Shown: piece after piece, positions 1-64,000 of the stretch
Position numbering within the stretch: position 1 is the stretch's first letter
How the letters are laid out: every line of letters starts with the position of its first letter
Assembly (NCBI RefSeq): GCF_040954645.1
Contig: NC_092807.1
Location: 52,233,481 to 52,297,480, forward strand
From: Diabrotica undecimpunctata
Lineage: Eukaryota > Arthropoda > Insecta > Coleoptera > Chrysomelidae
Reading direction: 5' to 3'
Length of the DNA stretch: 64,000 nt
The notes under the pieces: generated by a model
What the model saw: only the letters and a program-made list of their open reading frames with translations
The model's database searches: none
Told to the model about the DNA's origin: nothing
Made by a program: the position numbers and the translations under genes

Positions 1-82
1 CCGAGCTAATTGTCAACAATTTTTCCATGCCATATAGTAGCAGTCTTAATTTCAATTAAGTTTGTATATATATAATTTCGGT

Positions 83-2698
83 TTACAACGTTCTTCGACG
101 TCTTCCGATTTCCAATCTCCATCTCATTTTATCGTTCCATAGATCGTCTTCCAGTTCTCTTTCTCTGATTTCTTTATCAACTCCTTCTCTCCAACTTCTT
201 CTAGGCCTTCCTGGTCTTCGCCTACCTCTTGGTTGCCATTCAAGAATTTGTCTTGGTATTCTATTCTCCGGCATTCTCCTTACGTGTCCGTACCATCTGA
301 GTTGTGTCGTTTTGATGTCATCAACAATATTATGTGTAACCCCCATGATTTCTCGGACTCTCTCGTTTGTTATTCTGTCGCGTCTGGAGATTCCCGCCGA
401 GCGGCGCCAGAAGTCCATTTCTGTTGCTCTAAGCATTTTCTCTGATCTGTCTTTTAGGGGCCACACTTCGCATCCATATGTTGTGATACTTTTTATTATG
501 GTGTTGTATATTCTTCTTTTGTTGTCTTTGGAGATGTTTTTATCCCACAGTACGCTGTTTAGTAAGGCTATACCTTTCCTTCCCTGTGTATTTCGTTCCT
601 TAATGGCTGCATCTAATTTTCCGTCTTGAGTGATTTTTACTCCTAGGTATTTGTAGTTATCACATATTTTGATCTCTTGATTTTCCTCTACGAGAAGGTT
701 ATGTTGATCTCCTCCGTTACTCATGTACTCAGTTTTTTCCATATTCACTTCCAAACCCCACTCTGTAAACTCTTCTAATAGTTTTCGCATCATGTAACTA
801 AGGTCTTCAGAGTCCTGTGCGATGATGACCTGGTCATCTGCAAAGCACAGAGTGTACAAACTTAAGTCTATTAGTGGTATGCCCATATTCGTACATTTTT
901 TCTTCCATTTGTTAAGTGCTGCTTCGAGGTATATTTTGAATAATGTTGGGGATATACAGCATCCTTGTCTTAGTCCTTTAGTCACTTTGAATCCCGGTGT
1001 TATCAGATTTCCTGTTTTAATTCTTGTTGTTTGTTGGTAGTACAACGTTTTTACTGCTTCAATCAATTCTATATTTATATTTGTTTTCCCCAGTGCCTCC
1101 CATAATTTATCAAGCGGGATACTGTCATATGCTTTCCTAAGGTCTACGAACGTCAGATGGACTTCTTGGCCACGAGCAACTTTCTTTTCAATTATCTGAG
1201 TAATAGAGAAGACATGGTCTATTGTAGATCGACCTGCACGAAAACCAGCCTGTTCTTCGGCTTCCATATCTTGGTATTCTTCTTCTATTCGATTTTTTAT
1301 TATTTTCCCATATATTCTGCTAATACTACTAGTAACTGCAATTCCTCTATAGTTTTCAGGTTTCGATTTATCTCCCTTTTTATGGATGGTGCTCATATGC
1401 GATTCTTTCCATTCCTCAGGTATTTCATGTTTATTTATGCATTCCTGGAAAAGTTGTCGTAGTCGTTGAATTAGTATTTTGGGTCCATGTTTAATGAGTT
1501 CCGGAGCTACATTTCCGGGGCCAGGTGATTTGCCATTCTTTAGATGTCTGCATACGGTTTCGACTTCTCTCTCATTTATTCTGATTGGTGACCCTATCAG
1601 CCTGACGCCTTGTAAACCATAGTTCTCTATCTGTTTGAAGGGCTCTCTTGTCTCTGTTAGTAAATCTTTAAAGTATTCTTCCCAAGTTTGCGGTGATATG
1701 GACTGGATAATATCTCTTTTTTTGTTGTTTCTTAAATTTTTTAACAGTTTCCAGCTTTCTGAACTTTGGCTTCCACCAATGTATGTATTTATCATGGTGC
1801 ACTTTTTTTCCCAGGATTCATTTTTCTTTTGGCAAATTTTTCTTCTGACCATCGCTTGCATTCTTTTGTATTCAATTCTGTCTTCCACATTTTTTGTGTT
1901 CAGATATTTTTGATACAATTTTCTTTTCTGTGTTATTTCCTGCGAAATATCTTGATCCCACCAATATGGTTTTTGTTGTCCGATCTTTTCATATCGCCCT
2001 AGTGCTTCTAGGGCAGCGGCGTGTATACATTCTTTGATGGTTTTGTATAACTGATTAACATTCCTGGTATTATCTTCCGTTTCAATTAGTTTTTGTTCCA
2101 GTCTACGTTTATATAGTTTTCTAACACTTTCTTGGTGTAAACTATTCAAATTGTATCGTACTTCTTGTACTTGCTCCTTTGTATGGTTATCTTGCGGCGT
2201 TTTCTGTTCTCTTTTATGTGGGAATGAAATATCTGAACGTAGGAGGTAGTGGTCACTGCCACAAGTGGGTCCTCTACATGCTCTTACGTCTTTTGCTTTC
2301 AGTCGACTTTTTTGTTTAAGGATGACATAGTCTATAACTGATTTTAAGTTTCGGGTTTCCTGAGTCCACGTATATTTATGAATGTTTCTATGTTGGAAAT
2401 ATCCATTCATGATTCTGAGTCCATTCTGATCACATATATCTATTAACCTTTCTCCGTTATTGTTTGTATTATCTTCTCCATATCTACCTATTACTTTATC
2501 ATTGTTCTTTTTTCCGACTCTGCTGTTGAGGTCTCCCAAGATTATTATTTCTCTTGTGTTACCCACCTTTGTGATTTCTTCATTCAGTTGTTCAAAAAAG
2601 TTATCTTTCACATTTACAATCGCATCGTCATTGATTGCATATATGCCCAGAATGGTCAGTCTGTATCCTTTTATACATATATTCTGCTAAGTTTGTAT
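83..2698 (-). CDS. RTE-type LINE endonuclease-reverse transcriptase, 5' truncated
   Basis: One long open frame encodes the end of an apurinic-type endonuclease (IIILGDLNSRVG, then CGSDHYLL), a linker, and a full reverse transcriptase: QAGFRAGRSTIDHVF, TFVDLRKAYDSIP, GLRQGCCISPTLF and the catalytic CFADDQ. A C-terminal region follows with FWRR, WYGHVRRMPENR and a basic RRRPGRPRRSW stretch. The frame continues upstream of any good ATG to about 2698, so the first ~100 endonuclease residues are missing, as expected for target-primed reverse transcription that stopped early. No internal stops, so the insertion is fairly young. The C-terminus closely resembles that of the fragment at 9047-9382. The clade (RTE/CFDP2-like) is inferred from motif style; RT identity itself is certain. 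Confidence 0.9.
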
Positions 2699-2700
2699 CT

Positions 2701-2966
2701 GCTGCTTATTAAACTCGGCTTTTTTTGGCGATTGTAGTAACTCTGGCGGACTAAGTGACAAGATACTTTTTTCAGGTTTTGGTGATGAAATTATTGGGAT
2801 TTTTCCATAAGGTTTTCTTGTATTTTCAAGTAAAAGACAAACCTAGTCCGAGATTTGGTTCAACTAAACTGACTACCAACATAATGGATCTAATAAGCTG
2901 CCAGTTTAATCAAGTACTGAAGTATGTAAAAGAGTGTAAATGTTACAATATTTATTAATATATTTA
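2701..2966. other. No recognisable feature
   Basis: Between two LINE fragments. No coding similarity, splice-bounded exon or repeat was recognised. Confidence 0.4.
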
Positions 2967-3206
2967 AATTGTATCCATCCATCATGGATACTGACGTCCC
3001 TTAACAAACCTCTCCATTTATTATTGAGCAAGTGTCAAGGAGATTTCTTGCTTCCTCATCCACATCATCGTCCCACCGTTTTATCGATCTCTCAATAGGT
3101 CTCTCCGCCTGCATTCTTGCATTTGAAGTTTTTTTGGAAGCCTTTTTTCTTCTATTATAAAAACATGACCTGCCCATAGAAAGGTACCAAAAGAAGAAGA
3201 AGAAGA
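2967..3206 (-). pseudogene. LINE C-terminal fragment
   Basis: Minus-strand translation with frameshifts gives WAGHVF..EEKRLPKKL, then ERPI..SIKRWDDDVDEEA, the usual LINE C-terminal pattern (GHV-R-P, GRP, RW-DDV). Stops and frame changes show it is dead. An AAG-rich microsatellite lies at 3191-3206. Confidence 0.55.
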
Positions 3207-4400
3207 TTTACAGTCACTTCGGTCGGATTATGGTCTTTTAGATTCATGTCTCAGTTCTTTGATGTACGTCTCGTAGTTTAAATATTGGTTCATAGCAAAG
3301 CATGCCATATTGGCTAGGGTGATTCTTCTGCTAAGCTCATCTGTGTTGTCCTTTGTTATGTTGACTCCTAAATAGATATAGCTATCTGCTTTTTCTAAGT
3401 TGTCAACTGTCATGTAGGGTCGTGTTGCTCTCTCCAATCGATTGTATTAGGATTTTAGTCTTTGTTATGTTTATTAACAGACCTATTTGTTTAGCATGTA
3501 ATTAAGTTCTGATATTTATGTTCTCTGCATATGTTGCCAGTTGGACTAATTTATTGATAAGTGTGTTTTTTCTATTTTCTGACATCTTTGGCTACATACT
3601 CCAGTGTTTAATTAAACAGTTTTGGTGCCAGCCCATCGCCCTGTTTTAATCCTTGTTTTATTTGAAATTGATCTGCAATCGTCTGTCTGATCGTTGTATC
3701 TGTACCTGAGCCACTGGGTCCATCATTGTTACTCAGATGAGTCTAACTAGTTCAGATGTTATTTCAAATTTAAAGGTCGACCAAAATATTATAGATACAT
3801 GTCATGTTCCCAGGCTTTGCTTAAAACTCGCTTAACCAAGAATATTTAATCGATGGTAAATTTTTCTTGTCTAAATCCTGTCTAATATTTTTCGATGATC
3901 TTCTCTGCGAGGGTTGTATCTATAGTCAAGATTTTATATCCACGACACAACACAGAGATTCCTCTATAGTTTTGACAGAGAAGTTTGTGGCCTTTTTATG
4001 AACCGGGTAGATGATATTCTATCTACTTCTTTGGCATTTTCTCTTATCTTCACATTCTATGTAAGATCTCATATATCTTGTTCCTTATTTCCCTTCCTCC
4101 CATCTTGAACCAAATTCTACTTGCGGGTACTCCATCACAACCAGGACCAGGGTCCTTTTTATTTTTCTGCAGTTTAATGGCCCTTTCAACCTCTTCTGTC
4201 GTTGGTGGTTTTGTTGTCTGATTCCCGTCATTTTTTGCTTCTTTCTATTCGTCTTTTGTTTTAAAATACTATTTTGCTTTTTCTAGTTAGTCTAGTCAAA
4301 TATATTGTATGCACTTTATTTTGTTCCTCATAGAATTTCTTGTCTCGGTTGATTCTCCTTTGCCTGTCTGCTAATCCTACATATGATGTGTAACTGAACT
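3207..4400 (-). pseudogene. Degenerate LINE reverse transcriptase fragment
   Basis: Short minus-strand pieces keep RT landmarks in the right order. SYIYLGVNITKDN (the YLG motif after the RT) lies at 3228-3437, a G-QG-like block around 3640-3680, a fingers/palm region near 3800-3980, and KKDPGPGCDGVP (the K-PGPD motif before the RT) near 4130-4165. Many stops and indels, so non-functional. A different lineage from the LINE at 83-2698. Confidence 0.55.
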
Positions 4401-4779
4401 ATTAGTAACTATTCTTAGCCGTAGCATGCTCCTCGTCTACTTTTTACATCCAATATGCTTGTTGCTGATCGCTTTTCTATCAAGACGTGGTCTATTTTGT
4501 TCACAACATTTTCTTTTGGTATATCTCTCAATATCCAGGTGTATCTGTGTAGTAGGTTGTCTGAGCCGCAACATGCTTCTCGTCTACTTTTTACATTATT
4601 GTTACGTTATTTTACGTTAGAATAAGTCAATATACGAATTATTTATAATTGAAATGACTATTAACCTACATGAACTGGTAACATTGAAAACTCACATTTG
4701 TTTATATAACTAAAAATATAAATACCAAGACGGTATTAGAACAAGGATCAATTGTTTTTGTGTTAATCATAAACTAGGT

Positions 4780-6960
4780 GAGCAATAGTTCTTCTTCTTT
4801 TCTTCTTCTTCTTTTTATATAGACATGACTCTGTCTGTTTTTCAATGTGCCTCCAGTAAGTCGTCATTCCATCGTTTGCGTGGTCTTCCTACTGATCGTA
4901 TTCCTATTGGGGAACCGTCTCTTGCCGTCTTTACTACTCTATTTGTTGTCATTCGGCTTATATGATCGTTCCATTCTACTCTTCTATTTCTTTCCCAGTT
5001 TTTGATGTTCTCCACCTTGCATCTATGTCGTATATCTGTACTTCTAGCTCTGCCCCATAGTGTCTTACCATCAATTTTTCATCTCTGCTGTTTCTAACAT
5101 CCTTTTTGTTATCTCTGTGTCAGGTCTTGTTTCTGCCGCGTATGTCATTATTGGTCTGATGACTGTTTTGTAAATTCTGCCTTTCGTTTCTTTCCCGATA
5201 TTTTTATTTCTCCATATTGTTTCGTTTAGGCAGCCTGCGGCTCTGTTTGCTCTATTCACTTGATCTTCCACTTCGGTTTCGAGCTTTCAGTAGCTAGATA
5301 ATGTGATGCCTAGATATTTAAACTCTTCTATTACTCTTCTAGTAAATTTGCTGTTATAACCATGCATTTTGTCTTTGTTGGGGAAATTAACATGTTAAAT
5401 TTTCTGGCGGTTATATTAAATTGGTGCAGCATACGTTGTAAATCATCTTCACTTTGAGAGAGTAGTATTGCGTCGTCTGCATAGCAGATTATTTTAAGTT
5501 GTTTTTCTCTCATTTGGTATCCTTTTTTAGTTCTTACTTTTTTTATTATTTCGTCCATAATCAGGTTAAACAATAGAGGACTTAGGGAATCTCCCTGTCT
5601 TATCCCATTGCCAGCTTCAATAGGGTCGGTTAGTTCTTCTTCTACTTTTACTTTTATTGTGTTGTTTTGGTAGATATTTTCGTTCGTTTTGATTATTCCT
5701 AGAAGTATGCCACTTGCATTTAGTAAGTGGATAACGTCTTTTAATTTGACCCGGTCAAACGCCTTTTTAAGGTCCACGAAACACAGATATGCCGGTTTGT
5801 TGTATTCTAATGACTTCTCTTCACTTGCCTCATTATAAATATAGCGTCGGTGCATGATCTTCTCGACCTAAAACCTTTTTGTTCTTCTGCTAGTGTTATA
5901 ATTTCATTCAATTTATTTGTTATCACTTTGGTTGTGTTTAATAAATTAATTCCTCTGTAATTTTCCGGGTCCGATTTGTCTCCCTTTTTAAAGAGAGGTA
6001 TTAGGATGGTTGATCTCCATTCTTAAGAAATTCTGTTCCATTATTTTTTAAATTAGTTTTAGTAGTTGTTTGGTCAGATCTGGTCCTCCATACTTTAGGA
6101 GTTCGTTCGGTATTCTGTCCTCTTCTGGTGATTTTCTATTTTTTAATTTCCTTAATGCTTCCTTTACCTCTTCCTCCTCAATATTTATTTCTTCGTTTGT
6201 CGTCACCTCTGGTGTTGGTGGTTCATCATCGTCACCTTTAGCAAACAGGAATCGAAAGTAGTATACCCACGTTTTCTTCTGAATCTGTTTCGTTTTTATT
6301 AGTTTGTTCATCTCTTTTCTTTGGCCTCTGATCATTCTCCATATTTATTTTTGTGTTCCGTAGAAATCGTGTTCCATCTGTTTTGAGAAACTCTGCCAGT
6401 GTTCCTTTTTTATTTGTTTAACCAAAGTGTTCGTTTCATTTCTGATTCGTTTATAGTGGTTGTATGCCTGTTGTGTTTGTTGTGTTCTGTATTGTAAAAA
6501 GGCTTTCTTCTTTTCTTCACATTTTGTCTTCACTTCCTTTCTAAACCATGGTGTTTTCCTTTTTGATATGTTAGTGTTTGTCACTTTCCTCTCTTCGAGT
6601 GATTCCGTTGCTGCGTTAATTATATTATTTTTGAGTTTTTCCCAGCTTTCCTCGATGTTATCGTTTTCTAATATTTTATTCCCAGCGATCTTCTCTGATA
6701 TTCTTTTCCTGTATAAGTATTCCGTCGATTCCGTATTTAGTCCTTTGACTTTGATTTTTGTTTGTGTTGGCGCCGCTCTCTTGGGTGGGAAGTATTTCAG
6801 GATTATTCTTATTTTACATAATACTAGGCTATGGTCGCTACCTACATCTGCTGAGTTGAGGCATCTTACGTCGATTATTTTTGATGGATGTATATCTCTG
6901 TTGGTTATAATATAATCTATCATAGATCTTTGTCCACGGGTGTTATTGAATGTATATTTG
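4780..6960 (-). pseudogene. RTE-type LINE with frameshifts
   Basis: Consecutive minus-strand frames rebuild most of one element: endonuclease end (MIDYIITNRDIHPSK, VGSDHSLVLCK; 6345-6923), linker with RKSPEEDRIPNELLKYGG (6048-6335), RT palm (LCFVDLKKAFDRVKL, GIRQGDSLSPLLFNL, ICYADDAILLS; 5331-5855) and C-terminal part (RIYKTVIRPIMTYAAETRPD; 5071-5271). The 3' end carries a CTT/AAG-rich tail near 4790-4815 on the plus strand. At least three frame breaks make it inactive. Confidence 0.75.
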
Positions 6961-6999
6961 TGTTGGTATTTGGTGCCTCCATTAGGGCTTCCTTAAATA

Positions 7000-7440
7000 T
7001 TTCCTAAAGTTAAAGAGGAAAGGTGATAGTATTCAGCCTTGTCTCACTCCTCTTTTTATATTTATTTCATCCGACAGTTCTTGTTTAACTTTTATTCTTG
7101 TTACTTGACGCCAGTCTAGATTTGTAATTATTCAAATTATATAGATTTGTAATTATTCAAATATTTGTAAATCTTTATCGTCTAATCCAGCTGTTTTCAA
7201 TATTTCTAGCATTTTTTCAAGTCGGACCTAGCCAAAAGCTTTTTCAAAATCGATTGCACAGATGTATACATTTTGATTTATATCTTTGCATCTCTGGATC
7301 AGAACTTGGATAGTAAACAAGGCTTATCTCGTATCCAAGTAACTCCTAAATCTGAATTGAGTATTGTTAATTTTCTACTCTAATATCGTGTATATTCTGC
7401 TATGTATTACTGTAACGAAATATTTTGCCTATCACATATT
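7000..7440 (-). pseudogene. LINE RT fragment
   Basis: Reverse-strand reading gives YICAIDFEKAFG near 7240 and further RT text with stops. It lies against the 5' end of the preceding LINE and belongs to a different copy. Confidence 0.5.
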
Positions 7441-9040
7441 ATTATTAAAGGGGGTTGAGAATTGGGGACAGAAATTATTGGGGCAAAGATGCAAAATAAA
7501 TTGAAACTTATACGAACGACTCTCACGGTTTATTTGGAGTAGCTGGGTCGTGCATCAGTGAATGGCAAAGGGGTTAGATTGGGGCAACTACAAAAATGAA
7601 ACAAAGAGGTAATTACATGAATCTCCTGGAACAAATGAACAAACAAAACAACAGGAAGGATCTCTAGCTATTTAAAATAAGGACGCCGCTTCGAGGTGCC
7701 AAATTATGACGATTACAACAACTGGTTGTAACTATGGAAATAATTATTAGAAATACAAAATATATCTTTTTAAATGAAACTCAAAAAAGGGGTTAGAGAG
7801 TTAATTAGGAGAAAACAATTAAACACTTATTGTTGTCTCACCACAAACAGTTACAAATATATATGGCACAAAAATACTATACTAATAGTTACAAAGATTT
7901 ATACCAAAATAACAAAGAAGAAAAACTTACTAAATATGTCCTATCCGTTTACAAACTTAAAAGTTGGAGATACTACAATACTTGCAAACGTTACTGGGCT
8001 ATGATCTGTGGTAGAAATAAATTATTACAAATAAGGAAATATCTTTTTAAGTGAAATCATGTATAGAGGTTAACCTTCTTTAAAAACAAAAACGAAACTA
8101 ATGTCAAAAAAATAATAAAGCTAGCTGTCATATGTTAACATTAAATTTTAAAACAGAGAACAAATAAAATGACAGCAATGGCCACACCCTAAAATTTACA
8201 ATATTAATTATTACAATTTAAATTGTTATGAAAGCAAATTATTATTAAAAATTGTCTATCTTCACTTTAAAAATTCAAACAAAAAAGCTACCTGAGTTTC
8301 ACTAAAATGCACTTGAGTTGTAAACTGGACTTCACTAGACTTTAGAATTTCTGTGAGAACTGGACTGGGAATCTCAAAAACTGCATTTATAGTCTGGAAC
8401 GACGACCAAGGACAAACAAAAATGAGGTTGAAGTGGCACTAAACGCAAACTTTGGACTTGGTTTCTTAAATCTCAACAATGGAACATGTTGTTATTTTCC
8501 AAATTTGTTTTATACGACACAAATTTCTTAGATACTAGAAAAATATAGAAATAGTGACTACTCTTCCAAAACTGACACTTTACATACAGTATAATTCACT
8601 ATTTCCAACAAATTTGCCGGCTTCTTGACCGACTAAATTAAATACGTCTGCTTCAATCGGCCATCTTTTCAGACCTCACTGTAACTACACATGAACTTTA
8701 CACTGCTACACATTTTCCATGAGATGGGAAAAAACGAGGAAACATTACAAATTTGACGTAAAATTTGCCAACTGCCCCTAACAGCGACCTCATCGAGACT
8801 GACTTAAAAATCATTCGCTTAACTTGGTATAAACAAAACACTTAACGGAAACGGAAATGCAAAATATCCTATAGCGGCTCTAATCAAAGAATATGCGTCT
8901 GTGAAATATAAACAAACTCTAAAAATGCGTTTATGTCAACTCGGCGACGCAAAAAGGAATTAAAAGAATTCGGTGTTTTAATACGTACGATAGAAAATGA
9001 AATACACTAAAATTATATTTGGTGTTTTAATACATATAAC
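7441..9040. other. Gene-free AT-rich stretch, possibly LTR-like
   Basis: No coding similarity was recognised on either strand. A G-rich AAAGGGGGTTGAG segment near 7448 and a TGTAACG start near 7410 would suit an LTR boundary, but no partner repeat is present, so I leave it unassigned. Confidence 0.3.
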
Positions 9041-9046
9041 GTTGGT

Positions 9047-10025
9047 TTAGAACGTTCTCCGCCGTTTTCCGACTTCCAATCGCCACTTAGACCGGTTGTT
9101 CCATAGATCTTCTTCTATGGCCCTCTCTCTCAGTTCTTTATTTATTCCTTCGCTCCAACTTTTTCTCGGTCTACCTCGTTTTCTCTTTTCTTCTGGTTGC
9201 CACTTTAGTATTTCTTTTGGCATTCGTTGTTCATCCATTCTTTGTATGTGTCCGAACCAGATAGGTTGTTCTGTTGTAAGGTCATCTGTGATTGTTCGTT
9301 TGATTCCCATTATTTCTCTAATGCGTTCGTTGGTAATCATTTCTCTTCTAGATCTTCCTGTGGCTCTTCTCCAAAAATCCATTTCTGTCGCTTTCAGCGT
9401 TCACAGTGTTCTTTCTTTCAGTGGCCATATCTCACAGCTGTATAAAGTGATACTTTTTACTATAGTCTCATATATCCTCTTTTTATTTTCTTTGCTGATG
9501 GACTGGTCCCATAAAATGGTGTTTAACATTGTGATGGCTTTTCTTCCTGACGTATTTCTCTCTCTTATGGCTTTGTCTAATGTTCCATCTTCTAAAATAG
9601 TGATACCTAGGTATTTGTAGTCACAGCAGTGCTTTATCGTAGTGTTATCGTCTAATATGAGATCTTTTTGTTCTGCTCCAATGCACAGATATTCGGTTCT
9701 GCTCCAATGCACAAAAAAAGCTACTTTGATGTACTAATATTGTTCATTCGTTGGGCAGTGAACGTTTATTATGGATAAGTTGAAGTGAGTCCTTATTCGT
9801 ATAGTACAAATTCGTTCAATAACTGCTTGAAAATTTATTATGAGGTGTTTTAGTTTATTATTGACCATAAATGCTACCTTGTTTCCTGAATTGCTGCCAA
9901 ATCAATCTTGTATATTTTTTATTCACCGAGCAAGGCGCTTAACGCTCCCGGTCTATTCTAAGTTCTAATGTTCCAAGTGCCAATAGAGAAATCCATTTTC
10001 CGTTGCCAATATCGTTGCCTTTATG
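9047..10025 (-). pseudogene. RTE-type LINE with internal deletion
   Basis: The 3' part (9047-9712) encodes the post-RT region: YKYLGITILEDG, then MDFWRRATGRSRRE, WFGHIQRMDEQRMPK and GRPRKSW, clearly the same family as 83-2698. Directly upstream (9715-10025) the reading becomes the endonuclease start: IGTWNIRT near 9985, and VAFMVNNKLKH and INVHCPTNE near 9740-9880. The second half of the endonuclease and most of the RT are therefore missing. A stop after IGTWNIRT and a frame change at 9382-9401 confirm inactivity. Confidence 0.75.
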
Positions 10026-10498
10026 TCTGTCTATAATTCCGAGGCTTGTTTGCGGGTTTCGTTGTAGTGATTTTTTCCAAGGATTAGTCAACTTTTTTCT
10101 TTTATTATTTAGGCAGAGTTATTTAAATTTTATACTTTGTAAAGAATTGAAAAATTGTAATTTGTATTGCACTCCCTGCTAATAACTCTCGGTAGTTGAT
10201 GCAGGGTTATTTTTGTTTAAATAAAAAAGGTAATACATATATGTATTTGCGTATTTGTTTCAAGTAGTTGCTTTAAATGAAGGTATTGTCTCATGGCGAT
10301 AAATATTACTGTAACCTTTTTTTTATATTTTTCCTTGTATGTAAAATAATTCGTTCCTTTACAGGGAGCACTTAATTGCTATATAAAAAATGACGCAATT
10401 TTTTTTAAGCGTGCACATGTACAAACAAAGCAATTAGGCTATTATTATCCACTTAAAAAAAAACTTGGAGTCTATAATTAAAACGCTTCTGTTTTCAG

Positions 10499-10639
10499 TT
10501 TGGATGTCTTTGCCGATAAGGATGACTGAACATAGGAGGGAGCCAATTTTGAACGACAAAGTAACTCTAGCTAAATGGCTTAAACATAATTCATTGTTGT
10601 TTTTAACTCTTATTGGTGTGATTTTGGGAGCTATAATAG
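10499..10639 (+). CDS. SLC1 (EAAT-like) transporter, exon 1 with start codon
   Basis: Coding starts at ATG 10504 (MSLPIRMTEHRREPI) just after a TTTTCAG acceptor at 10498. A second in-frame ATG lies at 10522. The exon ends at GTAAGT (10640) in phase 1. It encodes a charged cytosolic N-terminus and the first membrane helix (LLFLTLIGVILGAIIG), the usual opening of SLC1 trimeric amino acid transporters. The family co-transports glutamate/aspartate or neutral amino acids with Na+ at the plasma membrane. The acceptor implies at least one 5' untranslated exon upstream, not recognised here. Next exon: 25706. Confidence 0.85.
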
Positions 10640-10796
10640 GTAAGTAGAGCTTTAAGATAAGTTAATTATATTTAAATTACTACATCAGAATTTTTTTGAC
10701 AATTCTGTATATACTTATTATATTCTCTATAGTCTATACCTTCTAAATATACCATGATATTATTCTCGTTTAATTTTGTTTTTTTGTTTTCACTGT

Positions 10797-10866
<70 letters not shown>

Positions 10867-10868
10867 TA
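10797..10868. repeat. (TA)n microsatellite
   Basis: About 70 bp of nearly pure TA directly before the BEL-like LTR. Confidence 0.95.
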
Positions 10869-10869
10869 T

Positions 10870-11866
10870 TGTGATATTTAGAGTCTTGGTGCGCCAAGCA
10901 ATAATTAGCTAATTAATTTTTTTGATTAATTAAAATTATTTAAATGATATGATTATGACTCTATCACAATTTTTAATTCTTGTATCTCAGGGTTAAATTC
11001 GTGCTTCAATATCTATGCTATTACATGTGAAAGGTAAGGTCCAGAGAATACCGGAATAATAAAAAACACATATGATCTAACACTATATATTGAAATAAAA
11101 ATAATGAAATAATTCACACTCAAAAGTTTTCAATAAACAAATCTCATATAAGGATTCTCAAAATTTTGTTCTCCGTACGTGAACAATCAAAATTTATGGT
11201 ACAAACAATATTAATTGAAAAACTCAAAATCCCAAACTATTCTAACTCTCCTAATCAAAATATTTATATCCTTTCTAAATTACGAGTAAAAATTGTGTTA
11301 TCAATAAAAGAAAAAAAAAACTGCAGAAAACAAAAATATCTCTCTCTGATGATGAGTGGTCCAAATCCTTGTTCCTTGTAGACTATATTATCTCCTCTCA
11401 ACCGCTCCCTATGTAAACAGCAATCTTACACAGATTGTTGCAAGTATATCGTCCTTAATAATCTCCTTCAAAAGCACAAATCATTCAAATTATGATAGCC
11501 TTTCTCCTCTCGATAAACTGAATCTCTCGTTGGCCCGAGTGAAAAATGACTCTTGGAATATCTTCTCTTTACGATAAACTGAATCTCTCGTTGGCCTGAA
11601 CAGTGACTCTTGGAATATAAGTAGAGAAATATGACTTACAATATTTTGCTGCTTCAGCTCCTGTCAGATACACTAACTCCACAAAACTCACTAACATTCC
11701 ACTACTGCTTGCTACATTTCAGGAACCGCCAGAGAAACAATCACCGTTCCTCTCACAGACTTGGAAACCAACTGACTATATCTTTTCTCTCTCCTCAATC
11801 TCGCTAAACTTTTTTCTACATACTTATCCCGCCTTTTTCAATCTCCGCCAATCACAACTCGTCACA
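10870..11866 (-). mobile_element. LTR of a BEL/Pao- or Gypsy-like retrotransposon with adjacent PPT
   Basis: Read on the minus strand the segment starts TGTGACGAGTTG (11866) and ends CTCTAAATATCACA (10870), with TG...CA ends. A polypurine tract (A6 G6, about 11870-11881 on the complement) lies just outside its 5' end, as expected for a 3' LTR. It is ~1 kb long with no coding sequence. No second LTR or pol was found, so this is a truncated element. Superfamily is a guess. Confidence 0.5.
11505..11625. repeat. ~65-bp tandem duplication inside the LTR
   Basis: The motif CGATAAACTGAATCTCTCG, followed by TTGGCC and then TGACTCTTGGAATAT, occurs twice in tandem with small differences. Confidence 0.75.
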
Positions 11867-12448
<582 letters not shown>

Positions 12449-12810
12449 GGTGAGTCATAAGGAACTTTACATACTTCTACCATATGTAGAGTCCCTCAGG
12501 GAGCATATGCCAATGAAAACGACATATGCGACAATGTTGTCGCACTTTTATTAAATTTTTAGTGAACGATCAAATCTTACCAAAAATAGAACAACCATAA
12601 TGAAGTATCAAATTATAAGGTAATTAATTTAAACAAATGTTCAAACATTTTAATTGAAATGATAAACTGAGTCACTGCACAACAAAAAACAGTAACTACT
12701 AACAATAACGAAGAACAATTTAAAAAAAAACTAAAAATATGTACATAGTTATGATAAACCCATAAATTAGAACTGGAAAAGATACAATAATGGTAACAAA
12801 ATAAAATAAT

Positions 12811-13859
12811 TCAAAATAGATTTTCGAAATGGAACCCTGCAGCCTGTACACATTTTTGTTGCCGAATTGTTAATTGATGTATTGAATTACGGATACTCTG
12901 GAGATCGTTTCTAATAGTATTACAACAATGTATAATTCTATCAATTAATTGTTGTCGGTTATTAATATTCACTGCGTAAACTAGTTGCTTCAATCGTCCC
13001 CAAATATGGTAATCAACGGGATTGAAATCAGGGGATCTTGAAGGCCACGAAATAGGACCTGCACGTCCTATCCACCTATTGCCATAAACATTATTGAGAT
13101 GTTGTCTCACTGCCAGTAAAAAGTGTGGGGGTGCCCCATCATGCTGAAAATACTTTCCTCGGATAGCAACGTTCGCGTTGGCAAGCAAATTCGGCAAATA
13201 TTTTGTAGAAAGTTCAAATAGACCTGCCCTGTTAAAGGACCATCAAAAAAGTGAGGACCTACTAATTGGTTATTTATGACACCAATCCACACGTTAACCG
13301 AAAACCTTAACTGAGAACGACGTTCTCGAATAGCATGGGGATTTTCTTCTGCCCACACATGTGAATTTAGTGAATTATTTATCCCGTCTCTGGTAAATTG
13401 GGCTTCATCTGTAAATAGTGTCCTGTATAGCGTTGGTCGATTATTGTTAATCCATCTACAAAATTCCAACCTATCGATCTCATCTCCAGCATGTAGTCGC
13501 TGAACCATTTGAATGTGATATTTGTATAGATTATTTTTTTGTAAGACTCTACTTACTTTTGATTGAGTAACATTGAGTTCTCGACTTACTTGTCTAGTGC
13601 TTATTGTAGGGTTCATAGTAACGGCGTCCATAATGTCATCTTCCTGCGCTTCATCTACATGTCGCTCTGTTGTTCCACTAGGAAAAGTGCCATTTTCTCG
13701 CAAATAATTAAAAACTGACCCAAATGTTGGATGACTGGGAGTTCGACAATTAGAAAATCTCCTACGATATTCTCTACTAACAGCCCTACCATTCCTATTA
13801 CAGAATCCATAAACAAATATTATGTCTGCATATTCTGTGGTCGAAAACTGATGTGACAT
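12811..13859 (-). pseudogene. Mariner/Tc-type transposase, single frameshift
   Basis: Starts at ATG 13859 (MSHQFSTTEYADIIFVYG) with an N-terminal helix-turn-helix region, then a second HTH (TISTRQVSRELNVTQSKVSR). The catalytic core shows FTDEAQFTRDG (first Asp), YFQHDGAPPHF (second Asp) and SRSPDFNPVDYHIWG (third Asp), with 36 residues between the last two. It would cut and paste the element at TA sites in the nucleus. Near 13195 the frame shifts by one base, so the DGAPPHF half is in another frame from the first half. Otherwise no stops, so inactivation looks recent. Confidence 0.85.
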
Positions 13860-14454
13860 TTTGAACGAAAGTAACAAAAGCTCTACCAAAACTAACACAA
13901 TGTACTTAACGTAGATATGACAGAAGAAATATGTATTCTTGTACACATAAATAACAATTGATAATGACAATGGGTATAAAATATCAAGAAACGTCAAACA
14001 GTCAACGCCAACCTTCATTTTAAACTTTTTTAGATTTATTTTTATTTAGTACAGTTGATGCAATGTATTATTATTTGACATAAAATTTTAATCATTTACA
14101 ATCAACAAAAACTAACACATTTAAAGAGGTTTGACTTTTTAATAAATTTAATTTATTATTTATCGAAAATAATGCCCAATACGATCTATGAGTAAAAATT
14201 TAAAATTGAAAAACAATTGATTCTATCGTAGAGATAATACAAAGTGACAGTAAAGATGTTAATTTTCTACGTATTAGATTATGTTGTAGGAACTCATTTT
14301 AATTAAAATGTTTGAAATTTATAACATTTGTTTAAATTAATACCTTATAATTTGATACTTCATTATGGTTGTTCTATTTTTGGTAAGATTTGATCGTTCA
14401 CTAAAAATTTAATAAAAGTGCGACAACATTGTCGCATATGTCGTTTTCATTGGC

Positions 14455-14740
14455 TATTTATGTAGTTTGAAAATCACTTATTGCATTTTAAAAAAAATTT
14501 ATACAGGGTGTAATGTTTAATACGAATCCCTAAATTAATTTTTCCAAAGCCAGTCCTGGAATTTTTTAGTTTACCTAATACCAGTCGAATGCTTGATAGT
14601 AGTGTACTGTATCATGCAAAAATTAAAAAAATCAAATGAGCCGTATAAACATTACAGTAAAATGAAATAAATGGTCAATTACACAAATCACCCTGTTAAT
14701 TAATAAAGAAGAGGAGTTGACATTTTTTAGTGGCCACATG
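14455..14740. mobile_element. Insertion in the right mariner TIR, containing a MITE-like unit
   Basis: This block interrupts the right inverted repeat. Inside it, 14504-14695 starts CAGGGTGT and ends CACCCTG, so it may itself be a small mariner-type MITE. Confidence 0.5.
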
Positions 14741-14805
14741 ATATGCTCCCTGAGGGACTCTACATATGGTAGAAGTATGTAAAGTTCCTCATGACTCACC
14801 CTGTA

Positions 14806-16490
14806 TATATTAAATTCAACCGTGTTCCGGGTTGAACCGCGTCGATTATTATTGCGCCGAGTTTTCGACATCCTCTTCGATGTCTTCTTCCGAGGTCTTA
14901 GTATCTTGAGACCCCAGACACTACCACACTGATCACTAATCAATGCGTTACTGATAGCTGGGAATAAAGGACGGTTCATTTATACCGTCGACGATGACGT
15001 GGTTTGGGTGGAGGTGGGCGTGGGGATCAGCGTATGAATTGGCGCAGGGATTGGCGCGTGGGTTTGGCGCGAACATTTCTGACATTAGGATTTTGATTGA
15101 CGGGTTTAGCGGATCATATTTTCTTTATCATAGGTTTCCAAGTCGAAGGTAATCGTATGCCGGCATCTCTTTTATTGAGACAATTTGACCTTTTTTCAAT
15201 TTGTATGGCTTCTCGGATAATTCTTGGTTTATAGAAGAGTATGGGTGTTCTCTAGTTTTAAAAATCAATTTTGTGACCTGTATGAAGATGGTGTTAACCT
15301 ACAGCTGAAATTGAGTCGGAATTGCGAACAGAAGGGGAATTTTCATAAATCTTATTTTGTATTCTACGATTTGTTTGTGTACTTGTGCAGATTGCCGTCC
15401 TATATATCTGGCAATCGGGCAATCTGCACAAGGAATTTCATAAACTCCGTGTTGTTCATTTGGAATGTCGTCTTTAATCGACCTTTGACGTAAGGAAGAA
15501 AAGCTTTCGTATAATGAGGGTCTGAGTCTTTGAGTTGAGATTGAGTAGAAGATCGATGTCTGTGCATGCTCCTTTTGATGCGATTTTCGCAGTAATCGTT
15601 TTGGATGAGGGCTTGTTTTAAACTAGAAAACTCAGCGGGTCTCCTTTCATCCTCGCAAAGGCGTATTGATCTAGAGCCAAGCATATTAATGACTGAATTA
15701 ATTTGTGAAGGGAGATGATGAGAGTTGGCATGCAAGTAATGATTGGAATGGAAATGGAAATTGGAAAATACACCAAAGCATCCCTCCAATGGGGCCAAAT
15801 GACGAATATATCATCAACATATCGTAGCCAATATGTCAACATATCGTAGTTTGAACATTGATGTGGATAGTGGTCGGGTCTCGAAGTCTTTCGTAAAGAT
15901 ATTGGCAATTACTGGAGATAGTGAGGAGCCCATTGTGGCACCATTTATTTGTCTGTAGAATTGATTTTGGAAGATAAAGTGAGTGTTGGACATACAATGG
16001 TTAATGAGATCTAAGTGCTGGATACTGTATTTAGTTTTCAGAAGGTTTAGAGTGTTGTCTATAGGAATGTTTGTAAAGAGTTAACCGATATCGAAACTTA
16101 CTAGAATGTCTGACGGTGAGATAGGGTATTGTTTAGGAAGTTAGATGAAATGAAAAGAATTTTTAACGAAGAATGAAGTACTTGGCCAATGGTTGTGTGG
16201 GGCAGTTTTATGCAATGACAATAGGACGTAGATTAATATCGTTTTGTGAATTTTTGGTAAACCATATATTCGAGGTGTTCTGGAAGACTTTTTACGAGGA
16301 ATTAGAGATTGTTTTATAATGAAGAACAGGTTGCCAATGTGAGTCCATAATACTATGTAGTCTATGGCAAGTGAGCCAATAATAACAATCTTAAATAGTT
16401 TTTATTTAATAAGGTTGGTAAATTTTGGGCTACCGGTTTTAATGCTTACAATATTTGCCCCATCATCAGGCCCCGGTACGTTTTATTTTT
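14806..16490 (-). mobile_element. Penelope-like element, degenerate
   Basis: Reading the minus strand: terminal region near 16490-16420 with a decayed hammerhead-like motif, RT remnants from ~16380, catalytic YVDD, a GIY-YIG start, then a 3' terminal region to 14806. That end (about 14870-14905 reversed) has GACATC...GATGTC followed by GAAA, another hammerhead-like hairpin. The element begins directly after the TA flank of the mariner transposon. Confidence 0.7.
15130..16380 (-). pseudogene. Penelope-like reverse transcriptase/GIY-YIG protein
   Basis: RT core: RQINGATMGSSLSPVIANI (about 15895-15955), then YWLRYVDDIFVIWPHW (about 15780-15830), the hallmark pair of Penelope-like RTs. Downstream, near 15410-15465, HGVYEIPCADCP opens the GIY-YIG endonuclease domain that nicks target DNA for priming. 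Further matches (IVEYKNKIYEN, FLKLENTHTLL) run to about 15150. Multiple frameshifts and stops make it non-functional. Confidence 0.75.
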
Positions 16491-16494
16491 ATTT

Positions 16495-17055
16495 GTATTA
16501 AAAACTAAATGATATCAGATACAGGAAAGCTCTATAAACTAAGGAAGAGTTTAGTTTCAGTTCAGTTTCACTAAAAGACAGTTTTTGGAAATGTATTACA
16601 TACTTAAACATCCGAATGTTCTCAATAAGAGAACGGGCGTTAGTAACTTGAGTCAAATCTATTATTTCTTAATCTTGCAGAACTGATTTGTATTTTAATT
16701 TTTCATACAGTTTCTTATCAGCTAATCAATAATCTTTTTATAAATTACTTACCTTGTTGATTCTTTAAATAAATAATTAAATAAATTATTGAGTATATTT
16801 AATAAATAATTAACTTAATATTAATAAACATATAATCAATAGTGCTCTATGCAAGCACTGGTTATGTCCTCACTGGTTAATGCAAAGTGGAGATCCACAT
16901 TAATGATAGCGGTGTTAATAAAACCGTGTTCACTTCATTGATGTCAACTTACACCAACTTTGGCAACAGCCAGGTATGCTTTTTTGAAATTAACGCTTTG
17001 TTAGTTCGTGCTGCATTGAATGCTCTTGCTTTTCGGGTATACTCGTATTCATACG
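16495..17055. other. No recognisable feature
   Basis: AT-rich, with stretches like AAATAATTAAATAAATTATTG. No coding sequence or repeat ends recognised. Confidence 0.35.
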
Positions 17056-17063
17056 ATTCCACT

Positions 17064-17233
17064 CAGTAGCGCACCTAGAATTTGCTCTGGGGGGGGGGGG
17101 GGGGTTTGGTTGGTCACCAAATTTTTTTTTATGATGCTACCTCCTTTTTGAGTCCTTAAAATGTGTGAGTAACAGTGTCGGAATAGGATCCTGGGGGGGT
17201 TTTAACCCCCAAACCCCCCTGGGTGCGCCACTG
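17064..17233. mobile_element. hAT-type MITE with 8-bp target duplication
   Basis: 170-bp unit starting CAGTAGCGCACC and ending in the complement of CAGTGGCGCACC, flanked on both sides by ATTCCACT (17056-17063 and 17234-17241). An 8-bp duplication and CAGTGGCG-like ends are hAT hallmarks. Long G and C runs (17083-17103, 17193-17220) form a hairpin-prone interior. No coding capacity. Confidence 0.85.
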
Positions 17234-17244
17234 ATTCCACTTAT

Positions 17245-17640
17245 TATAAGTCGTTTAACACAACACACTCTCAAACAAATACCTATTGAATTTGGGATCT
17301 GTTCATTTACAGCCTTTGAAATCGCATGGTGTCTCGTCCGTAATATTACTTTGTCATTTACTGCTTGAAACAAGCCTACTTAATAATGTTACCTAAAGTT
17401 AAATATAAATCATAGTAAGTAATTTCTATTATTTGATAATTCGCGAACTCAAGCGACTGTGCTGCCGTTTTTTTTGGAACTAGAGGAATTGGGATAAAAA
17501 TGTAAACAAATCATCTGTTAACGTATGTATCAACGTCAGTTGAATGCTTGTCGCTTGTATTTGTATTCATTTGAACGATAGATCTATTTATATTGCTTAT
17601 AATTAGGGAGACCAAAAACAAAAAGCCTAGTAATAGTAAC
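17245..17640. other. Probable 5' region of the ISL2EU-like element
   Basis: No gene. It should hold the left end and promoter of the THAP transposase gene, but I could not find a terminal inverted repeat matching the region beyond 24707. Confidence 0.3.
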
Positions 17641-17643
17641 AAA

Positions 17644-19150
17644 ATGTGTTCAGTTCCTCAGTGTTCTGCGAGAGCAACGAAGGATATCTCCTTGCATTAT
17701 TTTCCCCGAAATGAAATGGGGAAGAAGGAATGGGGTCGTGTATCTCGCATTGGAAAGAAAATATCGAAATACATGAGTGTATGCAGTTTACATTTTGCAG
17801 AGAATGACTATTTTCTACCAAGTAAGTAAATATTTAAATAATTGGCCATAGTATATCCAATCCTGCAGGGTATTTTAATAAAAGACTTAACATATGAGTT
17901 ACATATTTTGATTTTGTTACACTTCTTAAGTGTGTCATATGTATGTTACACGCTTAATAGTGTTTTTATTTTCAGGTGTAACTAGTCACAAAAGATTTAA
18001 AAAAAAAGGTAATATTCCATCCCAGAACCTTTCTACAAGGAGGTTTGATAGAACAATATCTTCACCTCAGAAGCAGGCTAGAGCTACAAGAGTAGCTCGA
18101 GGACAAGCCCTTGTACATGAAAATGGCTGCTCAACCACATGTATAAAAGATGCAATATCTACATCACCTGCACAAGATGAAGGGATAAATTTAATGGAGG
18201 AAATTTTTGGAGGTTTTAAGACTTATTTTACTGATAAAGGTGTACAAGTTACAGAATCAATAATAAATGAACGTAGAAAATCCACATTGAAGGATATGCT
18301 GAAAACAAATAGAGATGTGAATGCATTCACAGGGATCCAGTCAATTATTCTACTTAATAAAATATGTTTAGCTGCCAGTATACTAGAAAAGAAAGATGCC
18401 AAACTTTTGCACTTATCATTACGTCAGCGTATAATACTAGTGTTTGTAAAGTTAAAAATTGACCTTTCATTTAGATGTTTATCTGTATTATTTGGGGTAT
18501 CAGCAAATACTTTCAAAAATTACTTACATGTGACAGTTGAAGTACTACATAAAGTATTACAACCTGCTGTACCACAGCTGGCACAAGAAACAGTTTTGAA
18601 ACGAATGTCAACTTGTCCAACGTCCTAATACCCGAATAATACTTGATTGCACAGAAATTCCTGTGGGAAAAATTAGGTGTTTAAAGTGCCGCATAATGTC
18701 CTATTCTTATTATAAAGGTGATCAGACACTGAAAGTACTTATTGGTATTGCACCTTCAGGTTTGATCACATTTGTAAGCCAAGTATATGGAGGTAGAACT
18801 TCAGACAAGGAAATTTTTGTGCAATCAAATATAATTGATAAGTTAATCTCTAATGTAGATGCAATAATGGTCGACAAAGGATTTTTTAATTGAAAATGAA
18901 TGCTTGGAAAATAATATAAAGCTGATACGTCCACCATTTCTAGGCAAAACAAAGCAATTCTCAGCCCAAGATGCACTATCAACTGCTGAAATAGCTGCAG
19001 CTCGTGTTCATGTCGAAAGGACAATAATTCAACGAATGAAAATTTTTAAAGTCCTTAAAGGACGAATTAATTTATATATGGTTCCATATATGTACTCAAT
19101 TTGTAAACATTATTGCAGGAATTGTAAATCTTTCCACACCAGTTCTTAAT
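17644..19150 (+). pseudogene. THAP-DDE transposase of an ISL2EU-type transposon
   Basis: Exon 1 (ATG 17644 to 17821) encodes a THAP zinc finger: MCSVPQCSARAT, KKEWGRVSR and VCSLHF give the C2CH pattern. Intron 17822-17975 (GTAAGT...TTTTCAG) joins in phase to exon 2 from 17976. Exon 2 has a helix-turn-helix (LSFRCLSVLFGVSANTFKNY) and a DDE nuclease: LDCTEIP, then MVDKGF, then ARVHVERTI supply Asp, Asp, Glu. Frameshifts near 18605, 18890 and 19095 break it. THAP plus this DDE core is typical of ISL2EU/PIF-related elements, in which THAP binds the ends. The convergent YqaJ gene supports ISL2EU. Confidence 0.8.
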
Positions 19151-19272
19151 TTTGATAAATATACAATTTAGGCTGTTTAAAAATTATATTTTACATTTTT
19201 AATTGTTAAACATTGTATTCTTTTTACTCTAATAAAAAGCTAAAAAATCATATATTAAAACTAAAATTTATC

Positions 19273-20352
19273 CTAATTATACATATTACACAAAACAAGT
19301 AAAATTTTATAAAAATATGCATTTTTAATTACTGACAACATCTCTCCTGTGAAGTGGGTGTCAAATGGTATTACAATTATAATACTGGATTTATTATATG
19401 AGCAATATATGACAAAGTGACAGAGGTCTAATCCACTTAATAACATCTGCAATTGTACTTGGCTATAATATTGATGATTGGTCTTTAAAGTTAATTTTCT
19501 CTCGTGCATATTCAGGTATTTTAAGTCTTCTATCACATCACAGCAAGTTCTGGTTCTGCCTGCTAAATGACACTTCACCTCTACACAACATTTTTTGTCT
19601 ACTATTCCATCAATACTTACACCCAAGCATGAAGCACTTGATGGTACAATAATGCCAATACGTTCAACTTTGTTGCCCAATTGTGGTTGATAGGCGTTTA
19701 AAGCTTCGCCTTCAAATATTTTCCCATGGCGAGTTGCAATGTTGCCCTTGAAGTGAGTGTCAAATAGTGACTTTACTTTCAAAACCCAGTTTGGATTTTT
19801 ATTTTTATAATAAGTGTAAACACTGTAGCAAGTAGTCCCAGTAATCCTTATTCTTCGAGCATTCCGCCACACTTCACCAGACTGAGAAATAGTTGCCCTA
19901 TATAAATTTATGCCATTTTCATGAGCAACACAAATATTTCTTTGTTATAAAAGTTTATCAAGTCATCACTCAGTTCCATTGTAAAACTTATAATATTGTC
20001 AAACAAAGGTAACAACTTATTGTTACTAAAAATGTCATGGTACATAGCTAATTGTAATAAATTACTTTGTGACACTCCTGCTTCTACTAAATTAAGGTTT
20101 TCACTTTTTGACAAACTTAATTGCAGTTCTGATCCTTCTGCACCAGAAAGTAGAATGTCTAAAACACTGATCTCAGCATTACTATCAAGACGACTTTCTA
20201 CTGCTGCTTGAGAATTACTTTTCCCCATGTGACAGAAACCATTTATAGGGGTTGCTTTTTCATAAACAGTGTTCTCTTTTTTCAATTTTCCCCATTGTTG
20301 CGTCGTATCTGTACTACTTAGGTCTTCCAAGTTCTAAATGGACCACCTACAA
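19273..20352 (-). pseudogene. YqaJ-type nuclease exon of the ISL2EU element
   Basis: Minus strand. LEDLSSTDTTQQWGKLK opens the exon; after a frameshift near 19934 come RATISQSGEVWRNARRIRITG, HGKIFEGEALNAY and GVSIDGIVDKKCCVEVKC. The last blocks match the YqaJ viral-recombinase nuclease fold (Asp...Glu-x-Lys metal site; D88, E98, K100 of the 199-residue 3' frame). A TTGTTGTAG acceptor precedes the exon at ~20353 and is in phase with the donor after the SWIM exon near 24305. An in-frame TAG just after the acceptor and the frameshift inactivate it. It ends ~120 bp from the transposase end, in convergent orientation. Confidence 0.7.
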
Positions 20353-20362
20353 CAAAAATAAC

Positions 20363-20384
20363 ATCTTCTTCTTCTTCTTCTTCG
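20363..20384. repeat. (CTT)n, 3' tail of the outer LINE
   Basis: CTTCTTCTTCTTCTTCTTC on the plus strand is the AAG-rich 3' tail of the minus-strand LINE that follows. Confidence 0.8.
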
Positions 20385-23300
20385 TCTAGCCATTCACGTC
20401 CACATCTGAACATAAGCCTCTTCAAGTCTTCCTTTCCATTGTTTTTTATTGTACGCTACTTGTAGCCAATTTTTCCCGGCAGTCCTTTTCAGATCATCTG
20501 TCCATCTCATAGGAGGTCTGCCTCTGGGTATTTTGTGTTGGTATGGTCTCCAGGTTAAAATTGATCTGTGCCATTTGTTTAGATCGCTCCTAGCTACATG
20601 TCCAGCGTATTCCCATTTCAACTTTAATGATTTTTGCACCACATCGGTGACTTTGGTTTTCTGTCTTATCCATGTGTTTGTTTTCTTGTCCTTAAGTGAT
20701 ATACCTACCATTGCTCTTTCCATCGCGTGTTGGGTGACTCTAAGTATATTCACATTCTTTTTTGTGATTGTCCATGTTTGTGCCGCATAAGTTAATATCG
20801 GAATAATGCATGCATCAAAAACTTTAGATCTAAGATGTAATTGAATTTGTTGATTTCTGAGTATATAGTTCAGTTTACCGAATGCTGTCCAAGCTAACTT
20901 TCTTCTTCTTTTTAGTTCTTCAGTTTGAATTTCCCTATTTAGTATTATTTTTTGTCCTAAGTATATATACTCTTCAACTTTTTCTATAACTTTATCGTTT
21001 ATTATTGTCACGGTGTCTTCGGAGTGCATGACTTTTGTTTTGTTTAAATTCATTTTCAGTCCTATTTTAGAAGATTCGGTATGTAGTTCTAAAAGCATGG
21101 TTTGCATTTCTTGTAGGTCAGTAGCTATCAGGATTATGTCATCTGCAAATCGTAGATTACTGAGGTAGCGGCCATATGTTTATTCCCTTATATTTCCAAT
21201 TTAGGTTTTTAAAAACGTCCTCCAAAACTAAGGTGAACAGTTTGGGTGATAAAGTATCTCCCTGTTTAACTCCCCTGTTTAATGGTACAGGGTTCGTGTG
21301 TTCATTTTCATTTAGGTAGTATGTAGCTGTAGCTTGGTTCATAGTTTCTTTTATTAAGTTAATATATCTGCTGTCTATTCTACAATCTTGCATTGCGTTT
21401 ATTACGGCCGTGTGTTCTATGGTATCGAAAGCTTTTTCGTAGTCTACAAATGCTAGGAAAACTGGAAACTTGTATTCGTTACATTTTTCTATTAATATTT
21501 TTGTGGTTAACAGGTGATCGGAAGTTGAATAGCCTTTTCTAAAACCTGCCTGTTTTTATGGTTGGTATTCGTCTAATTTCCTTGTTAGTCGAGTAGTTAT
21601 GACTTTGGTGAGTATTTTAAACAGGTGTGACAGTAGGCTGATGGGTCTGTAGTTTTCCAATTTTCGACTATCACCTTTCTTGTGTAATAAGATTACTTTA
21701 GAGTTGTTCCAGCTCTTAGGGACTTTGCCCTGATGTAAACAACTGTCCACAAGCTTAGTTACAATTGCAATTAGTTCCTTACCTCCTTCTAATATCATAT
21801 CTGTGGTCTTCTTCTTCAAGTGCCGTCTCCATCAATGGAGGTTAGCGGTTATGGTGGCAAACGTTTGTCTATCTTCAGCTGTTCTTAAGAGTTCCTCAAA
21901 TCCAAGTCCTGTCCAGTTTCTGATATTACGTAACCAGGACAATTTTTTTCTTCCAATTCCTCGCTTTCCTTCTATTTTGCCTTTTATTATCAACTGAGGG
22001 ATGTAGTATTTCTCGTTGCGCAACAAATGCCCTAAATAACTGGTTTTTCTTCTTTTGACTGTTCTCAATAGTTCTTTTTCTAAATTGAGTCTAGCTAGTA
22101 CTTCTTCATTTGTTTTTCGTGCTGTCCAAGGAATTTTTAAAATTCTACGGTACACCCACATTTGAAATGCCTCGATTCTATTCAGGCTCTTTATTTTTAA
22201 AGTCCATGTTTCGACTCCGTAGAGAAGAACAGACCAGATAAAACATTTTACAAGTTTTAATCTCAATTTAATATTTATATGTGTATCGCAGAATAGAACG
22301 CGCATCTTAAAGAAACTATCCCTAGCTTGAGCAATTCTCGCTTTAATTTCTTGTTCTGGGTCCAGCTTGCAATTAATCCAACAGCCAAGGTATTTGTATT
22401 GGTTTACCTGTTCTAAAATATTCCCATTTATTTTTATAGGTAAGGGGATATTCTGTTTTCTTTGGATCACCATTACTTTTGTTTTTTTTTCGTTGATCTT
22501 CATTCCAAACTCTCGACAAGCATCCTTAAGGTGGTCTATAACCCTCTGTAAGTTTGTGTCTGTATCAGCCAGTAGGACAGTGTCATCTGCATATCTTATG
22601 CTAGATATTGGTTCTCCATTAATTTTTATTCCTGTGGAAAGGTTTTCTAAGGCTTGCTTGAATAGTAGTTCCGAGTAAAGATTGAACAGCATAGGGGATA
22701 GTATGCATCCTTGCCTTACTCCTTTATTTATACTAATATTTCTAGATGTATGATCGTCGATCCTAATCTTGGCACTCTGCCTCCAATATAAGTTCTTAAT
22801 TAATCGGAGATCTTTGCTATCCAAGTTGATGCTCTGCAAGGAATTTAACATTTTATTATGGTTTACGCGATCAAATGCCTTTTCAAAGTCTACAAAACAT
22901 AGAAAGACATCCTTTTGTTGGTCGTAACACTTCTGCAGCAGTACTTGTAATGAAAACAAGGCCTCTCTGGTCCCCATTCCGGCTCTGAATCCAAATTGAT
23001 CGTATCCAACTTCTTTTTCACACCTTTTGTATATCCTATTGTGAAGTATTTTTAATAGAATTTTAAGCATTTGGCTCATAAGACTTATTAATCTAAAATC
23101 TGCGCATCGCCTGGAGTTAGCTTGTTTTGGAATGGGAATAAAAATAGATTCTAACCATTCCTCTGGTATTTTCCCAGTATCGTAGATTGTATTAAACAAA
23201 ATTACTAACAAATCAATGTTATTACTTTCGATCAATTTAAGTATTTCAGGATAAACTTCATCAGGTCCAGGGCTTTTATTGGTCTTTAATTGTTTAATGG

Positions 23301-24240
23301 CATATTCCACTTCGACTTTTAGAATTGGTGGGCTTTCAGTGACATTATTTATTGTAATGTCTATTCTTTCATCTCGGAACAGCTGTTGTATAAATTTTTC
23401 CCATTCTTCTATTTTATCTTTGGTGTTATGAATTAACTCTCCGTTGTTATTTACCAGTGGGCAATGTTGTTTTTTGTGGATGAATGAAAATTCTTTCACC
23501 TTCTTGTACATATTAAAGTAATCATGTCTATGTTCTAATTCTTCTATTTCTTTACATTTTTCTTCGAGCCATTTCTCTTTTGATTCTTTTATTTTCCTTC
23601 TTATTTCTGTATTTAATCGTTTGTAATCGCTTGTGTTCTTATTTTTGTATTTCCTCCTTTCGTCTATCATCTGTGGTAATAAGTAAAAATATCTGTGGTA
23701 ATATTATCTTTTCCTGCAGCTTTATTTCTCTTCATATTTTCCAATGCTGTAGTTACCTCTGAAATTGTTACTTTTGGCATTATTTCGGATAAAACATTTT
23801 TTATTAATTTCCGTGCTGGTCTCATCTCATCATCTTGTTGATGTGTTCTGTACAGTTCTGTGTAAAATTCTTCTATTCGTGTCAGTATGTTTTCTCTAGT
23901 TGTGATTTCATTTTCGTCTTTTCACATTAATGATATCATCTGACGTCGTCCTAGTGTCGGTCTGAGGCATTTCATACTCTTATTTTTTTCAATAGTTGCT
24001 GTTATTAATTTTTCGTTTTCTTTTCTTTTTTGTTGTCTGATTCCTTTTCTAATCTGCCTATTAAGTTCTCTATATTCGTCGGTTCCTCTTTTGTTAGATG
24101 TTTTTAAGATCTTTGTCTAATTCATTGTATGTTGTTTTTGGTTTTTTCAGTTGCAGAAGGCTTTTATTCACTGTTTCGGTAATAAGGTTATTCAAATCAT
24201 CAATATCATTGGAGTTTATCTGCTGCATGCTAACTTGATT
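20385..24240 (-). mobile_element. RTE-type LINE split by a second LINE
   Basis: The outer element covers 20385-21807 and resumes at ~23690-24240. Its RT begins beyond the insert (RNKAAGKDNITTD near 23715) and continues across it as MILEGGKELIAIVTKL (21556-21819). Then come GVKQGDTLSPKLFTLVLEDVF (21157-21393) and the post-RT region with YIYLGQKIILNREIQ, WEYAGHVARSDL and RGRPPMRWTDD (20394-21107). Frameshifts near 21160, 21400 and 21555 and a 5' region with stops show it is old. It lies in the apparent intron of the SWIM-YqaJ gene. Confidence 0.75.
21808..23690 (-). CDS. Nested LINE: 612-residue reverse transcriptase, 5' truncated
   Basis: Open from 23670 to 21832 without stops. It has RRKIKESKEKWLEEK (linker), KTNKSPGPDEVYPEI, FGFRAGMGTREALFS, CFVDFEKAFDRVNH, GVRQGCILSPMLFNLYSE and the catalytic IRYADDTVLLAD. 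The C-terminus has YKYLGCWIN, LLYGVETWTL, YLGHLLRNEKY and GKRGIGRKKLSW. The endonuclease domain is absent, so the copy is 5' truncated. It sits in the outer LINE and is flanked by ATCTGTGGT (21799-21807, and again at 23669 and 23691), its target-site duplication. The intact frame shows it is younger than its host LINE. Confidence 0.88.
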
Positions 24241-24304
24241 TAAAAATAAAAATTTAAAAATAACATATATATTGTCAATTCTTACAAAAATAAATATGTA
24301 TTTT

Positions 24305-24710
24305 TACCGAAAAACAAAGAGCAAAACAGCAACAACGTGTTTGCATTTCCCAGAGGCTCCAGCTTTACAGGTACACTTGCAATTGAAAGTCTTTTTCAAA
24401 TCGGTTGACAGGATTTGAATTCGTATTTGATGCGGTAGTCCTTTCAGATTGCTGATTTGCAAACATAAGGCCTCAAGTTTTACCTGAACTTCATTTTTTT
24501 ATGTTACTCCGCACATATTATTATGTGATTGGCACCCAGCACTGCTTGTCCTTCAATCAAAGGTCCTTTTGAATCGCCCACAATATTAATTATATCAACA
24601 AACGTTATCCCAATTATATCCACCATATTGATACAGCTGCACTGCCACCTATAGTCGATTGAATTCGCGAATATCAGTGCTAATTTGGAACTTTGTTTGT
24701 CTTCCATTTT
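24305..24710 (-). pseudogene. SWIM-finger exon of the ISL2EU YqaJ gene
   Basis: Starts at ATG 24707 (MEDKQSSKLALIFAN). GPLIEGQAVLGANHIIIC is followed, after one frameshift and one stop, by VKLEALCLQISNLKGLPHQI. A SWIM zinc finger comes next: NCKCTCKAGASGKCKH, with C-x-C and C-x-H ligands. The exon ends at a donor-like CG/GTAAAAAT near 24305. SWIM plus YqaJ in one protein is what I would expect of the accessory protein of ISL2EU transposons. The two halves are separated by ~3.9 kb of LINE sequence. Its role is unknown; DNA binding (SWIM) coupled to a nuclease (YqaJ) is the inference. Confidence 0.65.
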
Positions 24711-24724
24711 GGATAGTTTTGTTC

Positions 24725-25700
24725 TGTTACTTATATAAAGTTTTTTTACAGTACTTTTCTTTGAACATTTTATATCTTACTTCACGGGAATCCATCCACG
24801 AAGAGGGCATTGAGTATAGTTTGTAGAGCTGAAGTTATGTTGTTTCGAAAAACATCCTTGTACAATCGAAAAGAAGTAGTTTTAAACGTTTAGATGGTTT
24901 GTAATGTGAGAGTTTAAAGTCAGCGGTTTTTAGGCATATTTCAAATGCCTCATATTTGTTGCCAAAACTCAAAATTCACATTTTATGCTATAGGTTTTGA
25001 AGATTAGTCTTTAATAATGGAAATTCTATAGTGCCCGGTCAATGAAATTGACACTTTTATTGATATCACGAGAATCGTAAAAAATAGCAAAGATCGCACA
25101 ACGTTTATTTATTCAACAGTTTTACAGAGACTCACTTCATTTGCGGCAAAATTCAAAAATTGCGTATTAAATCTGCACTTTTCGCCTTTAAAACGCATTT
25201 TTTTCATGGGATACTTTAATTAAATGATATCGAATTTTTACCGTCAAGTTGATACAAAGTTAATTACAAAGATTGACTTCGCGCGCGTAAATGACATTCA
25301 AAATCGGCGGTCGGTTCAAACGTTGTTTCTGAGAGAACGGTTCATTCTACACAAAAAGTGCTAATAAACAGTTCTGTTCAACATTAACTCAGCTACATTT
25401 CTTGTTTCAAATATTTTTTCTACGGCGTACAGATTCTTGGTAAATCAACTTTTTCCGTTTAGGGGGAAGTTTGGGGGTAGCAGCGACAAATTTTTTTAGA
25501 TATTTTTGCGGTCTTAACATTGACATTCTCAGCAAAATTTATCTTGTTGTGTGATTTTTAGAGGTTAAGTGGGATTTTCGTTTCTGACGACTGGAGTATT
25601 ACAGTCATACTGTTGATCGAAACAATGTTTAATTATCGTTAATTGATTAAAGTAAAATAACAGTTGGTACCTCTTTGTTAACTTATTAAATTAATTTTTT
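24725..25700. other. Intron sequence, nothing recognised
   Basis: No coding or repeat structure identified. It should contain the outer end of the ISL2EU element. Confidence 0.35.
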
Positions 25701-25705
25701 TATAG

Positions 25706-26042
25706 GTTCCATTTTACGGCAAGTAGATGTCTCAGAAACAACTGTCTTACTAATATCATATCCGGGTGAAATCTACATGCGACTACTGAAACTGCTTATA
25801 CTACCCCTTATATTATCAAGTTTAATAACTGGATCTTCTAGTGTTAACGCAAAATTAAATGGAAAAATAGCTATCAGGACTTTCTTAATTTTTTTCATTT
25901 CTTCTGCTCTTAATGCACTATTGGGGACAGTTTTAGCTATTATTATACATCCGGGAGATCCAGGATTAAAAATATCTCTAGAAAATGCCATAGACGATAA
26001 GAAAGGGAGTTCCGTTTTAGATAGTTTACTGGACCTAGGAAG
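25706..26042 (+). CDS. SLC1 (EAAT-like) transporter, exon 2
   Basis: Acceptor TTTTTATAG at 25705 and donor GTATTA at 26043. The phase fits exon 1 (G+GT gives Gly). It encodes PGEIYMRLLKLLILPLILSS (TM2, with the family PGE-x-x-MR-LKMLILPL signature) and FLIFFISSALNALLGTVLAI (TM3). IHPGDPG closes TM3, and the extracellular linker starts with SSVLDSLLDLGR. All are diagnostic SLC1 segments. No stops or frameshifts, so the exon is under constraint despite 15 kb of transposons in the preceding intron. Confidence 0.95.
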
Positions 26043-26143
26043 GTATTATTTTTCATTAAATTCATCTATTACATTTCTATGGAGGGCGGTACAATGGTCA
26101 CAAGTCACAAAATTACTGTATTGCTTATAACATACAGAACACA

Positions 26144-26640
26144 CTGCGATATTTTTTTCTACCGATTGGTATAAAAGACATAAGTCAATGCACTCTCATA
26201 AGAAACTTAGAGGAATGGTTAAAAGGTACTAACTGGGAAATCATTGAATAGAGGGCGGTAAAGGGCTGAGATAGGGAAATAGCATTCCACCGCTCTATTA
26301 GATTTTTTATTAACTATTACTGCCACGCCGTGTCTGTGTTGGTTATTCTCGCTACCGGAATAATTATATTGTGGCTTCGTCTGTTGAAAAACAACCTGAG
26401 TTGGGCCACCTGACTTCACTGATACCCAGTACATCGATATTCACTTTGTTCATTTCTTGAATAACATTATGCATTTTACCAGACTGAAACATGCTCTGCC
26501 TATTCTAGTGTTGGACAGTCTTATTTTATCATCAACGTTCTTTTGACAAGGAATTCCCTGATTAACGACCTGAGAGTCCTTGTCTTCTTCTTACCTGCCA
26601 GATCTTGGCTTCCGAGTACCATGATCAGTAACGCCGTTAT
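26144..26640 (-). pseudogene. LINE endonuclease fragment
   Basis: Minus-strand reading: EMNKVNIDVLGISEVRW-like text near 26420-26480, then SENNQHRHGVAVIVNKKSNR and AVECYFPIS (26219-26434). These are the N-terminal half of an RTE/CFDP2-like apurinic endonuclease. No RT follows, so only the 5' piece remains. Confidence 0.6.
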
Positions 26641-26699
26641 TAATTTCTAAAACCATGACGATGTTAATCTTCCAATGGATAGTTCTTTTTTTATTTAGC

Positions 26700-27740
26700 A
26701 ACTGTACATGTTACTAATTTATTATGAAGTTGACCATATTTTACACTGTAACTTGTTACAACTTCTTTTAATAAAGGCACTTCCAGGACTTTTTCATAGA
26801 AGAGGATGTATCATACCATGTAACGTTTACTACAGACCTTAACACTTTCTTCTGGAGGCGTTGGAGGATTGCACGATTAGAATTGCTAGCGGTGCCCCAT
26901 AGTTGAATACCATATGTCCAAATGGGGTTAAGGATCGCCTTGTATATAAGCAGTTTGTTATCCAATGTTAATTTAGAGTTTCGATTAATCAACTAGTTCA
27001 TATGTCTAAATTTAATGCCCAGTTGTTTGCTTTTGGTAAAGATGTGCTCCTGCCAGGTTAGTTGTTTCTCAAGATGGATTCCTAAGTATTTTGTGTCGTT
27101 GGCCTTACTTAATTTCTTGCCATTGAGTGTGACTGGGAGCATTCACATTGTTTAATTGTAAAGGTTACATGTGTTGACTTGGTCTCATTTACTATAATTC
27201 GCCATTTTTTTTAGCCAAGTTTCTATTTTATTTTGGTTTTTTTGTAAATTTTTTTGCTTTTGCGGGACCAGAGTCCACGGCCAGTATTGCGGTATCGTCT
27301 GCAAAAGTAGCAACTTTTGTGTTACTGCTGGATGGTAGGTCTGCAGTGAACATTAGGAATAAAATAGGTCCTAGAACGGTTCATTGTGGAACACCTGCTT
27401 TGATAGGGTGGAGCTGAGTGTATTCATCGTGCTGCTTTACCAGGAAGTATCTATCTGATAGAATTTTAGGAGTGGAAAGAAAGGATATTGCAATTTTTTG
27501 TTTATTTTATAAAGTAGGCCTTCATGCCAAACGTTATTGAAGGCTTGACTGACGTTTAGGAAGGCTGCTGAGAGGTAGGATTTACGTTCCAGCACGTAGG
27601 AGATTTTTTTTACTATTCTGTGGACCTGTTCGATTGTCTCATGCTTTATCCTGAAGCCGAATTGTAATTCTCATTTCGGTAAGCGTGAACTTTTTAATCA
27701 AGTCCAGTTGAAGCGGGGCTTCTAAGAAGTTATGAATCTC
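26700..27740 (-). pseudogene. Jockey-like LINE RT fragment
   Basis: Downstream RT text includes INRNSKLTLDNKLLIYKAIL and PIWTYGIQLWGTASNSN (26768-26992). Degraded upstream blocks run to ~27720, including a GTPQ/SPxLF-type region near 27350-27400 and SAAFLNVSQAFNNVWHEGL near 27550. The IWTYG-x-QLWG motif is typical of Jockey-clade elements. Many stops. Confidence 0.6.
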
Positions 27741-27744
27741 GCTA

Positions 27745-28400
27745 TAAAGAAGAAAATATTCCTCGGATTATTGAGATCCATTCAGTCAAATTATCTGGCA
27801 TAGCCTTAGAAATAAGCTCATTTTCAAAAAATCTTATAAGCAAATTAAATTTCGCAAAAATTATACAATCTATCTGGCCCATCTTTTGCACACAATACTA
27901 TAAGACCCCCAAGTTCGAGTACATCGTTCCCTAGACGTTCGAGAATTCAAATACGATCTTCATTTTGCAATAACTTTTTTGTTTATTATCCGATTTTAAT
28001 TTAGCATATCTCATTTTATGTATCTTTTTTTCTGAAAATGTTGCTTGTTGACGTCAAATCTCTAAATAGAAAAGTGTTTAAGTTATGAGTAAAATAAGGA
28101 GTTTGACGTTTTGATTGTTTATTTAAAAATATTTCTACTAAAAAATTGATTGAATCCCTAGATGAGAGACTTTTTGTAATATCTCATAGTACACATTTCA
28201 ACTGTCAAGCCCGTTGTGACGAAAAAAGGTTTATTTTTTGACTTGATTAGTACTTGGTAACTTGATTAGTCTATAATCTATATAGAATCTATTAGTCTAT
28301 AATGAAATAATCATTAAGAATTTGTCTTTATGTTGTGACTTTTAAACTTTATTTTTGATAAATTTCATCCTTAGATAAAGTAACATGAGTTTATTAATTT
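27745..28400. other. Intron sequence, nothing recognised
   Basis: AT-rich, no coding or repeat boundary identified. Confidence 0.35.
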
Positions 28401-28403
28401 TAG

Positions 28404-28446
28404 GAATATCATATCAGATAATATTTTTCAAGCAACATTTCAGCAG
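28404..28446 (+). CDS. SLC1 (EAAT-like) transporter, exon 3 (micro-exon)
   Basis: 43-bp exon between TTTTAG (28403) and GTAAGT (28447). It completes Arg from the previous exon and adds NIISDNIFQATFQQ, the conserved end of the TM3-TM4 extracellular segment (family pattern RN-F-N--A-FQQ). It enters in phase 2 and leaves in phase 0. Short but convincing from both sequence and phase. Confidence 0.9.
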
Positions 28447-28449
28447 GTA

Positions 28450-28860
28450 AGTAGTTCTAGGTATTATTTCTTTAAGTGAAATTAGTGCCACAAATCCTAA
28501 ATTAAAAGTAAATTACATTTATTATATAACATGAGGAACAATGATTAAGTCGTTAAAAGTATCCCTGTCACAAAATCAAAAAAAAAATTATAAAAAAATC
28601 CAAAAAACTAAAATAAAGGTAGCTGGTAAAAGGAAAAATAAAAAAATTATCAAAAAATCAGATTATTTATTAGAGATCAATAATAGTATTAGATTTAGGA
28701 TAAGATTATCGACAAAACAGTGATTAATAAGTTATAATTAGTAAGATTGGCGAAGCGATCGAATCGAAACTACAACGTTACAGTAACAAAACCTGGAATG
28801 CAGAAATCATTTAAAAAACCTGTATAGCTGATTAGCTGTAGAACCATTACTAATAGTATG
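28450..28860. other. Intron sequence, nothing recognised
   Basis: Lysine-rich reading frames reflect A-rich DNA and have no family similarity. Confidence 0.35.
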
Positions 28861-28867
28861 AATATTA

Positions 28868-28970
28868 TGTTTATATGGGATTAAGCCACAATTATAAATG
28901 TAATGAAAATTACAATAATTTTAACTAATGCTCGACGTTTGCATTTCCACTGCGGAAATCGTTTAAAGAT
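28868..28970. repeat. Half copy of a foldback MITE
   Basis: ATGGGATTAAGCCACAAT...GACGTTTGCATTTCCACTG resembles one arm of the palindromic element at 41770-41975. Confidence 0.6.
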
Positions 28971-29943
28971 TAATTTAAAAATTGTGCGAAAATGTATAAC
29001 CAAGTTCTTATTAGGTTATGACTTTTCAACATTGATTGATTGGCATACTTGGCATAGGAATATCAAATTCTCACTATTTTGTGTGTTTTTTGTGTTATAT
29101 GTTGTGTTATATGTTATACGTAAGTAGTGTAACGTATGTTGGTGTTAGATAGTTAGCACTATGTCTGACTTCTTCTTCTTAACGTGCCCCATAGCTAAGG
29201 ACATTGGCGATCATCATGGCCCATTTGACTTTATCTGCAGCAGTTCTGAAAAGTTCTATTGACGTTTTCCCACTCCATTGTCTCAGATTCTTCAGTCAGG
29301 ACGTGCGTCTTCTCCCCGGTCCTCTGTTGCCTTCCACCTTCCCTTGTATGGCCAGCCGCATCAATTCGTATTTTTCGTTTCTTAGTATGTGACCAAAGTA
29401 GCTCATTTTTCTTTTCTTTATAGTGTTAAGTATTTCTTTATCTTTTTTCATACTTCGTAGCGTTTCCGCATTTGTTATGTGTTGTGTCCAAGATATTTTC
29501 CACATTCTTCGATAACACCACATTTCAAAGTTAATGAGTTTTTTCTCTGTCGCCTCTGTAATTGTCCAGGCCTCAACTCCATACAAGAGGACAGAGAACA
29601 CGTAGTATCTTAATACTCTAGTTCTAATTTCGACGTTGGGTTTTCCATTGCATAATATTGCTTTCATCTTATTAAAGGCACTTCTAGCTATCTCCGTATT
29701 TATATCTCTTTATTTCCGTAGTTCTATCCCATTCTTCATTTAGTTCGCAACCTAAGTACTGATATCTGTGCACCCTGCCCAAAAGTTTTCCTTTAGCATA
29801 AATACTGTTTTCCTCAATCTCGTTCTTGCTTACCACCATGATTTTTATTTTATTTGTATTCAGTGCCATTCGATACCTTTCGCAGTATTGGGTAATGCGA
29901 TCAACTAAGATCTGTCGTCCTTCTCTGCTGTCCACAAGGAGTA

Positions 29944-32708
29944 GGGGAGACCGGGGAGAGTTCGGACCATTTTTAAAAATTAATTTTTATTAGAAAAGTG
30001 TATTGATATATTTACCTTTTAAAGTAGTTAACTTAAGCTTCCAAGGTTCAGGCATAACCAATCAAGAGCAGAATATATCAAATCAATAAATTAACAACAA
30101 AAATAAAAACATATTGCAGGGGGTCATTTGTCCGAAGTCTCCCCAGAAACGGGGAGACTTCGGACTAGGAACTGGGAGACTTCGGACAGTACTGGGAGAC
30201 TTCGGACAGTACAACATATGTTACTTATAAAAATGTATTTAAAAAAAATAGACATGTTTAGATATTAAAAAATTAATGCAATGAATAATCTTCTAAATCT
30301 GTATTAAAATAGATCATATTTTCATATCTTTGACGTGTATCTTTCAAGGGCTTCGGTAAAATACATTTTATGTCTTCAAATATAACAAAAGCATCTTCTT
30401 CAGTGGAGATAAACCGATTAGAAGTGGCATGTTTTTTATAAAATTTTACGTCGTATCCTTTTATCTGTTTTTCCTGAATTTCTGCAACATAGTGCCGAAA
30501 TGTAGCTGGTGTTTTTCCATAAACTCTGGCAATTATAAACTGACCATTTGCAATATTTGTTTCTTCTGTATCCACTTCGTCATCTTGCTCTATGAAGTCA
30601 GAGGATTTTTCATTGCTCATTATGTCTTCAGAGGAAGAAGAAGAAGATGTTTCAACAATTTTTTTAGTGACTTTCTGTCTTTTTTTAGGATTTACTTTCC
30701 TTGTAACAGATCGTTTTAGTTTCCTGTTGGCAATTTCGTCTTTTTCTGGAGTATCCGTGGCAATGATACATTTGCCCTTAGGCCTCCCTCTATTTGATGT
30801 TTTACGTTCTGGCGCCTTGGGAAACGGTCTAACCATTTCTGGAGAAATGATGTTTGGAGAAGTTGAGTGACTCGGAGAAACTAAAACTTTGCTTGGCCCC
30901 GGTTTGGACAAGCTATCAAAATCTCTTTTTCCGAGTTCCGGTTCTGTAGTAGGCATTGGTCTATCTGTCACGTAAGAAGATAAGAACTCTTCTTCTCCGA
31001 ATATATTCCTGTCAAAAGGCCAAATACCTGTACACTTGAAACCACTTTTAATATTAACTGGATTGGCAGCTCTGTCCCAAGCAGAAGAACAAATAGCAGG
31101 CAAGTCATATATAGAAAGTGTCTGACCAGGATTAGACAACATCCAGGAATTAGCACCATCATTAAAAAACTTTTTGAAAGGACCAAACACTGTTCGGTCC
31201 AAAGGTTGTAACTTATTAGAAGTATGAGGTGGTAGTGTCAAAACAGTAATTCCATTTTCTTTGCAGTAATCAAGTCCCTCCACTGAGAGATGGGACTCGT
31301 GGTTATCCATGATTAGTAAAATTTTATTAGTATCAGAGCAGAGTGTATTTTTGACAACATGTTTAAGTACTTTCAAAAAATTATCACTTGTCATCCATCC
31401 TGAAGGAGATACTAATCCTAAAGCAACTTGAGGAACCCCTTTCATCATGCGGTTTTCATCAAAACGTTGCCGTGGGAATACCCATATAGGAGGCAATGCT
31501 TTTCCATCAGCAGAAATTATGCCCACTTGTGTAACTAATTCTCCACGTTCACGTGAGGTCACCTGCCCTATTTGATGTTGACCTTTTCTTCCAATTATTT
31601 TAGGTACACGCTGAACTGTAGTAACCCCAGTCTAAAAAATAAGTGATATTAATTATCAAAATAACTAAACAAAATTGTTAATTGACTCACTTCATCTAAA
31701 TTGAAAATCGCTGAAGATCCAAAAGAATGACGACGTAAAACTTCTTCTAATTTATTTTGAAACGTCTCAACAGTAACTTTGTTAAAACTCGTCATTCTAG
31801 CGAGACTAGTGGCTTCAGGTGTTCTAATAGATAGTACAGGATGACGTTTCATGAAACCTGAAAACCAGTCTGTTCCAGCTTCTTCATTTTCGCTCCATGT
31901 AGTAGGCATTTTAACATGGTTTTTCTTGGCAAATTCAAAAGCTAAACGTCTTGCAGCTTTAGGCGTTAGTCCATGAAACATGGAAGAACAATCTAATAAA
32001 TATTTTTCAAGCATTTTTTCCATTATATCGGTAAACACTTGAGATTGCTTGAAATTTGGAGAGAATGTTACGTTGTCTATACCCACAGCTCTAGCTTTCT
32101 TTATGTAATCTAGAAGACTAGATTTAGGAACGCCGTAGGTTTTGGCGCTATTCCGAATGCTCAATTTGCCGTCAAGCACCTCTGATGTGGCATTTTTCAT
32201 AGTGTCTGCAGAAAATTGTCGTTCTGTTACCCTTGTATATGTACGGGGCATTATGAGCTGTAAGAGAAAAATAGAATAACTACAGATCAGGGGAGACTTC
32301 GGACACACAGGGGAGAGTTCGGACACTGTGTCCGAACTCTCCCCTAATGCAAACATTGGTAATACAATGGGTTTATAAAAAAACTTACCTAAATATTGCA
32401 ACAACATAAACGCAAATTAATGAAATAAGTATAGTAGATTACAGCACCAAAGTTTTATACGTGGTAAGTCTATGTATTTTAAAATATATCTTCTGGATTG
32501 CACCGATATTTTTAGAACAAAACTCGACAAAACACTTCACAATAGATAACTCTGTGACTACGACCGAAATCACAGCTGTCAATACATAACCTATAATTAT
32601 GTACAAATAAGGTTGTGTTTACCAAATGACAACAGTGCATCTTCAAAAATGTGCGAAATTCAAATGTGTCCGATGTCTCCCTGTGTCCGAACTCTCCCCG
32701 GTCTCCCC
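29944..32708 (-). mobile_element. Pogo-superfamily transposon, apparently complete
   Basis: Ends GGGGAGACCGGGGAGAGTTC (29944) and its complement (ending 32708) are flanked by TA (29942-29943, 32709-32710). Subterminal copies of GGGAGACTTCGGAC and close variants occur at ~30125-30210, ~32288-32336 and ~32668-32698, probably transposase-binding sites. One uninterrupted two-exon transposase gene fills the interior. Confidence 0.92.
30273..32251 (-). CDS. Pogo/Tigger-type DDE transposase, 639 residues, one intron
   Basis: Exon 1 runs from ATG 32251 to 31691; the intron 31632-31690 has GTGAGT and TTTTTTAG ends; exon 2 is 31631-30273. Phase is preserved and there are no stops. The N-terminus (MPRTYTRVTERQFSADTM, then KLSIRNSAKTYGVPKSSLLD) is a Psq/CENP-B-type helix-turn-helix, followed by a second DNA-binding segment with TWSENEEAGTDWFSGFMKRH. 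The DDE_1 core has NLDE/TGVTTVQ across the splice, LLIMDNHESH and NKLQPLDRTVFGPFK, giving DDD with 35 residues between the last two. A basic, serine-rich tail follows (GRPKGK, KKRQK). It mobilises its own element at TA. Looks functional. Confidence 0.92.
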
Positions 32709-32992
32709 TATTGTGTCATCTGCGTATCTAAGATTTTTCAGAAGTGCTCCGTTAATAAATATGCCTTCATTTACGTCTTCTAATGCCTTTTTAAACAATT
32801 CTTCTCAATATAACAAGAGAAATCATACGATTTACTACGTGGCGAACCTGAATTCAAACTTTTACCACTGTGCCTTCTATAACTTACAAAGTAAATAGCT
32901 TGATGAATTCAAAATTCGTAGTGAATTCAGTTTCTGGTACTCCAAACAGAGTAAAGAAATAAAACATAATGACGGTATTAGATTTTTGCAGG

Positions 32993-33059
32993 GCAGCGGC
33001 AAGCCGCTTATACGTATTTCGACCTCTTTAGATCTCATCAGAGCGGTATATGCCACTGC
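32993..33059 (-). ncRNA. Type I hammerhead ribozyme, Penelope-like terminal repeat
   Basis: On the minus strand every conserved core element is present: CTGATGA (33035-33041), stem II GATC/GGTC around loop TAAAGA, GAAA (33017-33020), a short stem III ATAC/GTAT, and UA before the scissile site (between 33009 and 33008). Stem I forms from CCGCT/AGCGG (33042-33046 with 33004-33008), then an asymmetric internal loop, then nine further pairs (33051-33059 with 32993-33001, one G-U). An internal loop in stem I and a very short stem III are typical of ribozymes in Penelope-like elements. The host element itself is not evident nearby. Confidence 0.85.
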
Positions 33060-33129
33060 TCTAGAGCAGAGCGGTTTAAAACAACAAAAAAATTATTGAA
33101 AATGGAAAAAAATTATTAAAGAACCGTAT

Positions 33130-33610
33130 TAAAAAAAAATAGATTAAAATATAAGTCCAAACTTCTCCAAAACTTGTCGAATATTTCGTGTCTAGCCTTG
33201 TCAGAAATAGAACCACATTTCAATTTTGTCTTGTCGTTTATACTTAACTTATAATTGCAATAAGATTTCATAGTTTTTGCCGCCTTTTCTATATTGTAAT
33301 TCCATTAATCATTTTCTCTTTTTTTCTTCTCTGATACTTAAGCCCATTTTCTCTATTCTTGTAGTTCTCGTGTTTGCTCCATTTGTTTTTGTCTGTTTTA
33401 CGCCTTTTAGAGCTTGGACGCTTCGTTGATTCTTTTGGACTCAGTGTACTGTTGTTCGAATCGTTTTCTTTACATCCTTCATTATACATAAATTTTTCGA
33501 AACCACTACTCCATCTCTGCTTCCCTATTAAGTCCGGGTCTTTGGACATTTCATTGTCTTGGCAGTTCGTCTTTTGCATGCACGAGATGCCTTCTATCTT
33601 TCTGTGCCAT
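33130..33610 (-). pseudogene. Fragment of an uncharacterised protein with a Cys/FW motif
   Basis: Minus-strand reading: NGLKYQRRKKEKMINGITI (33289-33579 frame), then in other frames KSYCNYKLSINDKTKLKC and ARHEIFDKFWRSLDLY (33130-33260). The pattern (G-x-Y-x-x-R-K, spaced cysteines, then R-x-x-IF-x-x-FW) recalls a family of insect multicopy proteins of unknown function, but I cannot name it. Frameshifts make it non-coding today. Confidence 0.35.
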
Positions 33611-33612
33611 TA

Positions 33613-33880
33613 GTGACCGCGTTTGTAATATTAAAATCTCCCAAATTCATTATTACGTACGGTTCTTTCTCACAAACATGATTGATAAGGATTTCTTCGG
33701 TTTCTCTAGCATATTTCTCGAGATCATCAATAATTGGACTGTTATTTGTTTGACCTGCATACTGTTTGTTTGCACGGCAATAACATTGTCAATGGTATTT
33801 TGTTTCATGGATGAAGCAAGAGCAAGATTAAAGTTGTTTAAATCAGGCTCTTTAACTTGAAAAGGGTCCTTTTTTCAGTG
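33613..33880 (-). pseudogene. LINE endonuclease fragment
   Basis: Minus-strand PYVIMNLGDFNITNAVTNG near 33610-33665 matches the LGDFN motif of LINE endonucleases. Preceding text (SSMKQNTIDNVIAVQTNS) fits the variable region before it, but with frame breaks. Confidence 0.45.
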
Positions 33881-33929
33881 TCGTCTAACTTTGACGGCAC
33901 TCAGGTAGTTAGACGTAGACCCCTAGTAT

Positions 33930-34130
33930 TATACTTTTTTGGAATCAGCTCATTTTTATCGATCTAAATATGTCCTAAAATACAGGGTGTTACATTTAAA
34001 AAAAGAGCCGATGACGTCATCACTGTAATGTGTATCACCTTGTATAATGAAATTTTATTACAACATGTAGAACATTAAATTTAAAAATCGACGGAAAAAT
34101 CATACTTTACGGACACACTGTATATTATAT
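33930..34130. repeat. Interspersed repeat, copy A
   Basis: Shares ordered blocks with 47968-48205: TTTTTGGAATCAGCTCA, GGTGTT-CATTTAAAAAAA, CACCTTGTATA, AAAAATCGACG, CATACTTTACGGACA. Non-coding; class unknown. Confidence 0.65.
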
Positions 34131-34424
34131 GTAAAATAAAGATTTTTTTTTTTTTTTTTTTTTTTTTTGGCTTAGACTTATCGTCATACAGCCAGACACA
34201 AAAGGACTAAGACAGTCATCATTATAATTTTTACCTAAATGCCCTATCAAAATAAAAGATTATTACATCGATATTAGGAGAACAGGGACACACTCTTCTC
34301 GCCTAGGGACCTATCAAGGCATTTATTTATAAAAGACACAACAACACTAGGTCACGGAGAGGAGGAAGTTATACAAATGGTTTAAGACAAAGGTAACAAG
34401 ATTAACTAAATAATTTTTAGAGAA

Positions 34425-37400
34425 TTATAATGATAATTTGCTGTCTTTTAAAAATTTAATTAAGGAGTTGTAAATATCTACAGAGCCAAGTGATAATAAA
34501 TATAGTATATTCCAAGGAGCTGCTATTTTATATTTTAATAAATCATTTATAAGTTTGGATGAGTAGACTCTGTTTTTAGAACAACCAAAAAATATATGAT
34601 CTAAATCACTTTCCTCTCCACAATGCTCACATTTGTCATCATCCAACACCTTTATTTTAAATAAGTGCTTTGGATAACATGCGTGTCCGAAACGTATTCT
34701 AATAATGGAGGTTATGTGCCTCCTGGAAGCTCTAAAAGACTTGTACCAAGGAAATTTGGGAATATCTGGCTGAATTATCGAGTATCTATTTTGGTTCACA
34801 AAAGAGTATTCCTTCCACTGGTAGCTCCACTCTCGAAGTAATGTTAACTTGCAAGAAACAATACTGTCAGAAAGCGTTACTTTATGTAGAATATCAGTAT
34901 CGGTTAAAATGCTTTCTTTGGCTAATAAGTCGACATATTCATTATGTTCAAATCCTGCATGTGCTTTAATCCAGAGAAAATGTACATTGATTCCTTTAGT
35001 TAAAAGAGTTTGAATAATATGTTTAATTCTATAAATGTATGGGCAGTCTTGTAAGTTGGGTGGTCCATATATACCAATGGATTTTAACACTGCTAAGGAG
35101 TCCGACAAAATTAGAATATGGGCAAACTCAACTTCAGCTACATATAATAAAGCTTCATATATTGCAATAGCCTCTGCTGTATAAATCGAAGTTTCCGGGT
35201 TCAGTTTGAATTTCTTTTCTATATGTTCCGATGGTATAAAAAAAGCGCATCCGGTTCCATCTGGAGATTTAGACGCATCTGTATATAGAGCTATTGCCTC
35301 TTTGTATTTGCTTGTTATAGATAGAACAATATTTTTATTTAAATATATATTTTCACTATAATTTGGTACAATAATATCTGTATGTAAAAAGAAAGATGAG
35401 TAATTTTTGAATATGTAGTTCGTTCTATCTATATTTTTTAAAAGTGCTATATTTTGATTATACGCTTCGCAAAGTAAGGGAGATTTCTTTTTTTGCCAAT
35501 ATTTATTTGTCAGGTCATGGCAATTCAAAGTGACTATCTTTTCGTATAGAGATGAGTTCAGTAAGTATACTTTCATTAAATATTTTTTGGACAAAAACCT
35601 TCGTCTTATATTTAAAGGAGGTTCTAAAGCTTCCAAATATAAAGCTTGTACTGGAGTGGATCTCATGGCTCCTAAACATATTCGTAAGGCTAAGTTCTGT
35701 AAAACGTTGATTTTATTTAGTAGTACATTACTTGCTGATCCATACAAAACACTTCCGTAATCCAAAATAGATCGTATGTAAGCTTTGTAAAATAATAAAC
35801 TTACTTCAACATCCGATCCCCACCAAGTTTTATTAATTGATTTAAGAAAGTTTAATCCCTTATTGCATCTGTTCAACATGTCATCAATATGTAACTTCCA
35901 GGTCAATTTCTGGTCGAGTATCATTCCCAGATATTTAATTGTGTTTTTAAGGGAAAATTGGTGCCCACCTAAATTGATTGTACTAGCATTAGGAAAGTTA
36001 TGTCTGGTAAATAAACAAACTTGTGATTTACTGCAGGATAATTCGAAACCATTTTCTACAAACCATTTTTTATGGAATCCATACACTTCATTCAGGTTTT
36101 CAATGGATTGCTGATATTTTTTGTGTTCTGTATACAAACAGAAATCGTCAGCGTATTGTACAATATTGAATGCAATATTAGTAATAGTGATGTTGTGTAG
36201 ATCTGCTGTGTAAATGTTAAACAAAATAGGACTCAAAACGGAGCCCTGAGGTAATCCTTTGTTATTAAGTCTAGGTCCTATAAGAGTATGATTGTCTTTT
36301 AAATAAATTATCCTATTTGTGTACAAGTCCACAACGTTAGAAGCAAACTGCGCTGGAATATGAAAAAATTTAATCATTTTTTCTTGGAGAATTGTAAGAG
36401 ATACCGAGTCGTAAGCACCTTCGATGTCTAAAAATAAAGCAGGTACATAACTGTTCCTGGAAAAACTATTCTGAATGTCTACAACAAGTGTTGTTAAGGA
36501 ATCTAAGGTTCCATAACCTTTCTTAAAGCCATGTTGGTTAGCGGGTAAGAGACTTTGATCCCTTAGCCACCAATCTAACCTAATTTTAATCATCCATTCA
36601 AGAGTCTTCAATATACATGATAATAATGATATAGGTCGGTAAGCTTCAGCTAATTTAGGGTTTTTTCCCGGTTTGGGAATAGGGACAACTATAATACGCT
36701 TAAAATCGATTATGCCTTTACCCTCAAAAATTATCTGGTTAAATATATTTAAAAGTAATTCTTTTGCGTTATCTGGCAAATTTTGTATCATATAATATTT
36801 GACTGCATCATATCCTGGTGAGGTACTAACGCGATTATCAAGGGCAAACTCTAATTCAGCTCTTGAAAAGGTTGTTAAGAGAAAATGATTCTGATCAGAT
36901 GAGAGAGTTTCAGATGGTATTACATCTATCTGGTTATTTACGTAAGGTGGAGCTATTTTATCAAAAAAGTCGTCTACCCATGTGTTACTTAGAGGCAGTG
37001 GAAAGTTAACTTTTTTCCTGTTCATTTTCCTTGCTTGGTTCCAAATAAGACTAGATGGAGTTTGTTTATTTAATTTTGAACACCATTCAACCCAACTTTG
37101 TTTGGCCTTTAATTTTAGGAATTTTTTGACACGAGCATTCACTTCTTTGCATTTACAAAAATTTTCAAGAGAAGAATTTTTTTTGTAGTTTACTAATGCT
37201 TTCTTTCTTTCCGCAACAGATTCATCACATTCCGAATCCCACCACGGAGCGGGAGTACGTTTACATTTAAATGATTTATATTGACAAATTGATTGTTTAG
37301 AAGCTTCATTAATACAGTCAATAAGGAAATTATATTTTTCTTGCGTGTCTGAGTAGGCGTGAGGGTTGTTAGTTAATAAGGTTTCAATTAACTGAGAGTA

Positions 37401-38153
37401 TAATGACCAATTGGCTTTTTTAATGTTCCACTTACTGCTGGGATAAATGATATTCGCATCAGTTCCCAAGATATCGATTACAACCCTTATAACGAAGTGA
37501 TTTGATCCCAAAGTATCAGTATCTACAGACCACGAAATTTTATCAAAGAGAGAAGGTGAGCAAAATGTGACATCAATCATGGAATCTGTGTTTCCTGGTC
37601 TCGTTTGGCAAGTTGGTTGTCCATTATTCATTACCACATAATCTAGATTCTGAATTGTCTCCACAATTTGATGGCCTGTTTTATCATTTTTAGATGAGCC
37701 CCACAGAGAATTATGTGCGTTCATATCTCCTCCAATGATACAAGGGTGTTTTAATTGAGAAAATAACTTATCCCAATCTTCGGTGTTAGTTTTAGCTTTC
37801 GGACACCTATATACAGAGAGTAAAGTTAAATGACTTTTGTTATAGTTGATTTTAATACCACAAGCAAGCAATTCTTTATAATTTTTTTTAATTTTTATGT
37901 TTTCAAAGGGAATACCAGTTTTAATTAAAATAGCAACTCCGGAATAGCCGTCATCCCGATCTTCGCGTATTACATTATAACCTCTATATCTATAAACAAC
38001 ATCCCGTTTAAACCAAGTTTCACTTATTAAAGCTATATCAATATCTTCGGTTATTAAAAAGTTGAGAAGGCTGTTTTTGTTAGCAACAGCTGATCGAGCA
38101 TTCCATTGTATTATTTTGAGTTTAGCTTTGAAAGTAATTAGATTAGTTATTTT
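34425..38153 (-). CDS. I-type LINE ORF2: endonuclease-RT-RNase H
   Basis: Open for ~1242 codons. The endonuclease begins QWNARSAVANKNSLL and has ISETWF, IIGGDMNAHNSLWGS and GSNHFVI. RT: RPISLLSCILKTLEWM, NQHGFKKGYGTLDSL, FLDIEGAYDSVS, GLPQGSVLSPILFNIY, and catalytic QYADDFCLY. RNase H: ALYTDASKSPDGTG, AEAIAIYEALLYV, ILSDSLAVLKSI, KAHAGFEHNEYVDLLAKES. A C-terminal CEHCGEESDLDHIFFGC is a cysteine-histidine motif. RNase H in a non-LTR element places it in the I group. No ATG precedes the endonuclease: the frame opens right at the ORF1 stop, in the -1 frame, so initiation must be coupled to ORF1. Confidence 0.95.
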   Translation of the reverse strand, partial: KITNLITFKAKLKIIQWNARSAVANKNSLLNFLITEDIDIALISETWFKRDVVYRYRGYNVIREDRDDGYSGVAILIKTGIPFENIKIKKNYKELLACGIKINYNKSHLTLLSVYRCPKAKTNTEDWDKLFSQLKHPCIIGGDMNAHNSLWGSSKNDKTGHQIVETIQNLDYVVMNNGQPTCQTRPGNTDSMIDVTFCSPSLFDKISWSVDTDTLGSNHFVIRVVIDILGTDANIIYPSSKWNIKKANWSLYSQLIETLLTNNPHAYSDTQEKYNFLIDCINEASKQSICQYKSFKCKRTPAPWWDSECDESVAERKKALVNYKKNSSLENFCKCKEVNARVKKFLKLKAKQSWVEWCSKLNKQTPSSLIWNQARKMNRKKVNFPLPLSNTWVDDFFDKIAPPYVNNQIDVIPSETLSSDQNHFLLTTFSRAELEFALDNRVSTSPGYDAVKYYMIQNLPDNAKELLLNIFNQIIFEGKGIIDFKRIIVVPIPKPGKNPKLAEAYRPISLLSCILKTLEWMIKIRLDWWLRDQSLLPANQHGFKKGYGTLDSLTTLVVDIQNSFSRNSYVPALFLDIEGAYDSVSLTILQEKMIKFFHIPAQFASNVVDLYTNRIIYLKDNHTLIGPRLNNKGLPQGSVLSPILFNIYTADLHNITITNIAFNIVQYADDFCLYTEHKKYQQSIENLNEVYGFHKKWFVENGFELSCSKSQVCLFTRHNFPNASTINLGGHQFSLKNTIKYLGMILDQKLTWKLHIDDMLNRCNKGLNFLKSINKTWWGSDVEVSLLFYKAYIRSILDYGSVLYGSASNVLLNKINVLQNLALRICLGAMRSTPVQALYLEALEPPLNIRRRFLSKKYLMKVYLLNSSLYEKIVTLNCHDLTNKYWQKKKSPLLCEAYNQNIALLKNIDRTNYIFKNYSSFFLHTDIIVPNYSENIYLNKNIVLSITSKYKEAIALYTDASKSPDGTGCAFFIPSEHIEKKFKLNPETSIYTAEAIAIYEALLYVAEVEFAHILILSDSLAVLKSIGIYGPPNLQDCPYIYRIKHIIQTLLTKGINVHFLWIKAHAGFEHNEYVDLLAKESILTDTDILHKVTLSDSIVSCKLTLLREWSYQWKEYSFVNQNRYSIIQPDIPKFPWYKSFRASRRHITSIIRIRFGHACYPKHLFKIKVLDDDKCEHCGEESDLDHIFFGCSKNRVYSSKLINDLLKYKIAAPWNILYLLSLGSVDIYNSLIKFLKDSKLSL

Positions 38154-39511
38154 TTAAAAATATTATCTAAAACATTATTAATACCTTTGGCTAACATATT
38201 GATATCAAGTGATTTTGCCTGTTCTAAACAATTAATATTTTGAATAAAATCTGAGAAAAGAATTACTAAAGAATCTACTAATTTATTTTTCTCATTGTCC
38301 ACGGTTGAAAAACTTTCCTTGTTTAAGGGTGGTAAAGGTTGAGATGGTCCAAATCTGAAAGGGATGTGAGGAGATGTAGGATATTCGGAAGTTGGAGATG
38401 ATACTTTTCTTTTTTTATTTTCTCTATAATCAGTGCTTGATTTACTACAACTTGGTTGACTAATATTTTTGGTTTTCTGTAAATGAGGCCTCAATAGGTT
38501 GGAATAAGCAGGTTTATTAACTTCAGATGTGTTAGTTAATTTTGGAAACTCTCTATCTGAATTTGACAATATTTCAAATCTGTTATTACAAATAAGACCA
38601 GAAAAAGAAGAATCGTTTAAATTTTTGGCCTCCAAATATGAAATTTTATGTTCAATCATGATATTTTTTATTTTTTTTTGATGTTCGAAAAAAGGACAGT
38701 TTTTAGAGATCGATATATGCTTATCACTTTTACAGTGTATGCAATACATTTTTTTTTCATCACATGTATGTGTGTCAGTTTTTATTTCTCCACATCGTAT
38801 GCAGTATTCCTGTGTACCTTTACATTGTCTAGAAATGTGTCCAAATTTGAGACATTTATAACATTGAGTAACTTTACCTAACAATTTTTCGACTTGAAAA
38901 TATACATAACTAATTACAACATAGTTTGGTAAACAATTGCCTTCAAATGTAATTATAACATTACGTCTAGGTACATATTCTGTATTTCCATCTTTTTCTA
39001 TTTTCCTGTGCATTCTTTTAATATCAATAATTTGTGAACTAGAGGTCATATATCTTTTCAAATATTCAATGTTATATTTGGTATCGACATCACGTATCAG
39101 CCCTTTGATTTCTAAGAGTTGATTGGGAATGTACGCCTTTAAATTATCGTCTTTTAAATGACTATTATTGACTAATTTATTTGCATCCAAAATAGATTTG
39201 AGGATTACTTTAACACGGTTTCTTCCTATACTTTTAATTTCCTTAATATTGTCGATCTTTAATTTTTGATGTAAAATATCACCCACAACCATAGGGTGCA
39301 ATCGGCCTATATTCTGATCATTGGTCTTTTCAACATATACACAACAATTTTGAAAGTCGTAATTATTAGAATTAATATTAAAAAGTTTTACTTCCCTTGT
39401 AGCAGGAGAAATGGTGGTATTAATTCCTGTATCCATATTTTGTTCACTAACACTAACAACTTCAGCAGTATTTAGTTCGCGCATTGGCGTCTTATTGGTA
39501 TTCTCCCCCAT
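38147..39511 (-). CDS. I-type LINE ORF1: gag-like nucleic-acid-binding protein
   Basis: 454 residues from ATG 39511 (MGENTNKTPMRELNTAE). The middle region (DNIKEIKSIGRNRVKVILKS) looks like an RRM-type fold. A zinc-knuckle array follows: CYKCLKFGHISRQC is a perfect C-x2-C-x4-H-x4-C, then CIRCGEIKTDTHTC and CIHCKSDKHISISKNC. Such proteins coat LINE RNA in cytoplasmic particles and escort it to target DNA. The tail is proline/serine-rich (SPHIPFRFGPSQPLPPL). It ends TTT AAA AAA TAA, overlapping the ORF2 frame by a few bases. Confidence 0.93.
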   Translation of the reverse strand: MGENTNKTPMRELNTAEVVSVSEQNMDTGINTTISPATREVKLFNINSNNYDFQNCCVYVEKTNDQNIGRLHPMVVGDILHQKLKIDNIKEIKSIGRNRVKVILKSILDANKLVNNSHLKDDNLKAYIPNQLLEIKGLIRDVDTKYNIEYLKRYMTSSSQIIDIKRMHRKIEKDGNTEYVPRRNVIITFEGNCLPNYVVISYVYFQVEKLLGKVTQCYKCLKFGHISRQCKGTQEYCIRCGEIKTDTHTCDEKKMYCIHCKSDKHISISKNCPFFEHQKKIKNIMIEHKISYLEAKNLNDSSFSGLICNNRFEILSNSDREFPKLTNTSEVNKPAYSNLLRPHLQKTKNISQPSCSKSSTDYRENKKRKVSSPTSEYPTSPHIPFRFGPSQPLPPLNKESFSTVDNEKNKLVDSLVILFSDFIQNINCLEQAKSLDINMLAKGINNVLDNIFKK

Positions 39512-39866
39512 CAGGGGAGAATATTTTCACTTTTTATCACTATTTTACAATAATATGTAAATATTTTTAAACACCACGAAAATTAAATATTCTAATTGTC
39601 ACAAAAACTGGGAGCTTAATGACTTTATCGATAAACACGTCTACTCGGTATCAATGTATCGCTTTGACACTAAAATAAAGATGATTAAGAGTAATTTAAA
39701 AAGAAATGTTAATATTCACTAAAGCGTAAATCGCAGCAAAAAAATATCGCCAATGTTCACAAAATTTTCCGCTACTCTAGATAAATGATAGTGACATTTC
39801 TCCATATTTAACGAAGATGTAAATTGTTCAGAGTGCCGTGGTTTCGAAGTTATCGGGGCAAAATGA

Positions 39867-40334
39867 TGTCATCAAGTGGCACCAATCACGCACTTCGATG
39901 TTCATCGCCCTTCCTTCTGGAACACATAATTAAATTTAATTGGTTGAGAAATGAAAAAGTTTCATATAAAAGTTAATTTATCTTTAAATATGGGACATTT
40001 TCGGATCTCAAGTCAGTTGTGATAGTAGTGTCTAACTCATGGTTTTACCCGTGTAGGGTAGCTCCCTAGAGCACTTTGCTCGAAGGGCTCTGTTTCTTTC
40101 TAAGACTCTGAAGCTGAGTTTTTTTCTTCTTAGAAAGAATGTGTTTTATTTCAACCACCTAATAAAACCACAATGGCATTGTCTCTTCAAGATAATGCCA
40201 CAATAAGAACGTACCGGCCAACTACGCAATATAACACCATATTGCGCAATAGTTGGACAAATTAATAAACATGGAAACTTGCACCAAGTTGCAATCAGTT
40301 TTTCATATGTTTATTAATTACACCGGAGACGACA
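39867..40334 (+). repeat. 5' LTR of the TRIM-like element
   Basis: 468 bp, TG...CA. It contains AATAAA-like signals near 40163 and 40261 and a hairpin TTTCTTTCTAAGACTC...TTCTTAGAAAG (40093-40137). Confidence 0.92.
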
Positions 40335-40352
40335 TGGCGCCCAACCTTCAAC
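40335..40352 (+). promoter_or_regulatory. Primer-binding site of the TRIM-like element
   Basis: TGGCGCCCAACC starts immediately after the 5' LTR, complementary to a tRNA 3' end (...GGGCGCCA), the site where reverse transcription is primed. Confidence 0.85.
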
Positions 40353-40995
40353 GAACTCTACCACGACTCCGAGATGTCAGAGTTCTCATGCTCCGCGATC
40401 GAAAATCGCAAACAGTTCCAACACGATGCCTGCATCAAAACCACTCAAGAAAACAGCGGGGAGAAGCATCGGATGTTAGTACACCAAACTAACATGCCGA
40501 TATCCACCTTCTGCAGCCCTGAAACCGTCGATGTGCCATATCTCCGACGAGCCAGCCTACTTGATGCTAAGTACCTGATGCAATGGATGTCTCCGCAGTA
40601 GCCAGTCACTGCCTGCCCTACCATTATGTGGTCCAGAGCACCACGGAGGCTCAGGCAAATTCGCCTACGACACACCGGCGACATGCAGATGGGAAACGTA
40701 CAGCTAGAGAGGACGAAGCCGCCGTAGAGGAGCACGTCGTCGAGGATGGACCTGCAGATGCTGTCAACAACACCGACCACCGCCTGTGAGTGTTTTTGTG
40801 CAGTGCAAGTGCGCGCTACGCGAGTGTACGCGAGTGTAGTGTGTGTTAGAGGACTGTAAGTAGATCTGACAATATAGACATATACACTTTTAATATATTT
40901 TATGCATTTTTTTCTTTCCTATATGTGATTTGTAAAAAAAATTGTTTTCTTAAGTTTTTTAATAAAATCAGCTTTTTTTATCAGCCTCAGAGTCT

Positions 40996-41009
40996 GCAAA
41001 GCAGGGGGA
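40996..41009 (+). promoter_or_regulatory. Polypurine tract of the TRIM-like element
   Basis: GCAAAGCAGGGGGA directly precedes the 3' LTR, as needed for plus-strand priming. Confidence 0.8.
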
Positions 41010-41477
41010 TGTCATCAAGTGCCACCAATCACGCACTTCGATGTTCATCGCCCTTCCTTCTGGAACACATAATTAAATTTAAATGGTTGAGAAATGAAAA
41101 AGTTTCATATAAAAGTTAATTTATCTTTAAATATGGGACATTTTCGGATCTCAAGTCAGTTGTGATAGTAGTGTCTAACTCATGGTTTTACCCGTGTAGG
41201 GTAGCTCCCTAGAGCACTTTGCTCGAAGGGCTCTGTTTCTTTCTAAGACTCTGAAGCTGAGTTTTTTTCTTCTTAGAAAGAATGTGTTTTTTTTCAACCA
41301 CCTAATAAAACCACAATGGCATTGTCTCTTCAAGATAATGCCACAATAAGAGCGTACCGGCCAACTACGCAATATAACACCATATTGCGCAATAGTTGGA
41401 TAAATTAATAAACATGGAAACTTGCACCAAGTTGCAAACACATTTTCATACGTTTATTAATTACACCGGAGACGACA
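41010..41477 (+). repeat. 3' LTR of the TRIM-like element
   Basis: Same length as the 5' LTR, with only a few substitutions visible (for example AAGTGCCACC for AAGTGGCACC near the start), so the insertion is young. Confidence 0.92.
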
Positions 41478-41769
41478 ATGAGAATCAGGCAAAACCGAGC
41501 CGATTCGGCTACTTGAAAAAACATTCAACTTTACTCATGTTTTTTACTATAAATCGTAGTTTTTTGTAAATAAAAATTATATCCTCATAAAACTTTAACT
41601 ATTGAATAGCGGCAAATAATGCTCTAAATCATTCATTATTATTGTCTCTACAGCTTGGACTAATATTATCGGCTTGTTTTTAGATTTAGGTTATTCAAAA
41701 ATTTTCTGTCAGTTCTGATACTTACCTTTTTTAGTTGTGTATGTAATTTTGTTTTAATTTTATGTTTTT

Positions 41770-41975
41770 ATGGGATTAAGTCACAATTATTGGTTGTGAT
41801 TGTGACGATAATCACATTTTTAAATAAATAATATTTGACATTTCGATTTCCACTCCGGAAATCCTTTTTTGAGAACGATTTCCGGAGTAAAAATCGAAAC
41901 GTCAAACATTAGTTATTTAAAAATTCATCACAATCACAACCAATATATTGTGGCTTAATCCCATAAAAATATAAT
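41770..41975. mobile_element. Foldback/palindromic MITE
   Basis: Long inverted repeat: ATGGGATTAAGTCACAAT at the left matches the complement of ATTGTGGCTTAATCCCAT at the right, with arms of ~100 bp meeting near 41872 (TCCGGAAATCC / GATTTCCGGA). Non-coding. A half copy lies at 28868-28970. Confidence 0.8.
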
Positions 41976-42152
41976 ATTTAACTTAGACATGCCACAATAA
42001 ACTAGTTTCAGAACCTTGCTAATTTGATTTAGTTATTAATAGTTGGCTTAGGATTTTATTTATTCTTTTATATACTGTGTAATATGCATTTATTTATGTA
42101 CTAACATTTTCATTTAGTCTATATAATATAGTTCAGTAATATATTATTTTAG

Positions 42153-42244
42153 ACACACACAGATTATATCAACTCTACTATAAAAATTCTAAGAAATAAT
42201 CAGACAGTAGAAATAAGCAAAGACGAGAGATTTCTTGGTACACG
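42153..42244 (+). CDS. SLC1 (EAAT-like) transporter, exon 4
   Basis: Acceptor TATTTTAG (42152) and donor GTAAGT (42245). Enters in phase 0 after FQQ and leaves in phase 2, matching exon 5 (CG+G gives Arg). Encodes THTDYINSTIKILRNNQT and VEISKDERFLGTR, the variable extracellular loop before TM4. Two N-glycosylation sequons (NST, NQT) are visible, and this loop is the known glycosylated region of the family. Identity rests on position, phase and splice sites, since this loop is poorly conserved. Confidence 0.8.
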
Positions 42245-42399
42245 GTAAGTATAAATAAATCCAAATTTCAGTTCCGATTTGATTAAAAAACCTACATATT
42301 TTACTTCTTTATACAATGCGCATCAAAGTGTCTTTAAAATTAAAAATACAAGTGGCTATAAAGTAGGATTAATAGGTACTGTAATAGTTATTTATGTAA

Positions 42400-42735
42400 T
42401 AGAGGGCGACGATGTTACAAACCTGAGCCTTTCTGGCCCGAGTGTTTCATATCGAGGCGCCGACCCTCGGTCGGACCATCGGATGGTATCATCGTATCAG
42501 CGCCACGTAAAATAAATGCATTACGTTAAAAATTCCAGCGTTCACCGTCAACGCGCAGCGTCCAGCCTAGAGCCAGGTATCGGACCATGGGGTTGGACCA
42601 TAGTATTCCAGCTTAGTATTTGTTCAATACTCGTCTATAGTACTCTACGATCGACACTACGAGATGCCGAGCACCGAGCCTCGCTGCGACCAAATAAATG
42701 CATTTTATTTTAAGTTCCAGCGTTCACTTCACTGT
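42400..42735. repeat. GC-rich non-coding repeat unit
   Basis: Unlike its AT-rich surroundings. AAATAAATGCATT...TTCCAGCGTTCAC occurs at ~42510 and again at ~42693, a 183-bp spacing, with partial matches such as TCGGACCAT(C/G)GG between. Possibly two diverged monomers of a satellite or a SINE-like unit. Confidence 0.5.
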
Positions 42736-42739
42736 CATA

Positions 42740-43675
42740 GGCCAGGGAAATAAGCAAAAAAAGTACCAAGTACCCTGTTTGTGACACTCGTCCGGCAGGC
42801 AAACGATAATGGTTTTGAGTAGTATGGTCCTCTGTAACAAAAACCTATATTCTGTAGTCGAGTTTTTGGACTTAGTAGTTAAGTAGTTAACTTAGTTATT
42901 AACAAATTAACGTCAAAAAACGAAACATTTTTGCTTTTTTCGTCTACCAGCAAAAAGTGAAGCATTTTAAATAGAAGAAAAGAAACTTTTTTATTTTTAT
43001 AAATGTTAATAACTTTTTTGAAAATAAACTTATAATATTTATATTTTGTGGAATGCTGTGCCTTATAGTGCTTAAAATACAATCAAAATTTCAAAGTTAT
43101 GGGTCAAATAGTTTAAAAGTTATGTTATTTGTTTATCCCAAATACATTTTTTTGCAACAATATAAGTCAGAAAATTATATAGTTTTAGTAATTGTAAGGG
43201 TAGTTTCTGGAAGAAAAAGACTTATTATTTACATTTAAAAAAAAAAAATAAGAAAATTAATTTAAAATATTGCAAAATAATTTTGCAAAACATGTTGATT
43301 TTTTGCTTATAAACAATTCGAATAACTTTTAAACCATTTCCTGAAAAAATATTATTTTTTTATATTTAAAAAGCACTAGTTTTTTTACAAAGCATTAGTT
43401 TTTTTTCCTAAAATAATTTGGGACAAAGTTAGCCTCTTTTAGTATTAGCTTCTAAAAATATTGAATTTTAATGGAATCGTCCACAAAGCTTCAAAATGTG
43501 TTCTTTAAAATCAGCTGACTTTGAAAGTCGCGGTAGCTGAAATGAGGGGGAAGGAGCTGATAACTGTATCGCTGGTCCTTTTTGATGTATTTCAACGTTT
43601 CTTTTTGAACTTGCATGTACTTTTTGCGTACATTACGAATATGCATTAGTTAAATAAATAAATTGTCAACTAAAC
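42740..43675. other. Intron sequence, nothing recognised
   Basis: AT-rich with A and T runs. No gene or element boundary identified. Confidence 0.35.
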
Positions 43676-43919
43676 CACGTGTTACATTTTACGAGACCCT
43701 TCCATTAGCTGGCAGAAATTTATCAGAAACCGGTCGGACTATGACCCGGATTTACCTTCTAGTATAAATCAGACGGATTCTCCTGAATTCTAGGCCAGTT
43801 GTATTTTTATATATAATAACGGAGCTTTCATTGAAGGAGTCAGTTAATATCTGAAGACCCGCGCCCGCGATTTTAATTGTTACGTCAGACCCGCGCCAGC
43901 CTTCACCACAAAATCTGGA

Positions 43920-45912
43920 TTGTGGCAATTCAACGTTATGCCATTTGGACTCTGTAATGCTCCTGCGACATTTGAGAGGCTTATGGAAAATGTATTGAGA
44001 AGGTTATCTTGGAAAACATGCCTGGTTTATTTAGATGACATAATCGTCTTGGGGGAAACATTCGAAGATCATTTGAGGAATTTAGAAAACGTTTTTAATC
44101 GACTTAAAGCTGCCCAATTGATGCTAAACCCCAAGAAGTGCCAGCTATTTCAAGGTAGTAAAGTCAATTATCTGGGTCATATACTCAGTAAAGAAGGAGT
44201 GGCCGTGGATAAGGGAAAAATCGATTCCATTAAGGAATGGCCAAAACCAACTGACAAACACCAAGTGAGAAGTTTTCTTGGACTATGTACTTATTACCGA
44301 AGGTTTATTAAGAAGTTTGTAGATATCGCTAAGCCATTAACGCGACTTACGGAGGAAGCAAGAGATTACCGCTGCTGGGATACAGACTGCCAAAATGCCT
44401 TTGAGACCTTGAAAAAGCATTTAATAACAGCACCAATTTTAGGGTATACACTGCCAGAAGGAGAGTTCATCTTAGATACAGATGCAAGTAATGTGGGAAT
44501 TGGAGGAGTGCTGTCTCAGATTCAAGGAGGACAGGAACGAGTCCTCGGATATTTTAGTGAAGTTCTTTCAAAACCTGAGCGGAATTATTGTGTCACGAGA
44601 AGAGAACTTCTAGCAGTAGTGAAATCAGTAGAGCACTTTTATCAATACCTTTACGGAAGAAAGTTTTTAATCCGAACCGACCATGGCGCTCTTAAGTGGT
44701 TGATGCAGTTTAAGAATCCAGAGGGTCAGATAGCCAGGTGGATCAAACGACTCCAAGAATACGATTTTAAGATTGAGCACCGGGCCGGAGTTAGCCACAG
44801 AAACGCTGATTCTCTTTCCAGAAGACTATGCCCAGCAGAGTATTCCCACTGCTACAAAACGGAATCCAAGGAAGCAGCAGTGCTAAGAACAACGATGGTC
44901 AACGACTACTGGACGCCTACTAAGATCAGAGAAGAACAAGAAAGAGATCCAGTTATACAGAAAATTCGAAAATGGAAAGAGGAAAACCGTCGACCACCTT
45001 GGCAAGAAATATCAAACCTATGCTCAGTAGTTAAGACGTATTGGGCCCAGTGGGACTCATTTATCATGGAAGATGGCTTGCTCAAACGAGTCCTGAGGGC
45101 ATTTTGGTGTAAAGAAAACCCTTCAGCGAATTCGGGAACGGTTTTATTGGATGAACAGTTCCGACGACGTAAAAGACTGGTGTAAGAAATGTACTATTTG
45201 TGCTACGAGTAACGGGCTTTACCGAAAAAGGAGAGCTCCTATGAGACAATATAATGTTGGAAGCCCGTTTGAAAGAATAGCTTTGGATATCGCTGGGCCA
45301 TTCCCAGAAAGTGAAAATGGAGGCAAGTACATGTTGGTAGTAATGGATTACTTTACTAAGTGGGTCGAGATTTACGCACTTCCAGACCAGAAGGCCGCCA
45401 CCGTTGCAGATAAGTTGATCTAAGAATATATTAGCCGATTTGGGGTGCCTTTGGAGATACATAGTGACCAAGGCAGGAACTTCGAAAGCGATCTATTCCA
45501 AGGAATATGTGATAGACTAGGCATGAAGAAAACAAGAACTACAGCAGATCATCCGCAATCTGATGGTATGGTAGAACGAATGAATAGGACAGTTGGCAAA
45601 TATTTGACAAAGATGGTGTCCGATCATCAGCGAGACTGGGACCAGCCAGAGTCCTATTCGGACGCGAAATGCGACTACCTTGTGATCTAGAGTTTGGGTG
45701 TCGACCTGGAGAAGATGTAGCAGGTGAAGATTATGTGATCGAATTACGAAGAAGAATGGACGATGTACATGAGTTGGTCCGTTCCCACCTTCAGATCGCT
45801 AGCGACCGAATAAAGAAACGGTACGATACACAAGCCGAAAAGGGTTGCTTTAAGAAGAACGACAAAGTATGACTGTATAATCCCAAGCAACGAAAAGGTT
45901 GTTCTCCCAAAT
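43920..45912 (+). pseudogene. Gypsy pol: RT-RNase H-integrase, broken
   Basis: RT (QFNVMPFGLCNAPATFERLM, VYLDDIIVLGE), RNase H (LDTDASNVGIGGVLSQ, YCVTRRELLAVV, RTDHGALKWLMQF), then integrase (WCKKCTICATSNG, LDIAGPFPES, IHSDQGRNFESD, DHPQSDGMVERMNRT). Relative to copy 2: a ~100-bp deletion after KRVL near 45096 removes the zinc-binding start of integrase. A CAA-to-TAA stop lies at 45421, a deletion near 45645, and a TGA near 45870. So this copy cannot make a working enzyme. Confidence 0.92.
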
Positions 45913-46706
45913 TGCAGCAGTTTTGGGAAGGCCCCTACTTAATTATGGAGAAGATCAACGATGTCATCTACCGAATAAGCAAGATTCCGAGGGGAAAGCC
46001 GATGATAGTACACCATAACCGGCTGGCGTCTTTCGAAGGTGACCACGACGTAGACGAAGAAGTGGAAGTAAACCAAGTCCAAGATGTGTCTGACCTCACG
46101 TTTGAGGAATTCATGGGTGCATATGGAGGTACCGGTAAAGCAAGACATGGTGTTACCACTGAAGAAAAGCAAGATCTACTCGCGCTCCCCGATGACTACT
46201 CGCTGGCCCTTACCATCCCGGCCAGTATCAAAGACGCACCAGGGTTGGCATCCGTCTTTCAAAGGAAGTTTGGTCGAGTTGCAGAACTTCAATGCCAAGT
46301 GCCAGCTCCCGGTAAAACCTTGAAACTCCAAGATGCATCACGTTACCTTTTCTACCTGGTAACAAAAGACACTGCCCGTGACCAACCTACCTACCGAGAT
46401 GTATGGGAAGCCTTACTTCAATTGAGAGAGCACGTACTAGAGTCCGACGTGCAAAAGTTAGCCATGCCAAAGTTGGAGTGCCGCCAATTAGATTGGAGGG
46501 TTATCCGAAATATGGTGGAGGAGATCTTTAAAGACACCGAAGTCCAGGTGTTAGTCTGTTGCAATCCGCATAGTTACTGGTGCGGAGAGAAAACGTCCCT
46601 TGTCATTTTTATACAACTGGAAGTTGTAAAAGAGGGTCTAGTTGCCGATACCAGCATACTGTTCCAGTTCCAGTCCCGACAAGGTTCCAGGAGGAACCAT
46701 CTTTAA
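45912..46706 (+). CDS. Gypsy pol C-terminus with TARG1/OARD1-like macrodomain
   Basis: 264 codons still open, formerly continuous with integrase. Residues 1-45 are the integrase C-terminal domain (QFWEGPYLIMEKINDVIYRI). After an acidic linker, residues ~82-217 (46155-46562) look like a macrodomain of the ADP-ribose glycohydrolase TARG1/OARD1 type: EEKQDLLALPDDYSLALTI, APGLASVFQRKFGRVAEL, RYLFYLVTKDTARDQPTY, LREHV and LAMPKLEC...LDWRVIRNMVEEIF. These follow, in order, the family's D-F--P---SLAH-I, G-G-A--FK-KFG, Y-LVTK----KPTY, M-R-GCG-D---W--V and I-EVF blocks. The G-C-G-L-D segment reads ECRQLD, two residues shorter, so the catalytic loop may be damaged here. If active it would remove ADP-ribose from proteins. 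Confidence 0.75.
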   Translation: MQQFWEGPYLIMEKINDVIYRISKIPRGKPMIVHHNRLASFEGDHDVDEEVEVNQVQDVSDLTFEEFMGAYGGTGKARHGVTTEEKQDLLALPDDYSLALTIPASIKDAPGLASVFQRKFGRVAELQCQVPAPGKTLKLQDASRYLFYLVTKDTARDQPTYRDVWEALLQLREHVLESDVQKLAMPKLECRQLDWRVIRNMVEEIFKDTEVQVLVCCNPHSYWCGEKTSLVIFIQLEVVKEGLVADTSILFQFQSRQGSRRNHL

Positions 46707-46718
46707 AGAGGGGTGCAA

Positions 46719-47070
46719 TGCTACATTTTACGAGACCTCTCCATTAGCTGGCAGAAATTTATCAGAAACCGGTCGGACTAGGACCCGGATTTACCTTCTA
46801 GTATAAATCAGAGGGATTCTCCTGAATTCTAGGCCAGTTGTATTTTTATATATAATAACGAAGCTTTCATTGAAGGAGTCAGTTAATATCTGAAGACCCG
46901 CGCCCACGATTTTAATTGTTACGTTCGCCTATATAAATTATGTATTATTCGTTAAATAAATTGATATAAATGATCGTGCTTTTTAATGAATTAAGATAAG
47001 AACAATATAATAAATTAATAAAGACATTATAAATTAAATAAAGACATAGCAGTTAAATAAATTCACAACA
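46719..47070 (+). repeat. 3' LTR of Gypsy copy 1
   Basis: 352 bp, TG...CA, preceded by a purine-rich AAAGAGGGGTGCAA. The R-U5 half matches the LTR at 59015-59374; the U3 half does not. Confidence 0.88.
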
Positions 47071-47239
47071 CACGTAATTAGTTTAAATTTTTTTTGTTAA
47101 TAATATTTAAGGTAAGTTTAAATGTAAAATAGAAATATTTCTGATTAATGTATACTGCTTTAATAAAATTGTAAATATTTTATTATTAATTTGATATGAT
47201 AGAAATAAGAGAAAAAAGGGAAAAGGGAAAAGAATAATT

Positions 47240-47375
47240 TCTTTTGTTGATGAAACCACAAACGATTAATGGCACTTCTGTTCATGTGGAGGACCTCAGC
47301 AACGTCTCTTTGACTTCTGCCAGCTTGAAGCATCCCGATACCATGCCACTGCGTTTAGCGGTTTAAATGATGTCT
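47240..47375 (-). pseudogene. Tc1-like transposase N-terminal fragment
   Basis: Minus strand: GMLQAGRSQRDVAEVLHMNR followed by SAINRLW, the first helix-turn-helix of Tc1 transposases. A stop precedes it and nothing follows. Confidence 0.6.
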
Positions 47376-47402
47376 TTCCAAAAATGTTGATTCAAATTGG
47401 TA

Positions 47403-47948
47403 CAGGGTGGACAAAAATATAATAGTTTTGTGTGTGTTCATAAAGTAACGCGTTAGTTAAATTAACAATATTATCAAAAATATTTATTGCGGGCAGAATA
47501 TGATGAAATACATGACTTTATAAATGTTCGAACAAAATTGCATTCTTCTATCGGGATCATCTTCGTTTAATTCCTGCACAAGTTTGATTTTATAAGGATG
47601 CCATTTTTCAAGCTTTAATAGTTTGTGTACTGTTTTTTTGCTAACACTGATATCGCGACTAACTTTACGCACAAAAGTGTGCGCATCTTCTTCAAAACTA
47701 AGTAAAACATCTTATGCTGTATAGAATTTGCTAGTATTAAACTGTCACTGAACATCAATAAATTACTAAACAAATAATGACATTTAACAAAACCATAGCC
47801 TACTATGTTTCTTTTAAATTGATAAGAAATAATTTCTTTCATATTCTGTCCGCTAGACAATAAGTATTTTTGATAATATTGTTTGTTGTAATTTAAATAA
47901 CGCGTTATTTTATGAACACACAAAACTATTGTATTTTTGTCCACCCTG
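47403..47948 (-). mobile_element. Internally deleted mariner with TIRs and TA sites
   Basis: Ends CAGGGTGGACAAAAATA (47403) and its complement (ending 47948) with TA at 47401-47402 and 47949-47950; arms are ~53 bp. A remnant frame (RKVSRDISVSKKTVHKLLK, YKIKLVQELNEDDPDRRMQF) encodes the HTH and following segment of a mariner/Tc-type transposase. The catalytic domain is gone. Confidence 0.85.
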
Positions 47949-47967
47949 TACAAATTTAAATCAACAT

Positions 47968-48205
47968 GTGATACATTTTTGGAATCAGCTCAGCTAGAGT
48001 AATCCGAAAATTGAGACAAAATGGGGGTGTTCCATTTAAAAAAATGACTGTGACTTCATTACTCGAAAGTAATTCACCTTGTATATTAGAATATTATTTT
48101 AAAATACGGTAAATTAAAATCAAAAATCGACGTGTTTCAGGATTATTTCTTAAAATGCACTGTTTAGCTAAAAAAGAATTTGTTCCATACTTTACGGACA
48201 TAGTG
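47968..48205. repeat. Interspersed repeat, copy B
   Basis: Diverged copy of 33930-34130, with the same ordered blocks and a longer interior. Confidence 0.65.
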
Positions 48206-48517
48206 GGCATCCATAAACCGATTGGGCAGTGTAGAAGAGGAAGACGAAAAAAGGCGATGGACAGGAAAGAATGAAGGAAAAGCGTTGTAGAGAATGGGAT
48301 CCACATAAAGTTGTTAAGCCAAAATGATAATGAAATAATTCTCTACCGTACTCATATCATTAGGATCATATCTAAATTTATAGTCGAAGTACCTATCAGT
48401 TGTATTTTGTAGTCGCATCTTGTATATCCTAGACAATTTATCATATTATTGAAAGTAACTAAAGCAAATACTTGTTTTATAACTATATATTAACGAGGTT
48501 AATTTGATTATTTTCAG

Positions 48518-48867
48518 GCCTGGAACCAATAACATCGGTATTGTTTTCTTTTGCATTATATTTGGCTCAATTCTCGGTACAATAGACGAAAAAGGAAACG
48601 TTGTTAAGGAGTTTTTTTCAACAATATTCATAGTTATAATGAAAATGGTAAAAGGTGTTGTTTGGATAACACCATTTGGAATATGTAGTATTATAGCTGC
48701 AAAAATTGTTTCAGTAGCTGACATAATGTTAGTTATATCTCAGCTGGGATGGTTCATTGCAACAATTCTTATAGGAGTAGTTCTGTCGCAACTCATAATT
48801 TTGCAACCCGCTTATTATTTTTTTGTAAGAAAGAACCCCTTCAAATACTACCTAGCATTTACTCAAG
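48518..48867 (+). CDS. SLC1 (EAAT-like) transporter, exon 5
   Basis: Acceptor TTTTCAG (48517), donor GTAATC (48868), leaving in phase 1. Encodes PGTNNIGIVFFCIIFGSILG (TM4), FFSTIFIVIMKMVKGVVWITP (TM5; family pattern V-WY-P-GI), FGICSIIAAKIVSVADIM and LGWFIATILIGVVLSQ (TM6), ending at FFVRKNPFKYYLAFTQ, which in SLC1 proteins leads into the HP1 hairpin. The next exon should start with HP1 (serine-rich SSSS-AT motif); I searched the remaining plus strand by eye and did not find it, so the gene continues past 64000. Confidence 0.95.
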
Positions 48868-48939
48868 GTAATCATTTTGTTTATTTGATTATATACATAT
48901 GTTTTTATAAATGTATTTGTTTAAAAAACAATAAATAAA

Positions 48940-49126
48940 CTTTTTTCCAACTCTGAAACTAAACCGGATCATTTTCCTTTGGGACACTGCGACAGTTGTC
49001 AATTTAGCGATAGAAAAAGTACGAACATTAATCTATTTTTTTTTCAGAAATTCTTCAAAAAAAAGCATTAAAACGTCATGGCGTACAAAATACACACGGC
49101 GTTTTTGCAAAAGGGGAGCGTAAAAT
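48940..49126. other. Intron sequence, nothing recognised
   Basis: Short AT-rich interval between SLC1 exon 5 and a LINE. Confidence 0.35.
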
Positions 49127-52100
49127 TGTACTTCTTCTTGTAGTGCCTATCCGTTTCGGATGTTGGCGACAATCATGGCAATCTGTATTTTGAAAACGGC
49201 TGCTCTAAAAAGATTTGCTGTTGTGTTGAACAACGTACGTAGATTTTTCATCCAGGAAATCCTTCGCCTTCCTGGTCCTCGTTTTCCTTCTATTTTTCCT
49301 TGTAGAATTAATTGCAGCAACCCATATCTTTCGCTGTTCCTCATGATGTGACCGAGGTATTCGATTTTGGCTGTTTTTATTGTGGTTAGCAACTCTTTTT
49401 CTTTTTTCATTCTTAATAAAACGTCCTGGTTAGTAACGTGGTCGGTATTATCGTGGTCGATATCTTCAGGATTCGACGATAAAGCCAGATTTCGAACGCC
49501 TCAATTTTGCAGATAGCGTATGTGAGAGTCCACGACTCAACTCCGTACAACAGTATAGGAAAGATATAACATCATAGTAACCTGATTTTTATGGGTATTG
49601 ATAAATCAGGGCATTTGAATAGCTCAGCCATTTTTTAAAATTCAGAGCTTTCTCTATCCTACATTTTATTTCTAGGGAATGGTCCCAATTTTCATTTTTA
49701 CTCTTTCTATTGGTTGACCATTCACACTGATTTCTTCTTAGAGATCATCATACATTTTGTTTTCTTAATGTTCAGTGACAGTCCATATCTTTGACTCACT
49801 TCTGTAATTCTATTCAATAATTCCTGGAGTTAATAAATATTTTTATAAATTTCAAAGTCAGAACGAAGGTTACAAGTAAGTCGATGAAGAAGTACGATGT
49901 TAGAAAACTGAAAGATCCCAATGTTCGACTGAAGGTGAGTGAAAAGCTCAATACAAAGGTGCTAAAATGCAAAAATGCAGGAACTATAGCGGAAAATCTT
50001 ATCATCATACAAGAAACAGTGAGAGAAATTAAAGAACACCTAAAGAAAGATACAGGGAAACGGAAATCGTGGATGACCGATGAAATACTTGAACTTATGG
50101 ATCAGAGAAAAAAAAAACAAAGAAAATCTCCAAGAATATAAGAGAATACATACCATAGTCAGAAGAAAAGTAAGATAAGCCAAAGAGAAACAAAAAACAG
50201 AACAATGCCAAGAAATAGAGGAGTATCAGAGTCGATATGATAACTTCAATTTTCATCGAAAGGTGAGGGAAATAGCTGGGAAGTTCCAAAAACGCAAACG
50301 CCGAAAAATAACAGATGATGAAGGCAATCTTACCATTACCAAAAAAATATAAAAAGAAAGTATGAGAAGAATACTTAGAGAAGCTTTCCCATGACCTTAG
50401 AACAACACAAGAATCCACCATTAAAGAAAATTCAGGTCCCGAAATCCTACCAGAAGAAATAACGGCAGCCGTCAGACAAATGAAAGATGGAAAGGCACTG
50501 GGACTTGATGAAATTTCTGCAGAACTGTTGAAGCTATTAGATGCAGAACAAATCAAAATAATAACTGAAATATTTAATGAAATATACAAGTCAGGAAAAA
50601 TACCAGTAGAGTGGCTCAAATCGAAGTTCGAACCATTGCCCAAAAAACCAGGAGCAAAAGTTTGTGAAGATTATAGGACCATAAGCTTAATGAGCCATCT
50701 GCTAAAGCTGTTTTTAAAAGTCATTCACAAAAGAAATGCGAGAAACAAATTGCGCTCAATCAGTTTGGATTTGTGAACGCCGTTGGTACGAGAGAAGCTT
50801 TATTTAGCGTGCAGGTATTGTTTCAGAAATGTAGAGATGTCAGCTGTAATGTTTTTGCATGCCTGATTGACTACAAGAAGGCTTTCGATAGAGTCAGGCA
50901 TGAACAAATGATGGAAGTGCTGAAGAGGACAGGAATTGACGGAAAAGACTTAAAAATAATATCTAACCTGCATTGGAATCAATCAGCGGTACTCCGAATA
51001 GATGGAGAATATACAGATCAGGTCAAAATCTTAAGGGGAGTGAGACAGGGGTACATAATTTCACCACTGATATTCAATCTGTACTCGGAGCACATTTTTG
51101 AAGAGGCTCTAAAAGATATTGATGAAGGCATCTCAATAAATGGAGTCAAGCTCAATAACCTGCAGTATGCAGATGACACAATAATAGTGTTTTCCAATAC
51201 CATAGAAGGGCTGCAAAACTTAATGAATAAAATAATGGAAACAAGTAGAAAATATGGACTGGATATAAACACCAGCAAAACCAAGCTAATGATCATCAGC
51301 AAGGAAAACATAACTGGAGCAAATCTGTATGTGAACCAAATGAGAATTGAACGTGTCTCACAATACAACTACTTGGGAACTATAATTAATGAGTCGTGGG
51401 ACAATACCCAACAGATTAGATGTCGCATCGGAAAGGCAAAAAGTGCATTCTTGACGATGAGTTCTGTGTTTAAGAGCCATGATCTCACCCTAAAAACAAA
51501 AGTAATGCTCTTAAATGTTATGTGTACTCAGTGCTTCTCTACGGAGGAGAAACGTGGACATTAAAGGCGGAAACTCTATCAAAGCTTCAGGCTTTTGAAG
51601 AAGATACCATGAACGTCATACAAAAGGATCCTGAAGATACCATGGACAGACAAAGTTACCAATGAAGAAGTACTGCGGAAGATGAACACAACTGCGGATT
51701 TGGTCAACATCGTGAAGAGCCGTAAGTTGCAGTACTTTGGACATATAATGAGAAATCAAGGCAGATACGAGCTACTTCAATGCATTGTACAAGGTAAAAT
51801 TGAAGGAAAAAGGGTCCCAGGACGAAGAAGAATATCCTGGCTTGCTAACCTGAGACCATGGTATAGAAAGATCTCAACACAGCTATTTGGTATAGCAACC
51901 AACAAAGTCATCATAGCCAGAATGATCGCCAACGTTCGGAACGGACAGGCACCCTAAGAAGAAGAACTCCTGGAGGGCTTCATAACTGTCAGCGAATACC
52001 ACCGTATCATCCGCGTATCTGATGTGATTGATACATTCTCCGTTAATTCAAATTCCGGTTTTAATATCCTATACTGCTTCTTAAAAGATTTTCTCAGAGT

Positions 52101-52690
52101 ATATGTTAAACAGCAAGGGTGATAGTAAACATCTCTGTCGGACCCCACGTTTGATTTTTATATAATCGGATTCTCCTGCCTCTGTACAAATAGACGATAT
52201 TTGATTCCAGTGGGGATTGCTAATAATTTTTAGATTACAGGTGTTTATTCCAATATTTGTTAATATCTCCATCAGTTTGTCGTGTTTTACTGTATCGAAC
52301 GCTTTATGGTAATCAATGAAGCATGCAAATATCGCAATCCACATCTCTACATTGTTGAAATAACACTTGTATGCTAAAGAGAGCCTCTCTCGTACTTACT
52401 GCGTTCCGAAAACCAAACTGTGTACGGCTGATTTTTTCTTCGCACAGTCTAAATATCCTTGTATATAATTCTTTGATGTATAATTCTTTGGTAGAGCAAT
52501 AAGGCATGATCTTCATATTACTCCGTTTAAAAATATGTTATTGAATATTTTTGTTACTCGTTGAGTACCGTCGGTGTTAAATAGCTTTATAAGTTCAGCA
52601 TATGCATTGTCAGGTCCAGGAGCTTTGCCATCTTTTAGTTGTGATATTGATTTTTCTACTTCGTCTGATTTGATTGTTAAGTGGTCATTA
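49127..52690 (-). mobile_element. RTE-type LINE split by an oppositely oriented LINE
   Basis: 3' half at 49127-49829: VSQRYGLSLNIKKTKCMMIS, LLYGVESWTLTYAICKIEAF, IEYLGHIMRNSERYGL, GKRGPGRRRISW, CTT-rich end at 49131. The 5' half resumes at 51966: RYADDTVVFADSYEALQE, then GVRQRCLLSPLLFNIYSEKIF, CFIDYHKAFDTVKHDKLM, RTQFGFRNAVSTREALFS (52081-52516) and KDGKAPGPDNAYAEL-like text to ~52690. Joined across the insert, the protein reads through EALQE-LLNRI. Several frameshifts; no endonuclease. Confidence 0.85.
49830..51965 (+). pseudogene. Inserted plus-strand RTE-type LINE
   Basis: Linker (VRKLKDPNVRLKVSEKLNTK, SWMTDEILELMDQR), then EELMKDGKALGLDEISAELL (50480-50776). RT follows with CLIDYKKAFDRVRHEQMM, GVRQGYIISPLIFNLYSE and LQYADDTIIVFS (50773-51564), and the C-terminus with LQYFGHIMRNQGRYEL and GKRVPGRRRISW (51682-51957). 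The 3' end is AAGAAGAAG at 51957-51965. TCCTGGAG flanks it (49822-49829 and 51968-51975), the target duplication. Breaks near 50130, 50350, 50770 and 51560. Confidence 0.85.
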
Positions 52691-52694
52691 TAAA

Positions 52695-52990
52695 TGTAGA
52701 ACGGAGGTTGTTCGGACCTATTATCATCATGATGATGTTCCCCTGTTGATATTGCAGTTTACTAGCTGTGTTAGATTTTTGAAGACCAGCTGCTTGCTTT
52801 ACCTTTTTATGCATATTAAATGTACCGTGTACATGTAAAGTTGTACCGTTACGACTTTACCTTTAGTGATGAATATCATCTTATTTTTTCAATGAATAAT
52901 TTAAGTATTTTGAAAAAAAATTATGTATGAAAAGGAGTGAAGAATACACAGTTTTTCACTAAGCAGTCATTGATATGCATAGACACATAT

Positions 52991-52995
<5 letters not shown>
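52695..52995. other. No recognisable feature
   Basis: AT-rich; no coding or repeat boundary seen. Confidence 0.35.

Positions 52996-52996
<1 letters not shown>

Positions 52997-53070
<74 letters not shown>
52997..53070. repeat. (CA)n-(TA)n compound microsatellite
   Basis: About 24 bp of CA repeats followed by ~50 bp of TA repeats, adjoining a Penelope-like terminal segment. Confidence 0.95.
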
Positions 53071-53072
<2 letters not shown>

Positions 53073-53260
53073 CAGAGTAAGGTTAACTTGGAACAACCCT
53101 TTGATAAGCAAGCAATAAAAACGTGTGCTTAATAGTGAGTGTCTTTTATTTTTAGCTAAGCTTTCGCCACATAATTTTTGGGCTTCATCAGAACTACGCA
53201 AAATGTTGACATTATAACTTAGTGGTATTTTCGGAACAAGAGTACAACATACTATGTTTG
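53071..53260 (-). mobile_element. Penelope-like terminal segment with hammerhead-like motif
   Basis: Minus strand near 53150-53195: CTGATGAAGCCC...GTGGC-GAAAGCTTAGCTA. The core boxes CTGATGA and GAAA, a GCC/GGC stem II and a three-pair stem III (AGC/GCT) precede UA. There is one extra A before stem II and stem I is weak. It resembles the terminal motif at 54964-56413 and starts at a TA microsatellite in the same way. Confidence 0.55.
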
Positions 53261-53481
53261 GTAAATGAGAAGATCCATCTCTAGAAACAACATCATTTAT
53301 GCCGTTAAAATTATGCTGGTAGATTTTACATTATGGTAGGTTTGATTTTAAGAAAAACCGCCCTTAGTCGGTGGTACTCAGCCATCAATATTACAGAATA
53401 TTATAATAATAGAACTAACACTGATTTTTTTTTGTGGGCTGCTTTGACCTGTTATTTAAGTTCCGCTTGAAATATTGAAAA

Positions 53482-54170
53482 CTAAATGGATTCTACCTTA
53501 TACTTTAAGTTTTTGAAGGTAACGTTTACAATCTTTTCCAGGGACGCAACTCTCTGTTTCTCCTTAATTTTTCTCCAATGGTATTTTAAGTTTCTTTGTT
53601 TCGACTTAATTTCCTTGACCTCGTTGTCCTGAGTAACCGGTTTCAAATCTTTAGCATTCCAGGCTCCTGTATAAGAGTCATTTTCATCAGCAAGTTGATA
53701 ACTCCATGGGGAGACCACTTTCTTAATACTAAATGGTCTTACAAACTTTTGGGCCAATTTTTCACTGAAATATCTTGTAGCATCAGACTGAACAAAATTT
53801 CTTCTCCAAACCATGCCCCCAACTTTATATGTTTCTGGTCTTCTTCTCAGGTTATATGGAACTTCACTTTTATCATACGTTGACTTGTCTCTTCCGAATA
53901 TCAGAAAACAGTTTATCCAGAGATTCCTTCCTTGTTCCGACATTATACTGACCTTGTTTTTATTACTCTAGGAACTCTTTCCACGGGATTAGCTTGTGGA
54001 TGGTACATTGCTGTAAATTTTAATTCAATACCATAGTTTGAGACAAGTTGTTGGAATGCATGGCTACTAAATTGTGCTCCATTATCTAACAAAATTCTCT
54101 CTGGTACATAATAGATTAGAAACATTGATTTTCTAGTATTTTTACTATATTGGCTGATGTCGCGGCTCTA
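53482..54170 (-). pseudogene. Gypsy-type integrase fragment
   Basis: Minus strand: AATSANIVKILENQCFLIYY, VPERILLDNGAQFSSHAF, AMYHPQANPVERVPRVIKT (second Asp and Glu of the DDE core), then PYNLRRRPETYKVGGMVWRR and SPWSYQLADENDSY (C-terminal domain). A frame break lies at ~53943. The upstream RNase H part of the same element is at 57116-57510; the interval is occupied by later insertions. Confidence 0.75.
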
Positions 54171-54174
54171 ATCT

Positions 54175-54440
54175 TCTTCTTCACGTGCCATCTCCGCGAT
54201 GGAGGTTGGCAATCATCATGGCTATTCTGATCTTAGATGCTGCTGCTCTGAATAGTTCTATTGATGTGCATCCGTACCATTCCCTCAAGTTACGCAACCA
54301 TGAGATTCTTCTTCTTCCTACACTTCTCTTGCCCTGGATTTTCCCTTGTATAATCAATTGAAGTAGGTTGTATCTCTCATTACGCATAACATGCCCCAGG
54401 TATTGCAGCTTTCGTGTCTTGATGGTTTCCAATACTAATA
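54175..54440 (-). pseudogene. RTE-type LINE 3' fragment
   Basis: KTRKLQYLGHVMRNERYNLL, GKRSVGRRRISW and AASKIRIAMMIANL, the last ~80 residues and 3' end (CTTCTTCTTC at 54173) of the same LINE family as 29160 and 49127. Confidence 0.75.
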
Positions 54441-54903
54441 GGGAAGGCTAAAATAAATTTAGTAAAGTAATTTAACTTTAAGTTAAATTTAAGGCTATAC
54501 TGACAAGAGTCCATGGATAACTGGCAGTAGGATGCTGAATAACAATAATATTTTTGATTAAGTTTTTTTAATGTTTTTGAAACGCCAAGGTTCATAATGA
54601 TCTCTTATAAGATTTAGTTTTTGTTCTCTTGGAAACACCGTCACCCACTCTGATGAAGCTAGTTCGGGGTTTCGCGGTTTTATATTCTTGAACAGTTTTT
54701 CTATCTCTACCCCCCAAACAGGATTGTTTCTCGGAAATTTGTTGACCTTAGAAATCATATCATATTTGAAATGATGAAAGAACTGGACGTAGAAGCTGGA
54801 AAGATAGGCCTTAATATGAATTACAGCAAGACCAAAATCATAACAAATACAGATGAAGATATCACAATGAGGATCGGACAAGATGGAAAAGAACAAGTTC
54901 AGG

Positions 54904-54907
<4 letters not shown>

Positions 54908-54963
<56 letters not shown>
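54908..54963. repeat. (TA)n, left flank of Penelope insertion
   Basis: ~28 TA units between LINE sequence and the Penelope-like left arm. Confidence 0.95.
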
Positions 54964-56545
<1,582 letters not shown>

Positions 56546-57115
56546 GGGTCAAACTATAAAACTTAACAAAGAAAACCAAACAGCAGAGATAAAAAGACGA
56601 GTTAGACTGGCATGGGCGGCATTTGGCAAACTAAGCTACATTCTTAAAAACAAAAGATATCCATAGCATCTTAAGACCAAAGTATACAATCAATGAGTAC
56701 TCCCTGTTCTCACTTATGGTTCCCAAACGTGGACATTTATAAAAGCAAATATGGACAAAATCATAAAAACCCAAAGAGCAATGGAAAGACAAATGTTGCA
56801 CATAAGAATAATGGATAAAAAGAGAAACGAGTGGATAAGAGAGAAAACAAAAGTGAGGGATGTTAGACAAGAAGTTGCAAAATTGAAATGGAGATTTGCC
56901 GGACACAATATAAGACAAAAAGAAGACTGATGGAACAAATTTCTTATAAGTTGGAGACCGTGGGAATATAAACGAAGCAGAGGAAGACCCCAAATGAGAT
57001 GGGCAGATGATATCAAGAAGCACGTGGGCTCTAGGTGGATGACTATAGCGACATACAGAGAAGATTGGAAAATGATTGGGGAGGCCTATGTCCAAAGATG
57101 GACCGAAGAAGGCTA

Positions 57116-57510
57116 ATTAGATAGATAGAAATCATATCCAAATACCATCGGTCTGAACTGACCTGTATAGAAGTAGAAGAGTCTACATTCAAAGCATTCA
57201 CGCAAGGAACTGCACGAGATAGTGCATCAGGCACTAGATGATCTTTTCCTTTCCGGTGTATAACTTCAAAGTCATATGCTTGCAAACGCAGGGCCCAACG
57301 AGCAATTCTGCCTATGGGGTCTTTAATAAAAAACAACCACTTTAAAATAATGATCAATAACTACAAATTTAGAAGATTTTAGGTAAGACCTTACTTTCTC
57401 TACGGCAAATAGAATGGCGAGACATTCTTTTTCTGTGGTGGAATAATGCCTCTCAATTTTTGCCAGTAATTTGCTTAAGTAAGCTATAACGTATTCTTCA
57501 TTTAGCCTTT
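57116..57510 (-). pseudogene. Gypsy-type RNase H fragment
   Basis: Minus strand: KIERHYSTTEKECLAILFAV and EKVRSYLKSSKFVV (57390-57470), then PIGRIARWALRLQAYDFEVI, HRKGKDHLVPDALSRAVP (57043-57357 frame). This is the RNase H end and connection to integrase. In order and strand it matches the integrase piece at 53482-54170. Confidence 0.75.
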
Positions 57511-57514
57511 GTGT

Positions 57515-59010
57515 ATATCTTTTCGATCGAAGTTAAAATTATACAGTCGATTCCAAAAAAAAAAACTATATGAAAAAAATCATTTTTAAAATCAGAGCAT
57601 TAAAAACATTTAAAATGATATTTTTGATTGATATTGATGATATTGATATTTCTCAAGTAAGATTTGTTGGACTGTGTTATCATTCCTGTTCCATACCGTG
57701 AAGTTAAACGTTTACTTTGTATTCGATTTCTTCCTTTGACGGAATATTTAGTTTTTTATTGACGCATATAAAATAAAAGTATTAAGGTATTCGCTTCGAT
57801 GTGTAGTTACAGCAATCTGCTGATTCAGCTGTTGATTCATCTGATGTATCTTTATTTTGTTGCGTAAACACATTTCGACATAATGTCAGGACATTGATTA
57901 ATTACTTTATTAATTAAATAGACTTCTCGGTTATTTGACACTCAAGAAAATTAATTTTTTCTCAGAAATAAATTTCGAATCTTGATAATTGCGTTTCGTT
58001 CTGTTTACTACCGTAAACGCAATACGTAGAATCAATTGCGGAGAGTATTGTATTTGTAACAATTTGATTCATGTAATGCATAAATCGATGTAGAAGTTCT
58101 TCCAAATAAACACTTTTTGACATGTTTTTAGAAGACATTCTATACATGCAGACCAAAAAAGCATCTGCGGTTTAGTACTCTTTCTATAGACCTGCTAAAT
58201 AATTGAATATCCTTCCGAAATAAAAAAAAAATTATTAATTTGAACTTTTTACATATTTAGGTATATAATCGACTTCCGCTCATCCACTTAGTCGACACAT
58301 TATTAATTTGATTGAAAACTTAGTTTATAAACTAGATCTCATGTAATATTTTTATTATTATAAACAGAAATATAATATTTCATTGTTACAATGTAAAGTA
58401 ACCAGCAAGGAAACATACATATTTTCTTAGGAGCCGCCAATGATCAAATTAAAAATTTCCTAAAATGCATGATGGGCACATGATTTCGGCTACATTTCAT
58501 CACTTAAGGCGCGTTATTTAGGATGAGTAATTTCATTTATTTAATTTGACAGACCATGGTACATTGTATCGGGAAGCTTACGTACTTCTACTTCTCCCGC
58601 TTAAAAGATATTGTAGCTTCACTATTTGTAAGAGTTAGATAGATCAAACAATGAAAAAAAAAAAGATGGTGTTGTCACTTAGTTCTACAGACTTCTTAGT
58701 ATATGTTAATATATACGTCTATGATTTTGTAGTGTTTTTCTCTTACGCATCTTCGACTTGTAGAGTTGATCGACTTGAATGCTCAAGTAGACTGACGGGG
58801 ATCTGCCTTGACTGTGTGTGTATGTGTGTGTGTGTGTGTGTGTGTGTTTATGTGTGTGAATGGGTTGCCTCCTGACTTGACGGGGATTTAACGATGATCC
58901 GATCGTCCCGTGACTGTTGGTTTGAATTAACCTTAATATAAACAAATACTAGGTACAATTTACTTCAGATTCATTTGTGTTCTGTCTTGTCCGATAACGT
59001 AATATTTATG
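57515..59010. other. Gene-free AT-rich interval
   Basis: No coding or element structure recognised on either strand, apart from the (TG)n tract at 58816-58858. I specifically looked for further SLC1 exons here and saw none. Confidence 0.35.
58816..58858. repeat. (TG)n microsatellite
   Basis: TGTGTGTATGTGTGTG-type tract of ~43 bp. Confidence 0.9.
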
Positions 59011-59014
59011 GTAC

Positions 59015-59374
59015 TGTTACGATAAATATACTGGCCTAACTTTTATGACTAATTATTCTGTTTTATTGTAGAAATTTCGGTGGAAGTCTAGATTCAAATT
59101 ATGGTGAATTCTCCAACTTGATGTTCTCGACTATTCCAGTATATCAGGATTTCGTATATAAATACAACATTTTTATATGGAGAGGCAGTTAATAAAGAAG
59201 ATTCGCGCTCGCGGTATTATTGTTACGCTCGCCTACTAATAAATTATTGTATATGTAGTGATAAATAAACTTATATAAATTATCGTGCCTTTTAATAAAT
59301 TAAAGTAGGAACAATATAATAAATTAGTAAAGACATTATAAATTAAAGACATAACAATTAATAAATTCACAACA
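59015..59374 (+). repeat. 5' LTR of Gypsy copy 2
   Basis: 360 bp from TGTTACGATAAATATAC to TTCACAACA. The second half (GTTACG-TCGCCTA...AACAATATAATAAATTA) matches the LTR of copy 1; the first half is different. Confidence 0.85.
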
Positions 59375-59376
59375 AA

Positions 59377-59390
59377 TGGTGCCAGAAGTG
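59377..59390 (+). promoter_or_regulatory. Primer-binding site of Gypsy copy 2
   Basis: TGGTGCCAGAAGTG two bases after the LTR, a common Ty3/Gypsy tRNA primer site. Confidence 0.85.
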
Positions 59391-59450
59391 AGATCGAACA
59401 TAAATTAGACTTATAATAATAATACAAGTGAATATTTATAAATTGTGAAA

Positions 59451-60827
59451 ATGACGACGATTTATGAGCTGACAGTGACTAATTTAAGAAGACATCTCGA
59501 AGACAGAGAATTAGCTTCTACCGGAAAAAAGGCTGAGTTAGTCCAACGACTAAAGAACGCTTTGCTAGAAGAAGGACTAGATCCAGAGACTTATATATTT
59601 GAAGATGCTGTTATCTCGTCGATTTCGAAATTAGAGAACAAAGTTTCTGACGATATTTCGAAGGTATCTTCTGATGTAGCCAAAGTTTCTGGTGACATCG
59701 CATCATTAGAGAACAAAGTTTCTGACGATATTTCGAAAGTTTCTTCTGATGTAGCCAAAGTTTCTGGTGATGTAGCCAAAGTTTCCGGCGACATCGCATC
59801 ATTGGAGAACAAAGTATCCGGCGACATCGCTTCTTTAGAAAGCAAAGTTTCTAACGAGATTTCTTCTCTGGAAAGCAAAGTTTCTGCTAACATCTCTAAA
59901 GTCACTTCAGAGATATCTGCTCTTGACGATAGAGTGTCTTCGTTAAAAAACCAAGTTGCTGCCGATATGTTGGCCTTCGAAGAAAAGATTAAAGAGATGG
60001 AAAGGAAGATGGAGGAAACAGGGACAGCAGAGAGAGGAAACAATCCAATTACAGTGGAGACAAAAGAAGAAGAGACGAAATGTAAGTTGGAAACACGGCC
60101 GAAATTTGAAGGAAGTGGAGGTTCTGTCCATGTGAAAGTCCCAACTTTCGATGGAAAATCGTCATGGAACAACTACATGAAACAGTTCGAATCAGCCGCA
60201 AGAGCAAATGGATGGTCTGAAAAAGAAAAGGCGGTAAACCTGACTATCGCTCTTCGAGGAGATGCCTTAGATGTGCTTCAGACCATAGCCGTAGAGGAGA
60301 CCGATGATTTCGAACAACTGAAGAAGAGGTTAAATATGCGATATGGCCACGAACATTTGGAGCATGTATATCAGTCACAGCTTAAAAATCGTAGACAGAA
60401 GAAAGATGAGGCTCTTCAAGAATATGAGGTAGATATTGCCAGATTAGTACGATATGCTTATCCAACAGCTCCAGAAGACATGATGGAAAAATTGGCTGTT
60501 CAAACGTTTATTGATGGTCTTCGTGATCATGAAATGCAGAGAACACTGCGATTAGCTCGTCACAAGACGCTGGTTGATGTCTTATCCGCCGCCCTCGAAT
60601 ACGAGTCAGCTACGCAGGCCTCTGGCGGGTACAGTAAAGTTAGGACTGTAAAAGAGGAAGGAGATGAAGATAAACTTGACCAGCTCGTTAATATGATGAA
60701 AAGCATGACATACAAGAAAACGAAGACCATCAGATGCTGGAATTGTGGCGAAATAGGACACGTACGAAGCTCCTGTAAGCACCCTAGGTACGACGCAAAT
60801 CAAGAAACTCACCATCAGGAAAACTAG
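59451..60827 (+). CDS. Gypsy gag with N-terminal SAP domain
   Basis: 458 residues from ATG 59451 (MTTIYELTVTNLRRHLEDRE). Residues ~6-42 match the SAP DNA-binding motif (L-V--LR--L--R-L---GKK-EL--RL). A long coiled coil follows, built from repeats of KVSDDISKVSSDVAKVSGDI and shorter derivatives (~residues 60-185). Then the capsid region (VPTFDGKSSWNNYMKQFESA, EYEVDIARLVRYAYP, MMEKLAVQTFIDGL) and one zinc knuckle CWNCGEIGHVRSSC. It forms the cytoplasmic particle and packages element RNA; SAP may add chromatin binding. It ends GAA AAC TAG, with pol in the -1 frame. Confidence 0.93.
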   Translation: MTTIYELTVTNLRRHLEDRELASTGKKAELVQRLKNALLEEGLDPETYIFEDAVISSISKLENKVSDDISKVSSDVAKVSGDIASLENKVSDDISKVSSDVAKVSGDVAKVSGDIASLENKVSGDIASLESKVSNEISSLESKVSANISKVTSEISALDDRVSSLKNQVAADMLAFEEKIKEMERKMEETGTAERGNNPITVETKEEETKCKLETRPKFEGSGGSVHVKVPTFDGKSSWNNYMKQFESAARANGWSEKEKAVNLTIALRGDALDVLQTIAVEETDDFEQLKKRLNMRYGHEHLEHVYQSQLKNRRQKKDEALQEYEVDIARLVRYAYPTAPEDMMEKLAVQTFIDGLRDHEMQRTLRLARHKTLVDVLSAALEYESATQASGGYSKVRTVKEEGDEDKLDQLVNMMKSMTYKKTKTIRCWNCGEIGHVRSSCKHPRYDANQETHHQEN

Positions 60828-63800
60828 AACGGGTCAGCCTTAGGGGGGCAGCTTCGACCCAGAACTTTTCCAAAGACCCTCTCATACTAATAGCTTCTTT
60901 GAAATGTCGTGAAGATAGTGTATATGTAGATGGAGACATAAATGGTAAAAAGCATACGTTGTTGGTGGATACCGGAGCGACCAGAACCATTATACGCCCG
61001 ACAGTTATAAACAGCCGAAAGAAACTGTTACCAACGAGGTTGCGACTTCGGACCGCTACAGGTGAAAATGCTAACATTCATGGAGAAATCCAGGTACAAT
61101 TGGGAATTGGAGCAGAAAAGTTCGTCCATACTGTTATAGTTGCTGACATCGAAGAGGATGTTATATTAGGAATGGACGTAATGAATATGCATGGATTCCA
61201 ATTGGATTTTAAGAATAAGGTAATCAAAGTTGGCAACGAAGAGGTATTTCTCCATCCACATAATGACAACACTGTGCAAGCAGCCATTACAGAAGATACA
61301 GTCGTGCCTGCGAGAAGCGAAACGATCATAGTAGCGCGACTACAGGGAATTGTAGACGAAGGGACACCTGTTATGATGGAGCCTTGGAACCACGACGATG
61401 AGGTTGGCCGTGGAATCATAATTGGAAAGGAATTGGTGACTTCGGCCAAAGAAATTCCTGTGAGACTTATCAATGTCAACGACTACCCAGTGACCATCAA
61501 GAAAGAGACAAAGGTAGGAACTTGTGTACCTGTGACATCCATAATCCGTCAGGCGACAACATCTGATAATTCCAACGACAAATTCGACCAAATGGTTGCA
61601 GTTGCAGGACAGTCTCTAAATCAGATGGAGAAAAGGAAATTAAGGGAATTTCTCCGGCAGTATCGTGATATTTTCGTACCGAAAGGAGGAAAGACGGGAA
61701 GAACTACCGTTGTTAAGCATAAAATTGATACTGGTAATGCTAAGCCAATTCGTCAAACAGCTCGACGATTACCACAGGCGAAGAGAGAGGAAGCTGAAAC
61801 GATTGTTCAGGAAATGAAGAAAGACGGGGTGATAGAACCTTCTACGAGCCCATGGGTCTCTCCGGTGGTCCTGGTTAAGAAGAAAGACGGAACGACGAGG
61901 TTCTGTGTGGATTACCGTTTGCTGAACAACGTTACCAAGAAAGATAGTTATCCTCTGCCTCGGATCGATGACACATTGGACACATTGGCTGGAAGTAAAT
62001 TGTTTTCTACTTTGGATTTGAAGTCTGGATACTGGCAGGTAGAAATGGACCCAGTAGATAAAGAAAAGACAGCCTTCACCACAGGATCTGGATTGTGGCA
62101 ATTCAACGTTATGCCATTTGGACTTTGTAATGCTCCTGCGACATTTGAGAGGCTTATGGAAAATGTGTTGAGAGGGTTATCTTGGAAAACATGCCTGGTT
62201 TATTTAGATGACATAATCGTCTTGGGGGAGACATTCGAAGATCATTTGAGGAATTTAGAAAACGTTTTTAATCGACTTAAAGCTGCCCAATTGATGCTAA
62301 ACCCCAAGAAGTGCCAGCTATTTCAAGGTAAAGTCAATTATCTGGGTCATATAGTCAGTAAAGAAGGAGTGGCCGTGGATAAGGGAAAAATCGATTCCAT
62401 TAAGGAATGGCCAAAACCAACTGACAAACATCAAGTGAGAAGTTTTCTTGGACTATGTACTTACTACCGGAGGTTTATTAAGAAGTTTGCAGATATCGCT
62501 AAGCCATTAACGCGACTTACGGAGGAAGCAAGAGATTACCGCTGGGATACAGACTGCCAAAATGCCTTTGAGACCTTGAAAAAGCATTTAATAACAGCAC
62601 CAATTTTAGGGTATCCACTGCCAGAAGGAGAGTTCATCTTAGATACAGATGCAAGTAATGTGGGAATTGGAGGAGTGCTGTCTCAGATTCAAGGAGGACA
62701 GGAACGAGTCCTCGGATATTTTAGTAAAGTTCTTTCAAAACCTGAGCGGAATTATTGCGTCACGAGAAGAGAACTTCTGGCAGTAGTGAAATCAGTAGAG
62801 CACTTCTATCAATACCTCTATGGAAGGAAGTTTTTAATCCGAACCGACCATGCCGCCCTTAAGTGGTTGATGCAGTTTAAGAATCCAGAGGGTCAGATAG
62901 CCAGGTGGATCGAACGACTCCAAGAATACGATTTTAAGATTGAGCACCGAGCCGGAGTTAGCCACAGAAACGCTGATTCTCTTTCCAGACGGCCATGCCC
63001 AGCAGAGTGTCCCCACTGCAACAAAACGGAATCCAAGGAAGCAGCAGTGCTAAGAACGACGATTGTCAACGACGACTGGACGCCTACTAAGATAAGGGAA
63101 GAACAAGAGAGAGATCCAGTTATAGAGAAAATCCGAAAATGGAAAGAGGAAAACCGTCGACCACCTTGGCAGGAAATATCAAACCTATGCTCAGTAGTTA
63201 AGACGTATTGGGCCCAGTGGGACTCATTTATCATCGAAGATGGCTTGCTCAAACGAGTCCTGGAAAATGATGACGGTTCAGAGAAAAGAAGACAGTTGGT
63301 GATTCCAAAGAGCAGAATAGCCGAAGTACTTCGTCAGTTACACGACAGTCCATCGGGAGGACATTTTGGTGTAAGGAAAACCCTTCAGCGAATTCGGGAA
63401 CGGTTTTATTGGATGAACAGTTCCGACGACGTAAAAGACTGGTGTAAGAAATGTACTATTTGTGCTACGAGTAACGGGCCTCACCGGAAAAGGAGAGCTC
63501 CTATGAGACAATATAATGTTGGAAGCCCGTTTGAAAGAATAGCTTTGGACATTGCAGGGCCATTTCCAGAAAGTGAAAATGGGGGCAAGTACATGTTGGT
63601 AGTAATGGATTACTTCACTAAGTGGGTCGAGATTTACGCACTTCCAGACCAGAAGGCCGCCACCGTTGCAGATAAGTTGATCCAAGAATATATCAGCCGA
63701 TTTGGAGTGCCTTTGGAGATCCATAGTGACCAAGGCAGGAACTTCGAAAGTGATCTATTCCAAGGAATATGTGATAGACTAGGCATGAAGAAAACAAGAA

Positions 63801-64000
63801 CTACAGCATATCATCCGCAATCTGATGGTATGGTAGAACGGATGAATAGGACAGTTGGCAAATATTTGACAAAGATGGTGTCCGATCATCAGCGAGACTG
63901 GGACCAATACCTTCCGTTCTTCACAATGGCCTACAGATCTGCTGTTAACGAATCAACAGGCCAGACACCAGCGAAAGTCCTATTCGGACGCGAAATGCGA
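60827..64000 (+). CDS. Gypsy pol: protease-RT-RNase H-integrase, runs off the window
   Basis: Open through at least 1057 codons in the -1 frame relative to gag. Protease: LLVDTGATRTII (60960) and VILGMDVMNMHGF. RT: FCVDYRLLNNVTKKDSYPLP, FSTLDLKSGYWQV, VMPFGLCNAPATF, catalytic VYLDDIIVLG. RNase H: LDTDASNVGIGGVLSQ, YCVTRRELLAVV, RTDHAALKWLMQF. Integrase: HDSPSGGHFGVRKTL...WCKKCTICA (zinc-binding), LDIAGPFPES, IHSDQGRNFESD, HPQSDGMVERMNRT (DDE), TMAYRSAVNESTGQTPAKVLF. No stop or frameshift recognised, unlike copy 1. The integrase C-terminus and predicted macrodomain are outside the window. Confidence 0.93.

Follow-up and report, generated by a model that had tools for sequence, protein, structure and literature searches.

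In the Pol polyprotein of a Ty3/Gypsy retrotransposon family of Diabrotica undecimpunctata, the integrase is followed by a fused segment that is almost certainly a macrodomain of the TARG1/OARD1 type. This domain very probably has a selected function. The best overall explanation, to which we would give an even chance, is that a captured TARG1-type macrodomain now serves as a binding module at the integrase tail in this family, termed family A. The stretch of DNA analyzed here (the window, 64,000 nucleotides, C5:52233481–52297480 of a 1.74 Gb genome) contains two copies. Copy 1 comprises the following features.

43676–43679, no strand: target-site duplication CACG on the 5′ side of copy 1, identical to the four bases after the 3′ LTR
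43680–43885, + strand: remnant of the 5′ LTR (206 bp), 97% identical to 46719–46924 and fused to mid-RT via an internal deletion
43848–45185, + strand: open segment with the C-terminal part of RT and RNase H (RVT_1 and RT_RNaseH matches)
45873–46706, + strand: open segment (open frame) with the integrase C-terminal domain and the macrodomain; PF22938 at residues 20–52
46119–46562, + strand: TARG1/OARD1-like macrodomain, AYGGTGK...VLVCC (sequence match, AlphaFold2, Foldseek)
46365–46367, + strand: codon of the Lys aligned to TARG1 Lys84 (YLVTK), from the alignment
46467–46496, + strand: shortened loop PKLEC--RQLDW, against PRIGCGLDRLQW in TARG1, with the Asp125-aligned residue missing (alignment; 54/54 family A copies)
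46601–46657, + strand: CCCH zinc finger segment, out of the macrodomain's frame in copy 1 and in frame in copy 2 and P0124
46705–46713, + strand: purine run just 5′ of the 3′ LTR, from its sequence a probable polypurine tract
46719–47070, + strand: 3′ LTR with TG...CA ends, followed by CACG
47071–47074, no strand: target-site duplication CACG on the 3′ side of copy 1, matching 43676–43679

Upstream of 45873, the coding region of copy 1 is interrupted by stops and frame changes. Copy 1 is a genuine insertion but a dead one, internally deleted. Copy 2 begins near the end of the window and continues into the adjoining downstream stretch (L009).

59011–59014, no strand: target-site duplication GTAC of copy 2, with its partner after the 3′ LTR in L009
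59015–59374, + strand: 5′ LTR of copy 2, identical at 360/360 positions to the 3′ LTR (L009 1146–1505)
59442–60827, + strand: Gag of copy 2, with a SAP domain, coiled-coil-like repeats, Retrotrans_gag and a CCHC knuckle
60788–64000, + strand: Pol open frame of copy 2, with protease, RT, RNase H and integrase, continuing beyond the window

Across the window and L009, the Pol frame of copy 2 runs uninterrupted through the macrodomain and the CCCH finger. Its two LTRs are identical (360/360) and it is flanked by the 4-bp duplication GTAC; the insertion is recent, and the macrodomain belongs to an unbroken Pol frame. TG...CA LTRs with short target-site duplications (GTAC for copy 2, CACG for copy 1) identify the elements as LTR retrotransposons, and the Pol order protease-RT-RNase H-integrase, together with a Gag containing a CCHC knuckle, places them in Ty3/Gypsy (Metaviridae). 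At least 145 matches were scored, taken best first from 9132 first-look candidates in the genome, and open frames of at least 1300 codons hold at least 99 of them.

The first-pass annotation, made from the letters of the window, had proposed that the reading frame of copy 1 continues from the integrase C-terminal domain into a macrodomain. This is confirmed: the frame is open from 45873 to 46706, contains the integrase p58 C-terminal domain (Pfam PF22938, E 1.8e-13), and residues 75–215 of the 264-aa piece then match human TARG1/C6orf130 (E 4.9e-22). The profile and structure checks suggested at that stage also bear out the macro fold. AlphaFold2 models the macrodomain with a pLDDT of 91 and a pTM of 0.87, and the first eight Foldseek matches are all TARG1 entries. 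The Pfam Macro model gave no match to copy 1, but at E up to 0.1 it recognizes 19 of the 26 rows in alignment A1, the best of them at 1e-6; given how plainly the TARG1 match and the fold come out, we do not count this miss against the fold. Sequence homology and an ALC1-like macro fold closest to that of TARG1 assign the domain by descent to the TARG1/OARD1 family. When the macrodomain and CCCH finger of the P0004 type were predicted together, the macrodomain was modeled well and the CCCH part fell below pLDDT 50, so on the fold of the finger we go no further than the profile match; the CCCH part matches CPSF4 (E 7.9e-5).

The fusion is not peculiar to the window. A protein search with the copy 2 integrase region returned 1618 proteins, and among the 120 examined, 25 carry a macrodomain; in the six relatives scanned with Pfam it lies directly behind Integrase_p58_C. 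All 26 macro-bearing rows of a 121-row integrase tree, copy 2 included, fall within one clade of 30 (SH-aLRT 94). Because the remaining four rows of this clade (P0013, P0023, P0030 and P0034) are without it, the macrodomain is not strictly required. P0023 looks, by eye, like a secondary deletion, and P0034, a 660-aa protein, may be incomplete. The tree fits one capture followed by a few losses, with which a single origin would be compatible, not proven.

Of the 22 rows long enough to include the site, 15 have, by eye, a CCCH finger behind the macrodomain, a count that leaves out P0009, P0018 and P0025, which end before the finger position; the finger is absent in P0008, P0012, P0015, P0016, P0019, P0027 and P0029. 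Apparent recurrent frame shifts between the macrodomain and the finger in many copies were set aside, because the query, P0001, ends in the shifted frame and the search favors such copies. Organism names are attached to five of the 25 macro-bearing proteins: two from Callosobruchus maculatus, two from Erysiphe pulchra and one from Klebsiella pneumoniae. The Erysiphe and Klebsiella entries probably reflect contamination with insect DNA. Diabrotica pieces and one more Callosobruchus protein came from two additional protein searches, and a scan of viral contigs with the P0004-type domain gave three pattern matches, none of them confirmed.

A macrodomain tree of 29 rows separates all 26 element rows from the three host rows, namely human TARG1, a host protein of Tenebrio and the OARD1-like gene of this genome (100/99); the last of these adjoins the elements with weaker support (93/78). 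The host sampling is thin because the homolog search with a short query yielded three pieces of elements and no TARG1 of a host. The host gene (C3:100934197–100934637) has the Lys and an intact GCGLDRLDW. The macrodomain was probably captured once from an insect host gene, perhaps that of a beetle.

We read the catalytic positions in 54 distinct copies of family A, both window copies included. The Lys aligned to TARG1 Lys84 is kept in 54/54, and two loop residues together with the Asp125 equivalent are absent in 54/54, although these copies are close kin and do not amount to 54 independent observations. A loop two residues short had been noted in copy 1, with the expectation that copy 2 would carry an intact GCGLD past the window edge. 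The shortening is real, yet it is common to all the copies read and not a defect of one; the downstream sequence of copy 2 has the same short loop, contrary to that expectation. Since every copy read has the short loop without Asp, the TARG1 dyad does not support a hydrolase label for family A. The earlier description of the domain as ADP-ribose-hydrolyzing is plausible for relatives with both Lys and Asp, that is, for 19 of the 22 complete element rows, the exceptions being P0003, P0010 and P0024 (the table leaves out P0005, a near copy of P0004; P0009 and P0018, which are cut short; and P0123 and P0126).

The same short loop occurs in P0003, in P0125 and in two Diabrotica virgifera proteins, P0124 and P0126; the family A kin P0003, P0124 and P0125 keep the Lys. 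Copy 2 and P0124 share about 90% identity. A passage of PMC8982398 dates the split between the fucata and virgifera groups of Diabrotica to around 30 million years ago; if the elements were inherited vertically, the loop loss is older than that split.

Genome searches with host-like and P0004-like queries revealed a second family, B, with 55–57% identity to the P0004 domain. Here the best 150 of 5597 candidates were scored and 47 distinct copies read. Arg replaces the Lys in 46 of the 47; at the Asp125 position, 42 copies have Asp and 5 have Glu. From the two sets of counts, therefore, families A and B, both found in this genome, have each lost a different member of the dyad. Six overlapping loci (L012, L013, L019, L057, L061 and L056) were removed from the copy counts, and the copies were drawn from best-scoring lists, which biases them towards intact ones. 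A search of the whole genome (1.74 Gb) for the pattern GCGLDxLxW gave one match, which lies in the host OARD1-like gene; the reversed pattern, as a control, also has one, and the single match is no proof of rarity because the DNA search skips very common words. Loops spelled differently, such as ACGLD, would escape the pattern.

The changes in family A are concentrated around the ligand site. Core residues matching any of three host domains amount to 0.56 in family A and 0.44–0.60 in relatives, while two stretches that we take, from TARG1, to be pocket loops match in family A at 0.27 and 0.38. Besides the two GCGLD-loop positions, family A is without most of loop 1. The assignment of these stretches to the pocket also draws on the phosphate-loop description in a passage of PMC5087735. 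P0010, which the macrodomain tree places as sister to family A (96/93), has a loop 1 just as diverged and neither dyad residue; on the integrase tree it is placed elsewhere within the clade. The pocket is remodeled in one lineage and the fold retained.

Relative to the neutral expectation, variants shared by at least two copies, which we took to be older than single insertions, have an N/S ratio of 0.23 in family A (9N, 17S; p 2.6e-4); in family B the value is 0.40 (22N, 23S; p 0.0019). The test uses a transition weight of 4, assumes that variants are independent and covers copies of modal length (48/54 in A, 42/47 in B). Singleton variants are near neutral (0.81 in A and 0.74 in B, not significant), and the difference between shared and singleton variants has a p of 0.011 in A and, not significantly, of 0.13 in B. 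In a positive control, the C-terminal part of integrase in family B (20 copies), shared variants stood at 0.22 and singletons at 0.68. The corresponding family A control (26 copies, 38 codons) gave 0.18 for shared variants and 0.14 for singletons (3N, 8S; 11 changes), and an earlier run with fewer copies put the family A macrodomain singletons at 0.45 (32N, 29S); both results count against treating singletons as a clean neutral reference. When copy 2 is compared with P0004, identity is 53% in the macrodomain, 31% in the linker before it and 63% in the integrase part. From the N/S and identity patterns together we conclude that the domain is maintained, its broken dyad notwithstanding. The family survey and selection check called for by the first-pass annotation thus find the domain across the clade, in the intact copy 2 and under purifying selection. 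Sequence, fold, clade-wide presence and selection strongly support the macrodomain, so neither the lack of a macro fold, nor absence from intact copies, nor neutral decay, any of which would have told against it, was found.

For the roles of Lys84 and Asp125 we draw on passages of PMC7050489, PMC9411070 and PMC5087735. As described in the first of these, TARG1 interacts with PARP1 and acts on Glu/Asp-ADPr as well as on the ADPr-phosphate of nucleic-acid ends; its Lys attacks the ribose, acidic residue 125 (printed there as Glu125) resolves the intermediate, and mutation of residue 125 leads to a covalent intermediate in vitro. Excerpts of PMC7050489 and PMC9411070 describe DarG, which has the Lys only and works on DNA, and SCO6735, which has neither dyad residue, as active hydrolases, so the loss of Asp is no proof of lost chemistry. 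TARG1 K84A and DarG K80A, on the other hand, are described as inactive in a passage of PMC9411070.

Human TARG1 (OARD1, C6orf130) is the closest PDB entry in sequence and fold, and shares its Lys84 with family A and its dyad with 19/22 relatives; the element domain differs in sitting behind integrase in Pol, and in lacking Asp125 and two loop residues (A) or having Arg for Lys84 (B). The OARD1-like proteins of beetle hosts (P0122 of Tenebrio, 950 aa, and C3:100934197–100934637) contain a TARG1-like domain that adjoins the elements in the tree and has GCGLD and Lys intact, but as host genes they have further regions and no pol. The DarG macrodomain, the next structural match after TARG1, belongs to the same ALC1-like class and, like family A, has Lys without Asp; its identity is 19–24% (5m31, 5m3i, 5m3e) or 15% (7omu), and its context is that of a bacterial toxin-antitoxin antitoxin.

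Other retroelements carry captured domains. Chromoviruses, as defined in a passage of PMC3605345, are Ty3/Gypsy elements with a chromodomain at the integrase C terminus, and thus have an additional fold at the same position. In contrast, the extra fold here is a macrodomain, and no chromodomain was found in the copy 1 tail (Pfam, E up to 10) or in six relatives (E up to 0.1). Fish epsilon-like ERVs have macro-domain ORFs (Basta et al., 2009, as cited in a passage of PMC4977317) and so are retroelements with an acquired macro domain; going by that description, they are retroviruses with an additional ORF, whereas here the domain is fused to the Pol of a Ty3/Gypsy element. In the open-licence literature, at the level of titles and the beginnings of abstracts, we found no macrodomain in a Gypsy element. 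While captured domains are known from the Gypsy chromodomain and the fish ERV macro ORFs, a macrodomain fused to Gypsy Pol appears, within the literature searched, to be new.

These features suggest how the domain may work. The captured enzyme would have begun as an ADP-ribose binder or hydrolase, and in most of the clade, where the dyad is kept, it was probably an ADP-ribose-binding hydrolase. In family A it is most likely a binding module that is altered or does not hydrolyze, given a retained Lys and a conserved core alongside changes to the Asp and to both pocket loops. Pol would then end in a binding module tied to integrase, at the position of the chromovirus chromodomain, that could hold integrase to a chromatin partner, possibly an ADP-ribosylated one, and the CCCH finger would add nucleic-acid contact. 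For families A and B, a binding role would be what selection keeps, with integrase tethering as its likeliest use. That binding or tethering is the main role in family A has, in our estimate, slightly less than an even chance. With its Lys kept and the acidic residue gone, the family A state resembles the TARG1 residue-125 mutant or DarG; given the divergence of the pocket, it could also be that ADP-ribose is no longer bound at all. A reader, a trap, a Lys-only enzyme and a ligand-free scaffold would all fit the present data.

An unlikely but serious alternative is that the macrodomain acts as an eraser, stripping host PARP-derived ADP-ribose at integration nicks, from element proteins or from cDNA/RNA ends, and thereby aiding integration or evasion of defense. 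The presence of both dyad residues in 19/22 complete element domains would suit this, as would the Glu/Asp-ADPr and ADPr-phosphate substrates and the PARP1 interaction reported for TARG1 in the passage of PMC7050489. It is opposed by the loss of one dyad residue in each family found in the genome (Asp in 54/54 copies of A, Lys in 46/47 of B), by the inactivity attributed to TARG1 K84A and DarG K80A in that of PMC9411070, and by the match of GCGLDxLxW in the host gene only, spellings such as ACGLD being missed. We also consider it unlikely that the domain is an integrase targeting tail in which a host eraser became a reader via loss of different dyad members, bringing the pre-integration complex to PARP-marked chromatin or DNA breaks, with family A alternatively acting as a covalent ADP-ribose trap.

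It is doubtful that the fold is kept independently of ligand, as a structural or RNA-handling unit that would act with the CCCH finger in packaging or Pol stability. Diverged pocket loops on a conserved core and the CPSF4 match of the finger (E 7.9e-5) are what such a role would produce, but a pure scaffold would have no need of the Lys kept in family A, P0003, P0124 and P0125, and 7/22 members have no finger. Chemistry through the Lys without Asp, perhaps on ADP-ribosylated DNA by analogy with DarG, would be improbable for family A, which is also without two GCGLD-loop positions and most of loop 1; family B, with Arg at that site, could not work in this way. A once-useful capture that is now drifting is least in keeping with the data and highly improbable, for although catalytic residues are eroded in two families and 4/30 clade rows are without the domain (in P0023 by an apparent secondary deletion, judged by eye), the fold core is conserved, the N/S of shared variants is 0.23 (A) and 0.40 (B) relative to neutrality, the macrodomain of copy 2 is closer to that of P0004 than the linker is (53% against 31%, with 63% for integrase), and many matches lie within long open frames.

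ADP-ribose signaling marks broken and remodeled chromatin, and the fused domain would tie LTR-retrotransposon integration to this signaling. It also calls for caution in annotation, as an apparent element fragment from Diabrotica virgifera (P0126) is named “ADP-ribose glycohydrolase OARD1-like.” Families A and B are present in many copies in one genome, beside a host gene with an intact loop. The clade as a whole is a natural series, with members that have an intact dyad, Lys without Asp (A), or an acidic residue with Arg in place of Lys (B), and it therefore offers a way to test whether ADP-ribose serves retroelements as a landing signal or as a target for erasure.

The macrodomain is carried by a second Ty3/Gypsy family in this genome, family B, in addition to the family represented in the window (family A), and a host gene encodes a related domain.

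Loci L030-L040, L049, L050, L052-L055, L058-L060, L062-L068 and L089-L108: family B copies, same genome as family A.
Contig C3, 100929500-100939400 (loci L029/L056): host OARD1-like gene, 760-codon open frame.

In family B, the residue aligned to the catalytic Lys84 of TARG1 is replaced by arginine and the catalytic loop is altered to GHALD, with a CCCH finger following the macrodomain in the copies printed. In the host frame, a TARG1-like domain lies between a long N-terminal region and additional C-terminal sequence, and this gene is the sole match to GCGLDxLxW in a pattern search of the genome. The Diabrotica virgifera protein P0126 contains the integrase-macrodomain linker of the family A element. 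It is labeled “ADP-ribose glycohydrolase OARD1-like” in a public gene set.

In copy 2 of family A, a SAP domain (E 9.7e-7) opens the N terminus of Gag (59442-60827) and is followed by repeated segments ahead of the capsid part. This position seems unusual for a SAP domain. One is also listed for P0034 from Gonioctena, a 660-aa, possibly incomplete clade member lacking the macrodomain. Two further features lie elsewhere in the window.

34425-39526, minus strand: LINE-like element, two long open frames, named by eye from translation.
54960-56417: large inverted repeat, arms of 422 nt, 100% complementary, 265 nt spacing.

One LINE-like frame encodes 459 aa with CCHC-like motifs and the other 1242 aa, which by eye resemble endonuclease, RT and RNase H. 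The inverted repeat is extended by 184-nt arms (99%) and has the appearance of a fold-back element or insertion of recent origin.

Many of the copies listed (L003-L008, L014 and L016-L020) switch frame near the CCCH segment, with differing lesions beyond which the reading continues. These switches are possibly a mere effect of the query, which itself ends in a shifted frame. The Pol of relatives ends in a recurring motif, LRRGQC (compared with window 46700-46720), which, judged from sequence, looks like a polypurine tract read as protein, with Pol apparently continuing as far as the 3′ LTR boundary.
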